From assembly GCA_029834535.1 (NCBI GenBank), contig JAQMWT010000317.1:186001-250000 (forward strand): a DNA stretch of 64,000 nucleotides, read 5' to 3'. The DNA comes from Chrysophaeum taylorii. Lineage: Eukaryota > Sar > Pelagophyceae > Pelagomonadales > Pelagomonadaceae. Under the pieces are notes generated by a model. That model made no database searches. It was not told the origin of the DNA and saw nothing but the letters and a program-made list of their open reading frames with translations. The position numbers and the translations under genes are program-made. Positions 1 through 64,000 of this stretch are shown piece by piece. How positions within the stretch are numbered: position 1 is the first letter of the stretch; the number at the start of each line of letters is the position of its first letter.

Positions 1-1
1 G

Positions 2-1313
2 CTCAAACTGTACGCGGCTAACAACATTGGACTCCCCTGGACAATCAGTGATGAGCAATGGGTGGCGTTGGCTGAATTCGAGGCGATTTTTGCTATAACG
101 GATGCGGCCGTTGTTTTCGTGCAACATGAACACTTATACCTGGGGGCGTGCGCCGCATTGATCAAGCACAACATGATCGAGTCTCTGCGAGCTGGGACGC
201 TAGAAGTCATTGATCTCCCGAACATAACTGCGAAATCCATGCCTCGTAAGACTGTCGATGTTGACGACCTCAGCGAGACCGGCAAAATCTGTCTTGAGCG
301 GGCTATTCTCGAATGTGAGCGTCGGTTTTGCGGGAATAATGAAAGCTACGTGCGTCACTTAGACTACGAATTCAACGATCGCGACCTGATTGCCTTCCTT
401 CTTGACTTTCGGACTATTAAATGCCGGCACCTGTCGTCCAATCAGAGAGCTCAGGCCAGGAAGTTGCTTGCTCAAGGAAGAATATGTGATTTACGCACGG
501 ACTGCATTCCACCACGAAAAGGCAAAGACTTCCTCCGAGTCTGCGCCGCCCTCCGAGCCTGCGCCTGCCCGCAGTCTCTTGGCGGCACTCGACGCACCCG
601 ACGCTTGGGACGACGACATTAGTGGCGACGTGCCTTCTTTTGCTATGCCTGAGAACCAGATGCCCGATTTCAATGTGGAGTTTGAACAGGTCTTCACTCA
701 ATGGATCAGGCTGTCGAGATCGCTCAACTGGAAAGAGCATTATCCTGAACTTGAGAAGAAGGATGAAGTCGGCTTCACAGATCTGGCTGTGCTCGACGTT
801 GGAAAGCTGTATCGACCGCTCACCAAGGTGCAGTATGGGTTCCTTCCGGACATGGAGAGAGCCTATAAGGGTTCAATTGGCACACATGGCGCGCAGAGCT
901 ACTGTGAGCGCTGCCTGAGCATTAGAAATCTTGTCCTGACCGAGGGAAACACGTTGCTCGGCACGGACGAGACGGACATAGTTGCCCTACCGCGCACGAA
1001 CAAGAATTTCATTGCGGCGGCCCGGATTAAGTGCAGGGAACTCGGACACGAGACCGAGTTTTTCAAAAACGCCCCGAGAGCACCATCCGCGAAGACTGTT
1101 TGGAGATGGAGGTTGATGAGGAAGAACCGGACGAAGATACCGAGGTCGTTCACATCGCCTAAAATAAGAAACATTGAACCCCATCCACGCCGGACCACGG
1201 TAACTCCTCCTTCGGCCCGAAACGCGAAAGAATCTAAGAGCACCAGACCTACCCACATCCTTCATGCTCCCCACACACACCCCCCTCTTAGCAGTCGACA
1301 TTTAAAGACCTAG
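2..1313 (+). pseudogene. hAT-family transposase, C-terminal part, frameshifted and cut by the window edge
   Basis: The frame is open from base 2 and reads a late hAT transposase region. It runs to about base 470 and continues one frame over to 1313 (from ...QARKLL to KEEYVIYAR), so at least one indel is present. Near 740-1010 it shows the hAT C-terminal dimerisation pattern: YPELEKKD, then SYCERCLSIRNLVLTEGNTL and LPRTNKNF, which correspond to the family's 'sERvFS..g.iv..R..L......L...N..f' signature. A minus-strand copy of the same family lies at about 32870-33950 and shares the TGKICLERA / TDKICIERR stretch. The N-terminus lies outside the window. Decay is inferred from the frame change; an intron is less likely because no GT-AG pair is evident at the junction. 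Confidence 0.75.
1268..1306 (+). repeat. 39-bp dispersed element, copy A
   Basis: A C-rich tract followed by CTCTTAGCAGTCGACATTTAAA. Near-identical copies are at 31263-31301, 31320-31358 and, on the minus strand, 47678-47718. This copy lies in the tail of the hAT remnant and is preceded by a sequence (ACCCACATCCTTCATGC) that also precedes the 31263 copy, so these two share flanks while the 47678 copy does not. No flanking direct repeat is visible here. Confidence 0.8.
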
Positions 1314-1433
1314 GCAATAGCGCGCGGGGGTAAGGAACTGACGGGGCGCGGCAGGGACCGGCACTGGCGTAAAAAAAAAAAAAAAAGTGGCGTTCGCTTC
1401 ACGATGGCCACGTAGGGTGACGTGTTCAGTTCA

Positions 1434-1473
1434 AATCACTTCACCAATATTACACGTGGGTGGTGAAGTGGTT
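1434..1473. repeat. 12-bp inverted repeat upstream of the glycosyltransferase
   Basis: AATCACTTCACC and GGTGAAGTGGTT form an inverted repeat with one mismatch around a 16-base spacer that contains CACGTG. It is 65 bp upstream of the start codon at 1539. It could be a regulatory palindrome or the end of a transposon remnant; the sequence alone does not decide. Confidence 0.4.
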
Positions 1474-1538
1474 CGCGTTCACTTGCTGAAGTGAATTCCC
1501 AACGGTGAAATGAATCTTCGTTGTTCCGTTGAAGAATA

Positions 1539-2501
1539 ATGCGCTTTGCCGCAGGCATCAACATCACGATGGTGACCTTCATGGACTGCGAGAACGTGGA
1601 GCACTACTCGCTCGCGTTGCGAAACAAGGCGTGCTACGCGGCGCAGCACGGGTACTCGTACCGCGTCAAGTTAATTCGCGAGAAGAGCCGCGCGGGGATG
1701 ATTACCTACGAAAAACCCGGCGTGATCGGCGAGGCCCTCCTCCCCCTCCAAGAAGAAGAAGAAGAAGAAGAAAGGGAAGCAGGGTGGGTGGTGTGGGTCG
1801 ACGCGGACGTCGTAATAACGGATGCTTCGCGGCCGTTCGAGACTTTTTTCGGCGACGCGGCCGACCTCTGGCTCACGGACCACAACTGCAACCCGAACAA
1901 CGGCGTCCTCGCGTTCCGGAAGAATCAGTCGTGGAGCCGGGACTTCGTGCGCAAGTGGCAGGAGGTGTGCGAGATGGGCCGCTTTCCCTTCACCGACCAG
2001 GGGTGCTTCTACGAGCAGCTCCTGGTCGCCGCGGCGAACGTGTCCGTCGTCGAATCTTGCGGCTTGCTCGAGACGAAAAGAAAACCCGACGTCATGGCGT
2101 GCGTCATGAGGGCGTGGAACGAGGTTTTCGGGCCCTTCGACGCCGCGAGAGACCGCGTCGTGGCTCGCGTCGGCCTCCGCCGCGCGGCGGACGGCTTCAA
2201 CAACCACTACTGCAGCCCGAGCCACGCCAAAACGTACTGCAGGTGGGCGACCCCGCCCGGCTGGGACCGCGCCCTCTGCTTCAGAGACGGCATGTTCGCC
2301 CTCCACGGTAGAAGTGCTGCGAGGGCGCTCGCGATGCACCTCCCCGGCGCCGACTACGACTCCGCGAGTCTCCGAGACCCGAACCTCGCACTTTGCGTCC
2401 GCTTCGACGACCAGAAATTAACGAAAACTCTCGCTGGCGCGTGCGCGGACCTTGCGACATCCAAGAAACGCAGCGTCTGGGCGAATCTCACATTATTCTA
2501 G
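1539..2501 (+). CDS. Glycosyltransferase with DxD motif (GT34/MNN10-like nucleotide-sugar transferase fold)
   Basis: 320 residues. It is likely to transfer a sugar from a nucleotide-sugar donor in the Golgi. The donor-binding DxD is at residues 88-90 (WVVWVDADVVI), followed by NNGVLAFR at 120-127 and FTDQGCFYEQ near 156-165. That order is typical of the galactosyl/mannosyl transferase GT34 family and relatives. A poly-Glu run at 72-79 is low-complexity. No signal anchor is seen, although Golgi enzymes of this class normally have one. The first codons (ATGCGCTTTGCCGCAG/GC) look like a 3' splice site, so an upstream exon carrying the anchor may be missing from this model. The stop codon is 2 bp from the stop of the opposing AAA ATPase gene. 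The sugar specificity cannot be read. Confidence 0.72.
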   Translation: MRFAAGINITMVTFMDCENVEHYSLALRNKACYAAQHGYSYRVKLIREKSRAGMITYEKPGVIGEALLPLQEEEEEEEREAGWVVWVDADVVITDASRPFETFFGDAADLWLTDHNCNPNNGVLAFRKNQSWSRDFVRKWQEVCEMGRFPFTDQGCFYEQLLVAAANVSVVESCGLLETKRKPDVMACVMRAWNEVFGPFDAARDRVVARVGLRRAADGFNNHYCSPSHAKTYCRWATPPGWDRALCFRDGMFALHGRSAARALAMHLPGADYDSASLRDPNLALCVRFDDQKLTKTLAGACADLATSKKRSVWANLTLF

Positions 2502-2503
2502 TA

Positions 2504-3637
2504 TCAGTCCACTTCGGGGGAGTAGTGTTCTCCTTGTTGTTGCGTCATCCAGGGCGGCGGCGGCGCGGCGGCGGCGGCCCGATAGGCGAACGCCTGGTGG
2601 GCGGTGGGCTTGACGCGGGCGAGGGCGTCGGCGAAATCGTCCTCGTTGATGGGCCGCAGGGCCTTCTCGTCGTGGTCGTCGTGGTCGTCGTCGTTTGATG
2701 TGCGGCAGAAGTCCCTGACCGGCTTGGTCGCCGCGGCGCGGCAGAGCTCCTCGAGGTCCGAACCCGAGTAGCCGCGGGTCCGAGCGGCGAGGTCGGTCAG
2801 ATCGACCTCGGCGCGCTCGGATCTGAGGAGGAGCTGGAGAATCTGGAGGCGGGCGTCTTGGTCGGGAAGGCCGATCCGGAACTGGCGGGAAAGTCGCCGG
2901 AGAACGGCGGGGTCCAGATCGGCAGGCCTGTTGGTAGCGGCGAGGACGACGACGCCTCGACGATCCTCGGCCGTGTCCGTGAGGAGTCCGTCGAGGTGCG
3001 ATAGGAACTCGGCTTTCAACGCCAGCGTCACGTCGGCGTCCCGCGCCGACCGCGAGCTCAAAAACCCGTCGATCTCGTCCAAAAATATGATCGCGGGCGC
3101 GAGCTTTTGCGCGAGAGAGAACATTGCAGCGACGAGTTTGTTCGACTCCCCAAAGTATTTGTCGCTCAGAGTCGACGCCCGCACGTTCAGGAGCGCCGCT
3201 TCGGCATCGTGCGCAATAGCGCGCGCGAGCATCGACTTCCCGGTCCCCGGCTCGCCGTACAGCAACACCCCCCGCGGCGCCCGCACCAGCTTGGAGCTCC
3301 CAGGGAACAAGTCCGGTCGACGGAGCGGCAAGACAACGAGGTCTCGTATCTCCTCGACGACGTCCTCGAGCCCGCCGACGTCATCCAGCGAGCACGTCAA
3401 AGCCTCGGGGCTCACCACGCAGTTCGCCAGCGCGCTCTCGTGCTCGCTCAGCACAGGAAGCCGGTCGTACCGAAGCGAAAGCCATCGCGCGCACGCCTCG
3501 GGAACGCGCTGCCCGCCGCCAAACTCTTCGGCGAGGCTCTTCGACACCCGCCACGCAACCCACATCAGCCCGTACGTCATCGCGATCCCCGTCAGCGACG
3601 CTACCACCTCCTGGAGCCGCGCCGACGACGACGACAT
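2504..3637 (-). CDS. ATAD1: Msp1/ATAD1-like membrane-anchored AAA ATPase
   Basis: 377 residues. Msp1/ATAD1 enzymes extract mislocalised tail-anchored proteins from the mitochondrial outer membrane and peroxisomes. A hydrophobic segment at about residues 12-30 is the N-terminal anchor. The single AAA module starts with LDDVGGLEDV (84-93), then Walker A GEPGTGKS (128-135), Walker B IIFLDEID (183-190), sensor-1 ATNRP (234-238) and an arginine-finger segment RRLSRQF (247-253), where the family usually has RRLPRQF. One AAA domain, one N-terminal membrane segment and this length fit Msp1 rather than the two-domain CDC48 or the larger FtsH. The C-terminal tail after about 315 is acidic and His/Asp-rich, then Ala/Pro-rich. 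Convergent with the glycosyltransferase, 2 bp between stop codons. Confidence 0.88.
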   Translation of the reverse strand: MSSSSARLQEVVASLTGIAMTYGLMWVAWRVSKSLAEEFGGGQRVPEACARWLSLRYDRLPVLSEHESALANCVVSPEALTCSLDDVGGLEDVVEEIRDLVVLPLRRPDLFPGSSKLVRAPRGVLLYGEPGTGKSMLARAIAHDAEAALLNVRASTLSDKYFGESNKLVAAMFSLAQKLAPAIIFLDEIDGFLSSRSARDADVTLALKAEFLSHLDGLLTDTAEDRRGVVVLAATNRPADLDPAVLRRLSRQFRIGLPDQDARLQILQLLLRSERAEVDLTDLAARTRGYSGSDLEELCRAAATKPVRDFCRTSNDDDHDDHDEKALRPINEDDFADALARVKPTAHQAFAYRAAAAAPPPPWMTQQQGEHYSPEVD

Positions 3638-3783
3638 TATTTCCTCTCTCTCAATAGGGTAAGTGGAGACTTCGCAGGCGGAACGTTATCGACGACGATG
3701 ATCACCGATTGTATGAACAACAAGAAACACGAACAACAGAGACACGAGCACAATGCGCCGCAACTCCTCCTCCTCCTCCTCCC

Positions 3784-3823
<40 letters not shown>

Positions 3824-3896
3824 GGCGCAAAGAACAACAACAAAAGCCGCCGCCGCCGCCTCCGAAAGGCCGAAAGGCCGAAAGGCGGCGGAAAGA
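3638..3896. other. Intergenic spacer with (GAT)n tract
   Basis: 259 bp between the AAA ATPase start codon and the SUMT stop codon. It contains a run of GAT/ATG triplets at about 3785-3822 and a C/T-rich tract. It must hold the AAA promoter and the SUMT 3' end. Frames that open through it on both strands are low-complexity and are not called as genes. Confidence 0.6.
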
Positions 3897-4784
3897 CTAG
3901 CAGGGTGTTGTGGGGAGGCGGTCGTCGTCCTTCCCGAGGAGGAGGAGGTCGTGCAAGGGGGGTCGCGGGGCGTCGCGGATGTCGAATGGCCCCGAGGGCG
4001 GCGCGTCTTGGACGAGGCCGTGGGGCGTGTCGGCGTAGAGGACTTTGACAGCGTTGCCGAAGACCATGGTGGAGGGGGGCTTGATGCCGTTGAGGTCGAC
4101 GAGGTCGGCAATGTCGGAGAGGTCGCCGAGGAGGACGCGCTGGTCGGGGCAACTCGCGCGCTCGACGACGAGCGCGGGGCAGTCCGGAGGGAAGCTCTTC
4201 GCGACGAGGGTAGTCGCGACATGGCGGATCCTCCCGACGGCCATCAAGCAGACAACCGTCTGGTGCGGGTGGTAGTCGGGCATTTCCGGCGAGGAGCCGG
4301 CGCGGCCGTGACCGGTCGTGATGACGACCTGGTGCGCGGCCCCGCGGTGCGTAACCGGAACTCCCGCCGCCAGGGGGGCCGCCAAGGCAGCGCTCACCCC
4401 CGGCACGACGCGGGGCTCGACGCCGAGTCTCTCCCGAAAAGCGAGGACCTCTTCGCCTCCCCTCCCGAACACGAAGGGATCTCCGATCTTGAGGCGAACG
4501 ACCGTCCGGTTCGCCTCGACGGCCTCGCAGACCCAGTCGTAGATCTCCTCTTGCGCGACCTCGGCACAGCCCGGTCGCTTTCCGGCGACGCGAAGCTCGC
4601 CTGCGACGAGGCTCAAGATCTCGCTCGAGACGAGCCTGTCCGCCACCACGAGGGCTGCGGGATCGCTGATGGCGCGCACGGCCGCCACCGTCAGGAGCTC
4701 GGGGTCCCCCGGCCCGGCGCCGACGAGCGATATCTTCGGGGCGAGGGCCGTCGCGGAGCACATAAGCCACCACCACCACCACAT
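3897..4784 (-). CDS. UPM1: Uroporphyrinogen-III C-methyltransferase (SUMT), probably plastid-targeted
   Basis: 295 residues. The enzyme uses two S-adenosylmethionine to turn uroporphyrinogen III into precorrin-2, the first committed step to siroheme. Family motifs are clear: [12 protein letters not shown] at the start of the domain, [22 protein letters not shown] and [20 protein letters not shown]. The N-terminus is MWWWWWLM then CSATALAP; a short hydrophobic signal ending in an ATALAP sequence resembles the heterokont ASAFAP plastid signal with Leu for Phe. A second ATG seven codons later (4763) is possible. The frame stays open upstream but has no supported start because it runs antisense into the ferredoxin gene. 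The start codon faces that of ferredoxin with 24 bp between. No Met8-like oxidase/chelatase domain is fused, so siroheme completion must be encoded elsewhere. Confidence 0.9.
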
Positions 4785-4808
4785 CGCCAAGCGATCAAGG
4801 GTAAGAAG
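4785..4808. promoter_or_regulatory. 24-bp divergent start-to-start interval of SUMT and ferredoxin
   Basis: Only 24 bp separate two outward-facing ATG codons. Promoter elements and 5' leaders of each gene must therefore overlap the other's coding region, or the two are driven by one bidirectional core. No TATA box is visible. If the second Met of SUMT is used the interval is 45 bp. Confidence 0.6.
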
Positions 4809-5627
4809 ATGAATCCTAAGAAGATGCTTCTTCTCGCCGCTTGCGCGTCGGCCTTCGTCGCGCCCCCCCGAAACCAGCGCATCCTTGCGAGGCTCGAGGC
4901 GACCTACACCGTCACGGCCGAGCTCCCGGGGGGCGAGGTCGCGACCTTTCCTTGCGCCGACGACGAGTTCATTCTCGACGCGGCGGAGGAGGCAGGCCTC
5001 GACCTGCCCTCCTCCTGCCGCTCGGGCGCCTGCACCTCCTGCCAGGGCCGCGTCCTCAAGGGCTCCGTGACCATGGACGACCAGTCCACCCTCGAGCAGG
5101 AGCACATCGACGTCGGCTACGTGAGTTTTTGTTCTTCTTTTTTTGACCTTGGACGACTCGCGCAGGTCTGCACGTGCATAGCATATCCCGAAAGCGACCT
5201 CACCCTCAAAACCCACCAGATGGAGAACTTCGAGAACGGCGTCATGACCTTTGACGACGCGCCCGCGGCGCCCGCGGCACCCGCGGCGCCGGCGGCACCG
5301 CCGGCGCCCGCGGCACCGCCGGCGCCCGCGCCCGCGGTCGTCGTCAACGCCGTCGTCCCGTCACCCGCCATGGTGCCTACAGCCAACGGGATTCCGCTTG
5401 ACGATGCCAAGGCCGAGATCGCCAAGAAAACCGTCGCCGTCCTCCGAGACCTTATCGCCGGCAACGCAGATCTCGAGGCAAAGTGCGAGGAGATGTCCGT
5501 GCTGCTCGAGGCCGAGCCCGAGCCCGAGTACGTCCCCTACCCCTCCGAAGATACCGGATACACGATCTGGATCAACAAGAACAATCCGCGCAACTCGTAC
5601 TACGAGTACCACAATAAGAAGAAGTAG
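4809..5627 (+). CDS. PETF: Plastid [2Fe-2S] ferredoxin with C-terminal extension; one 45-bp intron
   Basis: Coding sequence is joined from 4809-5120 and 5166-5627 (257 residues). Residues 1-20 form a signal ending CASAF/VAPP, the heterokont plastid motif. The plant-type ferredoxin cluster ligands are C70, C75 and C78 (CRSGACTSC) and C108 (VCTCIAYP). The intron (GTGAGT...GCAG, 5121-5165) is a multiple of three without a stop, so the unspliced frame reads through; removing it restores the conserved [10 protein letters not shown] block. After the ferredoxin domain come an Ala/Pro linker (about 130-160) and an extra domain of about 95 residues with a Tyr/Asn-rich end, which ordinary ferredoxins of about 97 residues lack. 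It carries electrons from photosystem I to ferredoxin-dependent enzymes. A second in-frame ATG lies at 4824. Confidence 0.9.
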
Positions 5628-5878
5628 TGAGAACCAAGAGCGACCACTGCTCGCTGCTCCCTGATGCACCACCACCCAAAACAACTCCGCGGCCGCTTGG
5701 ACCATCAAAGCGCCCTCGGGTCGCGCAGGATTGATGCTGTTGCTGCTGTTCACGCCGTGCCCGCCCTATTGGCCGACCGACCTATATATTGCGCGCCCTA
5801 ACCTTGCCTCTCCAGCCTTTTAAATAAAATATTGCGTGCTTCTCTTGATAGTTAATGAAGAAGATCAGGGGGACGTGG

Positions 5879-8800
5879 TCAGCAACTACCGCACACCGTG
5901 GAGTTCGTTGCGCATTGGGCCTCGTGCTGCTCTCTAACCGCCTTATCATGCTGCGGAACATTATGATTGTCGTCGTCGGGCTCTTCTTTGACTTGTGCTT
6001 TGAATTCGTCGCTTTTATCGTCGGCTGTCTTGACCTCCTCTTGGTCGAGGTTGATGGTGCCGGGGTCGGACAACTGGAGCGCGAGAAACTCGTCGAGGGG
6101 CCTCTTCTTTTTTTTTTTTTCCTTCGTTGAAAAAGAGTCGCCGTCGTCGTCGTCGTCTTCTTCATGTTTGATGACCCGGGGCAGCTCTATGGAGGAGGAG
6201 GACTGTGGCTTCTCCTCCTCGGACTGTGGCTTCTCCTCCTCGGACCGTGGCTTCTCCACCTCGGACTGTGGCTTCTCCACCTCGGACCGTGGCTTCTCCT
6301 CCTCGGACTGTGGCTTCTCCTCCTCGGACCGTGGCTTCTCCTCCTCGGACCGTGGCTTCTCCTCCTCCTCCTCGAGGAGGGTTTCGAGCTTTGTCTCGTC
6401 GTCTTCGATCGTCCTCGTCGGGCTTTCCGAGGACGAATCGTCTTCGTCGGAGGGAATCGTGCCGCGCGGCGTGGCGTATGCTTCGCCTTCGAAGGAGGTG
6501 ATCGAGGTGCAGCGCGAGAAAACGGAAAAGCGACGCTCGTCTTCGACGCGCACGGTGGAGGCCGTCCGCGTATCTCTCTGGTGGCGTTCGAGCCACGCGG
6601 CGAGATCGTCCTGGAGGCGCATTATGGTCTCGACGCCGGGGACGCAGGTCGCGTGCTCGAGGTCTTCGGCCGGCGGCACGGGTTTGGCTCCAGGGAGGAC
6701 TTTCGCAAAGGTAGGGTGATCGACGGGCGGAAGGACGTGGGGCTGGCCCCAGAGCGACGAGGGCGTCATCGGGGCCCGGCGCTGGTCGACAGCGGCGGCC
6801 GCGAGAAGCGGGAGCGCTCCGCGCGAGTGCTTGAGGTGGAGGTACATGAGCTTTCGCTTCCGATGGATCGAGACGGCCTTGTCGCGCAAATAGAACTGGA
6901 GGAGCAAGAGGACTACGACGATCCAGAACGTGTGGTGACTTTTTGGGGGTGGCGTCTTATCGCACACGAGGAGCATGACGAGGAAGACGATGAAGGCGGC
7001 GACGCGCACGCTGCGGATCGCGTGGTCGACCGTGAGCGGCCAGAGCGCCGCGCCCTTGGTGTCGAACTGCGTATAGTAGACCGACGAGACCTTGTATTTT
7101 GAAAAGACGAGGTCGACGAGGAGGAACGCGACGGCGAGGCAGACGGTCGGCGCGCTCCCGAAGGGCGTGTAGAGCAGCGTCATGCAGAGGAAGAGGTCGG
7201 CCCAGGAGGCGGGGACTGCGAGCAAGGCGGGCTTGGCGGCGTAGAGAGCGTCTCGTTCGCGCTTGGTCCACGCGATTTTGACGAGAATTTTTGTCTGAAA
7301 ATACTCGAAGACCCGGAGGCCAGAGTCGCTCTTGGTAAGGAGCTGGGCGAGGCGAAGGACAGCGAAGCCGGCAAAGTAGGGCGCGAGGCCGACGACGCCG
7401 GCGCCGAGGAGCTTGGGGAGCTTGCTCGGGTCCTTCCCAAAGCTCTGCAGCGCCTCGGTCAACGAGCCGCCGAGGAGATTCGCGAGCATGAAGTTGATCA
7501 GCAAAAACGGAGAGAAATCGCGGTAGCACGCGGCCATGATTCCGGATTGCGACCAGATGCCGTCGCATTTCACGGCGAGCCGGCGCATCATCTCGGCCGC
7601 CAAGTCGAGAAAGGTGGTCTGGATGAGCGCGGGGACGGACCCCGCGCAGGCCGCGACGATAGGGTTCGACGCGTACCTCCCGAGCGCGGTCGCCGCAGCC
7701 GCCTGGGTCGCGGACAGGATGACTAAAAAGTAGATCGTCGTGAGCGTCTTGGTCACGTTTCCCTGGTCTCGGAGCCGCTGCCGGACTTTCGCGGGTTGGA
7801 GATGCTCCAACGCACCCCAGATGATGTCGCGCGGCTCGGGGGCCGGCTCGATCGCTAGCTGCAGCGATATCTGCTGCTGCTGCTGCTGCTGCTGCTGGTG
7901 GTCCTGCTGGGCGTCTGCCGCGGCCTCTGGGGGGTTCTCTTCGTCGTCCTCCGGACTGGCAGCAGCGTCCTCTCGGTCGTCGTCGTCGTCGTCGTCGTCA
8001 GATCGGATAACCTCCGAATCCTCGTAGACCACGAGCGGCGCGGCCGACGCCATGAGAGCCTCCGCGACCCGCCGGAAAACGACGACAGCGCCCGCGCAGT
8101 GCGGGAGGCCCTCGTCGTCGTCTTCGTCCTCTTCCGCCTGATCGTCCACGTACGCCAAGAGGGCCTGGCGCTTCTCCTCGGCAGTCCGGCGGGCCTTGGC
8201 GCAAGCCGTGCGCTCGTCGTCCGCGACCAAAGAAGCCATCTTCGAGGTGGCCGAGTTGGCGGCCTTGGAGGCCTTGGAGGCAAAGTGCATGGAGGCCTCC
8301 AGAAACTTCAGCGAGGATTCGTTCTCCGCGCGAGAGCGGCGTTCGGCGGCCTCCTTGGCGAGGAGAATGGCGAGCATCGCGTCCGCGCGAGCGCAGGCAG
8401 CGAGGGCTTGTTCGTAGTCGGCGACGAGCTTCCGAACGCCAGGCTTGCGCTTGTTGTCGATAATATTCCTTAGAGCGCCGCCGAACGCCTTCTTCATCTT
8501 CTCCGCCTCTCGCTTCATAGAGACAGCGTGGTGGCTCTGGTCCATCACCTCCTCCTCCTCCTCCTCCTCGTCGTCGTCGTCGCCCTTGCGACCGGCGCGG
8601 CCCCAGTCGATCGACCTCACCGGATGGACCTGAACTACCGCGTCGCCCAAGCCGATCCTCGCGAAAAATGCGCGGATTTTGGGAGCCGTCGAAAGGGAGT
8701 GCGGGAGGTCCGTCATGACGACAGCGTAGAAGTTGATGGGGGCTTCCTTTATCGCGCGCTCGTACGCGAACTTGCTGGCGAGAGCGTCGTACTTGGCGAC

Positions 8801-9301
8801 GAGCTTGATCGCCGCCGGGAGAACGATCCACGCGGCAAAAGGAACGCCCCACATCCGCCAGTCCCGGATCGGCACGTTCAGGAGCGAGGTCCGCGCAAAC
8901 CCCGCGCGCGTGCAGTGGGTTTCCTCGTTCCGGTCGCAATTCGCGTCTTCGTTCGCGAACGCGAACGTCGTCGACAAAGCGATCGCGCACGCGAGACACC
9001 GCATTCCGACGGCCACGTTCATGCGCGCCCGCAGCACCCACAAAAACGCGTCCATGCCCGCCGAATCGACGATTTCATCGTCCCGCATCCGAACGACGGT
9101 CTTCACGAGCCCCACGAAGCTCGACGCCTTGCTCGCGGCGCCCTCGGGCCGATGGGGGGCAAAAAATTCGGGGTCGCGCCGTCGCGCCTGAGCGAAAACG
9201 AAGAGGTATGCGACGATGTACGCCCCGGACGCAAACGCGATCGCGTAGAAACCCACGAGCCCGCTCTCGGCCTCGGACTCGGACTCCTCGTCCTTGGACA
9301 T
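5879..9301 (-). CDS. OSCA/CSC1/TMEM63-type osmosensitive cation channel
   Basis: 1140 residues. These proteins are mechanosensitive, calcium-permeable channels of the plasma membrane or endomembranes. Domain order fits the family: three N-terminal membrane segments (about 15-35, 95-120, 150-170), a cytosolic region beginning APINFYAVVMTDLP and ending IIWGALEHL, then a long block of further membrane segments (about 535-840) including LPALIQT-like and YRDFSPFLLINFMLANLLGG segments. The cytosolic loop is expanded by acidic, Gln-rich and poly-Asp tracts. The C-terminal tail (about 850-1140) is acidic and holds eight heptads of the type EEEKPRS encoded by a 21-bp minisatellite. The start ATG is followed by an acidic leader. 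Convergent with ferredoxin, 251 bp between stops. Confidence 0.8.
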   Translation of the reverse strand: MSKDEESESEAESGLVGFYAIAFASGAYIVAYLFVFAQARRRDPEFFAPHRPEGAASKASSFVGLVKTVVRMRDDEIVDSAGMDAFLWVLRARMNVAVGMRCLACAIALSTTFAFANEDANCDRNEETHCTRAGFARTSLLNVPIRDWRMWGVPFAAWIVLPAAIKLVAKYDALASKFAYERAIKEAPINFYAVVMTDLPHSLSTAPKIRAFFARIGLGDAVVQVHPVRSIDWGRAGRKGDDDDEEEEEEEVMDQSHHAVSMKREAEKMKKAFGGALRNIIDNKRKPGVRKLVADYEQALAACARADAMLAILLAKEAAERRSRAENESSLKFLEASMHFASKASKAANSATSKMASLVADDERTACAKARRTAEEKRQALLAYVDDQAEEDEDDDEGLPHCAGAVVVFRRVAEALMASAAPLVVYEDSEVIRSDDDDDDDDREDAAASPEDDEENPPEAAADAQQDHQQQQQQQQQISLQLAIEPAPEPRDIIWGALEHLQPAKVRQRLRDQGNVTKTLTTIYFLVILSATQAAAATALGRYASNPIVAACAGSVPALIQTTFLDLAAEMMRRLAVKCDGIWSQSGIMAACYRDFSPFLLINFMLANLLGGSLTEALQSFGKDPSKLPKLLGAGVVGLAPYFAGFAVLRLAQLLTKSDSGLRVFEYFQTKILVKIAWTKRERDALYAAKPALLAVPASWADLFLCMTLLYTPFGSAPTVCLAVAFLLVDLVFSKYKVSSVYYTQFDTKGAALWPLTVDHAIRSVRVAAFIVFLVMLLVCDKTPPPKSHHTFWIVVVLLLLQFYLRDKAVSIHRKRKLMYLHLKHSRGALPLLAAAAVDQRRAPMTPSSLWGQPHVLPPVDHPTFAKVLPGAKPVPPAEDLEHATCVPGVETIMRLQDDLAAWLERHQRDTRTASTVRVEDERRFSVFSRCTSITSFEGEAYATPRGTIPSDEDDSSSESPTRTIEDDETKLETLLEEEEEKPRSEEEKPRSEEEKPQSEEEKPRSEVEKPQSEVEKPRSEEEKPQSEEEKPQSSSSIELPRVIKHEEDDDDDGDSFSTKEKKKKKRPLDEFLALQLSDPGTINLDQEEVKTADDKSDEFKAQVKEEPDDDNHNVPQHDKAVREQHEAQCATNSTVCGSC
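6201..6369 (-). repeat. 21-bp coding minisatellite (heptad EEEKPRS x 8)
   Basis: Eight head-to-tail 21-bp units inside the OSCA/CSC1 tail. They alternate R/Q at the sixth residue and E/V at the second. The unit length preserves the frame, so the copy number is free to vary in the protein. Confidence 0.85.
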
Positions 9302-9875
9302 GATGGTGCCGGATCTCGATGGATTTACTACTTACCACGGCCTTTTTGTTTTCTCTGGGAGGAGATGATGGCTTTTCGAGACCGACGGACGCCGTTATAC
9401 AGCCACAGTTGTAGGCCGTTAGACAGACGAAGTGCGTCCGTCCGTCCGTCCTAAGAGCCGAATTCTGACTGAGACAGCATATATTAATTATTCTGTGCGT
9501 GCGACCCCTAATAGGTCCTAATCTGAGTCGCGCTGAGTCATCGGATGGGCATATCATTTTTTTCATGCCAATACCTTTTCTTGCAAGTCAGAGCTATACC
9601 TAGCTCCCCGTATCTTTGTGTTGTTGTTGGGAAGTCAGCACCGCCACAAAATGTTTGTTTGTTTTTGTTTGTTTAAATCGAGCAACAACAAACAACAACA
9701 ACTTTCTTTCTTTGGGTGGCGAAATAAAGGCGATCGAAGCAGCGCTCTGCCCGCCGGGCTTTGCTGCGTCTACGTAAACTTCTTCACGACCTCATCTGTC
9801 GGTCAGGCCAAAGTCCGGCTTGCAGACGGTGCGAGTCGGAGAGTGCTGCGGCCGCGTCCTTACGGCACACTTCTC

Positions 9876-9919
<44 letters not shown>

Positions 9920-11395
9920 TGCGGATCATTTTTTTGCGGCAACGACGGCATTATTAGACACATGGTGGGAAATCGACGTTGGCTTCGCACGACGCGTTAG
10001 TGCGAGTCCAAATCTCGCTGTCGACTACGAAATACTCGCCGCCGCGCTCGCTAGAGATCGACTCTTCGACGACACGACTACAAAGATGCGGCTGGCTGGA
10101 GGCACTGGTCGTACTGCAGTAACCCGACGAAGTTCATGGGTACCCCCCCCCCCGCCGTGATCCTCGCCGATGCGGGCAGGCGGAAGCCGCGGGACCAACC
10201 ACCTGGCCGTTTACGACGACTCGGGGGTCATCCTCTCGGAGTACAGCGCCGGTGGCGATGCTAAGCCGGAAGCTAGGGAGGCAAGCTCGAAGCCGAGGAT
10301 CACGAAGCCGAGGATCACGAAACGGAGAGCGCGTGTCGGGCACCGCGAGCGCGTGAACTATATACCGAACTATAGGAAGCCCGTAGGCTCTAAACGAGTT
10401 CGAGTTAAGCTCAATCTGCAGCATGCGACCCCCGAAGGAGAACGTCATCGAATCTAGAGCGAAGCTCATGAGCCTCGAGAACGAGCTCCCGACCACCAAA
10501 GCGCTCTTCGAGACCGGCAAAGCCGGATCCCACTCTCACAACTTGGAGCCGCCAGCCGGACTGACGGGGCGCGAGTTGCTGACGCTCCGCCGTAACCTCG
10601 GCCCACATCTCCGCCGCAAAATCATCCAGGAGAGGGTGTTCCTACGGCAGGGTGTACTATCTCGTTCGCAAGCTGGGAAACGGCGGTGACTTCAAAGAAA
10701 TCGTTTTTTTGGGAACGAAGGCGTCTTCGCCAAGTATGACGAATATACCCGGCGATACCGATACCGCCCCCACCGACGACGCGATCGCGTTCGATGAAAT
10801 CATCGGGGGACTCGAGGGGGACTAACTAGAATGCATCGCCGGCCGGCTCCAAGAACAGCGCCGAGTATATTCATTGAAGGCACTGTTTCAATAATAGGAA
10901 CTGGGGAACGAAGCACATATGGGGTACGGCAGGGCGCGCGCGAAAGCGCAACAACAGTTGCTGGTGCGTGTTGACAGCGACGATCCGCCAGAATCGATGA
11001 TTCCCGCAAAAACAGCTGGAGCACCACGACGCTCAGAGGCCGGACGCTTGCAGGTTTGAAAACGTCTACAAGAAAGGGCGCGCGTTCGAACGAGCTCGGA
11101 ATAATACGACATCTCGATGACCATCCGTCCCGGGCGTGACTGCAGACAACCATCGGATTGAGACAGCGCCAGCGCACGGATCGCTTTTCCTGGTGGCCTC
11201 GAAACTCGCTCCCCAGCACGATGATAGGGACGAGCTGGAAGGCTAGGAGCGTGAAGCGACATCGCGGTGGTGGTGGGAGGCGGGCGACGACCAGATGCTC
11301 TCTCCGCGCACATTATTATGTTTTTATTACTCCTCTTCTCTACCGCAGCGTCATCATCGCCAGCAGGGCTTTAAATAAAGAGCCCACCCGCCTCG
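9302..11395. other. 2.1-kb region without a recognisable gene; (CAG)n tract
   Basis: Between the OSCA/CSC1 start and the methyltransferase stop no frame has a recognisable domain. It holds a pure (CAG) tract at 9877-9919, a poly-C run at 10143-10154, and a 16-bp direct repeat (GCCGAGGATCACGAAG-like) at about 10290-10320. Several interrupted plus-strand frames between 10160 and 10830 have normal amino-acid composition and may be a decayed gene, but no family can be named. Confidence 0.5.
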
Positions 11396-12313
11396 TTAGG
11401 CACGCCTCCGGAGGGTGAGGATCTCAAAGTCGGCGTCCATCATGCCGAAGCGCGTGGCCGGGAGGCGGCGGTCGACGATAAAAATGGAATCGAGAGTGGC
11501 GAGGGCGCTGTCGCCGTGCGCGCGCACGAGGACCGCGAGGCCGCCGGGTGCGAGGAAAGCGTCAAAGACGGTCGCGAGCGACGTGGTCCCCCAGGCGGCG
11601 GGGTCGTCGAATTGTAAGGAAGCGCCGACGACGAGGTCAAATTTCTCCGAGGTCGGAGGGTGGTAGTCCCGCCAGTCGAGGAACTGGACTCTCCAGTCGT
11701 CCCGGTCGCAGTGCGCCTTCAGATTGGCCTCGGCGAGTCTGAGGCTATTCGGGTCGACGTCGGTGGCGACGACGGTAGCCCCGGCGCGACACGCGGCGAC
11801 CGCGCCGAGACCGGTGCCAGTTCCGAGCTCCAGTGCTCGTCTCCCCTTGAGGTCGTTGCTTTTTAAGAACCGCGACAACAAGTAGGACCCCGGCCAGAGG
11901 CAGGTCGGAACGTCGAAAGGCCGCAGAAACCCGTCCTGGAGCAGAACCGCGTCGTCTATCCTGATCGCGACCTCCCTGACGACCGGCAACCGGAGGGGCG
12001 TCAGGTCCAGACGACAACACTCCAGCTCCGGCCGCCCGCTGCAGGCGCTGTCCCAACTCTCGACCGTCACGTTCAGCGCGCACCCGACCGTCGGCCACCA
12101 CCACCGGGGATCGAACGACCGACCCCCGTACGCGCCGGCGACCGGACCCTCGCACTCAGCGGGGGTCGACACCGCGACGCGCCGCGTCTCGTAAAAGTCG
12201 TGTGCGCTTCTCATCTCCTCGACGAACCTCCCGCACCCCAACCAACCCTCCTTCTCCGCACTCGACACCACCACGTCCACCCACAAGGCTGGCCACAAAG
12301 TCATTATCATCAT
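11396..12313 (-). CDS. METTL21/Methyltransf_16-like protein methyltransferase
   Basis: 305 residues. Class I S-adenosylmethionine-dependent fold. Motif I is ALELGTGTGLGAVAA, followed by VVATDVDPNSLRLAEANL (the acidic residue that binds the SAM ribose) and a later FDLVVGASLQFDD. The order and the preceding DVPTCLWPGSYLLSRFL match the METTL21 branch, whose members methylate lysines of chaperones and elongation factors. The N-terminus is hydrophobic (MMIMTLWPALWVDVVVSSA) and may be a signal sequence, which would be unusual for this family. A Cys-rich stretch (CSGRPELECC) precedes the domain. The start is the first ATG; the preceding in-frame codon is GTG. It begins 27 bp after the stop codon of the TPR/cupin gene on the same strand. 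Confidence 0.75.
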   Translation of the reverse strand: MMIMTLWPALWVDVVVSSAEKEGWLGCGRFVEEMRSAHDFYETRRVAVSTPAECEGPVAGAYGGRSFDPRWWWPTVGCALNVTVESWDSACSGRPELECCRLDLTPLRLPVVREVAIRIDDAVLLQDGFLRPFDVPTCLWPGSYLLSRFLKSNDLKGRRALELGTGTGLGAVAACRAGATVVATDVDPNSLRLAEANLKAHCDRDDWRVQFLDWRDYHPPTSEKFDLVVGASLQFDDPAAWGTTSLATVFDAFLAPGGLAVLVRAHGDSALATLDSIFIVDRRLPATRFGMMDADFEILTLRRRA

Positions 12314-12340
12314 CACGAGGGTTTGGGGACTGTGATGACT

Positions 12341-15300
12341 TCAACTTGATGTGACGTCAACGATGACTGGCAGTTCGTCGTCGTCGTCGTCGTCGTCGTC
12401 GTCGGCGCTGTGGTCGTGGGAAGGAGAGGTTGAGTTTGCATCGAGAGCGGCCGCGTCAGCAGACACGGCGGCAGCAGCAGCCCGATGATTGGCGCGCTCG
12501 TAGGCGGCTCTGAGGTCGTCTTTCTTGGCAGCGGCCTCGTCAAGGAGGGGAAGGCCTCGCCAGCGCGGAGTGGCGAGATAGTGCGAGACGAAAAACTCGA
12601 GGGCGTCGACGCCGAGCAAGTTGCCGAGAGCGAAGCGCGCGCGGGTCACCAGAGGGTCGTCGCCGGCATGATCGTCGTCGTCGGCTAGCGGCTGGACGTC
12701 GAGGTCGTTCCAAGGTTGCCAGCCCGAGTCGAGGACTTCGGTGCGGAGTCTGTCGACGAAGGCGGCAACGTTGCGCTTCCCGACGCTGCGCGCGACGGTT
12801 GTCTCGAGCGCTGTCGCGGTCGCGGCCAAGTCGGCTGCCGCGAGCACGGGGTCGTCGGAGAAGAGGGCGACCTTGGCGAGGCGGAAGGGCCGTTTCGGTC
12901 GGAAGGCAAACTCGACGACAAGGACGTCGTCGACGCAGTGTTCCTGGCGCCACCAGCCGCGCGGCAGCGCGAGGGCATCGCCCGGGCCGAGTTCGACTTC
13001 GACGCCCCGGAGGCCGGCGGCGAGCGGGAAGTCGAGAAGTCGCGGCTCGGCGAGGTCGAGGCGCGAGTAGCGTCGGAGCGCGTGGTGCGCGGGGTAGGCG
13101 TAGAGTGCGGGGTGATAAAGGGGGTCGAAGACGAGGAAACGCGAGGTGCCGTGGCGCTGCGCGAGCACGACGTCGTGCGGCTCGAAGCGTGCCGGGAGCA
13201 GCGCCCCGGCGGGCGCGCGTCGCGCGGTCGCCGACGCGACGCGGCCGAACTCGTCGCCGAGAGCCCGTTCGACGGCTCGGGCCGCGTCGTCGTCGTCCTG
13301 TTTGAGGTCCGTCGTCCACAAGGTGCCGTCGGCGGCGGCGGGCAGGGCGTGGTGGTCCGCGGCAAAGACGCCGCGCGGCGCGTCGGACTCGCGCGTCTCG
13401 CGCCACCGCGCGTCGTCGGCGAAGCGATACGTCGTCGGCGCGTCGAGGGGCGCGACGTAGGCTCGTACGTCGTCGTTTGTCGTCGCGCTCGAAGGATCGT
13501 CGCCGGCGAAACTAGCCCCGCGGAGCACGACGGCGCGGCCGCGCGAGAGATCGTCGAGCGCGGCGTCGGCGCCCGCGGCGTAGGCTCGGAGGCGGCCAGC
13601 GACGAGCCAATGCGCGTGGCGGCGCGGAAGGCCCGGCCCCGAGATGCGCCAGGTCGCGGCGACGACGCGCGGCGCGGGCGGTTTGACGTAGCCCTTGACC
13701 TTGGTATCGTCCCAGACCTCGCCGAAGTTGTCTCCGACGGCGATCCAGCTGAAATTCGGGAGAACGGGGAGATGGGAGGCGTCAGAACCGTCGCGGAGGT
13801 AGAGCGGGTAGCGGCAGGCGCAGTCGTGGGTCATTTTGAAGAATTTTGCCGCGTAGCTCCCGACGGTCGCCGCGCCGCACGCGCGCGGAAAGCAAGCGTG
13901 GACGCCGCCCGTCCAGGCGCCGTCGTTCCGAAAGAGGAAGAGGTGAATCGGGCCACCCTTGTCGACGTCGCCCGCGGGCGCCGATTGCACGAACCGCGAG
14001 GGCGCGTAGTGCCAGAGGTCGGACGCGTCTCCCGTCGTCGCGCGCTTCTCGAGTTCGGAATCGACGTGACTCTTCCAGGCGGCGCGCCTCGCTCCCGCGA
14101 GCTTCTGGCCCGGCCGGAGCGCGGCGAACGCGACCTCCTCGCTGCCGCGGAAAATCGACCCCGGCGGATGCGGCGCCCGAGGCAAGGCGAACGCGTCGAA
14201 GCCTTTTATCTCGGCGACGAGCCGCGCGACGAGCGCCGTCGCGTCGTCTGCCCACGGGTCGAGCGCGAGACTCCGGAGGGCATCGCGCGCCGCGCCCTCG
14301 AGGTCCCCTTGCTCCCGAAGCACGACGGCGCGCGCGAGATAGGCTTCGCGCGCGATGCGCTCGAACCCGCGGTGCCAGCGGCCGCCGCTCGTCCGTCGCC
14401 CCGTACGGCAGAACCCCAGCGCGCGGCAAAAAATATGCTGGTGCCCCGACGACGACGAAGATGCGCCCCGGATCAAACACGCGCGCGCCCCGACGGTCGC
14501 AAGCGCACCTAGGCGAGCCTGGACTTGCGAGCCCAGAATCGTCGTCGAGGCGTCCATACGGACGGGTTCGGCGCGGCACCGCCGCACGACCGGGTCGGCG
14601 ATGGCGAGCGCGCGGTCGCACGCCTCGACGGCGCCCGCCGCATCGCCGCTGTCGAGACGTCGCGTCGCTTCGTCGCGGTGCCCGGCCGCCTCGCGCAGCG
14701 CAGCCCACAGCGCGGCGGCGCAGGCGGCGAGCGCGTCCTTCTCCTCCTCCTCCTCCGGGACTTGGCGCGAACTCGGTCGCGCCGCCGTAAACGGTGACCT
14801 CGGCGCCGCCACCACCTCCGCTCCCACCTCGACACCCACGGTCTGGACTTGTTTCGACGCGACTGCTGCTGCTTGATGAGGCGTTTTGCTACTAGTACGC
14901 CGCCGCGCTCTCAGCAGGAAACCGCGATGCATCGTCGTCGGATTCGTTTTCGGCGGCGGCGGCGCCGCCGCCGTCTCGTACTTGGGGGGCGCCTGGAGAG
15001 GCTTTTTTTTGGCCGGCGGCATGTTGTTCTTGGGCGGCGGCAGGCTCTGCTTCGCTTCGAGGTCCTGGAGCGCTGCGAGTGCGGCTCCGCGCGCGCGCTC
15101 GTCGCCGGCCTCGCTCGCCTTTGAAAGGTCCTCGTGCGCTCCCTCCCACGCGCGAAGTTCGATGCGCGCCAGGCCACGCCGGTACAGCGACTTGAGGTCG
15201 TCGGGCTCCACCTCGAGCACGGCCGAGCACGCGGCCTCGGCGCGCCTCGCATCCCCGGACCGCAGCGCTGCCACGGCGAGATTCTTCGACAGCGACACGA

Positions 15301-15421
15301 ACAGCGCCGGCGACGCCCTCGCAGCCTCGGACGCCTCCCCAAAGGCGCACGCCGCTGCCGTCCACTGCTCGCGCCGATAGAACTCGACCGCCTCTCGCCG
15401 CCGCGCCTCGGCCGCGATCAT
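12341..15421 (-). CDS. TPR protein with C-terminal JmjC/cupin-8-like domain
   Basis: 1026 residues. The N-terminal third has TPR helices of the co-chaperone type (AVEFYRREQWTAAACAFGEA, then SLSKNLAVAALRSGDARRAE and DDLKSLYRRGLARIELRAW). A Pro/Lys-rich linker follows, then more TPR-like helices (about 245-430). The C-terminal part (about 760-900) resembles a cupin-8/FIH-type JmjC barrel: GTSRFLVFDPLYHP, LGPGDALALPRGWWRQEH. In active enzymes the last motif is WWHxV and an HxD precedes the G.k....P strand. Here the His is replaced by Arg and only PHD is found, so the iron site looks incomplete and dioxygenase activity is doubtful. The tail is poly-Asp. The ATG at 15421 is chosen because the longer frame to 15508 has no ATG. 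Confidence 0.68.
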   Translation of the reverse strand: MIAAEARRREAVEFYRREQWTAAACAFGEASEAARASPALFVSLSKNLAVAALRSGDARRAEAACSAVLEVEPDDLKSLYRRGLARIELRAWEGAHEDLSKASEAGDERARGAALAALQDLEAKQSLPPPKNNMPPAKKKPLQAPPKYETAAAPPPPKTNPTTMHRGFLLRARRRTSSKTPHQAAAVASKQVQTVGVEVGAEVVAAPRSPFTAARPSSRQVPEEEEEKDALAACAAALWAALREAAGHRDEATRRLDSGDAAGAVEACDRALAIADPVVRRCRAEPVRMDASTTILGSQVQARLGALATVGARACLIRGASSSSSGHQHIFCRALGFCRTGRRTSGGRWHRGFERIAREAYLARAVVLREQGDLEGAARDALRSLALDPWADDATALVARLVAEIKGFDAFALPRAPHPPGSIFRGSEEVAFAALRPGQKLAGARRAAWKSHVDSELEKRATTGDASDLWHYAPSRFVQSAPAGDVDKGGPIHLFLFRNDGAWTGGVHACFPRACGAATVGSYAAKFFKMTHDCACRYPLYLRDGSDASHLPVLPNFSWIAVGDNFGEVWDDTKVKGYVKPPAPRVVAATWRISGPGLPRRHAHWLVAGRLRAYAAGADAALDDLSRGRAVVLRGASFAGDDPSSATTNDDVRAYVAPLDAPTTYRFADDARWRETRESDAPRGVFAADHHALPAAADGTLWTTDLKQDDDDAARAVERALGDEFGRVASATARRAPAGALLPARFEPHDVVLAQRHGTSRFLVFDPLYHPALYAYPAHHALRRYSRLDLAEPRLLDFPLAAGLRGVEVELGPGDALALPRGWWRQEHCVDDVLVVEFAFRPKRPFRLAKVALFSDDPVLAAADLAATATALETTVARSVGKRNVAAFVDRLRTEVLDSGWQPWNDLDVQPLADDDDHAGDDPLVTRARFALGNLLGVDALEFFVSHYLATPRWRGLPLLDEAAAKKDDLRAAYERANHRAAAAAVSADAAALDANSTSPSHDHSADDDDDDDDDELPVIVDVTSS

Positions 15422-16832
15422 TTTCGGCTTTCCGACTTTCGCAAAAAACAACTTTTGTATCTTCTGGGTATCCAGAATCCGTACTACTACTACTCGTGTG
15501 TAGCTCAACTGGTGGTTCGTCGAGGAGGTAAAAGATTTTTATTAGTGGAATTTGGCAAGTCATTCCCCTTCTTTGTCTCGTCGTCGAGGGAATTCGAACC
15601 GGTGCTAGAAACGTTCTGCATCTCCTCGACGCCGCGGCAGCCCCGAAAATGGTGATGACATCGGTCCTCCATCCGAGGACCGCTGCGAATTGTGGCGCGC
15701 GAGTATTATGCCTCGTGCTCTGCGATCGAATGCCGATGTCTAGAGTCGGTGATTCCGACGACGCGCGTGTCGACTACCAAAGAAGAACGCGACGCGGGTC
15801 TCGAAGACTTTTTTTTCTGGCATCTTCAGAAAGACGACTAGTCCGTCAGTCAGTCTCCTGCGGCAGTATCACGAGGAACATTCAACGTGGACGAAAGAAT
15901 CGCGAGGAGGTGACGACAATCCGTGATGAAAAAAAGCTTGTCGCTCCTACATCTTCGCAAACCGACTGGACATTCGTCATTGTGTGGAATAAATAGGTCG
16001 TCCAACGCACCATCTTTCAGCCTCGACAACATAACTCGGGCGCCTTCGACCCCAACTGCCGCGGGCACCATGCTCCGGGCACCAAGTAGCACGGCACGAG
16101 TCTTCATTCGAGACCCGCCTATCATCAACGCACCGCTTATCGACGCGGCCCTCGAGGCTAGACTAACTAGCCCGAGGCGTATTCCGCGCCAACCCTATGG
16201 GCGGTCCTCTTCAAACACACACAATGACCTTGGGTGCCGACGCTGCGGCTCAGCTTGCAAAGAGCGACAATATCGCCGCCGGAAAAGCACATGGTAACCG
16301 GGACTCGAAAGGCACGTTCTGCCTCGTAGACCGCGTAGGCTACCTACCTCGGAAGGACGAGGGTGCCTATATAGGGGTGTCAGCTTCTTTTGGTTACGTG
16401 GACATATTGTGCACCGGCGAAGTTTATGTACATTAGGGGTCAGAGACTTGCGCCTTCCGACGCCGGGCGTTGGCTAGGGCGGGACAGATCGCGAACTCTT
16501 CGTCGCGTGGCAAGGCCGATAGCGACACGCTGGGTGGCGTTGAAGGACTCACGACGAAGTCCCCTTCTTTTTTTCTCTTATTACAACGTGTTTTTTGAAT
16601 AACACCCGACGAGTAAATAGTGGCTGCTGGCTCCCGTGCTTGGGAGAGAGGTCTGAAGTTAGTTAGTCTATCTAGTTAGTTCCCAGAAAATAAATTGTGG
16701 CCCATCGGCGACGACCACCTCGACTAGGCCGCGGCGATCACTCACTCACACACAGCGGGCTCGATGTATGTGTGCGTACAAGCATTGTATTCCAAAAAAA
16801 TAAAAATAAAAATAAATAAAAAAATCGGTGTG
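15422..16832. other. 1.4-kb region without a recognisable gene
   Basis: Between the TPR/cupin start and the U-box stop only short frames without domain similarity occur. AT-rich runs (AAATAAAAATAAATAAAA near 16800) close to the U-box stop could serve its 3' end processing. No tRNA or structured RNA could be supported. Confidence 0.5.
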
Positions 16833-18759
16833 CTAGAAGAGTCTCAACCAGGCGTTGGAAACGTTGCAAGTCCGGGATCGCTCGTCGGACCAAGTGTACC
16901 CCGAGGTCATGATTTCCTGGGCCGAGTACCCTAGATCCACCACCACGTCACGTGTCAAAAAAGAAAAAGAGAAGAGACGTACCGCCGCCAAGGCAGTCCG
17001 ACGCGGAAAAACCCGCGCCGAGGCACTCTGCCGCGGCGAAGCCGGCGAGCTTGAGGGTCGTCGTGCCAAAGCCGGCCGACTTTAGCTCGTCGACGCTGCA
17101 GCCCGCAGCCTTGAGGTCGGCGCAGCCGTAGCCCGCTTGTTTGAGGGAGAGGGCGTCGTAGCCCGCGGCCTTACATTCGGCGGCCGAGTCGACCGCCCTC
17201 AGGCACTCCTTGGCGGAGAATCCCGCAGCCTTGAGGTCGGCCGCGGCGTAGCCCGCCTGCTTGAGCCTCCTGGCGTCGACGCCGGCGGCCTTGAAGTCTG
17301 CCGCCGAGTACCCCGCGAGCCTCGCGGCGTCGAGGGTGATAACTCGGCCAGCGACGACCTCGAGAGCGGGCGGCCAGAATTCGTGGGTATTCAGGCGCGG
17401 CGGAAGGTCGTAGCCCGCGTCCGCGAGCTCCTTGGGTGTGAAGCCCATCGCCTTGCAGCGCTGCACGGAAAAGCCCGCGGTTCGGCAGTCGGCCGCCGTG
17501 TAGCCCGAGCTCCGGCAGGCGGGAGCGTCTCCGTGCCCGCCGACAAGCAGCCGCAGCACCCTCGCTTGCTCGAGCTGTTCCTCCGAGTGTTTGTGGAGGA
17601 GCATGAGCATCGGTAGATTCTCGACCGTGGGCGTTAGAAAGCCGGAGGTCGCTTGGTCTGCCCAGAGCGCGACCCGCCGCACCTCGTGGAGGTCGGCGGG
17701 TAGCCTTCGTATCGTCGAGGCCAGCGCGCACCGCTCGGCCGACTTGGCGTCTATCTTCGCGCGCAGGTCCGAGACGCGCTCGGAAGCGACCGTATCCCTC
17801 GCGCGCGCGCGGCAGATGACCTGGTGCATCTCGGCCGCGCGCGACTCGGCGGCGAGGACCTCGGCGCCGGCCGCGGCGACGGCAGCCTGGAGGCTCAGGC
17901 ACTCGACGTTCGAGCGCGCGTAGCTACGCAAAAAAGGCACCGTTGCCTCGCCGGTGGCGCGGGTCTTCTCGAGTTCGGCATGGGCCGACGGGACACCCAT
18001 CGCCTTGGCCTGCTTGAGGTACTCGTTGGCCTCGAGGGCGCGCCGCTTTTCAGAGCTCTTCAGCTCGTTCGAGAGACGGACGAGCTCCGCGCGGCGTCGG
18101 CCGGCCGCGCTTTTCAAGGCGTCCACGACGCACGCTGTCGCCACGGCCGCGTCGCGGCTCGCGGCCGCGTGCTCCTCTGCCTCGCCCAAACTGGCCTCGT
18201 ACCGCGCTTCCGCGGCTCGTGCGGCGGCCGCCTCGGCGACGAGCTCGGCGCGGCGTTTGGATACCAAATCGTCCCACGGCTTACCCCCCCGCGCCGGCTC
18301 CTCCACAACATTACAAACCGGCTCTTCCTGGAGGAGGAGGAGGAGCTCGGCGATCCGGGACTGCGCGCGCTCGAGCAAAACCAAAACCCGTTCGTATTCG
18401 GCCGCATCTATTTTCTCCGCGAGTCGAGCCTCGAGCCGTTCCATCGTTCGCTCGCGCTCTCCAAGCGAAGCCCTCAAAGCGGCTGTCTCGCGCTCGGCGG
18501 CCTCCACCTCGGGCCGCAGCTTTTGGACGGCCCCCGCCAGCCGCTTCAACGCAAGGTTCGGCACCAGCTTGTTCGTCTCCAGCTTGGCATTGGTCAAAGG
18601 CGACGTCCACTTGCGTTGCCGAAACCATTCCTCGATCGCCTCGCGCTCGTAACATTGCCCGTCGCAGCACACCACGGGCTCCTCGAAGGTGCTTTTCGTG
18701 ATCGGGCAGACGACCTGCTGCTCGACCTTGACGAGCGCCTCGAACATCATCCACTCCAC
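16833..18759 (-). CDS. U-box protein with coiled coil and C-terminal 'LKxAGY' repeats; one 52-bp intron
   Basis: Joined from 18759-16983 and 16930-16833 (624 residues). Residues 15-75 form a U-box: VVCPITKSTFEEPVVC, YEREAIEEWF, TSPLTN and LVPNLALKRL. U-boxes recruit E2 ubiquitin-conjugating enzymes, so this is a probable E3 ligase. A long Ala/Glu/Arg coiled coil follows (about 80-400). The C-terminal part has about 17 short imperfect units of roughly ten residues of the type ADLKAAGFSA / LSLKQAGYGC, probably the substrate-binding part. The intron (GTACGT...TCTAG, 16931-16982) has a strong T-rich tract; splicing joins ...DCLGG to GYSAQEIMTSGY and so continues the repeat, whereas reading through gives a poly-Phe tail. 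Confidence 0.8.
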
Positions 18760-18819
18760 ACAGAGAGAGACGAATGGTGGTGAATTCGGAACTACTACTA
18801 GTAGGCACCCCTAGATATA

Positions 18820-19691
18820 CTATCTGGGAGACCCCAGGTGCACTGGCTGAAGCTCGAGTCCGTCGACCTCCTCGTCGGTGATGGGGTCGTGCTGCGTGAG
18901 CGGGGTATCGGATGGCGTGTGCGAGAGCGCGAGCTGGACCATGGGCGACTCCGCGGTCGTCACTACCAGCGTGCTCCGCTCTTCTTCCTTGACGGCGGCG
19001 GCTGCTGCCGGAAGCACGTCGTCGTCCTCGTCGTCGTCGTCCTCCTCCTCCTCCTCCTCGAAAAAGTCGCGGGACGCGTCTGGGCGCGGCTCGGAACGTT
19101 TGACGATCGCATACGCGACCAGACCCACGGCGGCGACCAAAACAAGGGCCAGACCCACGGCCAACCGGGCCTGGCCCGAGCGCGAGAGCCCTTCCTTCTT
19201 CTTGCTGTTGTCGTTCCCTTGGCCCGTCGTCTCGTCGGACCACGGGTCGACGAGGCCGCAAGCCGCGAATGTGCCGTCGCTCGCGTGGACGACGACGGCG
19301 CGGCCCGCGACGGGCCGGACCCGTGACAAGGAAAACAACGACGTCGAAAAGGCGATCTCGGCCGTGCCGTCGACGTCCGAGCTCCACGTCGTTTCGGTCC
19401 ACGGGTCTTCCTCGAGACCGCCCCGGTAGCGTCCTCCGACGTCGTCTTCGCCGCATTGGAAGCCCCAGTGCACGTGCCAGCCCCCCGATGTCGAGGGCTC
19501 GAGGCCCCTTAACGTCCCCTCGATTGTCAGCGTAGCGCCGTCATCCGCCAAAGCGATTTCGCCCGCGGGCAGTACCGCGCTAGCCGAAGAAGCTTCTCCG
19601 GCCAGACCGCAGGCCGCTCGCGTGCCGTCGGAGAGGTGCGCGACCACGGCACGGTATGCCACGGGATTGGCGTCGAAGAGGGAGAAAGACC

Positions 19692-19723
<32 letters not shown>

Positions 19724-20451
19724 AAAGCGACGATCGCGACGCCTTTATCGTCCGTCGAGTAAGTCCAAGTCGCCCAAGGGTCTTCTTCCGTTTCATCGCC
19801 AAAGTAATGGCCGAACACGCCGCTCGCGTTGTCGCACGTGTACCCTTCGTGAATGTGAAGGCCTCCCGTCGCGTCCGATTCGAGCCCGGCGAGAACCCCC
19901 ACGACGTCGATCGAGCCGTCGCCTCGCGTCGCCTCGAGCGCGCCGCGCGCCGTGCTCTCCGGGAAACCCGGGTAGGGTCCCAGTCTCGCCAAGACGCCGG
20001 TCGTGATTTCGATCAGACCGCACGCAACCCTCGTACCGTCGCTCGAATGGACGACGATCGCGCGACCAGCGACGGGCCAAACGTCGCCGTCGTTTACGGT
20101 GAAACCCGAGACGTTGAACTCGACCGAGGCCGTGCCGTTGCCATCGGATGACCAAACGGATACCCAGGGATCAACATCGTCGTAGTTATAGTAATGCTCT
20201 CCAACGGCCTCCGCATCCTCGCATGTCGTCCCTTCGTGGACGTGCCACCCACCGCTCGTCGATGATTCGAGTCCGACGACTGTTCCGTCGATGCGAATCG
20301 ACTCGCTCGCAACCTCGTCCATGACGCGCAGCAAGCCGTAAACGGCAATGGGACCTTCGTAACCGGGATATGTCGACAGGAGACACGAGGCCGATGGTCC
20401 AGCAATCGTCGGGACGCCGAGAGAAACAACCAGCACCGCCAACAGTACCAT
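18820..20451 (-). CDS. Membrane-anchored protein with three tandem Cu/Zn-SOD-like domains
   Basis: 543 residues. A signal peptide (MVLLAVLVVSLGVPTIAG) leads into three repeats, each with GLE.S.SGGWHVHEG.-C and later GRAVVVH.SDGT..ACGL. These are the copper-ligand HVH segment and the VVH...ACG closing strand of Cu/Zn superoxide dismutase. The bridging/zinc His loop is poorly kept: GEHYYNYDD in repeat 1, GHYFGDETEED in repeat 2, GGRYRGGLEED without the His in repeat 3. A membrane helix near residue 430 is followed by an acidic cytoplasmic tail. The topology places the repeats outside the cell or in the lumen. Activity is uncertain; SOD-like repeats without full metal sites can act as copper carriers or adhesion modules. 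A poly-Ser run lies in repeat 2. The gene precedes the U-box gene by 60 bp on the same strand. Confidence 0.78.
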
Positions 20452-20701
20452 TGTCCTGTGAACCTAACTTGAACTAACCACGTGGCATCATTTTTTTTTT
20501 TTTTTGCTTCAGGTATTAATATTTATTTATATTGGCCATAATTGTTCAACGTACGTGGGACCGGTTTTCAACGGCTCTCCAACCTTGGACCGACGACCGA
20601 CCGTGCGCTCGAGATAGATAGGTAACCGCGTTCAATCCGCCGCCCTATCGCTGCGCATGCCTCGTCGAGGCGGTGTGCTCCGTCCAGGGCGTCGTTGGGT
20701 T

Positions 20702-20822
20702 ATATACCCTCCCTGCAAGGGGCCATACACCATATACCCTCCCTGCAAGGGGCCGTTGTAGCGTGCACATCGTCGTGGCTGGGTGTTCGCAAGACATCAT
20801 CATGGCTGGGTGTTCGTCGCAA
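20702..20822 (+). repeat. Two short tandem duplications
   Basis: A 23-bp unit beginning ATATACCCTCCCTGCAAGG is present exactly twice (20702-20724 and 20732-20754). Just downstream, TGGCTGGGTGTTCG recurs twice (about 20776 and 20802). They lie in a 500-bp stretch without a gene and look like slippage products. Confidence 0.7.
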
Positions 20823-20999
20823 GCGCTCCGTCCCGGTGGTGTGTACATACAGTGCCCCGGTCTCTGAAGCGTGGGGCCCACGTCGTCCGGGCGTCGCTCA
20901 TCGCATCCTCGGTCGGACCGGTAGGTCATCCCGCGGTCATAATTTTTTACTTAATTTGTTCATACAAGCGGCTCTCGAGGGAGGGAATAAGAAGGAGTC

Positions 21000-21700
21000 T
21001 TGTTCGGTGCGCCGGCACGAGGACGACAAGGTTGCTTGCCACCGTACGCTGCCGAGGAGCAGGTCTTGGAATCCAACGGGCATCACGCGTGCCCACTTGA
21101 GGTTGTCGCTGCAGTGTGTGTGCGGCTGCCTGGGGTCAAGTTTTTTGATCCCATGCAGCAGACGCGTTGTGCCCACTTTACTTTTAAGGATATCCACGTG
21201 GCCATTTCCAGCTGCTGAGGAGTACGCGAATTCACGCCAGTGTTCGCGTGCCCATTAGAGGACCGCCTTCAGCGGAGCACGTGATTTCATCCCGCGGACG
21301 TCGTTCGCGCGCGATGACTTGGCTGCCTTCTTCGTCCGCCTGCCCGAGCGCACGTCCGACCACTTTCAAGCGTCAACGACTCGAGGACGCGGAGGAGGTT
21401 CGGCGAACCATTTTAGGATCTCGGTCCACATCACTGCGCGCCGAGTCAATCCACAAACGGTCGCCGGCGCGCACCTCTCGAGGACCGCGAGGTGGCTGAC
21501 CCGAGCGGCAGCGTCGCTCGACCTGGAAGATGTTTTTTTTTCTTAAAACAAGTCGATCCAATTGCTGATAGCGCCGACTTGAACAAACTCCGGGGAACGA
21601 GCAGCTCGCGCTCGCGATTATCGACGCCGGCTTTTGCGAAGAGCCTAGAGATTTCGACGAGCTGCAAATGGTCCATGACGCGTTGACGCATCGACACCCT
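21000..21700 (-). pseudogene. Ankyrin-like repeat protein remnant, copy 1
   Basis: In broken minus-strand frames one reads MRQRVMDHLQLVEISRLFAK, AGVDNRERELLV and, further on, SSAAGNGHVDILK and DNLKWARV. The last two resemble the GHLEVLKWAR-type ankyrin units common in protist repeat families. The first block matches the start of the remnant at 35963-36716 (QARLVEISKLLDKVGAENHVRELLE), so both come from one family. Several stops and frame changes separate the blocks, so it is called a pseudogene. Confidence 0.6.
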
Positions 21701-22104
21701 AGAGCCACTTGTCGTGTGCTTTGACTGTCTTGTACAAAACTGCGCGCGTTTTGTCGTCGTTTCGAGGCCACATCATAATCGAGGCTGTTGAGCAACGCGA
21801 GAGCCTTCATGACCACGCATCATTTCGTCGTCGTCGCCTGCATTATCATCATCATCGTCTTGGCCAGCTTTGAACAACTTTACATCATCACATCAAAACA
21901 TCAGCGAGGAGGTTGCCGAATCGGATCTCCACATGGAGAGCGATTCATCCGAGTCGTATTAGACAGAGGTGAGTACACCCCACGAGCTCTTTATGACAAG
22001 AGAAAGTGTTTCCCTCTCCAGGGGGCGTCCCGTCCAGGGGCGCACAGTACGTACTTGTGTCTAAAAGCCCAGCAACCAACACAGCAAAAGCCCGCGGGAG
22101 GCGC

Positions 22105-23086
22105 CTAGGAAGCACGGCGGGTGGCCTGCATCGCGAGGATCCGATTGCCGATGTTCTCGGGTTTAGGGGCGTCGGCACGGAGAGGCTTGTAGTGGTATAC
22201 GAGCTGGGTGGAGATGGTCGTTTCGTGGTGGGGAGCGTCGGCATCTTGGAGGAGTTGGATGGGGGTGTAGCCTTCTCGGGAGTAGAGGTCGAGCGCGGGT
22301 CGGTTCGACTTGTGTACATGAAGGAAAATAGAGTCGTAGCCCCAGAGAGCGCCCGCGACGAACTCGGCGGCCGAGAGGAGGGTGCCGGCGATGCCTCGCC
22401 TGCGACCTGCGGGGAGTTAGTTATGTCAGACCAGAAAAGAAGAAGAAGGTAACCGACAGCGGGGAGAGACGCAGAGGTTTGAGAGGTAGGGTCTATGTTC
22501 GGCCGCCTTGGGAAGGCGGAAACGGTCGAGGAAGAGGAAGGGTCCGGGGGCCGTGCCATCGGCTTCGCGAAGTCTGAGCTCGACCGCGGCGACCGCGTCG
22601 ACGCCGCTGCATCTGGCGACGGCAAAAACGAGGGATCCGGGGTGATCGGCGAGGGGTAGAGCGTCGGGCTTTTCGAGGCGGTCGCCGCATCGAACGCGGA
22701 GGCCGAGGCTGTACTCGGCGACCTACAGATCGCGTTTGATTGGTCGAAGATCGTCGTACGTCGTAAGCGTTGACCAACGACGCGACACCGTCGAGCGCTG
22801 CGTTCTCCCAGGCGGCGTAGCCCTCGCGCGACACGACGAGGCTCGAGAAGGACTCGGCGATCACCTTCCCCACGCCGTTCACGTCGCGAGCCTCCATGAT
22901 GCCGAGGACGAAGGGGTCCTCCTTGTCGTTTGGTGTCCGCAGCGCGACGCCCTCGAAGGCCTCCCGTCGCCGTAGCTCCCGTTGGACCCAGGGGTCCATG
23001 CACCGAAAGCTAGTCAGAGGCCGCAGCCCGCCGGCTACTGCGATCACACACGCCACCATTATCCTCACCGACGCGGACATCATCAT
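22105..23086 (-). CDS. GNAT-family N-acetyltransferase; introns of 37 and 54 bp
   Basis: Joined from 23086-22760, 22722-22454 and 22399-22105 (296 residues). The acetyl-CoA binding core is YLSNLCVSPRCRRGIAGTLL, which continues AAEFVAGALWGYDSIFLHVH and NRPALDLYSREGY, the GNAT motif A and B order. It probably acetylates a small molecule or protein N-terminus; the substrate cannot be read. Intron 1 (GTACGA...TGTAG) is 37 bp. Intron 2 (GTTACC...TCGCAG) is 54 bp; its 3' site was chosen because it gives CRRGIAG in frame. A hydrophobic N-terminus (MVACVIAVAGGLRPL) suggests a signal or plastid leader. The start is the first of three ATGs, only 18 bp after the stop of the zinc-finger gene on the same strand. 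Confidence 0.8.
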
Positions 23087-23104
23087 CGACACCGCATGAT
23101 CGAT

Positions 23105-23911
23105 CTATAGATCCGTTACGGCTGCCTCACTCCTCCTCCTCGGGACTTCATTCTTCGCCGCCGCCGCCGCTTCTGAGCTTTGCGGGGGGGGGTAAGGTAA
23201 CCCAACCCTACTGTGGCGGACGTGCTGGACGAGGACGTGGGCCTCGAGGAGGTCGCGGGTCGAAAGGGTCGTCTCGCAGATGGCGCAGACCCATTCCCGG
23301 TGGGCTCGTCGTCGGCCCTTGGTGCGGCAAAGATCGCGTGCCCGGTCCCACTCGGCGAGCTCCTGGTCCGCCCAGGCAGTCTCCTCCTCTTCCTTGGCGG
23401 CGGCGGCGGGGGCGTCGTGGACCACCACGGCACCATCGTCGTCGGGGGGCGGTTCTTCAACGGAAGGAAGGGGATCGTCCGGGATGACGCCACAGGCTTT
23501 AGCGAGGAAGGCGGCGGGGTCGTCTACGATGGGCGCGAGTCTCTCGGTCGGAACTTTTGAGATCGTCGCGCCAAGTTTTTTCGCGTCAAAGTCCCAGACG
23601 AGTTTGAGGATCGCGCAAGCGCACGCGGCGTCGGCAGCCGTGCAGGTCCCGCAGTCCCCGCACCACCAGGCCTCGCACATTGCGCACGTGGGACCCGCCG
23701 CCTCGAAGGTACAGATGTCGCAGCGCCGGAAATCTGCGTCGCACGCGACGCAGGCCTTGGCCTCGGGGGAATTCGCGTCGAAGCCGCAGTTTCCGCACGT
23801 CTTATTATTATTATTATTATTATTCGTGACGACGACGACGAACGAGTGGCCGCAGACGGCGCAGGCCGCGGCCCCCTGCTCGTTGCGAAAGGTGCAGGCG
23901 GCGCAGTCCAT
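23105..23911 (-). CDS. Zinc-finger protein (RanBP2-type and C2H2 fingers)
   Basis: 268 residues. The N-terminal half has several C-x2-C pairs: CAACTF...CAVCG, CGNCGF...CVACD, CDICTF...CAMCE, then CGDCGTC. The first three resemble RanBP2-type (zf-RanBP) fingers, which bind ubiquitin or single-stranded RNA. An Asn run (about residues 30-36) is encoded by an AAT/ATT microsatellite at 23803-23824. The C-terminal half has an acidic linker and one C2H2-like finger (CAICETTL...HVLVQH). The ATG at 23911 is used because the codon before it is TTG. The start faces that of the SET gene with 32 bp between. Confidence 0.7.
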   Translation of the reverse strand: MDCAACTFRNEQGAAACAVCGHSFVVVVTNNNNNNNKTCGNCGFDANSPEAKACVACDADFRRCDICTFEAAGPTCAMCEAWWCGDCGTCTAADAACACAILKLVWDFDAKKLGATISKVPTERLAPIVDDPAAFLAKACGVIPDDPLPSVEEPPPDDDGAVVVHDAPAAAAKEEEETAWADQELAEWDRARDLCRTKGRRRAHREWVCAICETTLSTRDLLEAHVLVQHVRHSRVGLPYPPPQSSEAAAAAKNEVPRRRSEAAVTDL

Positions 23912-23943
23912 CAATAATAACCCTCCCCCTCCCTCCCGTCGCG
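23912..23943. promoter_or_regulatory. 32-bp divergent start-to-start interval
   Basis: CT-rich spacer (CCCTCCCCCTCCCTCCC) between the zinc-finger and SET start codons. As at 4785-4808, both promoters must overlap coding sequence or share a core. Confidence 0.55.
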
Positions 23944-25928
23944 ATGAGGTTCACCCTCTGGCGGCGGTACGCCTCGGACGTGAGTGCTGCGTCGAGCGGG
24001 AGCGAGGAGGAGTCGTCCGAGTCGGCCGCGCGCGCCCGGTCGCCGCCGCCGGTGGTTGTTGTGAAGGCGACGGGTGCTGCTGCGGCGGCGGCGGATAAAA
24101 AGAAGGCGTCGTCTGTGTCGTCGGAAGCGGCGGCGGCGGCGCCGTCGTCCGAACCGTCGTCAGAACCGTCGTCGTCGTCGTCGCCGCCGGAAGTACCGAC
24201 CAAGGGCGGTCTCGCGCGGGGGGCGCGGGGGCTGATAGCGCGCGTTCGGTCGATGGCCCAGAGCGTCGAGGAGGTGAAGGACAGGCTATTTTTCGACGCG
24301 AGCGAAGCGGCGGCGCGTCGCGGCGAGTTCGAGAAGCTCTGCGATGCGCTCGAGGAGGCAGGGGACGCTTTGGAAGAGGACGATTTCCGGGAATTCTTGG
24401 TTCTTGTCGAGCGCGTGCGGTTTTCCGCGGCCCGCGTCGGCGAGCTTTGGCAGACTTGCGACGACCTCGCCGAGAGGATCCGCGCGCGATGCGCGGAATA
24501 CGTCACGCGAAACCCGCGGGCGGGCTTCGCCGCCTACGTCAGGGTACGGAGGGTCGGCGCCGACGGCGACCCCGCGCTGCGCGGACAGTTCGAGTGCGTC
24601 GCGACGCGGGCAATTCGACGGGGCGAGACGGCGCCGTATCCGGGGGTGGTCGTCGCGACTCTCGAGGAACAAAAAGCTCTGCTCGCGCCGCTCCGGCCCG
24701 TCGATCGGACCAAGTGGTCCTGCTTTTCTTACAGCTTTTCCGAGTCCTCTTCGTCATCCTTCTGCACCGAGCTCTGGCCGATCCTCGAGGCGCCGACCAC
24801 CTTGATAAACGACGCCTGCGGCCCGCGCGACAGGTCGGGCGTCCGCATGGCCGAGCGCCAGAACGTCGAATACGTCGAGGTCAGAGACGGGAGCCCAAAC
24901 CTGTGGCGCGTCGACGTCCGCGCGATCCGGGACATCGCCCCCGGCGAGACGCTCCTGGCCGACTACGGAGACGCGTACTGGCAGAACTGGAAGGAGCACG
25001 TCCACACGCGCGCGATGAAGAGATTAGAACAACGAGTAGACGACGTCTTCGCGATGAAAGTCAACGAGAAGAAGAAGAAGAAAGCGGCCCGCGTCAGAAT
25101 TGAGAACCGCCTCGACGCCTGGCTGCGCCTGGCGACCTCCTTCTTCAACACCCGGGATGGAGAAGAAGAGACTACCGCCGCGCTCGAGCTCCCGGTCGCC
25201 AAGCGTTCCAAGAGCGACCGAGCTGCTGCGGGAAAGAAGAAGAAGAGCTGGAGGGACGTCGTCGGCCGGCGCGTCCTCGTCGACGATGTTAAGAAAAAAC
25301 GCGGCTACAGCAGCATCCAGGTTGGCGTCGCGTCGCGCGTCGCCACGGAGCGCGCGTCCTTCGACCCGATGCTTCAGGCCCTCTACGAGGCAGCGCTCTC
25401 GGGTCCCGCGCTCTTCGAGGCTTGGTGGACCGACGGTCAGCCGTACCCCCTCCTTTCCCTCGACCCAACGCCCATCGCCTCGAGGGACCTCTGGGCCCGC
25501 GAATCCTCCTTCGACGTCCACTTCGCCGACGGCGAGAAAGCGCGCGTCGACCGCGTTGCGCCTATTCTCCAGCCGGCCGTCTGGAGACGCATGGAGAGAC
25601 TCCCCGTCGGCGCCTGGTGTCGCCCCACCCTCCCCAACCACGACACCTCCAACTGGGGCGTCGTCGTCAACTATACCTACCACCACGACCTCTTCGTCTA
25701 CCACGTCAAGATGGTGCGTGCTTTCTTTCTTGTTTTTCACTTTTTATTCAGGACAACGACCCGTGCCTCCACCACTTCGCCGAGCCCGACCTCGAACCGA
25801 TCATCATCGTCCGCGGGATCCACGCCACCGGCAAATCCACCTGGCAGGAGGCGACCCCCCTCTCTTTCCTCACCGACCTCGGCGACGCCGACGACGCCGC
25901 CGGCGCCCGCGGCGGCGGCGGCGCCTAA
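23944..25928 (+). CDS. SET-domain protein; one 38-bp intron
   Basis: Joined from 23944-25713 and 25752-25928 (648 residues). The N-terminal 110 residues are Ser/Ala/Glu low-complexity. A helical region follows, then a SET-type domain: GQFECVATRAIRRGE near residue 220, LINDACG near 285 (the N-H/I-N turn that binds SAM) and VRAIRDIAPGETLLADYGDAYW near 325, the closing Tyr motif. Proteins of this shape methylate lysines, often histones. The C-terminal part has a Lys-rich stretch and a possible Tudor-like region. The intron (GTGCGT...TTCAG, 25714-25751) joins HVKM to DNDPCLHHF; reading through it instead gives a basic low-complexity tail. Confidence 0.75.
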
Positions 25929-26024
25929 TCTTCTTTATTCTCCTTCCTCCCTTCGTGGTGTTCATTAATTCGTTTTTGTGTAAAAACTGATGTGAGGGTC
26001 TTTTTTTTTTGGGGGATCGGTCAA

Positions 26025-26245
26025 GTTTGGTCAACAAGTTTTTTGGTGAATTTCTTTCGTGTTTGCTCTCGATTTTTATGTATGTTTAAGGAGGAAAAAC
26101 GAGGAAAAAAATCTCACACGAGTTTGGTCACTTTCCATAGAAGTTTTTGGTCAGTTAAGTTTTGGTCACTCCGAAGTTGCATTAAGTTTGATCAATCAAC
26201 TTTTCAAGTTTGATTAATTTCCTTGTAAGTTTGGTCAACAAGTTT
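26025..26245 (+). repeat. Left subterminal array of AAGTTTGGTCA
   Basis: About seven diverged copies of AAGTTTGGTCA/AAGTTTGATCA with variable 10-40 bp spacing, including two copies of the longer AAGTTTGGTCAACAAGTTTT. Irregular spacing and no unique spacers of equal length argue for subterminal transposase-binding repeats. Confidence 0.75.
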
Positions 26246-26369
26246 TTTTGATCACTGCGTGAGCGCTTTTGGGGCGAAAAATGCTTTAAAAACGAGAGCT
26301 AGGTGCTGCAGCTACGCAGAATCTACCGTGGCGTTACACGCGCGGCATGGACACCCCCCCATGACCGCC

Positions 26370-27075
26370 TTAGAAGGAGGTCCATCCTAAGGCAGCGCGG
26401 CGATACGCAAGGAGCTTCGCATATTGAGGGCTGCGACGCGCGGCCTCGCCAGCAGTTTCCCACGGCTTGACGCGGTTAAGCTCGGCCCATTCTCGCACCT
26501 TCCATCGTAGGAGCATCCCATACCGCGACTCGCCGTGGTGCTGTTGCCGTGGTCGTCCGCCATTCATTCTTCGGCAAGAGGCGGACGCCAAAAGACAAAG
26601 GTAAATGGTCAGCGTGACACGGATCACCCCATTCTGGATCCCAAAATCCGAGAGGGAGAGCGTCTTTGCGAATCGATTCGGGGTCGGGAGCGCGCATCAG
26701 AGGTTCTAAGGAGGGTGCCTCTTGATAGTGTCGTGGAGGTTGTCGTTGGCGGTCTTGTCGAGGCAACCACACGGCTATGTCGAAGTGCCCCCCGGGCGTT
26801 AATGAACCATGGATTTGAAGTCGACGCGGGAGCTTGCAAATAAACGAGTCACCTGTGAGCATTGTTGAACGAGTGGAGAACATGGCGCACTGGGTCCATT
26901 TCTTGGAGCGAGGCTTTCCGGCCGGTGGAGCACGCGTAGGCCGTCCTGATTGATTGGATTCCTGCGCGAAGCCTGTTGTTTCCGTGTCGAGTGCGTTGGG
27001 TGTACATGCCCGATAGGACCGTGGGTCACACGAGCTCGCTGCTACAAACATTCTTGGACACTCCCATAAAAACAC
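26370..27075 (-). other. Minus-strand open frames inside the MULE, unassigned
   Basis: A frame of about 230 residues, without a good ATG at its start, and an overlapping shorter frame lie between the transposase and the left end. No domain is recognised. They may be an accessory MULE ORF, captured host sequence or noise. Confidence 0.3.
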
Positions 27076-27092
27076 ACATCATTTGAACTCGG

Positions 27093-30033
27093 CTATACAT
27101 ATCGCACCGAATCGTTCTCGAAAGGTAAGAAGTACCCCATACTCAGCTCGGCAAGGATTCCCTTGTCTTCGTCGTTCGCATCATACCGCTCCGTATCGTC
27201 CCCGTTGTCGTACGTGACGGTGAACTTATTTCTGGCGTAGGTGACTGTTCCAGGAACGTAGTGATTAGGCTGCGCAGCGGGATATGGCACATCCGAAGCC
27301 ATCACCCGGACTGATTTGACACTCCTTCCGCGCGCCGTAAGCATATTGAGGGTAGTGGTGAGCTCGGCGCGCGCACGATCCCACGCTTCTTTGTCTGTTG
27401 GCCACCAGGGAGGAAACGAGCTTGTAGACGACTCTTTCTGCCGCTTGTTCGGGGGCTCGGCAGACGCGGGAGGCTCGGTAGGCTCGGGAGGCTCGGGAGA
27501 CTCGGTTGCTTTGCGGCCTCCTTTCCTCCGCTTTTTACTGGCGACCCGGGCAGCAGTTCCTTCTGGGTCCAACCCGGCGAACGTCTTGGCCATTTCTTTT
27601 CGTGCACGCTTCCGGTCCTTCTTTGACCCCGGCCCCGTATTCTTCCGCAGCGAGGATTCTTGGCGTTGGTCGTTCTTTGGCCAGCCTGTCCGTCGGGGCC
27701 CGATCGCGGATGGCAGCCAAGGCTCAAACTCCTCACCAGCTTCTTTGCATTCGGCTTCAATTTCTCCTCGCGCCGATTCTATTTCCGTTGCATTGAGAAT
27801 CGGAAACACCCCCCCGACCCGATATTGATTTTCCCAACAAGACGAAACTAATGACGCAACAATTTGCATCCGAACACGAGGAAGACTCACGTGAGCCTCT
27901 CGCCGGTTTTTGAGCACCGGATGGCCGCTGCGCTCGTATCCGCGTAGGTCGTTGCCTGCTCAGCGAACAAGGTCTGGAGGGACTTGGGTCCGTTGCATAA
28001 CCTCGCGTTGATGTGCTTCTTGTTGAAAGCCTCCGCCGGGTTGTTCGTACTCGTGCCAAAGAGTGCCCTGGGCCCGTCTAACACTGTGACGGTGTCTGCT
28101 TCCTGATCGTTCAGATGCTTTCGCGCATATTCGCGCCGACTGGCAACCTGTAGTGCCAGAAAACTCAATGCCACGAGGAGATTATGACTCACCCAACGCT
28201 GGGCCTTGGGAGAAAGTTCGGCATGAAAAGCGTCGCTGGCCGCCTTCGTAGGCGCCTCAACAAAGCGACGAAAGATAGCGGTGTCCCCGGATTCCGCGAT
28301 CTTTGCGATGTTCTCGCTGCCGTGGTTCACTGTGAATAGGACGTATTCACGAATAAACAGTTCATCAAAGACTTACTGCACGAGAAGGCGTCGGCCTCGG
28401 GCGTATGCTGCGCAGGAATCGGAATTAGACGAGGAATCAAATGGTGCTAGCGAGGTCACTCACGGTGACGTGCGCTATGAGGCCTCCCTTTTGGAAGGCC
28501 TGTACTATGACGAATCCCTGACAGTTTATCTGCGGGATGTTCTCGACGGTCAGTTTAACGACCTTGCCGATCGATTCCGCAGACTCGGTCATGTTCCACC
28601 GCGAAGTGGATATCATCACGAGGTGGTTGTTGGCATCACGGCCGGTCACAGAAATCATCACCTGGTTGTCGAGGCAGTGAGCGCCGTCAATAAACGCCCG
28701 CCGGCGCAGGAGGCCCCGCATTCATCATGCGTATGGCGGGTTTCGACACGACGACATAACCTAAGAAGAACTTCCTATCAGCCAAGGCAGGTGACTGCAA
28801 CGTTTCAGGGATCTTGTAGTCGTTAAGGTCTAAGCTCTTGTACCGGCTCCTGTCGGAGCCATGCCTGAACTCTTGTTCAGACTTGTGCTCAGACTTGAGC
28901 CTCTTCATGAATACCTTCAGGAGATCTCCTTGTTTCGCGCCATACAACTTAACCGCATGACCGTGGGCTCGCAACGCGCGCTGGCAAGCGTGCAACTCCG
29001 CCTAAGAGAATGACAAGTGTGACTTGATGCACACACGTGAAGGTAGATGTGGCGAAGTATACTGACACACTAAGCTACGATTTTCAAGTGCGGTCACGAA
29101 ACCAAGAGAGTTTGATCAGAAAGCTACAAGTTTAACCATAAAGTTTGATCACACGGACTTAAGTTTGATCATAAAGTCACAAGTTTGGTCATAAAGTCAA
29201 AAGTTTGGTCACAAAGTTTGGTCAGAACATTACAAGTTTGATCACACACATGCACCTCCTTGCAGGACAACAGCCACAAACAAGACCTGCGCAAGACACC
29301 GCTGGTACCGCGTTCCTCTCCTCGTCTCCCAAGAGCGCTAGGATGCACTTGAGCTTGATGTTCTCGACGGATGAGAGTGTATGCTCACGGTTCGTCATCT
29401 CATTGAGCCTTTCCTTGATAACGTTGTTGTGGACATCTATCAGACGCCTTTTCCGAGTAGTGCCTCCTGACTTGCTCTCCATAGAGCCCTTGATGATGGT
29501 CGTCACGGGCTCTAAGAAGTGCTCTGCGCGGTAGTTCGACTTGGGCTGGTTTTCGTCGGTGTAAAAACTCCTGTGCAGGTGTGAGGTTCATCATGCGTGA
29601 CGACGAAGTCTATAAGCCCATCACGACGGGCAGCGCTCTTAAAGAAGCCGCAGCCCTCTACTTTACACTTGAACGACAACGCCGTCGCGGTATTGATCAT
29701 GTTATGCACGCGGTGCTTGCCCCCCGTGTCGACCATCTTCTGCTCCAATTCGGCCTCTTCCCGAACGCACATACTAAATTCGGATTTCGTCGGGTAGCGC
29801 GAAAGCAGCGAAACGTGGTGCTTGAACATTCTGAGCTGCGACAGCGTACGCGGCAATCTGTCACAGTCGTTAACCTTCGTCAAGCCACGCTTGCCGTTCT
29901 TGGTGTCGTCGTCGCCCGACGTCAGCGTGATACCATCACGGTCCCGCTCGACCTGAGCGAAGCCCTCGTCGATATCGACCTCCTCGTCATCCGTGTCGAA
30001 GTCGAAGGACGCTCCGGAGTCACGGCGCGACAT
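27093..30033 (-). pseudogene. MULE transposase with introns, frame-damaged
   Basis: From the ATG at 30033: an acidic leader, then a MuDR-type N-terminal zinc motif (CKVEGCGFFKSAARRD...HDEPHTC). After a frame change come a helical segment, then an intron of about 254 bp (29002-29255, GTGCAT...CTTAG) filled with AAGTTTGGTCA repeats. Next is the catalytic core: AFIDGAHCLDNQVM holds the first DDE Asp, and GFVIVQAFQKGG stands where the second Asp is expected (usually SDrqKG), so that Asp is absent. An intron (GTAAGT...CACAG, near 28335-28385) leads into MNHGSENIAKIAE and NNPAEAFNKKHINAR, the MULE C-terminal signature. The tail to 27093 is Lys/Pro-rich. At least two indels and the missing Asp suggest it is inactive. 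Confidence 0.7.
29095..29255 (+). repeat. Internal array of AAGTTTGGTCA within the transposase intron
   Basis: Roughly ten copies of AAGTTT(G/A)(G/A)TCA spaced 11-20 bp, lying in the predicted 254-bp intron. They match the units at the element ends. This may be an older nested terminus or a functional internal binding array. Confidence 0.75.
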
Positions 30034-30290
30034 GCAGAACCTCCAAATGCTTGATCACAGCGGGCCTTGTTTTGTCAGCGAGCCCTATCCTTGCTTTCTT
30101 CAAGCATAAGTTTGGTCAGGCACATCCCTCCTACCCCGTGACCAAACTTGTTGGGGTTTACGGTGACCAAACATATATGGTGGTTGGAAACTTGACTTTT
30201 CCCTTTTTTTTTATTCCCATCTGAAATAGAATGTAATAAGGCGACAACAACTTTTTCTTCTTCTTCTTAAAGCAACACAAGTGCAGGCCA

Positions 30291-30580
30291 GTAAGTTCAC
30301 CTAGTTCCAGAGTCTAACCCCAGTAAGTTCACCTCGTCCCGGTAAGTTCACCCGGTCAGTAAGTTCACCTAGTCCAAATCTCTAACCCCAGTAAGTTCGG
30401 CGTAAACCCACAAGTGCTCACACCCACTCCTTTGAGCTCGTCGCTCTCACCCCCGCCAATCCAAGCTGCTTTGATCCGCACGCGCCGCCAACCCTTGAGT
30501 TTACTCTAAAAACCCCAGTAAGTTCACCTGGTCACTCAGTTCACCTAGTCCCAATCTCAAACCCCAGTAAGTTCACCTGG
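30291..30580 (+). repeat. Array of GTAAGTTCACC units (Helitron tail?)
   Basis: About eight copies of CAGTAAGTTCACCTAGTCC-like units, several followed by ...TCTAACCCCA, with 15-110 bp spacing. On the minus strand they follow directly after the Helitron helicase end, so they may be the 3' portion of that element. Confidence 0.7.
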
Positions 30581-30597
30581 TCCGGGGGGGGCTTATC

Positions 30598-31175
30598 GGT
30601 ATTGCGCAGCGCGTGTGGGGTAGGGTGGAGTCGTCGACTCAGAAGAGCATATCCTCGGGGTTGCCGATCGACAGAGAGCCACGTAGAGCTGGACGTGACA
30701 GAAGACGGGCTTGGGCAAGAGGACGCCGACCTCGCGGGGCGTCTGGCCCTGGCTCTTGTTGATCGTTTGGCGTCGGCGGGCCTTAAGGGATACAGGTTGG
30801 AGGAGCCTCGGTGACACGACACGATCGATCATGTATCTGGTACCGTTGCAGTGGCCGTGCGACGGGTCGAGGTTGCGAAGACTTTAAGCTCGCGATCAAA
30901 GTCAGCATGCCGTTGGTTGTCGGGGAGTTCAAAACTCGACTGTAAAGAGCGAGGCGTCGTCTTCCGACCCAACCTAGTCTGCCGAAAAGAACTCCGACGC
31001 CTCGTCTCCGGGAAAAAAAGGCCGCGGTCATGCGCGCGTTGTCAGCATCGACAACATCGTTTCGACGGGGCGTGAGAATGGCGCGCTGAAAGAGCCGCCG
31101 CGGGTCGTGGAAATAGTCTGCGAGGTCGCCGTAGACGGCTTGGGGGCTGGCTCGCGGGCCTACCTGATCCTTACC
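30598..31175 (-). mobile_element. Helitron-type Pif1 helicase, C-terminal fragment
   Basis: Broken minus-strand frames read in order: [52 protein letters not shown] and [17 protein letters not shown] with [14 protein letters not shown]. These are motifs of the Pif1/Helitron helicase C-terminal half (the TxNKSQGQT and QLYVALSR blocks are diagnostic). Frame changes occur between blocks, so it is a relic. No Rep domain is present; the 5' part is cut off at the dispersed repeat beginning at 31191. Confidence 0.75.
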
Positions 31176-31190
31176 CTGAATCGCGGGACA

Positions 31191-31250
31191 GGTCCCGCGT
31201 ACTTATCTCCGCCCGTCAGGGACATCCCTCCAACCCCACAAACCCACCCA
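31191..31250 (+). repeat. 60-bp dispersed repeat, copy 1
   Basis: Begins GGTCCCGCGTACTTATCTCC. It matches 39532-39591 at 56 of 60 positions by eye. The middle (GACATCCCTCC.ACCCC) is also echoed at about 30119-30137. It borders the Helitron relic on one side and the 39-bp element copies on the other. Confidence 0.8.
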
Positions 31251-31262
31251 CGTCCTTCATGC

Positions 31263-31301
31263 TCCCCACACACACCCCCCTCTTAGCAGTCGACATTTAA
31301 A
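31263..31301 (+). repeat. 39-bp dispersed element, copy B
   Basis: Same sequence as 1268-1306. It is followed by GACAAACAAACACCATGC and then copy C, so B and C form a tandem pair of about 57-bp period. Confidence 0.85.
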
Positions 31302-31319
31302 GACAAACAAACACCATGC

Positions 31320-31358
31320 TCCCCACACACACACCCCTCTTGGCAGTCGACATTTAAA
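31320..31358 (+). repeat. 39-bp dispersed element, copy C
   Basis: Differs from copy B by TTGGCAG for TTAGCAG and by one CA unit in the C-rich part. Followed by GACAAACAAACAAAC. Confidence 0.85.
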
Positions 31359-31731
31359 GACAAACAAACAAACAAAAAAACAGGAAAACAGAAAAACATC
31401 TGTCGGTTAGTAGTAAGGACCTTCCTGGTGGGTGTTTTGAGCGGTGCTTATTTTGTCGAAATAAACTTCTCGGGTGACGGGCCTACCCTGGGCCAGTGCC
31501 ACCACCGGCGGAGAAAGTGATCAATGCTTATTATTTTGAAAGCGAATGCGAGAGACGGGCAAAGCGAGGAGCACCGCCGGGAACGGAACGACACATCGTC
31601 GTCCATTCAGAGAAGGCCCGTCCATTCGGAAGGAAGGGAAAGGAAGACTCGCACGACACGAAACAGCGCCACAGTATAGGCCCTGCAGGGGACGGAAGAC
31701 GAAGCGAGGGGAGCGGTCTTGCGCTGGCTCC

Positions 31732-32727
31732 CTACACCGGGCGGACCGAAGAGTGGTGGTGGCTGATCTTGTAATCGCCACCCGACTTGCGCCAGACGTA
31801 AGAGAAGCGAGCCTCCGTCGGGGCCCGCTTGCGCCCCTCGCCAAGGTCGAACGTGTACATACCAGAGTGCAGGTACGCGTCGCCGTCATCGAACACCATC
31901 ACGCTGTCGTCCGTGATGGTTCCGAACGGGTTCTTCTGCACGAACGCGGTGAAATAGTCTTCGGTGTTGTCGCCGTCCTTGATGTGCATCGGCGACACCG
32001 TCGCGAGGAAGGAGAGGTCGCCAGCAGTCGAGTACAGCGCAGCCACCTTCTTGGGGTCCTTGGTCTGCAGAGCGTCGTTCCACTTGTTGAAGTTCTCCCT
32101 GGCAACCTGCAGCATGTCTGGGCCGGCCGGGCGCACCGAAGAGTGGTGGTGCGAGATCTTCCACGATCCGTCCTCTTTCTTCCACACGTACGAGAAACGC
32201 GCCTGTACCGGCGCACGCTCCGCCCCAGTCCCAAGGTCGAACGTGTACAAGCCAGAGTGCAGGTACGCGTTGCCGTTGCCGTACGGCTGCACGCTGTCGT
32301 CCGTGATGGTGCCGAATGGGTTCTTCTGCACAAACGCGGTAAAGTAGTCCTCGGTGTTGGTGCCGTCCTTGATGTGCATCGGCGACACCGTCGGCAGGAA
32401 CGACAGCGCCTCCGACGAGTACAAGTCCGCCACCACCGCCGGGTTCTTGGTTTGGAGAGCGTCGTTCCACCGCTTGAAGTTGTTGCGAGCGAGCGTAACG
32501 TCCACCTTTTCCGCGTGCATCGGCGCAGCTGCGAAGCCCATGTCGGAGCTGCTCTTCTGGAGGCTCACGCCCAGCGCCGCCACACCCGGCAACGCAACCA
32601 ACAGCGTGTCGGCGTCGATCATCGTGACGGCGGTGCGGGAAGAGCGGGCGGGGGACGACGGGATGCCGCGGAGGGGGGCCGACGACGTGAAGGCGGAGGC
32701 CGCGGAGACGAAGAGCAACAAGGACAT
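31732..32727 (-). CDS. Plastid-targeted protein with two SnoaL/CaMKII-association-like domains
   Basis: 331 residues. The N-terminus MSLLLFVSAASAF/TSSAPLRG is a textbook heterokont plastid leader. A second hydrophobic stretch (DTLLVALPGVAALGVSL, 40-56) could send it on to the thylakoid. Two tandem domains of the NTF2-like fold follow (about 77-200 and 208-331). Each has NNF.RWNDALQTK.P, a Y-S block with FL.TVSPMHIKDG, NTEDYFTAFVQKNPFGTITD and a closing FSYVW...ISHHHSSVRP. These match the CaMKII association-domain/DUF4440 type found in small algal and bacterial proteins of unknown substrate. The halves are nearly identical over long stretches, a recent duplication. The open frame upstream of the ATG runs into hAT-derived sequence and is excluded. 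Confidence 0.8.
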   Translation of the reverse strand: MSLLLFVSAASAFTSSAPLRGIPSSPARSSRTAVTMIDADTLLVALPGVAALGVSLQKSSSDMGFAAAPMHAEKVDVTLARNNFKRWNDALQTKNPAVVADLYSSEALSFLPTVSPMHIKDGTNTEDYFTAFVQKNPFGTITDDSVQPYGNGNAYLHSGLYTFDLGTGAERAPVQARFSYVWKKEDGSWKISHHHSSVRPAGPDMLQVARENFNKWNDALQTKDPKKVAALYSTAGDLSFLATVSPMHIKDGDNTEDYFTAFVQKNPFGTITDDSVMVFDDGDAYLHSGMYTFDLGEGRKRAPTEARFSYVWRKSGGDYKISHHHSSVRPV

Positions 32728-32869
32728 CGTTCTTTCTGTTGTTGTTGTTGTTGTCACGCACGAATTGCTTTTTGCTCTGTCGAATCTGACGACTACCTGT
32801 GTCAACGCGAACACGTGTACGCGTCGTATCAGAAGAGTAGGGCTTCTGGATAATATGACCGTTGATGCA

Positions 32870-33950
32870 ACGCGCGTCCTAAAATTACGAAAAAATCGAT
32901 GAGCGATAAGCTCGCGGTACGTGGGCTCGTAGTTGCAATCATTGAAAAACTCAGTCTCGTTCCCACAACTCGAAGCAGAGCGGCGCTCGATGCAGATCTT
33001 GTCCGTCTGTGCGAGCTCCATATCGCTCTTGTCACGGCGGGGCAGTTGTGGGGAGTGTGTGCATGTCGGCGACTGCGACAACGTTCTCGCGGAGCTCCTC
33101 GAGCATCCGGGTTTTCAGGCCGGTGGCGAAGGCCCCCAGAAATTTGTCCTCGTGCTGGACCAACTTTTCGGCCTTGTTGGTGATCCGGAGAATCGCTTCG
33201 AAATCGGCGATCTCTCCCCTGTTCTGACAGTCGCCAAGGGACCGTACGTCGGATCTGGTCCAGACGACGACGCCGATTAAGCCGGAGCTCCGAGTGCAGC
33301 AGGTTGTGGCGTGCAGCCACATGCGCCCCGTTTAGTTCGACTTTTAGCCGGACTTTGGCCGCTGAGGTCTGATGACACAATCTGTGCAGCTCGCCCAGGC
33401 GCATCCCGTACGAAAAGTGCTTAGCCATATTGTGCGCCCGCTGCATGACCCGGACGCCCGATGCACATTGACGGGCTTTGTTCTCGTCGTGCGACGAGAT
33501 CGCCCTCCGCCGATCTTGGATACGATTTTGCTGATCTTGTGCGTGTCGCGCGGATCACCTACGTAGCCAAGCTCGGCGGCAACGGAGAGTGCTCCGGAAT
33601 CTTTGACAACATTCGCGACGACTGTTTTGAACGAAGCGCCGATGCGATTGATTGCTACTTCCTCCAACAGCCGTGCCGTTGTAGCTGCGGTCCCGTCAGC
33701 GATGCACGGCAGGCAGAGGCAAACAACCAGGTCTCTCGATCCCAGGGATAAAACTAAAGCCAACAGCATCCCTTTGTTGTGAACCTTGAGCGTGCCGCCG
33801 TCGTGCAAAAACTTTCCGAAGGTGTTGTCCTGGGCGACATCCATCTCGATGGCCACTGCAACCACACGCCTCGAGCAGTGGGGCTGCCTTTATTCGATCG
33901 ATGGTGTATTATCGCGGTACCAGTCCGCTGGAATTGCAGCCTGAGATGCC
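32870..33950 (-). pseudogene. hAT-family transposase remnant
   Basis: Minus-strand blocks in changing frames read FLHDGGTLKVHNKGMLLAL, DGTAATTARLLEEV, GYVGDPRDTHKISKI, then KHFSYGMRLGELHRLCHQ, VAARHNLLHSELRLNR, EAILRITNKAEKLVQHEDKF and TDKICIERR. The last part is homologous to the hAT tail at 2-470. Multiple frame changes show decay. Its end lies about 140 bp upstream of the plastid gene's start, so it borders that gene's promoter. Confidence 0.65.
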
Positions 33951-34191
33951 TCGTCGCCTCCTACTTCTCTCTGCTGCTGGTGATTCGACTTTCTTTCTGA
34001 TCGCAGCCATTCTTCTCTCCGCTTTCGGAGACGAAAAACGGCACGCCCAGCAAAAACACACGGCGAGCGAGCGGGGTAAAGTAAAGTAAAGTCAAATAGG
34101 TGATTTTACCCTACAGTAGGGTAAAGGTGCAAAGAACACAGTTGTGAGCTCATTTTGAACTCCTCAGCGTCGTTGCGCTGGGAGCAGCAGC

Positions 34192-35766
34192 ATGGGAATT
34201 CACGGGCTCATGAAGGTGATCAACGAGGAAGCGCCCGAGGCGGTGAGGGAGATGGAGGTCGAGGCCTACACGGGTCGTATCGTCGCGATCGACGCGTCGA
34301 TGGCGCTGTACCAGTTCCTGATCGCAATCCGGTCTTCAGGGGACGCCGGTGGCCCGGCGGCGATCTTGACCAACGCCGACGGCGAGCAGACCTCGCACAT
34401 CCAGGGCATGTTCAACCGCACGATCCGACTCTTGGGGGCGGGCCTCAAGCCGGTTTACGTCTTCGACGGCAAGCCGCCGACTCTCAAGGGCGGCGAGCTC
34501 GCCAAACGGTCGGCGCGGCGCGCCGAGGCCGAGGAAAAGCTCAAGGCCGCGCGCGAGGCGTGCGACACCGCAGCGATCGAGAAGCACGAGGGCGCGCTGG
34601 TTAAGGTCAGCCGCAAGGATGTCGACGACGTTCGGGCGCTCTTGACCTTGATGGGCGTGCCCGTCGTCGACGCTCCCATGGAGGCCGAGGCGCAGTGCGC
34701 GGAGCTCGTTAAAGGCGGCAAGGCCCACGCCGCCGGCACCGAGGACATGGACGTCCTCACTTTCGCCGCGCCCGTCCAGCTGCGCCGCCTCACCTTTGCG
34801 AGCAAGGGGGGACAGCACAAGGTCCTCGAGGTCAAGCACGGCAAGGTCCTCTCTGGCCTCGGCATAACGCACGCCCAGTTCGTCGACTTCTGCATCCTGT
34901 GCGGCTGCGACTACACCACAACCATCAAGGGCGTCGGCCCCAAGACGGCCCTCAAGCTCATCAAGCAGCACAACACCATCGAGGCTATTCTCAAAACCAT
35001 GAGGGCATCCTCCAAGGACTGCAACAAAATTCCGGACGGCTGGCTATCCGCCGACGAGCGAGCGCGGCGCCGCGACCAGCGCCGCAAGGAGGCCCTCGCG
35101 GCGGGCACCAAGGCCAACGTCCTTGCTGCTGCCCAGACTGTTTCTAACACCGGCAAACAACACCCCGTGGACGACTGCCGCCAGTCGGAATCAGACGACG
35201 ACGAGCCATCCGATGAATCTCGCGACCAGCCCGAGCAACCCGACGCGACCCACAAGCAACAGCAACAACCAGATGATGAGGTCCCCGACCAGACCATGGA
35301 AGCTGTCAACCACCAACCCAACCGGCAGCAGCGGCCAGATGAGGATGCCCCCGACCAGGCCGCGCCCGAGCGGCCTGAGGACTCGGACGAGAAAATGCTG
35401 CCACAAGCCGACGACGGAGAGGAGGAGCCGACCGAGCCCGAGTTCGTGCTTGCGCGCGGTCTTTTCACGCAGCACGAGGTAACGCCGGCGGCCGAGATCG
35501 AATTGAAGTGGTCAAAGCCCGACGAGGTTGGCCTGCGGAGCTTTCTCGTCGACAAGATGGGCTTTAACGCCGACCGCGTCGACGGCGCCATCTCCAAGCT
35601 CAAAGCCGCACAGGGCGCGCGCAAGCAACAGCGAATGGACAGCTTCTTCAAGGTTCTCCCGGCCAAGCCAACCTCCGACGCTGTCCTCAAGAAGCGTGTC
35701 GCCGACAAGAAGGCCAAGGAGGCCGCCGCCAGGGCCGCCAAGAAGAAGAAGACTGGTAGAAAATAA
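34192..35766 (+). CDS. FEN1: Flap endonuclease 1 with a large internal insertion
   Basis: 524 residues. FEN1 removes 5' flaps in Okazaki-fragment maturation and long-patch repair in the nucleus. It begins MGIHGLMKVI, whose N-terminal Gly2 is part of the active site. Metal ligands: IDASM, VFDGKPP, EAEAQC, TEDMD and CGCDYTT, followed by the DNA-binding helix-hairpin-helix GVGPKTALKLI. The C-terminus has a PCNA-binding box, QQRMDSFFKV. Between KIPDGW (about 284) and ARGLFTQHEV (about 420) sits a Gln/Pro/Asp-rich insertion of roughly 135 residues that most FEN1 proteins (about 380 residues) lack. It is in frame and intron-like borders were not found. The ATG is preceded by GGGTAAAG repeats at 34070-34130. 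Confidence 0.93.
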   Translation: MGIHGLMKVINEEAPEAVREMEVEAYTGRIVAIDASMALYQFLIAIRSSGDAGGPAAILTNADGEQTSHIQGMFNRTIRLLGAGLKPVYVFDGKPPTLKGGELAKRSARRAEAEEKLKAAREACDTAAIEKHEGALVKVSRKDVDDVRALLTLMGVPVVDAPMEAEAQCAELVKGGKAHAAGTEDMDVLTFAAPVQLRRLTFASKGGQHKVLEVKHGKVLSGLGITHAQFVDFCILCGCDYTTTIKGVGPKTALKLIKQHNTIEAILKTMRASSKDCNKIPDGWLSADERARRRDQRRKEALAAGTKANVLAAAQTVSNTGKQHPVDDCRQSESDDDEPSDESRDQPEQPDATHKQQQQPDDEVPDQTMEAVNHQPNRQQRPDEDAPDQAAPERPEDSDEKMLPQADDGEEEPTEPEFVLARGLFTQHEVTPAAEIELKWSKPDEVGLRSFLVDKMGFNADRVDGAISKLKAAQGARKQQRMDSFFKVLPAKPTSDAVLKKRVADKKAKEAAARAAKKKKTGRK

Positions 35767-35962
35767 CAACATCTAATACATTTTCGAGCACACACACACA
35801 AAATGTTGAGTAATGACCAAAAGCATGGTATTCATATATCACCTGGAACAACGCGCAGCAGCAGCAGCAGCATATGATCGATTGATTGATCGGCTAGACA
35901 AGGGGGGGGCTCCGGACCGGCGAGAAGATACTTTTGGGTGGCATCCTACCCTATCCCTATCC

Positions 35963-36716
35963 CTAGCCGACCAGGTGGGCTCTCTCTAGACGCTCTCTAG
36001 TCAGCGTAGACGCACTCTCGGCTCGGTTCCAAGGGCACCCTTTGGCGCGCCCGTTGTAGGGCCTTGAGATGGCAATCTCGAGCTGCCCAAGAGCACGTCC
36101 TCGTGTCCCACGGGCGTATTTGGATGCCTCGGAGCACGTTTCTTCGTCCAACGGGTAGCCGTTGCCTCGCGCCCACTTGAGCAGAATCGAGATGGCCGTC
36201 GATAGCTGCCAGGGAGCATTGCGTGCCCACTTGAGGACTTGGAGCTGGCCGGCCCGAGCTGCGAAGTCGCACAACCGATACCGAAGCATGTCGTGTTGCT
36301 TTAGGAACCACTCTATCCAGTTGACCCACAAATTCTTTTGGTTCCTCTTCGCATCTCCAGGTAAACTGCGATCGCACACCTCGGGGGAGCTGGACATTCT
36401 TGTCGATCTCGGGATCATATTCGTGTCCGAGGACCGTGGCCTCGAGAAGCTCGCGGACGTGGTTCTCTGCGCCCACCTTGTCCAACAGCTTTGAGATCTC
36501 CACGAGGCGTGCTTGGTCTGCGATGCGCATCTCGGCCAACGTTTCGAGAGCTTCAGCGGAGATGCCCTCGAGCAACTCGAACAACAATTCCTCCTTCGCG
36601 TCGACCATCTTGTACAACAAGCTGCGCTTCGTCTCCAACTCCACGTCGTCGTCGATGCCGATCAATATCACGCGGGCGTTCATGCCAACGAGCATCACCA
36701 GCACGCGCCCTTTCAC
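35963..36716 (-). pseudogene. Ankyrin-like repeat protein remnant, copy 2
   Basis: A minus-strand frame reads VELETKRSLLYKMVDAKEEL and RIADQARLVEISKLLDKVGA. In another frame come LCDFAARAGQLQVLKWARN, ISILLKWARGNGYPLDEETC and GCPWNRAE, typical degenerate protist ankyrin units. One frame shift in the middle breaks the protein. Related to the remnant at 21000-21700. Confidence 0.6.
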
Positions 36717-36853
36717 CTCTTTTCCTCAAAACAAACTTTTTCGAATTCTTCCTGATGCGCCGTCGTCTTGAGACGCTTTTTGCTTGAGGAGCTCGGCGAC
36801 TCATCATCGCCGGGACGCGCCATCACTGCGCGCCGGTAGGATGGATATCCGTT

Positions 36854-37440
36854 GTGAGGTGTAGCACCATCTGGCAGCGCGAGTCCACTCCGAGTACCTC
36901 GCTCGCGCCCGCGACATCGACGCCATCATCACCCAGCCGGGCGCGGCGCCCCCGCCTGGCTTCTCGGGCCCGGTCGAGCAGCGGCTACGCAGCTACGGCA
37001 CCGTCGCCGGCCTCGTCATTGGTGCCTTCGGTGAGGCCAGCGCGGCATGTCACGCCCTCGCCAAAACACGCGCAGAGCGTATCGCTGCGCGAACCTGGGT
37101 GGAAAGTGGCTGTGCCAACTTCACAGAGGCCAAGGCGGCCCAAACTCGCCGCATCTACCGCGAGTGGGGGATCGCCAACGCATTGGGCCACGCGAGCTGT
37201 GCCCTCACCGCCCTCAGCCATGTTGCATGCCGCCTCGGGCAGCCCCACCCAGACCGCCCGCGCCCAGCAGGGCGTCAGTCACACTTCGTCGAACATACGT
37301 CCGGCGGCAGCATGCGTACGACCTACGGGCGGGGCCCGTCGTTTCTTTGCCTGCCCCGCGGCTCGGCGACGACCGCGACTAGGCCTGGCATATACCCATT
37401 TACGTCCTTCTTGGGCGTTGGGATCTCAATAAGTGACGTG
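36854..37440 (+). other. Coding-like remnant, unassigned
   Basis: Frames in this stretch read GPVEQRLRSYGTVAGLVIGA, FGEASAACHALAKTRAERIA and RIYREWGIANALGHA, with an amino-acid composition like real protein but frame changes and no ATG-initiated model. It may be the end of a decayed retroelement or gene; the family is not recognised. Confidence 0.35.
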
Positions 37441-37449
37441 ATTTTAAAT

Positions 37450-38160
37450 ATGACGCGCTGGGGCAGCGTCCAGAGGCTCAAGTCTTATCGCGCGCGGGCC
37501 AGCGGCGAAAGCCCCATCAGCCCCGCGCGCGCCCTCGCCGTGTCGGCGAGCGCGAGCCCCCGGTCGTCGCTTGGAGGGGAGGCGGCCGCGACAACAAGAG
37601 CGCCGCTGTCGGCGGAGGGCGTGAGCAAGAGCTTTGAGGAAGTGCTGTCGCGGCTGCGGTACCCACCGAGGGAGGACGCGTTGACCGTCGTGCTCGAGCG
37701 GCTCGCGTTGCGTGCGCACCTAGAGGCGCGCAAGGCGACGCGACGCGCGTGGCGATGCCTGAAGAAGAAGTGGCGGCCGAGAATCGCAGCCCGTCGTCCC
37801 GTCGACTTTGCGCTCGTCGCGCGGGCCTCGCGCCTGCGGCTGGCGGCCACGTGTGTGACGATGGTCGCGAGATTGGTCCGGCGCTCGGTCGAGGTGCGAC
37901 TCAAGGCTCGCGTGTTCTTCGCGCTTCACCGCAACCTCGACGCCGGTCGACGCAAGGCGTTCGACGCGCTTCTTGGGGCGGTGTATTGGCGACGCCGCAT
38001 CCGGTTCGCGGTCCGCACGTGGCAACGCGCCGCGCGCGACCCGCCGATCGACGACCGGGCCCTCCTCCATCTGCGCACCGTGTCGTCTGGAGACGACAAT
38101 CACGACGGCGCACAGCTCGAAATCTTCGGAGAGACAGTCCCAACCCCAACGTTGAGTTGA
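37450..38160 (+). CDS. Basic helical protein of unknown function
   Basis: 236 residues. Arg- and Ala-rich, with spaced aromatic/basic segments such as RRAWRCLKKKWRPR, RVFFALHRNL and RRRIRFAVRTWQRAAR. They resemble the helical repeats of centrin- or calmodulin-binding proteins (Sfi1- or IQ-like), but no strict IQ motif is present. The start is the first ATG after a stretch of transposon-like remnant. The stop TGA is 15 bp before the ATG of the next gene, which is in the same frame, so a fused product by stop readthrough or a hidden intron is conceivable. Confidence 0.5.
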   Translation: MTRWGSVQRLKSYRARASGESPISPARALAVSASASPRSSLGGEAAATTRAPLSAEGVSKSFEEVLSRLRYPPREDALTVVLERLALRAHLEARKATRRAWRCLKKKWRPRIAARRPVDFALVARASRLRLAATCVTMVARLVRRSVEVRLKARVFFALHRNLDAGRRKAFDALLGAVYWRRRIRFAVRTWQRAARDPPIDDRALLHLRTVSSGDDNHDGAQLEIFGETVPTPTLS

Positions 38161-38175
38161 CGTGGTGACACGTTG

Positions 38176-39252
38176 ATGCCTGAGGTGCGGCGGCGCCAGG
38201 TGCGGAAGCGGCGGCGGAAGGACGGACTGGTGCGGTTTGCGCGCAACGTCCACTCGCAGAGCGGCGAGGATGGGATCTTGGAGGCCATCTTCGACGCGTT
38301 GGACGGCCGGGACTGCGACGTGCGATGGTGCGTCGACGTCGGCGCCTGGGACGGCGTTCACTTGTCCAACACCTACGCGCTCCTCGCGACGGGCTGGCGC
38401 GGGCTTCTTGTGGAGGCCGACGAGGCGCGCTTCGCGTCGCTCCAGGCGCTGCACGCACCCTTGGGGAACGCGTGCGTGCGAGCGCTCGTGAGCTGCGTCG
38501 CCGGGCACGACGTCTCGCTGAGCGCCATCCTTCGACGGTCTGCGCCGCCCGAGATGGGCGAGATCGACTTGCTGAGCATCGACGTCGACGGACCTGACTA
38601 CTGGCTCCTCAAGGATGTCTTCGATGCGAGGTGGCGTCCGCGGGTTGTCGTGGTCGAGTTCAATCCGACGATTCCCCACGACGTCGTCTTCGTGCAAGAT
38701 AGGGACGACGGGGTGCGCCACGGCAGCTCGCTCGCGGCCCTCGACGAGTTGGCGAGGGCCCACGGTTACCGGTTGGCCGAGACGACGACCTACAACGCCC
38801 TCTTTGCTAGAGGCGACGCGTACGACGTCTTGTGCCGGCGCGGCCTCTGCCGCCGAGAGGACGACCTCGACGACCTCCATGATTTTTCGATGGGCACCAA
38901 CGTCTACCAGCTCTACGACGGCACCCTCAAACTCGCCGGCTGCAAGAAGCTGCTTTGGCACCGCCGGCCCCTCGAAGAGGACAAGATTCAACACCTCCCC
39001 CGCGCCGATCGGGTCTACCCGTTCGCCCCGCCCAAGCCCCCCTACGCCTTGGTGTCCGCGGATCCCCGCCGACTCGAGGCTTCTCTCCGGAATGGCAACA
39101 ACAACAACAACAACACCAAGAAGCCCCGCAAGCGCAAGAAGCGCGCTCCCAACGGGGGCTGCGTCTGGTGCCGTCTCCGTTACGCCGTCATGGCGACCTC
39201 CGTGGCGGCGGCCCTCCTCGCCTTGGCGGCCTGCCGACGACGACGACGGTGA
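38176..39252 (+). CDS. FkbM-like (Methyltransf_21) SAM-dependent methyltransferase with C-terminal membrane helix
   Basis: 358 residues. SQSGEDGILEAIFDAL, then CVDVGAWDGVHLSNTYAL and GLLVEADEARF give the FkbM opening and SAM-binding motif. IDLLSIDVDGPDYWLLKD is the characteristic second half. FkbM enzymes O-methylate sugars or polyketides; the target here is unknown. The C-terminus has an Asn run, a Lys/Arg-rich stretch and a hydrophobic helix (VMATSVAAALLALAA) ending in Arg, so the protein is probably tail-anchored. The start is the first ATG; the codon before it is TTG. Confidence 0.78.
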   Translation: MPEVRRRQVRKRRRKDGLVRFARNVHSQSGEDGILEAIFDALDGRDCDVRWCVDVGAWDGVHLSNTYALLATGWRGLLVEADEARFASLQALHAPLGNACVRALVSCVAGHDVSLSAILRRSAPPEMGEIDLLSIDVDGPDYWLLKDVFDARWRPRVVVVEFNPTIPHDVVFVQDRDDGVRHGSSLAALDELARAHGYRLAETTTYNALFARGDAYDVLCRRGLCRREDDLDDLHDFSMGTNVYQLYDGTLKLAGCKKLLWHRRPLEEDKIQHLPRADRVYPFAPPKPPYALVSADPRRLEASLRNGNNNNNNTKKPRKRKKRAPNGGCVWCRLRYAVMATSVAAALLALAACRRRRR

Positions 39253-39323
39253 GGGCGCCGTATCGTGACTACCCCCCCCCCCCGTCACTGTGCAGCAGCA
39301 CCACGACGAGAGAAAATAATTTG

Positions 39324-39419
39324 AACCAACCAACCAACCAACCAACCAACCAATCAAGGAGGCAGCCAGCCATTAGGAGGAATCATCGATCGGAGAATGT
39401 GAATGAATGCTGCGCGATC

Positions 39420-39454
<35 letters not shown>

Positions 39455-39455
39455 G
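39324..39455 (+). repeat. Microsatellites (CCAA)n and (ATA)n
   Basis: (CCAA) about seven units at 39326-39354 and (ATA) about twelve units at 39419-39453, in the 3' region of the FkbM gene. Confidence 0.9.
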
Positions 39456-39531
39456 AAGCCGGGGCGCTGCTGCTGTGGCGTTTCAATGATCACTCAACTC
39501 TAGACACCTCGGCGATGGATGCCCCCGACTA

Positions 39532-39591
39532 GGTCCCGCGCACTTATCTCCGCCCGTCAGGCACATCCCTCATACCCCACAAACCCACCCA
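39532..39591 (+). repeat. 60-bp dispersed repeat, copy 2
   Basis: Matches 31191-31250 with four differences by eye, and diverges from it immediately after ACCCACCCA. It lies in the 550-bp gap between the FkbM and TPR genes; the remainder of that gap shows no gene. Confidence 0.8.
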
Positions 39592-39802
39592 GCTTAACAA
39601 CAAGAAGAAGAGCAATCTCAATAATGGATGGTGAGTGCGGTAGAAGTAAGTAATTGTTGGGATGCAGTTGGTGCGTCAGTTGGTGGTGTGCAATACATAA
39701 TGTGAGAACCGACGACGATAGGGTTGAGGATAAGTATCGTCAAGGAGGCTGTCAATCAGTCAGCACATGTAGGGAGTGAGTGACGTACCTTCGGAGCGGA
39801 TC

Positions 39803-42800
39803 ATGAAGGCTTTGTTGTTGTTGTTATCGTTGGTCGGCAGGGCCGGCGCGCTGTCGCTGCGGTACGAGCCGTCGCCGACGTCGCCGACGTACGAGACGGT
39901 GGTTCGGAAGGAGTTCAACAGCAGCGATCTGCCGAGCTATCCCGTGGACGCGCAGGGGGCAGTGAAGCACGGGGGTCTCGGGCGGTATCTGCACACCGTG
40001 CGGAAGGACTACGACGCCGCGGAGCGGGAGTACCAGAAGGCGATCGAGGCTGATCCGACGAACTCTGACGCTCACGCGAATTACGGGTGGCTGTTGCACG
40101 ACGTGCGCAAGGCGTTCGACGCGGCCGAGCGGCAGTACCGGCTGGCGATCGCGGTAGACCCGAAGAACGCGTACGCGCACACGAACTACGGGTGGTTGTT
40201 GCACGATGCGCGGCAGGATTATGTGGGTGCGGAAAAGCACTACAAGTTGGCGTTGGAGGCGGATCCGGGGAACGCGTTCGCGCACACGAATTACGGGTGG
40301 TTGCTGCACGACGGGAAGAAGGACTACGAGGGCGCCGAGAGGCAGTACCAGAAGGCGATCGAGTCCGACCCGAAGAGCTCGTACGCCCATACGAATTATG
40401 GTAATTTGCTCAAGGCGCGTAAGGAGTTCGAAAAGGCCGAGAAGCACTACTTGCTCGCGTTGGACGCGGATCCGAATCACTCGATGGCGCGCGACAACTA
40501 CGGCGTGTTGTTGCACGCGCGGAAGGATTACGATTCGGCCGAGCGCGAGTACATGTTGGCGCTGGAGGCGGACCCTCGGAACTCGTACGCCCACAACAAT
40601 CTTGGGATGCTGCTGCACTACGTCCGGTCCGACTACGACGGCGCCGAGCGCGAGTACAAGGCGGCGATAAAGACGGATCTGACGAATTCTGACGCGCACG
40701 CGAATTACGGCAACCTGTTGAGCGAGGTGCGGAAGGCGTACAACGCCGCCGAGCGCGAGTACAAGAAGGCGATCGAGGCGGGGCCGAACTCGTACGCTCA
40801 CAACAACTACGGGACCTTGTTGTTTAAGCGGAAGGATTTTGACGGAGCCGAGCGGCAGTACAAGCTCGCGATCAAGGTCGACCCGAAGAACGCGCACGCG
40901 TTCACGAATTACGGGAACCTGCTCAAGCAGGTCCGGAAGGATCTGAACGGGGCGGAGGCTGCGTACCGGAAGGCGATCGAGGCGGATGTCGGAAATTCGG
41001 AGGCTCACGCGAACTTGGGTAACCTCTTGTTCTACGACCGCGTCGGCGGCGGCGGCGACCGCGTCGGCGTCGAAGAAGAAGAAGAGGAGGACCGCGTCGG
41101 AGGATCATCTTCATCTCGGAGGACGACGACGACGACGACGACTTTCGTCGTTAAGCAGCTGCTCGAGGAGGCGGAGCGCGAGTACCGGCTGGCGATCGAG
41201 TGCGACCCTCGGAACTCGGACGCCCACAACAATTTTGGTAATTTGCTGCGTCGGATAAGGGGGTCGAGCAGCACGTACGCGGCCGAGATCGAGTACAAGC
41301 TGGCGATCGAGGCGAATCCGGCGAACGCCGACGCGCACAACAACTACGGCGTGTTGCTGATGGGAAAGGGCGAACTGGACCTGGCCGAACACGAATTCAG
41401 GGTGGCCGTCGAGGCGGACCCGAAGAACGCGAACGCGCGCGCGAACTACGGAATTCTCCTCCGACAAAAAGATAAGCTCGAGCTCGCCGAGGAGCAGTAT
41501 TTGGAGGCCATCAAGATCGACCCGCACAACGCCAAGGCGAGGTCGAACTACGCGGACCTTTTGGTGGCGCGCGAGGACTTAGTGGGCGCCGAGAAAATGT
41601 ACCGGCTGGCGCTGGATTCGGATCCGTCGAACTCGAAAACTCACAACAGCTTTGGGAATTTGCTGTACAAGCTGCGACCCCCGTACGCGGCGATGCGAGA
41701 GTTCGAGCTCGCGGTCGAGGCGGACCCGAAAAACGTGGACGCGAGGGTGAATTTGGGGAATTTGCTATATAAGGACCGCGACGACGCGTCGAACGCCGAG
41801 CGGGCTTTCTTGCGGGCGATCGACGTCGATCCGACCCACGTGTTCGCGCGCACCTCGTACGGATCTTTTCTTTTGAACGCAAAAAACGATCTCGCGGGCG
41901 CCGAACGGGAGTTCGTGAAGGCGATCGAGGCGGCGCCCGCGCACTCGGAGGCGCGGCGAATGTACGGAGGGTACCTGTTTTTGCGCAAGGATTACCGTGG
42001 CGCCGAGAAGGAGTACAGGCTGGCGTTGGACGCGGATCCGTCGAACTCGAAAGGCCACAACGATCTCGGCGTTTTGTTGGGGCGGACGCGCACGGCGTAC
42101 GCGGCCGAGCGCGAATTCCGGCTCGCGATCGAGTGCGACCCGTCGAATGCCGACGCCCACAACAACCTCGGGGACCTGCTGTTCCGCGTGCGAAAAAGAT
42201 ACGACGAGGCCGAAGACCATCTGAAAAAAGCGATCGACGCGGATCCGCGGCACGCGATGGCGCACTCGAATTACGGCGTCTTGCTCCAGCGGCTGAAGAA
42301 ATTCGAGCTGGCCGAGCGCCAGTTCAAGCTCGCGATCCAAGCGGATCCCGCGAGATCGCAGCCCCGGCACTTTTACGCGAACTTCCTCGCGTACCGGAAG
42401 GACGCGGTGTCCGCGGAGCGCGAGTACCGGATCGCGCTCGAGAGCGATCCGCAAAACGACGACGCGCGCGTCAACTTTGGCAACCTCCTCTACAACATCC
42501 GGCCGCCGTACGCGGCGATGCGCGAGTACCAGATGGCGCTCGAGGTCAACCCGAACAACACGATCGCGCGGACGAATTTGGGTAACGTGTTGTACTTGGA
42601 TCGACGGGACCCGGACGGCGCGGAGCGCGAGTTCGAGATGGCGATCGCGATCGACCCGAGCTCGGCGTACGCTCTGACGCATTTCGCCAATTTCCTGCTG
42701 TTTGGAAAAAAAAAGGACGAGGAGGCCGAGCGGTACTACCGCCTCGCGATCGAGGCCGACCCGAAGCACGCGCTGTCGCGGTCGAACTACGCGAATTTTC

Positions 42801-45358
42801 TCGCCGTCCAGAAGAAAGACTACGAGTCGGCCGAGAAGGAACACAGGCTCGCGTGTTCGCTCGACCCCGACTCGAGCTTCTGCCACAACAGCTTTGGGAA
42901 CTACTTGTACGCGGTCCGGCCGCCGTACGCGGCGATGCGCGAGTACCAACTGGCTCTCGAATGCGATTCCGACAACGTCGAGGCCCGCGTCAACCTCGGA
43001 AACTTGCTGTACAAGCACAGGAACGATCCCGCGGGAGGGGAGCGCGAGCTCGTGTTGGCGCTGAAGACGCGCGGCTTCCGAGAGCGCCAGATGGCCGCGG
43101 CCCACGTCCAGTACGGTCATTTTTTGGTGGCGGCGAGAGGCGACCTCGAGAAGGCGGCGCGCGAGTACGAGCGAGCGTTGAAAATCGACCCGACGAGCCC
43201 GGAAGCGCTGACCGCGTACGGCGCTTTTTTGGTCGTCGCGAAGGACCCGGACCTGGCCGAGCGCCAGTTCAGGCTCGCGTTGCGGATCGACCGCGACTTC
43301 CCGGACGCGAATTCGCACTACGCCAAGCTCTTGTACGAGATTCGGGGAAATTCGGAAGACGCCGAGTACCACTACGAGCTCGCGCTCAAAGAAAAGCCCG
43401 ACCACTGGCACGCGCGAACGAACTACGCGTGCATGCTCGAGAAGATCAGCACGCCGGCGGCCGCGGAGCGCGAGCACAGGAGGGCGGCGCCCCAGCACGC
43501 GGAGGCGCGGGCCAACTACGCCCGGTTCCTGTTCCGGGTAAGGAAAACGTACGCCGCGGCCGAGCGCGAGTTCAAGAAGCTGTTTTCTTCAGATTCAGCT
43601 TCAATATCGATGGCTCACGCCGAATACGGTTTGTTGCTGCACGTCGTGAAGAAGGACGTCGAGGGCGCGCGACGCGAGTACGAGCGAGCGTTGAAAATCG
43701 ACCCTTCGAACGCCGAGGCCCGCGCGAACTACGGAACTTTGTTGTTCGAGAGAAACGAGAACCGCGCGGCCGAAATCGAATACCAGGCGGCGATCGACGC
43801 GAACCCAAAGCTCGCTTTAAGTCACGTCCTGTACGGCAAGTTTCTAGGCGCGACCCGAACCGCGTACGCGGCAGAGCGCGAATTTCAGATCGCGATCCAA
43901 GTTGATCCTTCGAATTCGGAAGCCCACCACGCCTACGCTTTGTCGTTGTGGAAACGAGGAGATAACAACAACCTCGCCGACCGCGAGTTCCAGCTGGCGA
44001 TCTCGAACAACAAAAAGAACGTCGCGGCGCTCGTAGACTACGCGTCCTTTCTTCTGAAATCGGCGACGAGCGGCGGCCCCCCCGAGGCTGTGGCGCGTTG
44101 TTTGAATCTCGCCTTGGAGGCGGAGCCGTTCAACTCGGAGGTCCTCGCGGCGTACGGCGCCTTTTTGTTGCAAGTCAAAGACGACCGGAAGGGGGCGGAA
44201 CGGTACTTGAAGGACGCGTTGAAGGCGAATCCGCGGAATAGCGCCGCTCGCCTCTCGTACGGCAACCTCCTTTTAAAAAAAAAGAGCCCCGAAGCGGCCG
44301 AAAAACAATACAAGCTCGCGATCGAGGTCGACCCGTCGAACTCGGACGCTCTCACGCACTACGGATCGATCCTTCGAGGCCGAAACGACACGGACGCGGC
44401 GGCCGAAACGTATCAAAAAGCTATCGCGGCCAACCCGAAGAACGCGATGGCCTACGCGCACTACGGCACGATTCTCCAAGGGAAAGAGGCCGAGCTCCAG
44501 TACAAAAAGGCCGTCGAGGCCGACCCCTCCAACCCCGAAGCCCAGACGTCCTACGCGCTCTTCCTCCACGAAAGAGCGGACGACGAGAAGGCGAAGGAGG
44601 CCTACGAGGCCGCGATCGCCGCCGGCGGCACGCGCGCCTTTTTGGGCTACGCGATGCTCCTCCACGACCGCGAAGATTACGACGGAGCCGAAGCCGCGTA
44701 TCGAAAAGCGATTGCCGCGAATCCCGACGATGCCAAAGCGAGGTTGGGTTTGGGCTGGTTGTTGCTCAACGTCCGTCAAAAATACGACCTCGCCGAACGA
44801 GAGTATCACCTCCTCGCCACCAAACTCGACCCTCAAAACGCCGAGGTTCACCTCGTGTACGGCGTCCTCCTCGACGAGCGGAAAGACTACGACGCGGCTC
44901 AAAAAGAGTACGAAATTGCGATCGACCTCGACGCCTCGTCGTCCGAGGCTCACAACAACTACGCGAACCTTCTCTCCAACGTCCGCAAGGACTACGACAA
45001 GGCCGAGCACCACTACCAGCTCGCGATCGATGCGGACGACCTCAACTCGGACGCCCACAACAACTACGCCCGTCTCCTCAAGACCGTCAGAAAAGACTAC
45101 GACGCGGCAGAACGCGAGTACCAAAAGGCCATCGAGGCAAACCCCCAGAACTCCATGGCCCACAACAACTACGCCTGGCTCCTCCACGACGTCAAGAAGG
45201 ACTACGTCGCGGCGGAACGCGAGTACAAAAAGGCCATCGAGGCGGACCCGACCAACTCCCTCGCGCACAACAACTACGGCTGGTTGCTCCTCACCGTCCG
45301 CAAGGACTACGCGGCGGCCGAGACCGCCTTCCAGAAGGCCATCGAACTCGACGATTAA
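39803..45358 (+). CDS. Giant secreted/lumenal TPR-repeat protein
   Basis: 1851 residues. A signal peptide (MKALLLLLSLVGRAGALS) precedes about 48 tandem TPR-type units of 34-37 residues. The consensus is of the kind HNNYGxLLx..RKDYDxAEREYxxAIExDPxNSxA, typical of TPR superhelices with Pro at the end of helix B. Such arrays bind proteins or peptides. The repeat is broken once, at about residues 410-450, by a low-complexity insertion (GGGG, poly-Glu, poly-Thr), encoded at about 41035-41160. No catalytic domain is fused. Repeats near the ends are almost identical (RKDYDAAEREYQKAIEA), while the middle ones are more diverged, which fits growth by unequal exchange. The ATG at 39803 is chosen over the upstream GTG because it begins the signal peptide. 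No introns are needed. Confidence 0.9.
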   Translation: MKALLLLLSLVGRAGALSLRYEPSPTSPTYETVVRKEFNSSDLPSYPVDAQGAVKHGGLGRYLHTVRKDYDAAEREYQKAIEADPTNSDAHANYGWLLHDVRKAFDAAERQYRLAIAVDPKNAYAHTNYGWLLHDARQDYVGAEKHYKLALEADPGNAFAHTNYGWLLHDGKKDYEGAERQYQKAIESDPKSSYAHTNYGNLLKARKEFEKAEKHYLLALDADPNHSMARDNYGVLLHARKDYDSAEREYMLALEADPRNSYAHNNLGMLLHYVRSDYDGAEREYKAAIKTDLTNSDAHANYGNLLSEVRKAYNAAEREYKKAIEAGPNSYAHNNYGTLLFKRKDFDGAERQYKLAIKVDPKNAHAFTNYGNLLKQVRKDLNGAEAAYRKAIEADVGNSEAHANLGNLLFYDRVGGGGDRVGVEEEEEEDRVGGSSSSRRTTTTTTTFVVKQLLEEAEREYRLAIECDPRNSDAHNNFGNLLRRIRGSSSTYAAEIEYKLAIEANPANADAHNNYGVLLMGKGELDLAEHEFRVAVEADPKNANARANYGILLRQKDKLELAEEQYLEAIKIDPHNAKARSNYADLLVAREDLVGAEKMYRLALDSDPSNSKTHNSFGNLLYKLRPPYAAMREFELAVEADPKNVDARVNLGNLLYKDRDDASNAERAFLRAIDVDPTHVFARTSYGSFLLNAKNDLAGAEREFVKAIEAAPAHSEARRMYGGYLFLRKDYRGAEKEYRLALDADPSNSKGHNDLGVLLGRTRTAYAAEREFRLAIECDPSNADAHNNLGDLLFRVRKRYDEAEDHLKKAIDADPRHAMAHSNYGVLLQRLKKFELAERQFKLAIQADPARSQPRHFYANFLAYRKDAVSAEREYRIALESDPQNDDARVNFGNLLYNIRPPYAAMREYQMALEVNPNNTIARTNLGNVLYLDRRDPDGAEREFEMAIAIDPSSAYALTHFANFLLFGKKKDEEAERYYRLAIEADPKHALSRSNYANFLAVQKKDYESAEKEHRLACSLDPDSSFCHNSFGNYLYAVRPPYAAMREYQLALECDSDNVEARVNLGNLLYKHRNDPAGGERELVLALKTRGFRERQMAAAHVQYGHFLVAARGDLEKAAREYERALKIDPTSPEALTAYGAFLVVAKDPDLAERQFRLALRIDRDFPDANSHYAKLLYEIRGNSEDAEYHYELALKEKPDHWHARTNYACMLEKISTPAAAEREHRRAAPQHAEARANYARFLFRVRKTYAAAEREFKKLFSSDSASISMAHAEYGLLLHVVKKDVEGARREYERALKIDPSNAEARANYGTLLFERNENRAAEIEYQAAIDANPKLALSHVLYGKFLGATRTAYAAEREFQIAIQVDPSNSEAHHAYALSLWKRGDNNNLADREFQLAISNNKKNVAALVDYASFLLKSATSGGPPEAVARCLNLALEAEPFNSEVLAAYGAFLLQVKDDRKGAERYLKDALKANPRNSAARLSYGNLLLKKKSPEAAEKQYKLAIEVDPSNSDALTHYGSILRGRNDTDAAAETYQKAIAANPKNAMAYAHYGTILQGKEAELQYKKAVEADPSNPEAQTSYALFLHERADDEKAKEAYEAAIAAGGTRAFLGYAMLLHDREDYDGAEAAYRKAIAANPDDAKARLGLGWLLLNVRQKYDLAEREYHLLATKLDPQNAEVHLVYGVLLDERKDYDAAQKEYEIAIDLDASSSEAHNNYANLLSNVRKDYDKAEHHYQLAIDADDLNSDAHNNYARLLKTVRKDYDAAEREYQKAIEANPQNSMAHNNYAWLLHDVKKDYVAAEREYKKAIEADPTNSLAHNNYGWLLLTVRKDYAAAETAFQKAIELDD

Positions 45359-45498
45359 GCGTGCTTTGTGCCGTGAACGCGAACCACAACAACGACGATG
45401 ATCGATCGATCGGAGATTTATTCACTTGAATACCATCGTCGTCGTCGTCGTCTCGCTTCTTCTTCTTCTTCTCATCTTGCCTTCCTCCCTCTCTCCAG

Positions 45499-45620
45499 AT
45501 GTCTGTCTGTCTGTCTGTCTGTCTGTCAAAAGAGAGAGAGAGAGAGAGGGAGGGGGAGAGCTAGATGTCCCCATTTCGTCGATTTCCACCACCATGTCCT
45601 CCTCCTCCTCCTCCTCCTGC
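45499..45620 (+). repeat. Microsatellites (GTCT)n, (AG)n and (CCT)n
   Basis: (GTCT) about seven units at 45500-45528, (AG)n at 45531-45548 and CCT/CTC repeats near 45595-45620, between the TPR gene and the left LTR. Confidence 0.9.
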
Positions 45621-45722
45621 TGTGTGTGCGATATATACCTACGACGCTATCTTTGATCCGACTCCGAGGAGGCAGGCTTCTTTCTTCCTTCAGCGTAATT
45701 TAATATTGTTGTTTCTTGGTGT

Positions 45723-46142
45723 TGGAGAGATTGATTTGACCCTCTCCGGGTACATGGTAGAGACGGCGTGCAGTCTTCGGCGTGTACAGACCACATTCCG
45801 CTTGTCACACACATGCTACTACACAAGGTAGGGGGTTTTTTTAGGCCCGAACTCCTTAAGGACATTAGGTCCTATAGAAGCGTTTACACTGACCACGGGG
45901 AACGAAGTCTCTGTTCATTAAACAGAAAACCCCGTACCCGACGGCAAGCACCTGGAGGCCTACTCCATGTTGGAAAAGAGCCTCAGACTGGGTTCTTCAT
46001 AGTCGTGAAAGAAAAAGGGGCTTAAGGGTAAGGAAAAGGAAGAATGAGGGAAAGCCGTATTATGGAGAGAAAACCCTCGTGTAGAGATAGGTGTGAAAAT
46101 GTTCCAGTGTCGCACACATAAATAATAGTGTGGCTCTCTGGA
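45723..46142 (-). repeat. 3' LTR
   Basis: About 420 bp, related to 57541-57940. On the coding strand it starts TCCAGAGAGCC and ends TCTCTCCA. It contains a 4-bp duplication (TTGA) and a longer CA/T run relative to the other LTR. Confidence 0.9.
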
Positions 46143-46152
46143 CCACCCCCTC
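46143..46152 (-). other. Polypurine tract of the retrotransposon
   Basis: GAGGGGGTGG on the coding strand, immediately before the 3' LTR. Such tracts prime plus-strand DNA synthesis. Confidence 0.75.
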
Positions 46153-46597
46153 AACGTGTGGAAAAACAGTTTATGCATTTCAGACGTTCTTGAGGCGGAA
46201 CTTGTGCAATAATATACATGACAATGGAACAAACAACAACAGAACAGGACAAATTAATTATGATGTCGAGCGTGTTGTAATGTTACGCAAAGAAAAGCTG
46301 TATCAGTATCCACAACATCAGATGTATGGTCCAATTCATCTTCGCTATTATCATCCAGTTCCTTTAACTCTGGAGAAGATGAATTATGAACATCAGATGG
46401 TGGGTCGTTAATAGTGTTAGTATTGTGCGTAGTCATTGCATCTTACTCAAGGTGATATGACAGACGAAAGGAAAGACATAGCAGCATCTGGTGTAAGAGC
46501 GTGTAGATCCAATGCAGGAATAACACGATCATTTGCATCAGACATAGCTGTGTGGAGATGATGGGCTGCTGCGTCGATTTGAACTTGCTGAGCCTCA

Positions 46598-48256
46598 TTA
46601 TACGTATCTGAAGGGAGCTGTCCAATAGATGAGGAGATAAGTGACCGAGAAATGATATGGACAAATACAGCAGAGGACGGGATTATGGTGTCCTGATGCA
46701 TGCATCTGAAGACTTGACAAGATGTTGTCTAATAGAGACACATGCTTGATGTTCTCAATCACTTGGGTGTTTAAATTTTCGTAAGTCTCTTGCATCTGTG
46801 TGAGAGATGTTAATGCAAGCGATAGTTGTTGTTGATCTCGCGCCATCAATTGCTGTTCGGTATTAGTGAGACGCAAGGATAAAGACCGAACCTCTTCTTT
46901 TAATTGATGTAAAGATTCAGTCATATTATCGTTAGCTTTATCTGGTGTGGGTTCAGCGGGTGGATTGTCGATCGACGCTGGTGAAACAACTTCAGAAGAA
47001 GTATCATCTGAAAAGACATCAATTATGTCCGAAGGGTAGCCAACCTGGATTAGCTCATTTTTAAAGGCAGTTTGCTGTACAGGTGATAGTTGACGAAAAT
47101 AATTAAGCATTGGCGGTAATGTCTCGGAGGAGATTTTGCGTTAAATTGGTGGGAAACATCATCAACGAAGCGTTCGACAAGCACATTAAGCAGCTCGTCC
47201 GGGTTGGTTACTACGCATACTTTATCTTCAACAGAATGTAACAGAGACCAAGCTGCTACAAGAATCTCAAGATTTACACTCGAGATAAAGGGCAGCCGAA
47301 GTAAAATCATGCTGCTATCGTCAGGGTTAACAATGATTTTGGAGGCATCAACTTTAAGGGATGTCGCAGTTTGCATGATTGCCTCTTTGAGCTGCTTATT
47401 AATAGCAATGGACTTTCCAAGGCGGAGGATTATAGCTCTGGTGTGGGCAGCTGGATCGTTAAATCGGGGAAGCTGGAAGGGCTGCTGACTGTTGCGAATT
47501 AAAGCTATCCCATGATGTGACCGATCGCACAGCGCACAAATCAACAAGAAGAAAGGGCGCGGTACGTCGAAGCAGTGGGATGCATGTTGCTCAGACGCGA
47601 GATGATCCTCAATAATTTGGCGAATCCTGTCAGTTTTAAGTTCATCTTCATTACAAATGATGAGCACGACTGGTGTGTTTAAATGTCGACTGCTAAGAGG
47701 GGGGGGGGGGTGTGGGGAGACTGGTGTGCCTGGCGCATCAACTTTATTGTAGCACTTTGTACACGTCACATGTACTTTGACAGCCCCTTTAATGGAAGCG
47801 ATGAAAACGGATACCCTCGTTAGGAGATATCACGGGGGCGTTTCGGATACGCTTAGTCTTGACACACAACACGGAGCTGAGATATTGGACATTCTCTACA
47901 AACTCTGTCTGTTGTGCTTCCGTAAGCAGCTGCTGCAAAGATTTAAGCCAGCACTGGGTGTCCTTGTGTTGCGGGATAAGAAAGTTGGGTGGTGATGAGC
48001 CAAGAGTAGTAACGTTCCCGGACATCATCGCTAATACATCAAATTTACAATGTATGAGCAGGAAATACTCAGACTTTGCTGCTTGCGATTTAGACTGTTG
48101 TTGGGCAGCTGCTTTGGGCGTCGATTGATGTCCTTGCGCCACCGACAAATAGGTTTGATGTTTCCGATTAGGGGAGCTAGTCGGTGCAACGCTTGGAGTT
48201 AGAGCATTAAAAGGTGGAGGCAGTGATAGTATACCTCCACCGCGACCACGGTTCAT
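46598..48256 (-). pseudogene. Additional 3' ORF of the retrotransposon (about 550 codons, frameshifted)
   Basis: Starts MNRGRGGG at an ATG in good context (48256), 150 bp after the RNase H stop. Three overlapping open blocks in different frames follow (48256-47789, 47769-47050, 47110-46598). The first is Ser/Gln-rich. The second has CTKC and CALCDRSHH, which could be zinc-binding. The third is acidic, then a coiled coil (HQLKEEVRSLSLRLTNTEQQ). No family is recognised. The Arg/Gly start, Cys pairs and coiled coil would suit a nucleic-acid-binding structural protein; no zinc knuckle was seen in gag, so it may supply that role (inference). It contains the 41-bp insertion at 47678-47718. Confidence 0.6.
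47678..47718 (-). mobile_element. 41-bp insertion with 10-bp direct repeats (dispersed element, copy D)
   Basis: On the minus strand it is the same as the 39-bp copies at 1268, 31263 and 31320, apart from a longer, pure C tract. It is bounded by perfect GACTGGTGTG repeats (47668-47677 and 47719-47728, plus strand). Insert plus one repeat equals 51 bp, or 17 codons, so the ORF stays open; without it the protein would read DAPGTPVVLIICN. Confidence 0.8.
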
Positions 48257-48405
48257 GGTAGAGTGGCGTCGGCTTTTTAGTGGGATTCATCATGAGAGGA
48301 ATCTCCACATCACATTTTATGTACCATTTCACATTTTAGCAAGCCAGTATCCTGTGCATAGCAGGGTTAGTTTAAAGTCATTTCGGACATAATGGAGGGT
48401 AATGA

Positions 48406-49197
48406 TTAACCATCTTGTTGAGCTATGGGTTGTTGTAAGCCGAGTAACGTGCGAAATCTGCTGAAGAGTGGAGCTCCAAAGGGTTTGGTAAATCCATCGG
48501 CGATATTATGGGTACCGGAAACATGATGTAGGCGTATTCGTTTTAACTGTACGTAGTCGCGTATACGGAACCAGCGTGTGCTGATAGCTTTAGCCTTAGT
48601 CGCGCTGTCGGGGTTATTTGATAGATGAATAGCAGAGGCCGAATCTCCAAGTATAGGACTGTTACGTATGAACGACATGTCCGATGGGAGGGGATTGTCG
48701 TGAGCATCATAATCTAGTAGCAGATCTTTCCCTGAAGGTTGGCGGAGATAGAAGTGAGGATTTATAACGAATGCCATTTCCGTTAGCAATTTGCGTAACC
48801 AAACCACATCATCGGCACACATATTGAGGGCGATAAGTTCACTCTCATGCGTAGAAGTAGCTGTAATAGGTTGCAGCTTAGACTTCCAAGTGATGAGAGA
48901 ACCAAACAAAAAGATAGCGTAACCGGTTGTAGATTTGCGGTCTTGTTCATAAGAAGGTGCATTATCGGCATCAACGAATGCGACCAGTGGATCAAAATTA
49001 CCTGAATTAACTTGTTCTTTAGTGTAGTCCAACATGGTGGCCATGTCAGTACGATTACCGATAAGAAGTCGAAGATGGTCCATTAGAGCGGAAGAACCAG
49101 AGTAGTACCAGAGGCGAAGATTGCGATTTTCGGGCTTGCGCAAGTAGCGGAGCGTTCCTGTTAGTACTTGAACATGCAGAAATGCTGGATTATGCAT
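48406..49197 (-). pseudogene. RNase H segment of the copia polyprotein
   Basis: 263 codons. The copia RNase H is intact in this block: VDADNA, THESELIAL and GDSASAIHL provide the D-E-D metal ligands, and RLHHVSGTHNIADGFTKP is the closing motif. RNase H removes the RNA strand during reverse transcription. The frame does not join the upstream RT blocks without shifts, so the whole polyprotein is called broken. Confidence 0.85.
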
Positions 49198-50674
49198 TCC
49201 TCGAGAGCAACGACTAAGCTTTGGGATAAATCAGGGCGACAGGCCAATTGGACAAACGTGAGCTTGCCGAGTAGAGTAGAGAAGGTATGAAGGATGAACT
49301 TGTCCATATCAGAAGATGGCTCTCCAGTTTTATACGTGGTTGATGGTGACATCGGTGTGGAAGTGGGACGTAACTGCATTAAAATGGGGTACTCTTCGAA
49401 CAATGCGTCAAGTTTAGCCTGACAGTCCAGTGATATAGAGCCATCAGTTGTACGCGTTATGCGCATGCCTAGAGAGTATGGACTTCCTCGAAGGTGTCGA
49501 CTGAGTATTCCTTTTTCAGGGCTTGCTGGAACTCACGACGTAGAGTTTCCGAAGTACAAGTAATGACGACGTCGTCTACTGAGAGCGTGCAAATTAGAAA
49601 TGTAGCGTCAGCTTGGACTTTAGCGTAAATGCATGTGTCTGTTCGAAATCGTGTAGCCTAATGAATCAAAGAAGCGTTTATGGTTTGATTCCAAAGGGCA
49701 GGGCTCTGACGCAATCCATAGAGAGATTTAAGTAGCTTTGGGAGACGGCGGCCTTGGTATTTAGTATCTTCGGGATCGAGAAGGTAAATGCCTTGTGGCA
49801 GTTTGACATAGACATGAGAATCGATGGGAGCTTGAACAAAAGCGTTAGGGACGTCGACATGGTAGACGGGAAGTCGCAGATGAGCTGCTAGCGCCAAAAC
49901 ACAACGGATGCCGGTAAGCTGTGCCATAGGGCTGAATGTGTTGAAGAAATCGGTGCCCAGAGAGGCTAAGAATCCTCGTAGGACCAGGCGTGCTTTATGT
50001 TTAATGTACTGACCAGCAGCGTTGGTTTTTATACGTAGGACGAGACGGGTGTCAATAGGCTTTGAGTTGACCATTGGCAGCGCTAGTTTAAAGCAGCCAA
50101 ACTTAACAATGTCAAAAATCTCTTTGGAGATGGCAGCAACATAAGCTTTGCGATCAGCGTCTGAGAGACCTTTGAGGCAGTTCAACTCATATTCATCAAT
50201 TTTGATATCTTTGGCTTGAATCTTGTATTCGTCCGAACCAACCGTGCTGGGGTCATGAGTCGTCGTCAGATGAGTAATTGCGTAAGAAGCGACATTATCG
50301 GGCAGATGAGCGTGATCGGGATCTTCGACGAGTTGAACGACTAGTAGAGGAGCATCACCAAGGTGGGCTTCAATGTAATGCGATTGCACGGTGATATAGT
50401 CTTCGATGGCGGAGAGATGAGGCTCGGAAGCACCATAAGAAGCGTCATTATGATCCAAAATGGAGTGGGGCGTGAACAAAGCATAAGCATATTGAGCGGG
50501 AGGAACTTGAAAGGCGTGAGCATGTTCAGAAATTAAATGAACGAGAGCTTGAGGAAGGTGAAAGTCTGCAAGGTTGACGTCGTCGCAGAAGTGAACATGA
50601 GGAGCATCAGGCGATGGGTGGCTATGGCTCCTATGACACATAACTGAAGAGGACTGTGAAATCGCTTGGTGCAC
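49161..50674 (-). pseudogene. Reverse transcriptase segment of the copia polyprotein
   Basis: RVT_2-type RT in three frames: KARLVLRGF, TFSPMAQLTGIRCVLALAA, VYHVDVPNAFVQAPI, KLPQGIYLLDPED, LKSLYGLRQSPALW (to 49658), then FLICTLSVDDVVI (SVDD at 49571-49582) and DGSISLDCQAKLDALFEEYP. The catalytic tetrad normally reads YVDD in copia elements; here the Tyr is Ser. Both Asp are kept. The N-terminal 150 residues of the block are His/Asp/Ala-rich linker from the integrase C-terminus. Confidence 0.88.
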
Positions 50675-50774
50675 ATGGTGATGAAGGGATGGTGTAAATT
50701 CCCCTCTGGAGGTATAGCCGTCCAGTGGATGCCATGAGCGAGATGAAGGGAGTGGAGGGTGGGGTCGCAGAATG

Positions 50775-51961
50775 TTATGTACTGCTTGGAGAGGTCATAC
50801 TTGAAGTCGGCAAGCGTACCACCGGCTTGTTTATAAGCGGCAACAGTAGGCGAAGCAATACGAGTAAGAACATCCTTGAGATTGGTTTTGCGACGAGGCT
50901 GAGGGTGATGAGGACCACGGGTGAGACGGAGGACATCCTGGGAATAGAGAGACCGATAAGATGGTAAAAGTGGCAGAGTGTCGGGAGACACTTCAGATGT
51001 AGGTGTGGTGGCGGAAGTAGCGGGTGCAGGAGCAGCTGGAGCAAATGCGGGAGCGGGAGAGGGAGCATGGAGATGAGAAGAAGGAGTCCCCTCTCATGGT
51101 CAGTGTCGGTAGGCATAGCATTCCCCCTCTGCGCCGCATCATTGGGGGTGCTGTGAACAGAGAAGGGAATGTCGGGTGAAGGTGCGGGAGGTGGATGCTG
51201 TTCATAATCAGGAGGAGATTTAGAAATAAGATGAGGAAAAGTCAGTTTAGAGGAAACACGGACTTGACCGTTTTCAGGATTAAGGACAACATCGGCTAAA
51301 TGATTAACATGGGGTGTTATTAAAGGGTTTATAACGTTAGCACCGCATAAGTAGATGTAGGGACGACATCGGGGTTCATATTTATGAAATTCGTTAGGTT
51401 CCAAATGCAGATAACAAACAGAACCAAAAGGTTTGAGGTAGTCTTGTTGGGGAACATTACATTGGTCTAACAAAACTTGTTGGGGGCTTAGGACTTTATT
51501 ATAAATACGTTCGAGGGAAACGTTAGGGAGGAGATTATACGATTGGATAGCATGTATAACAGCCCACGGGTAGTGTGGTGCCGGATCTGTTAGGGGTGAC
51601 CTTTATAGGATACATTAAGCATATGCCGGAGTCGTGTAGACGCGGCAGTGGCTATGTGACCAACAGCGGCTTCGACTTCATGATTAAAGACATGTAAGTA
51701 AGGGGGGAACGCGGACATATTAATACCATGTTCCACACGGAAGGGGGTTGTAACATGCTGAGATAAATAGGGTTTAAAGGAATCACAATAGATTTGTTTT
51801 AGTTGTACATGAACATAAGTAGAGCAAAAATTGCGGACAAACTCAAGGGCGTTACAAAATTCGCTGGAGTTAGTGCTACGACAAAAGTACACTAACAGAA
51901 ATTTAGAAATGAGACACTTGAAAACAATGATATGTCGAAAGGATCCCCATTCCGAGAGCAC
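50775..51961 (-). pseudogene. Integrase core and C-terminal segment
   Basis: Frame-shifted from the preceding block. CDGGYVSVLSEWGSFRHIIV holds the first catalytic Asp, LKQIYCDSFKPYLSQHV the second, and FNHEVEAAVGHIATAASTRL the Glu, giving the D-D-E set of a retroviral-type integrase. After another shift, YLKPFGSVCYLHLEPNEFHK and RPYIYLCGANVINP are the SH3-like element that follows copia integrases. A Pro-rich linker leads to RT. Confidence 0.85.
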
Positions 51962-54327
51962 AGATACGTAACCACCGTCACATGCCCAGGCTTCACCAGG
52001 TTGAAAAATTTTTTCGAATGATGGTTGCTTGATAAGGTGGTGTGGATGAGGAAAGCGTTTTTATGAATCGTACAATCCACACAGAACTTACGGTAGGGTA
52101 CGTCAGATGGGTGGTGTCCAGGACTGGCAATAACCTGAACAGCTTTTATGGCTTGAGAATCACTGGAATGGTGAATGTTGTGAAAATTGGTAGCTCGTTG
52201 TTGCGCATCTCGAAATGCAAGGGTGCCCCTGGCATGGACTTTCTTATCGAAGGGCGCATGCTTCTCATGGAGCTGTCTTGGCGTTATAAGGGGTATTTGT
52301 TTTTCTTTAGTAGGAGATGATATATCTGCGGATGAGATGTTAGAGAGGAAAGCATGAGCTACTGAATCAGTATGAAAAGAAGGAAGTTCGTGGTTAGAAG
52401 TGATAGTATCACAACATAAGAGTTTTTTATTGGAGATGTAGAACATTGTAATGGAACTCTGGTGTAATGTTAAGGATGTATCTGTTGGGAATATATTTGT
52501 GAAGAAGGTTGACCTATAGTTTTTGGTTAGAGGAGCGTGATCAGGGTCAAACGATGGTGATAGTGTTAATATACGCAAGTCATAAACAAGCTGACACAAA
52601 TGTTTATAAATTGTATGATATGTTCCAGCTGGAATAGCATTTGCGATGATATCACAGCATAGGTCAGGGGACAAAGACAAAAGAAAATTGATTTGGTACG
52701 CTGTGAAGTTATTGGCGCGTGCCAATTCGCGAGTTGAGTAGTGTCGAATGCGATCGAGTCGTGGATCGTACACCAGCATATTAGCAAATCCACGAATGGT
52801 AGGAGTGGGAGTGTATATAGAGTGAACTTTGGCACCCATCTTCCTATCGCTTGATGTTATAAAGCCCAAATATCTGCTTTGGGACAAATGCATGTCACTT
52901 AAAGCAAATATTTTGTCGATAAATTCGAGACGATTTTCCTGAGGGTAGAAGACAAAAGAATCGTGAAATACAGGAGAAGTATAGGGAACCAGTGCTTGTA
53001 CTAGACGACGCGTGTCTTGATTTTCATTATTATGATGGTATGCTTGGCAAAGCCAAAGAAAACCGGTAACTGGTTCGAGAGAAGCAGTCTTATCGATTCC
53101 GGCATCGTGTGTTAAAAGGGTGTAGGTTTCGCCAAAAGCATTTATGTGTGCCTGGTATTTAGAAGAAGAGTTAGAAACTGTTATGTCTCCGCCTGTATGT
53201 CTTCCACCAGTGATGTAAATGATGGATGAAGTAGAGGATTTATTTAAGAATAACCTGTGAGATGGTTGGTTAGATTCGATAGTTGTAATACGAAAGGACA
53301 CAGGTAATGTGATGGATTTAGGGAATAATCGTCCCATAATATTATAGAGGAGCACAAAAGCTTTGAGTTCAATAGGGGATCTCATGCAAGCAAGTGGTTT
53401 TCTTGAATTAGTCAAGAATCCCAGGCGAAAGTTAGAAATGCCCTCCATTTCATCTTGACTGGGATGTTCGACTGTTTTATTAGAGTGCAGACGAAGGAAC
53501 AGCATAGTTAAGGTTTCAAGCTCAGTCACAGTTAAGCGCACGGATCCTGTACGACTGAAAATATTGTAGGTTTTAGGTGTGGACACGAATGGTATGTCAG
53601 GAAAGACCTGCGTCCAAGGTTCGTCGACTATTAACTTGCGACTGATGGAATTAGCGTGGTCTGCAATATCCAGAAAGGAAGTGACTCGTTTATTAGGCCA
53701 TGAAAGCAGATCAAGAGGGCCGGTGTTATATTTGCGTGCGACGAGGATCCATCTTTCTCTGGCTTGATAATCTCCACATAGATAGCATGGAAATCGGTCA
53801 CATATGTCCACCGTATAGTGCATCGTTGAGAAGATGAGATTAGCAACTCGTATATGATCTTCATACGATGCGGAGTGTGGTGGAGTCATTTCCATGAAGA
53901 GAACAAGCGGCTTTAAAAGCTCAAGTACACTTAGAGCACTTGGGAACAAGGAATCATCCATATCGCGCTCGAAGGTGGAAATGGATCTCCCATTGATTAT
54001 GTTGCGATTTGTGCATGGTGATGTCAATTCCACTATGTCAGTGTAATATCGTGCACGTTCAACGTCCGATGCTCGATGGAGATATGTCAAAAACTTAGGT
54101 AGGGATGGGAAAACTTCGATGGAATTACCAAAACGTCTTCGTAGCATGTGCGTGATATTGTCGTCGCTCTCAACAAGAACTTTAACGTTGATGTTGATTT
54201 GCAAGTCATTAGAAGCGCAAGCCAAGAATGCAGGAGTGGACATCCCAGAGCAAAGTAAAGTTACTGTAGGTATTCGTGGGCTAGGAGATGAAGTTACTGT
54301 ATGGAGCAAACGTGTTGTAACCTTGCG
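51892..54327 (-). pseudogene. Cytosine-C5 DNA methyltransferase domain plus integrase zinc finger (pol segment)
   Basis: About 810 codons, open from just after the UGA at 54328-54330. Numbering from the codon at 54309: motif I TLLCSGMSTPAFLA (17-30); motif II-like VLVESDD; motif IV ELTSPCTNRN (94-103) with the catalytic-type Cys99; VLFMEMTPP (136-144) where motif VI has its Glu; motif VIII YQARERWILVA (181-191), the QxRxR signature; a 310-residue target-recognition region; PTIRGFANMLVYD (503-515); motif IX HYSTRELARANNF (523-535); motif X IIANAIPAGTYHTI (554-567). Order and spacing match C5 methyltransferases. Residues about 700-750 form the HHCC integrase finger (FHNIHH...CVDC). The enzyme would methylate cytosine in DNA, possibly its own cDNA (inference). 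Motif IV has SPC instead of PPC. Confidence 0.8.
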
Positions 54328-55140
54328 TCATACAGGAGGTGGGAAATGCTTGCGTATGTAAGGCAGCTGCGAATGCATTGACTCCAGGATGGTTTTAAGC
54401 CATGGGACGTAAATTACTCGTTCCATGAGGGTGGAATATAGTTTGAGCATTTCGCGTTGTTCATTAAAAGCACATAGTCTGAACTGTAGTGAGCGAAGTT
54501 CCATTTTACGCGCTTTTGCTTGTTGTAGCGAGTAAATTGGTAGAGTTGGCAACAGGTTACTGAGTCTAAACAAAGTAATCTTGACATTATCATCAATTTT
54601 ACTCTGGATAGATGATTGTCCTTTAAATTCAACTCCATAAAGATGTATACCAAGTTTATCTTCTCCCCATTGAGTCATACTGATGATGTGCAGATCGGGA
54701 TCGTTATGGTCGTTTTGCTTGGGTAGAAAAAGCGCAACGTCTAGCTTTACATATCCCACATTTGGATGCTTTGGGAGAGCGGGAATGACGGTCCTTATAA
54801 TCATAGCATGTGTGATTCTCTGCGTATCCGTAGCAGTCTGGATAGCAGGTGATAAGGACTCGGGTAGCTTTACGATGTGGATAGGATCAGCATAACGTTT
54901 AAAGTTAATTACATGTTGAGAAGCACATGTGTCAGCATATCCTGGCGTAGTCATTAGCGGCAAATTGTACTCGTTGTACAGTTTAAGCATTGTTGCATAA
55001 CAGGCATGTGTTGAGCTTTGACCAAACACGTACTGTGTCATGAAACTTTGCGTTTGTTCGGAAGGCACAACGACGAGTGTAAAACCAGTATTTAATTTTG
55101 GTAGCAACACAGGGGGATCTGTACCATCTTCATTGGTTAA
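54328..55140 (-). pseudogene. Aspartic protease segment of the copia polyprotein
   Basis: About 270 codons, starting 4 nt before the gag stop in another frame. YADTCASQHVI corresponds to the D-S/T-G/C-A-S active-site loop of copia proteases, which cleave the polyprotein. The frame ends at a single UGA (GTA TGA CGC), after which the same frame continues into the methyltransferase. Confidence 0.75.
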
Positions 55141-57058
55141 TTACTGGGGAGCTCAGAGTGCGAGGAAGTTTCCCGAGCTTGACGACGAACGATAGCATTC
55201 TGAGCTTTAGCATTTATGTGCTGCAATAGCGGCTGAGGGATGTTATCGATTTCATCATCTTTAATGGACAGAAAAGTGTGGAACATTTTCTCTGTATCAG
55301 CAGTCCCCCTCTGCTCCGCATCACTGGGGGACGCTTCAGGAGCAGATGTTTCAGTTTGATACTTTTCTTCTGAAACAAGAGATTCCTTATCGGCTTCTAA
55401 GAGGTTCGATATGGTATTGGACATAGTATCAACTCGAGATAAGTAGAGATGAACTTGGGTGGCTTCATCCGGATCTAAGGACTGTGTCGAAGCTTGAGAA
55501 GCGGTTGTCCAGAGGGTACTCAATAAGCTTTTCATTTCCTCCTGTACCATTTTAGAGTCGGTGGAAGGATTGGGATTCGCTTCCTGTAGTTTATCAAACA
55601 GGTGGCGAAGACGATCAACTTGATAAGTAGCCCGGTCCATAAGAGACATATTAGAGCGCGCATTTCGGTTAGAGGAAGGTGAGTAGACAGGACGATCGAG
55701 GCTGGTACCTTTGACGTTATAATTTGAAGGTGGACGATAGTACGACGTGTCACGGGGTGAGATTGTCGATGCTTTATCTTTTGCATTACGAAGCTTACGA
55801 GCGTTGAAGCCAGACTGTCCAGCTACAGTAGCTAACAACGAGTAAGCGTTGTTTAGAGAATCGTGGGATTGATGAATAGTGTCCATCAATAATACCTTAG
55901 GTGGCTTGGTAGCGGTAGTACCAGGGATGTAAGGGATCCAAGAAGCGGGTTTATCCAAGCGTCGGTTAGAAGAAAACTTTGTCTCATTATATATCTTTAA
56001 CAAGAATTCCAATAGTGGACGAACGTCGTTAGGATCAACTAGCTTTAACAATTCGGGATCGTGACTCGAGTTGTTACTAGAGCGTGTCTCGTAGAGTTTA
56101 CACCATTCCAATAAAGATTGAGAATAGCGCTCGTGATCCGAGGGATTAGCATATAGACGGTAGATCTCCTCGTGAGCTTTAAGAGTGATTATGGAGTTAT
56201 TAAATTTGATTGATGCTTCATCATTATTTAATTGCTGTGCCTGAGATTGAAAGGCAAGGAGTTGTTCGACAAATACATGGGAATACCAATTAATATTTAT
56301 AGACATTCGATTAAACTGAGATTTAAGCTCAGTTACATCTGTACAAGACACTGTCTCATAGTAATGATAGGCTAAAAGCATTACAGCTCGTAATTTATTG
56401 GGATGTGCAGGGCTTGCATAAATTTTCTTTAGTTGAGGCCACATAGCGAGAGCGGGCTTTTCCTGGGACTCGAGGTTAAAGAATTTATACAAAAACCAGC
56501 ATAAGTTTCGCAGTGTTTGATCCAATCGGCATTAGAGAGACCTGTAAAGGATATGTTAGTTAAAGATGAATCATACACAATTGATTTAGGAAATCGGGTA
56601 TCTAATAAAGTGAGGACATGTTTAACATCCTCATTTAATTCAGGACGGACAAGGTTGTACGACTCTTGGTAGTAAAGTCGTTCAAGTCTATTACGGGCAT
56701 CAACCGTTAGTTGATGGGAAGAGTTGACGTGCCAAGTCTTTAAATGTTCGGGCAGGGCATCTTCATCAGGTAAGTTTAAATCGTTAACTTGTTCAGCTTT
56801 CCATTGAGCGAAGATGATATCAACTTCTTGTTCAAGAAGTTGATTATATTCCGGAGCATTCCGGGTGTAAGCTTCATATGAATCAAAGCAGAATAACGCG
56901 TCCACATATGGACTTGTCATATGCCTGCGAAGCGTTTCAATTTGCAAGCTCACCTTGGTTGAATTATCTTGGAAACGCAATCCTGCGTTAATTTTATCAA
57001 CGAGGATTTGTTCTTGTTTGTAGATATCCGTGGTAGATATTGTTTTTTGTTTTGACAT
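55137..57058 (-). pseudogene. Gag segment of the copia element
   Basis: Starts MSKQKTISTTDIYKQEQILV (ATG at 57058). The first block ends at 56429 and a second in another frame runs from 56525 to 55137, overlapping by about 96 bp; a -1 shift would join them. The protein is helical and polar, without a CCHC zinc knuckle. The second block ends in an acidic region and QLP-type tail. Position after the primer-binding site and before protease identifies it as gag; sequence similarity was not needed. Confidence 0.7.
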
Positions 57059-57521
57059 GATTGTGACCTATTAAGGGATAGGTTAGAGGATTGATAGACA
57101 GATTCGACACATAAGAATGAAGGGTTTCTCAAGTGCGGGTTCTATGTACAGTACGCGATTTTAAACGTGGGCTTATTGACAAGACCAAACAAATCAACAT
57201 GCTATTTAAAACAGGGTGACTTGAGACTGAAGAATGGATTAGTTCTCGAGCAGTCAGTCTTTTGTTGGGGAATGGAAGGAAAACCCGTACAAGTTTCCGC
57301 GGCTTGTATAGGAAAATTTTAATTTTATTGGTTATGCGAGTGCATATGACCAGTGACCGACCCAACTCGGTCACAAACCAATTTAACTGGTGGGCACATA
57401 CCGTCACACAACAAATATGTACAGTAGACCACCGCCAAACACATTGTCGCATTGTACTCGTGATCAGGCGTAAATTGATCATTCGATTTAGACGTACAAC
57501 ACAGTTGGGCTGACACACCTA

Positions 57522-57540
57522 CGCATCTGGGCCCATAACC
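57522..57540 (-). other. Primer-binding site matching the initiator tRNA-Met anticodon arm
   Basis: Plus-strand CGCATCTGGGCCCATAACC abuts the 5' LTR. Its core CTGGGCCCATAACC equals the anticodon stem and loop (CAU anticodon) of eukaryotic initiator tRNA-Met as known from animals. The minus-strand RNA would pair with that part, and the primer's 3' end would be the cleaved anticodon arm, not the CCA end. Confidence 0.8.
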
Positions 57541-57940
57541 TGGAGAGATTTGACCCTCTCCGGGTACATGGTAGAGACTGCGTGCAGTCTTAGGCGTGTA
57601 CAGACCATTCCGCTTGTCACATGCTACTACACAAGGTAGGGATTTAGGCCCTAACTCCTTAAGGACATTAGGTCCCATAGAAGCGTTTACACTGACAACG
57701 GGGAACGAAGTCTCTGTTAATTAAACAGAAAACCCCGTACCCGACGGTACGCACCTGGAGGCCTACTCCATGTTGGAAAAGAGCTTCAGACTGGGTTCTT
57801 CATAGTCGTGAAAGAAAAGGGGCGGAAGGGTAAGGAAAAGGAAGAAAGAGGGAAAGCCGTATTACGGAGAGAAAACCCTCGTGTAGAGATAGGTGTGAAA
57901 ATGTTCCAGTGTCGCACACATAATAGTGTAGCTCTCTGGA
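57541..57940 (-). repeat. 5' LTR
   Basis: About 400 bp, the upstream LTR relative to the minus-strand coding region; promoter and start of the genomic RNA are expected here. It matches 45723-46142 with about 15 substitutions and several short indels. Confidence 0.9.
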
Positions 57941-59006
57941 GTTAGAATCACTGAATAGCGAATTCTGGCTCTTGAATTCGTGAGTTGACGACTGACGAGC
58001 TTACTCAACCCGATCGGCCCTGTACAAGCGCAAGAGGCACTCCGTGATACGCACTCCCTGTCTCGACCCGTGTACAACTTCCCGCCACACCCCCGTGGGT
58101 GGCATCACCCTCATTTAATAGTCATATCTGAGCTTGTAATAAGTTCGACGGATTTATTAGACGAGCAAACGTACCGCAGCAACGAACCGGCCATCTCGAC
58201 CTGTTATGGGCGCAAATAGACGCCTCCCGAAGGTCTTTCGAAGCCCTAAACAGAGGGGATCAAGCGGTGGGGTCGGTCGTCCAATTATTATTATTATTAT
58301 TATAGTTTGTAACTCCCAGGCTCAAAAGAGCCAGTCTTCCGATAAGCTGGTCGCGAAGTTGCCAAGTTGAAGTTGGTCACTTTCACAGTGTCGTCCAGGG
58401 GTGTCTCCTTCACTTTGATAGCTACCAGATGAAGACCACCCCCACGAACCCCCGGACACCGGCGGACACCAGAGCTTCTACCAAGCTGTGCTATGCTTCC
58501 GCCCGGACATCCTGGGCGCCCAAATGAGGTAAGTTAGTGGAGCTGGTGGGGTAGCCTATGTGGGCTTTCGAGTTGGCGTTTGGAGCTTGAATGGGGGATA
58601 GCGGCACACGATGGGCGCAGGAGGCACGTTTGGACTTGGCAACAAGCTCGTCGGCTTTGGTATTGAGTGTGAAAACATCTACGTCGTCGCGCTTCTTCTC
58701 CTTGCGTCGTTGTGCGAGCACGTTCACGCGGCCGGGGGCGAATTTGGCACGAAGACTCTCGGAGAGCCAGGAGGGTTGGATTTCATGCCAAAGTGCGTTT
58801 CGAGGCGTCTGATGAGGGAAATCTTGTCCGCCTCGGGGTTGGTGTAGGCTCCGAGCAAGCATCACTTAGATCTTCTTCGCCGAGTAGCCTTTGATCCCCG
58901 AGACATCCGACTTCAGGAACGAGAGCCGCGTCTTCTCCTGCGAGTTGGCGGCGCCAGTTCGGCGTTGCCGGTGATGGGGAGATCGGCGTCCCGGTCGGCA
59001 TCCAGG
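57941..59006. other. 1.1-kb region with coding-like fragments but no gene model
   Basis: Contains an (ATT)n tract at 58284-58303. Minus-strand fragments such as TRLSFLKSDVSGIKGYSAKK, and in another frame EADKISLIRRLETHFGMKSN, lie near 58740-58930. They look like pieces of a broken protein that may continue the frame at 59007-59318. No family is recognised. Confidence 0.4.
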
Positions 59007-59318
59007 TCAGCGACGGTGGGTTTGCGAGACGATGTGAAGAGCGTCAGCGCCGAATAGTTCAGAGAGGTCGAAAGGCTGGACAACTGCCCCTTGCGCGTGA
59101 GTCTTGATCTCCTCCACGACCCCCGCGGTCTTCTCTAATCTCGACAGCCTTCCTCCTGACGCGTCGTAGCAGATGGCCGCGAACGCCGGGTTCTCGGCCG
59201 TTGCTTGCTCAAAAGCGCGCTTGACAGGACCTCCGATGGCCACCACACGCACCACCGCCTCGCCGACGAGTGCCGACTTGGCGCTCCTCCCCAGGTCCGG
59301 CAATTTGGTGGCTGCCAT
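59007..59318 (-). CDS. Short open frame, unknown, possibly part of a broken gene
   Basis: 103 codons from an internal ATG (MAATKLPDLGRSAKSALVGE...). The frame is open further upstream to about 59450 without an ATG. Composition is that of a soluble helical protein (VVRVVAIGGPVKRAFEQATA). Fragments downstream on the same strand suggest it once extended. No domain is identified. Confidence 0.3.
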   Translation of the reverse strand: MAATKLPDLGRSAKSALVGEAVVRVVAIGGPVKRAFEQATAENPAFAAICYDASGGRLSRLEKTAGVVEEIKTHAQGAVVQPFDLSELFGADALHIVSQTHRR

Positions 59319-59859
59319 CGTCGCAAAGTCTGATTCATGCGTCAATGTTTCCCAGTTTCGGTACCAGTCCAGGTGCCTACCTAGGTACCGGATGATTTGT
59401 TTGACCAAAAAACCTACGAATCCGTGGTAGCGGGTTCTACCCCTGCGCAACCTCCCCGCAAAGGCTCATGATGCACGCACACTACATGAGATTGCTGACG
59501 ATGTTGTGAAGAAACACGAAGTTAGCGAGCTGAAGCCTCCTCAAAGTCCCTCACCATACGCTGCGTCTGAGTTCCACAATGGAATTCGGTGCGAATGTGC
59601 CTGCACGGATTTTCCGTATTAAGGGTCATGAGGAAGGAATGTGACGGTGGGCCAAAGAATGAGCAACGCCCAAGGACGCACTTTCTCGCGGGTTTAAATG
59701 CCACATCCACACACCCATCGGTAGGTAGGACCGTCGCTTCCTAGCGGGTGCAAAACCAAAGTCCCATTCTCACTGCAGCCCAGAGGCTGGACAACGGCTC
59801 TACTTTCAACGGCTTTCAAACGTCTCAACACGTTGAGATCATCAACGTCGGAAAGCGCT

Positions 59860-62613
59860 ATGAGTCTCGGGCGGCGCGCGACGTGGGAGGCACCACGGGA
59901 GGACTTTGATTACAGGCTGGATGATTCGGGCGGTCTGTCGGATTCGTCGGACTGGGGTGTGCCGCGCAACCGAGGCGAAGCCCTGGCTGTGCGGCCTCGG
60001 CCCCGGACGGCAAGCGACGTCCTCAAAGCGAGTCGCGATCGGTCGGTGCGGCGGTCTGAAGCAACGACTGACAGGTCTATGGACGAAGCTTCGGAGTTTG
60101 CTGGGGCCAAAGATATTTTCGCGCTCGACTCTCTGAGCAGCGTCGATGGCCTCCTCGACAGTGCGATGAGTGGCGATATCAAGGCCATCACGACAAACGA
60201 GGAGCCGCCCGAGGAGAGCACCTCAGATATAGATCCCGAGACAGATTTCAAGACTCGGGCGCAGCTCGAGGCCGAAGAACGACAGGAGGCTCTTCAGCGA
60301 GCGAAGGAGCTGGAGGCCGCAAATTTGCGAGAGGAGACCGCTAGGCGCGCGGAGGTATTCGGTGCTAAGAAGCCTCAGTGCGCGGAGATACTCGAGACCG
60401 AGGAGCACCAAGAAGCTATCCGAGGTGCAGCAGCGGCGCTTCAACAGCGTGACCGCTTCGAGGGCGGCCGACAAACCGAGGAGAAGGAAGAGGAGGATGA
60501 AGAGGACGCGTACGGCGATGATTTTGAGGAGGATGAGCGCTTTGCGTCGATCGGCGACGAGCTACGTGAAGCGCGGCGCCAGGTGCTGGGGCTGGCGGAC
60601 GCGAGTCGGAACGGCTTCGTGGCACGCCAGGCGTTTGAATCTTTTCTAGAGACCTACCCGCACGTAGTCGCCGAGACCCAAGGAGCTAAGATCTGTGCTG
60701 ACTGGCTCAAGGGCGACTTTGTCTCGAGCCTGGAAAAAGACGCTGCTGCGAACGACTGGTACGACGCTGCCGTCAGCGCCTCAAACAATGTCTCCAGCCG
60801 AGAGCTCTGGGAAGCCCTCGACAAGGCCGACGACGCGATCCGCTCAAGCCTCTCCGATGTCCACAGGGCCTCGCGCGAACGCATCGAGCGCGCATGGCGT
60901 TCTCTCGCGGTCGATGATCACGTCGTCTCTCGCGACGCGTTCCTCACCGGTCTCCGCCAGTCGACAGATTGTTGGCTCAACACAGGCGAGCTGCTCGCAG
61001 GTGTTGCCCCCGCCGCCTCGACTCTCAAAACCACTGCCGACGACGACACTTCGATGGCGCTCGACTCGCAAATGCCTGTGTTGTCGTTCTCGCTCGCCTC
61101 GCAGGTGGCGCCGTCCTCGCGCGGAGAGCCCGCTCCGCTCGGTCAGCCTCCTCGAGGTGCGCAGCAGCTGGCGCAGGCCCCCAAGCATGAGTTCCAAATG
61201 GAGACACGGCAGAACTCCTCCGAGCCCCCGCCGCTACCAACGGAACGAGACGAACTCGAACGCCGCCGTCAACAGCTCGATGACCTTGCAGAGCAGCTCG
61301 CTCGCCAACAGGCCCTTCTCGAAAAACAGCGTGAAGAGCTCCTGCGACACCCAGCACCTCAACCCTCAGAGTCTCCTGCCCCCGCCGAGTCTCAGCAGTC
61401 CTCTGCCCAAACGGATGAAGAGCTACCGTTTTCTGTGGATGACACTTCATACCCTTCATACCACCAAGAAGAAGATCCCGGCGCCTCTGTCGAAGAGGTT
61501 GCACTTGAGGCTCCCATCCTCGAGCCGCCAGCTGTGTTGGTCACGAAGACGAAAAGCGCCCACCAAACATCGGCTCCAAGCGCTGCAGAGGAGTACCACG
61601 CACCGCCCCGTCCTCAAATTATCGAGACTCCAGTCGCTTCCCTACACCAAACACCCGCTCCAAGCGCCGCAGAGGAGGAACCCGCGCAGATCCATCCTCA
61701 AGTTATCGAGGCTCCGGTTGCTGCCGTAGACCCTGCGATTTTCGACCACGAGATGCTGTTCGCGCGCGCTGCGGGTGCAAATGCGCATCGAGTTGTTGAG
61801 CTTGCTGCTGCTGCTCTCGCGCGAGCGACCGAGTTAATTTCAAACCCATCAAAGCCGCCGCCGCCTCAGCTGGATGACGCTGACAACTCAGGCGACGACC
61901 TCGTCGGGATCCTTGCGCGCCAGCTCGCATTGCAATGCGTTGTCCGCCCTCGGTGCGCTCCGGTACGTCTCTTAGGCTCAGAATGGCGCAACAACGAAAT
62001 AGGCCTCAGCCAGCCATCGGACGCGACGCCACCTCTCCAGAGACTCCAAAGAGTGGTCACGGAGGACCAAGACGAGTCCTTCTGCTCGACTGATGATGGC
62101 AGCGACGTGATGGCAATTCATAAGCGAGGATCGAGCCGGACGAAGAATGCACAGGTGCAGTCTGAGGTATCATCGCCTCAAAAACACATTAGGCGAAACA
62201 AGTCCCAGGGAAAGCGTCTCCCGAGATGGGAGCTTTCCTCTACCCTCGAAACCTCAAGCTCCAGAGACCGCCGGGACAGGTCACGCCAATCTCGACCACG
62301 TCTCCAACACCCACGTACCAATCGAGACGATTTCTTTGCACGAAACTCGCAATCAACAAGCGTGCAAAGGAAAAAACAGCAACCGAGCGACCCTGGATGG
62401 AGCGATGACTCCGCCTTCCAGACTCAATTCGTCGACCTCGTCTCTCACTTCTCTGAATCCGCTCGGACGGCAAAAGTCAAAGAGTCTGATCTACTCATGC
62501 GCAGTGCCATCGCTGAGACTTTGCGAGAGCGCCTTACAGACAGAGCAACCCTCGACAACATCCGCGACTCCTCACTGCTCAAGCTGGCTCGGCTGCGTTC
62601 GGAGGCGCATTGA
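59860..62613 (+). CDS. Large coiled-coil protein of unknown function
   Basis: 917 residues. The N-terminus is acidic/Ser-rich (DDSGGLSDSSDWG). Coiled-coil stretches occur at about 130-210 (RAQLEAEERQEALQRAKELE) and 460-510 (ERRRQQLDDLAEQLARQQAL). An acidic motif AYGDDFEEDE near 220 recalls the EDDFE blocks of many ciliary and centrosomal proteins. Two EF-hand-like helices without clear calcium loops follow (GLADASRNGFVARQAFESFL; DDHVVSRDAFLTGLRQ). A Pro-rich region has two 33-residue-like units (SAHQTSAPSAAEE / SLHQTPAPSAAEE). The C-terminus is basic, then helical. No enzyme domain. A flagellar or cytoskeletal role is possible but only suggested by composition. The ATG at 59860 is the first; the longer frame starts with TTG. 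Confidence 0.6.
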   Translation: MSLGRRATWEAPREDFDYRLDDSGGLSDSSDWGVPRNRGEALAVRPRPRTASDVLKASRDRSVRRSEATTDRSMDEASEFAGAKDIFALDSLSSVDGLLDSAMSGDIKAITTNEEPPEESTSDIDPETDFKTRAQLEAEERQEALQRAKELEAANLREETARRAEVFGAKKPQCAEILETEEHQEAIRGAAAALQQRDRFEGGRQTEEKEEEDEEDAYGDDFEEDERFASIGDELREARRQVLGLADASRNGFVARQAFESFLETYPHVVAETQGAKICADWLKGDFVSSLEKDAAANDWYDAAVSASNNVSSRELWEALDKADDAIRSSLSDVHRASRERIERAWRSLAVDDHVVSRDAFLTGLRQSTDCWLNTGELLAGVAPAASTLKTTADDDTSMALDSQMPVLSFSLASQVAPSSRGEPAPLGQPPRGAQQLAQAPKHEFQMETRQNSSEPPPLPTERDELERRRQQLDDLAEQLARQQALLEKQREELLRHPAPQPSESPAPAESQQSSAQTDEELPFSVDDTSYPSYHQEEDPGASVEEVALEAPILEPPAVLVTKTKSAHQTSAPSAAEEYHAPPRPQIIETPVASLHQTPAPSAAEEEPAQIHPQVIEAPVAAVDPAIFDHEMLFARAAGANAHRVVELAAAALARATELISNPSKPPPPQLDDADNSGDDLVGILARQLALQCVVRPRCAPVRLLGSEWRNNEIGLSQPSDATPPLQRLQRVVTEDQDESFCSTDDGSDVMAIHKRGSSRTKNAQVQSEVSSPQKHIRRNKSQGKRLPRWELSSTLETSSSRDRRDRSRQSRPRLQHPRTNRDDFFARNSQSTSVQRKKQQPSDPGWSDDSAFQTQFVDLVSHFSESARTAKVKESDLLMRSAIAETLRERLTDRATLDNIRDSSLLKLARLRSEAH

Positions 62614-62999
62614 ACAACACGGGCGTTATGCTGCAACCGCACAATGTCGCCATCTCACTATACAGAATGGCTCTGGGCTGGACGATTCTCGCTACATATT
62701 TTGGCCACAAGCAAGGAAGCTCAGCCTACTGCATGTAGGTGTAAAGCGAGGCTGTGATGCATACAAAATTTTGCAGTTATGTTGATCAAGTAATATGACG
62801 AAGCGAGAATGATCATGAATGCGCCCCGCGTGCCTTAGAATCCATAGAAAGGGCGGCACTAGACTAAACACAGAGTAGATTAAAACAAGCAAGGTAGGAG
62901 AGGTTATGGCTCGTTGTTGGGGCGTTTTTTGTCGTCCTCCGTGCTTAGACACACACCACCACCCCCCATCGTGGTAATAACAACTAACATCTAGCATTT

Positions 63000-63860
63000 C
63001 ATTTGGCGCAAGCGCAGTATTTATTCCCACTTGTGGTAACAAAAATAAGAATCGAGCCCAAATCTTTGCACGCATTAGCGGGCAAGGTGGTGTATTGGAG
63101 AGAAGGACCTACACAAGACAGCAAGAAGCGACACGGGAAGGTATGGACTAACGTGGGGAGAAAAATGACTAAGAATATGAGACCAAACTTTAAAAAGACG
63201 ACGAAGGGCACAGCAGGAGCAAAGGCGGAGTGAGAACAAGCTTGACAAAGTAGGAGATCAAGCGCGAAGAAGGCAGGGAAGGGCATGGCAGGAGGAGATA
63301 GTATGAGGAAAAAACACACTGGGATAAGAAGGGTGAAGGGGCATATGAGCTGTGTGCCCATCGCCGGAGTACCGGGCGCAGAGAACATCGAAGGAGAATC
63401 GACTTCCTGGGACCGCCAGTCATTAGATGTGGCGAGCGCATGCTGTAGTTTCTCTGAAACATGTAACAAAAAAATGCGTTTCGTGAAGCGCAATGGGCGG
63501 GCAAGAAGCGTCGAGTGTGCTCGCGATGACATGCGCAAAATAATCGAGAGCATCATCGGCACGATGGAGTCGTTGACGACGGGCTCTTCGATGGCCTGGT
63601 CGATGGAAATGTGTGCGATGCCGTGGTGAAAGTCCACAAGCGTCGCAAGGACATCGCGCTGCTGCTAGAGCTGCGTGATGCGTTTGTCGCGCTTGGCCTC
63701 GAGTTCCTCGAGCTTTGAGTTTGCACTCGTAGTGCTTGATCTCGAGCTCGAAATCGCCGAGATGGGAAACGGTGGCCTTCATTGACGAGCCTGCTTGACA
63801 TGGCCGACGACTCGCCCGTTGGATTGCCGTTTGCTGGAGGAAGTAGAGCGATTCTGTTGA
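63000..63860 (-). pseudogene. Decayed gene remnant, unknown family
   Basis: Minus-strand blocks read DFELEIKHYECKLK, then in a shifted frame EELEAKRDKRITQL, an in-frame TAG, and QQRDVLATLVDFHHGIAHIS, IDQAIEEPVVNDSIVPMMLS. This looks like the coiled coil and C-terminal helices of a protein, with one stop and one indel. The rest to 63000 is hydrophobic and probably non-coding. Confidence 0.4.
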
Positions 63861-64000
63861 CACTCCAAATCGGATCAACAAGTCCTAGCAGTCGCATCGG
63901 AAGTTGTGATGCTCAAAGACGAGTTTCACAGGATCGCAGACGTTGCACATCGTATACGTGGTGCAAACAAAAAGGACCTCGCCGGTGATCGTAAGAGGCC

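Follow-up and report, generated by a model that had tools for sequence, protein, structure and literature searches.

We identify here, with a confidence close to certainty, a Ty1/Copia LTR retrotransposon whose Pol has gained a cytosine-C5 methyltransferase (MTase) between the protease (PR) and the integrase (INT). Sequence, copies and core fold agree on this point, which an initial annotation had proposed from the DNA alone. The genome of 70.8 Mb contains three Copia groups with an MTase in this position (A, which includes the copy described below, A' and B), and two further MTase groups of Ty3/Gypsy type (C and D). The domain is kept by selection within a many-copy element family. That it forms 5mC in DNA, and that the element benefits from this, is conjecture.

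Layout of the element

The window, by which we mean the whole stretch of 64,000 nucleotides that was analysed, holds a Ty1/Copia element of about 12 kb on its minus strand. A PR open reading frame (ORF) is followed by a UGA, by an ORF containing the C5-MTase and the integrase finger, and then by the integrase core and reverse transcriptase (RT). The element runs from right to left:

57547..57940, minus strand: 5' LTR (blastn against 45734-46143)
57527..57540, minus strand: PBS-like 14-mer adjoining the 5' LTR, CTGGGCCCATAACC on the plus strand, occurring once on the plus strand of the window
56429..57067, minus strand: gag-like ORF, first part, 212 aa (by position only; no Pfam match)
55137..56531, minus strand: gag-like ORF, second part, 464 aa, in a different frame in the window copy (by position only)
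54328..55140, minus strand: PR ORF, 270 aa, with active-site-like DTCAS at 54919-54933 (no Pfam match)
54328..54330, minus strand: UGA codon of the PR/MTase junction, in frame with both sides, context UGA-CGC
52558..54279, minus strand: C5-MTase domain, family A, about 574 aa, in which a long insert separates motifs VIII and IX
52072..52200, minus strand: HHPSDVPYRKFCVDC, by its motif presumably an integrase HHCC-type zinc finger, in the same ORF as the MTase
51590..52060, minus strand: integrase core, in a different frame in the window copy (PF00665, rve, E 3.6e-4, under the curated cut-off)
50775..51602, minus strand: integrase end, SH3-like region (PF25597, E 5.9e-6; 26.6 bits, where the cut-off is 27)
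49658..50794, minus strand: Copia reverse transcriptase (PF07727, RVT_2, E 2.1e-28)
48406..49230, minus strand: RNase-H-like end of pol, by position and by GTHNIADGFTKP, which we take to be an RNase-H-like motif (no RNase H match in Pfam)
45734..46143, minus strand: 3' LTR (blastn against 57547-57940)

The order PR-INT-RT and the presence of RVT_2 are those of the Ty1/Copia type, with rve falling under its curated cut-off in each element tested. By blastn the LTR pair of the window copy is identical at 379 of 410 positions with 16 gap columns, that is, 15 substitutions per 394 aligned bases. The LTR termini are approximate and the target-site duplication is represented by 5-bp candidates only, one of which, TGGAG, recurs at the inner LTR edge. 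We take the 14-mer to resemble the anticodon arm of the initiator Met-tRNA; copia is known for half-tRNA priming. Scanning the window for Rfam families and for tRNAs gave no match. The sole Pfam match of the 464-aa gag-like ORF was to an unrelated family, under the cut-off. The window copy is damaged, with two gag-like ORFs, a frame break within INT, and RT and RNase H spread over several frames; in four other copies the integrase finger runs unbroken into the integrase core.

The initial annotation had placed PR, MTase motifs and integrase, in that order, within 51892-54327. This interval is exactly an 811-aa minus-strand ORF in the ORF listing and the domain order stands, but the MTase proper occupies about 52558-54279 and the last 55 or so codons are out of frame with the integrase. 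PR has to be moved upstream: the DTCAS, presumably a protease-type active-site motif, lies in the preceding ORF, and the 811-aa ORF starts directly after the UGA that ends it.

Motifs, homology and copies of the methyltransferase

Under the usual names and definitions of C5-MTase motifs, I, IV, VI, VIII, a IX-like motif and X are all found in the window ORF, in canonical order:

54241..54267, minus strand: motif I, TVTLLCSGM; C-S-G in 20/20 sequences
54007..54030, minus strand: motif IV, ELTSPCTN; catalytic Cys at 54013-54015 kept in 20/20, Pro before it in 19/20
53878..53898, minus strand: motif VI, FMEMTPP; E kept, the N of canonical ENV replaced by M
53749..53778, minus strand: motif VIII, CGDYQARERW (QxRxR), by sequence
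52768..53730, minus strand: region between motifs VIII and IX, by position corresponding to a target-recognition domain (TRD); dN/dS (ratio of means) 0.083
52714..52746, minus strand: motif IX-like, RHYSTRELARA, by sequence
52624..52647, minus strand: motif X, IANAIPAG, by sequence

Conservation was judged over 20 sequences, 19 of family A and one of A'. The catalytic Cys (IV), the Glu (VI) and QxRxR (VIII) are invariant in all 20 and are also present in the MMETSP transcript P0001 and in P0002. The key residues singled out initially (SPC with its catalytic Cys, QARER and ANAIPAG) are thus those of motifs IV, VIII and X. Motif VI departs from the expected ENV, the Asn being absent: EMT is found in the window, the A' copy L067, P0001 and P0002, and ENV in family B.

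Pfam gave the window MTase no match to PF00145 even at E 1, and none to the A' ORF, so that this proposed check fails for both; the tested proteins of family B and of the Gypsy-type groups C and D exceed the Pfam cut-off, and A is tied to B by sequence. The chain of homology leads from A through P0001 to family B and thence to PF00145, with hhalign of A against B giving a weak E 0.016 and probability 2.8 without P0001, and only probability 37.8 with it; for comparison, 1 of 60 shuffles of A against C/D reached 34.2. Against C and D hhalign gave no signal for A, and its values against host DNMT2 (21.4) and DNMT5 (21.0) were barely over the highest shuffled values (20.5 and 20.8, 60 shuffles). 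An origin from the host DNMT5, with which the element MTase has the CSG of motif I in common, received no support from BLASTP. The window MTase sequence alone had no match in the PDB, and none among 5293 candidates from 5.8 billion proteins; a profile of the copies and a second profile found two relatives in all. An MMETSP transcript is 41% identical to the window MTase. Searched against the PDB, profile A1 returned a single row, unrelated, at E 0.85; A2 returned a cytosine methyltransferase at E 0.064 besides an unrelated row, and A3 a cytosine methyltransferase at E 0.18. Three IMG/VR scans gave no relative; P0001 gave 16 rows against phage records, which covered 21-24% of the query with about 31-34% identity and E 0.5-1.

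Structure prediction served the N-terminal core (53677-54285), which is modelled as a Rossmann-type MTase fold, so that the lack of a Rossmann core, named initially as a refuting outcome, does not hold for it; the full-length model was unusable (pLDDT 32). With VIA-align, C5 MTases make up 49 of the 50 neighbours listed for the core, the Z values of DNMT1, DNMT3, bacterial MTases and DNMT2 falling within 2 of one another. Foldseek against the PDB listed dehydrogenases first, together with further proteins of the Rossmann type; the best 50 rows included no C5 MTase. The short-chain dehydrogenases at the head of those rows, and the lack of a direct Pfam match, might suggest a generic Rossmann or dehydrogenase-like domain mistaken for an MTase, but the VIA-align rows, the chain to B and PF00145, and six ordered motifs with invariant catalytic residues make this very improbable. 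Because the homology chain, the structural neighbours of the core and the catalytic residues kept in 20/20 sequences point the same way, we regard the window domain as a C5 MTase.

The window MTase has 64 matches within its own genome, and a subfamily fragment 43.8% identical to it retains motifs IV, VI and VIII; these and the 41%-identical MMETSP transcript exclude chance. The genome was searched for further copies, as the initial annotation had recommended: one A' copy has MTase, INT and RT within a single 1691-aa ORF and one B copy has PR, MTase, INT and RT within a single ORF of 1952 aa. Nor do other copies lack the segment, those found having kept the MTase. RVT_2 and MTase neighbourhoods were counted at 56, 35 and 105 MTase places, with fragment rows and family B left out. 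The dN/dS of the family A MTase is 0.09, indicating purifying selection, in a set of 19 stop-free sequences (the window and 18 of 29 other fetched copies) that is thus biased to intact copies; of the 11 copies outside it, eight have stops and L011, L015 and L017 have none. It has to be considered whether a single Copia copy merely harbours, through chance nesting or misassembly, some other element or an MTase gene of the host. Nested or recombinant pieces such as L022 are all that could be cited for this, and dozens of loci, the two long single frames and the low dN/dS refute it, leaving it a negligible probability.

The tested C and D proteins carry RVT_1 and RT_RNaseH, and those of A, A' and B carry RVT_2. 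Most likely the MTase was acquired once, in the ancestor of A, A' and B; the Gypsy-type C and D look like a separate capture.

The UGA junction, a proposed mechanism and the host

The stop at the PR/MTase junction is TGA in 29 of 30 family-A copies. Among the 100 A'-type places listed it is TGA in 98; only 45 of the 100 are tied to a listed A' MTase match downstream, 44 of them with TGA. The A' copy L067 has TGA-CTA at the same junction, and both UGA-C and UGA-CUA are leaky stop contexts. Because the UGA is conserved at A and A'-type junctions, the sequences suggest programmed readthrough. The downstream ORF of the window copy has its first Met past the CSG of motif I, so that, unless translation starts at a non-AUG codon, a complete MTase requires readthrough. 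The A' copy that was read has a further in-frame stop, a TAA that precedes the UGA by 38 codons, and the B copy read needs no readthrough. The RNA 3' of the UGA showed no unusual stability (z 1.20 and 0.07 for 110 nt from an A copy and an A' copy, folded without pseudoknots); a stimulating 3' structure is not always required for readthrough.

By its placement, the MTase is probably produced jointly with the element's copying and inserting enzymes. We propose that Gag and PR would be translated first, and it is quite likely that a minority of ribosomes then read through the UGA to give the longer PR-MTase-INT-RT product. The MTase would thereby be produced at the same low level as INT and RT, might be packaged with both, and could methylate the new cDNA once it is double-stranded, or the target site while the element integrates; by analogy with DIRS-Dnmt3, we hold co-production, packaging and methylation to be slightly favoured. 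Speculatively, new copies would gain by arriving with the host's mark, which the host DNMT5 could maintain, and would so avoid a response to unmethylated foreign DNA or favour a tolerated chromatin state. The explanation as a whole, from acquired MTase through readthrough and packaging to methylation of new copies, seems reasonably probable. The elements may thus write epigenetic marks themselves; that they steer host silencing, as the initial annotation had supposed, is conjecture. The conserved UGA would couple the dosage of the MTase to that of RT and INT, which makes the long-standing question of whether such elements methylate their cDNA directly testable.

A CpG-decay footprint was absent from the 28 sequences compared, C/T differences being 0.119 at CpG against 0.109 at CpA, 0.087 at CpC and 0.134 at CpT. 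The CpG o/e of the element is 0.94. The missing footprint, the EMT of motif VI and the SymbioLINE DNMT, which was inactive on DNA in yeast, would be consistent with a true C5-MTase homologue that now binds nucleic acid or modifies RNA (genomic RNA or the tRNA primer) and is not a DNA methylase. We think this unlikely, however, as the Cys, Glu and QxRxR are invariant in 20/20 sequences, a long region occupies the place of the TRD, and the seat beside the integrase would favour a DNA substrate.

The source is apparently a photosynthetic alga, because its genome has 80 light-harvesting-protein matches; these do not single out the heterokont-like source that the initial annotation had supposed. 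The host-type PF00145 matches read were only DNMT2 (L031; E 7.7e-39 against PDB 1g55, a DNMT2) and a DNMT5-like protein (L032), in a survey that scored 123 of 474 candidates and left 87 of 124 matches unread, so that a DNMT3 could be missed. In Cryptococcus neoformans, passages of PMC9246332 describe a DNMT5 with maintenance and no de novo activity. These host matches, and element places matched in hundreds, could also be read to mean that the host chromosome is the main target of the MTase, its de novo marks being maintained by DNMT5 so that the elements set the methylome; against that reading, the unread matches may include a DNMT3, CpG is over-represented in the host DNA of the window (o/e 1.33 on the left and 1.11 on the right), and we consider it doubtful. 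Equally doubtful is a broader view, that the host kit consists of maintenance-type DNMT5 and DNMT2, and that retrotransposons, through at least two independent captures (Copia A/A'/B and Gypsy-type C/D), supply de novo methylases and package them, in A and A' by way of UGA readthrough, with insertions born methylated and the state perpetuated by DNMT5. If it is true, it is the parasites that now establish the methylome, and if DNMT5 is the host's only nuclear methylase, the system would test whether a host methylome can originate from selfish DNA.

Comparison with known systems

LINE, DIRS and Gypsy elements bearing DNMTs are already published; the initial annotation named such elements for dinoflagellates and charophytes (de Mendoza 2018), and passages of PMC5890265 describe those of Klebsormidium nitens and Symbiodinium. 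Copia as a carrier class, represented by A, A' and B with RVT_2, falls outside these, and neither the literature searched nor the matches listed contained a description of a C5 MTase in a Copia element. A passage of PMC12344493, with the 2018 paper as its source, assigns DNMT3 members to 'LTR Copia and DIRS' elements; we take this as probably a slip, since that paper's passages say Gypsy. A Copia lineage with several divergent families, accompanied by families of Gypsy type in one and the same genome, suggests that algal retroelements have captured cytosine methylases repeatedly and that selection has kept them, with a favoured seat just behind the protease.

According to passages of PMC5890265 (de Mendoza et al. 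2018), KnitGypsy-Dnmt3 of K. nitens has many copies and Ka/Ks below 0.2, and so resembles the present element as a C5 MTase in the Pol of a many-copy LTR retrotransposon with low Ka/Ks. It combines Ty3/Gypsy with DNMT3, however, whereas A, A' and B are Ty1/Copia and their MTase, which lies between PR and INT, is highly divergent; by element type C and D are nearer to it. In the same passages SymbioDIRS-Dnmt3 domains perform de novo CG methylation in yeast and the SymbioLINE DNMT gives no DNA methylation there, RNA methylation being proposed. Both are C5 MTases borne by retrotransposons, but the carriers are tyrosine-recombinase and LINE elements, and the abundant Copia superfamily of Symbiodinium is described as without any DNMT domain. 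Passages of a review (PMC6338049) report DAM- and DCM-encoding Ty3/Gypsy and DIRS retrotransposons in stramenopiles and in red, green and charophyte algae. These likewise encode a DNA methylase in an LTR or DIRS element, and C and D may belong among them, but no Copia element is named and the word 'copia' does not occur in the review's available text. Tca2 of Candida albicans, as described in part of PMC2194720, also has upstream and downstream ORFs parted by a UGA, which stands between gag and pol and not, as here, after PR and before the MTase. The Ectocarpus Sola1-1 element, in passages of PMC12477816, places a DNA methylase on an algal mobile element too; it is a DNA transposon with ParB-like and N4-cytosine/N6-adenine methylase domains, a methylase class different from the C5 MTase carried here by Copia.

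The methyltransferase within a Copia Pol region

In the window (C317:186001-250000 of the 70.8 Mb assembly, 697 contigs), GC content drops from about 0.61 in the surroundings to 0.44 across 45.7-57.9 kb. The direct repeats at either end of this tract, which differ by 15 substitutions over 394 aligned bases, plus gaps, are the LTRs. They bound an element that spans some 12.2 kb on the minus strand and has several broken frames in this copy. Its features, from right to left, are:

57547-57940, minus strand: right-hand LTR, direct repeat
57527-57540: 14-base primer-site-like match to the initiator Met-tRNA anticodon arm, adjoining the right-hand LTR
minus strand: gag-like ORFs, first in the interior
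minus strand: protease (PR) ORF, 270 aa, with DTCAS, after the gag-like ORFs
51892-54327, minus strand: C5-methyltransferase (MTase)-bearing ORF, 811 aa, after the protease ORF
minus strand: integrase core (PF00665, E 3.6e-4)
minus strand: SH3-like piece (PF25597, E 5.9e-6), beyond the integrase core
minus strand: reverse transcriptase, RVT_2 (E 2.1e-28), last of the interior
45734-46143, minus strand: left-hand (3') LTR, direct repeat

The 14-mer, in resembling that tRNA arm, fits the half-tRNA priming used by copia. The 3' LTR lies about 375 bases past the end of a 1860-aa ORF (39776-45358) with TPR repeats and 105-base tandem units.

The initial annotation had proposed a Copia element with an MTase between protease and integrase, and this is borne out by long open frames elsewhere in the genome. 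In L067, a copy of the further group A', a single 1691-aa ORF comprises MTase, integrase and RVT_2 (E 7.7e-42), and in a group B copy on contig C96 an open frame of 1952 aa spans PR (DGGAS), MTase, integrase and RVT_2 (E 4e-39). Among the MTase matches listed, one of A' or of family A, that of the window copy, lies no more than 5 kb upstream in the same orientation at 53 or more of the 150 scored RVT_2 places, the other 97 being without a listed match there. Among intact family A copies the median dN/dS of the MTase is 0.091 (171 pairs), with ratios of means of 0.068 for the catalytic core, 0.083 for the target-recognition region, 0.089 around motifs IX-X and 0.120 for the tail. An MTase inside Pol, its conserved catalytic residues, purifying selection on it and a conserved UGA are thereby all observed features.

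A fragment of an A' MTase at positions 4-1209 of locus L022 runs into sequence also present in the family A protease ORF, shortly before an A copy, which we read as a recombinant or nested pair. Contigs C10 and C297 carry matches at similar spacing whose scores are equal or almost so, and may represent two haplotypes of a single region.

The UGA at the protease-methyltransferase junction

The junction codon is TGA in 29 of 30 family A copies; the sole exception, L002, has an apparent indel there, which near locus position 3933 brings an ATG at the junction into frame with the MTase. In L067 the junction reads TGA then CTA, and a second in-frame stop lies 38 codons before the TGA. A genome search with a 24-base pattern (free codon, up to 2 mismatches) gave 103 occurrences and its reversed control 0; the 100 places listed have TGA (98), TTA (1) or CGT (1), and the neighbouring bases vary between places, often synonymously. 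At least 45 of these 100 sit 222-614 bases upstream of an A' MTase match among those listed, with TGA in 44, the other 55 being without such a tie. Since the TGA is conserved and the window copy has no Met ahead of the motif I CSG, readthrough would be the simplest route to expression of the MTase. Over 110 nt 3' of the UGA in one A and one A' copy, RNA folding was not unusually stable. In Tca2 a UGA is reported to lie between gag and pol (PMC2194720), whereas here it lies between PR and MTase.

Other methyltransferase-bearing elements and host-type genes

A PF00145 profile search of the genome gave at least 124 matches, from 123 of 474 candidates scored, and all but 87 were read individually. 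Besides the loci named below, 59 of the places align to no more than about positions 1-77 of the profile. All 28 loci L033-L060 match family B. At six loci (L061-L066, on C456, C238, C677, C268, C260 and C57) the domain lies behind what is presumably a protease-like region, called from its sequence features and without a Pfam match. These are of Ty3/Gypsy type, RVT_1 and RT_RNaseH being found in those scanned, and fall into two groups, C and D, with MTases 37% identical. Families A and B have related MTases, and 40% identity over 190 aa between their reverse transcriptases. No relation was detectable between the MTases of A and of C/D, and it is therefore likely, from these comparisons, that such elements captured an MTase at least twice. 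The matches read include two host-type genes:

G000:C634:8824-9801: DNMT2 (L031), single-frame
G000:C621:16962-17498: DNMT5-like gene (L032), 2086-aa open frame, PDB 7r76 Rad8 E 3.7e-129

Light-harvesting-protein genes form tandem arrays at G000:C88:35406-41267 and G000:C539:24843-30127, mostly about 1.2 kb apart; across the genome there are 80 PF00504 matches.

Possible function and relation to known elements

Readthrough probably limits Pol to a small amount compared with Gag-PR, and the MTase would be packaged together with reverse transcriptase and integrase and would methylate the cDNA or the integration site. Precedent for cDNA methylation comes from DIRS-Dnmt3 elements, for which de Mendoza et al. 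(2018; PMC5890265) describe de novo CG methylation in yeast and propose self-methylation of cDNA. C/T differences among copies show no CpG excess (CpG 0.119 vs CpA 0.109, CpC 0.087 and CpT 0.134), in a test blurred by coding constraint, and CpG o/e is 0.94 over 45734-57940, low only against the CpG-rich host DNA; together these count against a strong CpG role. The window flanks have o/e of 1.33 (left) and 1.11 (right), and the LTRs 0.72-0.75, below the element's 0.94. Among the elements of PMC5890265, CG depletion is likewise reported for SymbioLINE alone.

The DNMT-bearing elements described there are LINE, DIRS and Gypsy, and the Symbiodinium Copia superfamily is reported to be without a DNMT domain, in contrast to A, A' and B. 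Apart from one sentence in PMC12344493, which cites that same paper and seems a slip, no Copia element with a C5 MTase was found among the literature entries listed. Groups C and D are perhaps less of a novelty than A, A' and B, since a review records Gypsy and DIRS elements that encode DAM and DCM in several algal groups including stramenopiles (PMC6338049). As far as we have found, what is new is the Copia carrier lineage, with its placement of the MTase between PR and integrase and its conserved UGA, the presence of Copia and Gypsy-type carriers side by side in a single alga, and the occurrence of relatives in one transcriptome and one metagenome.
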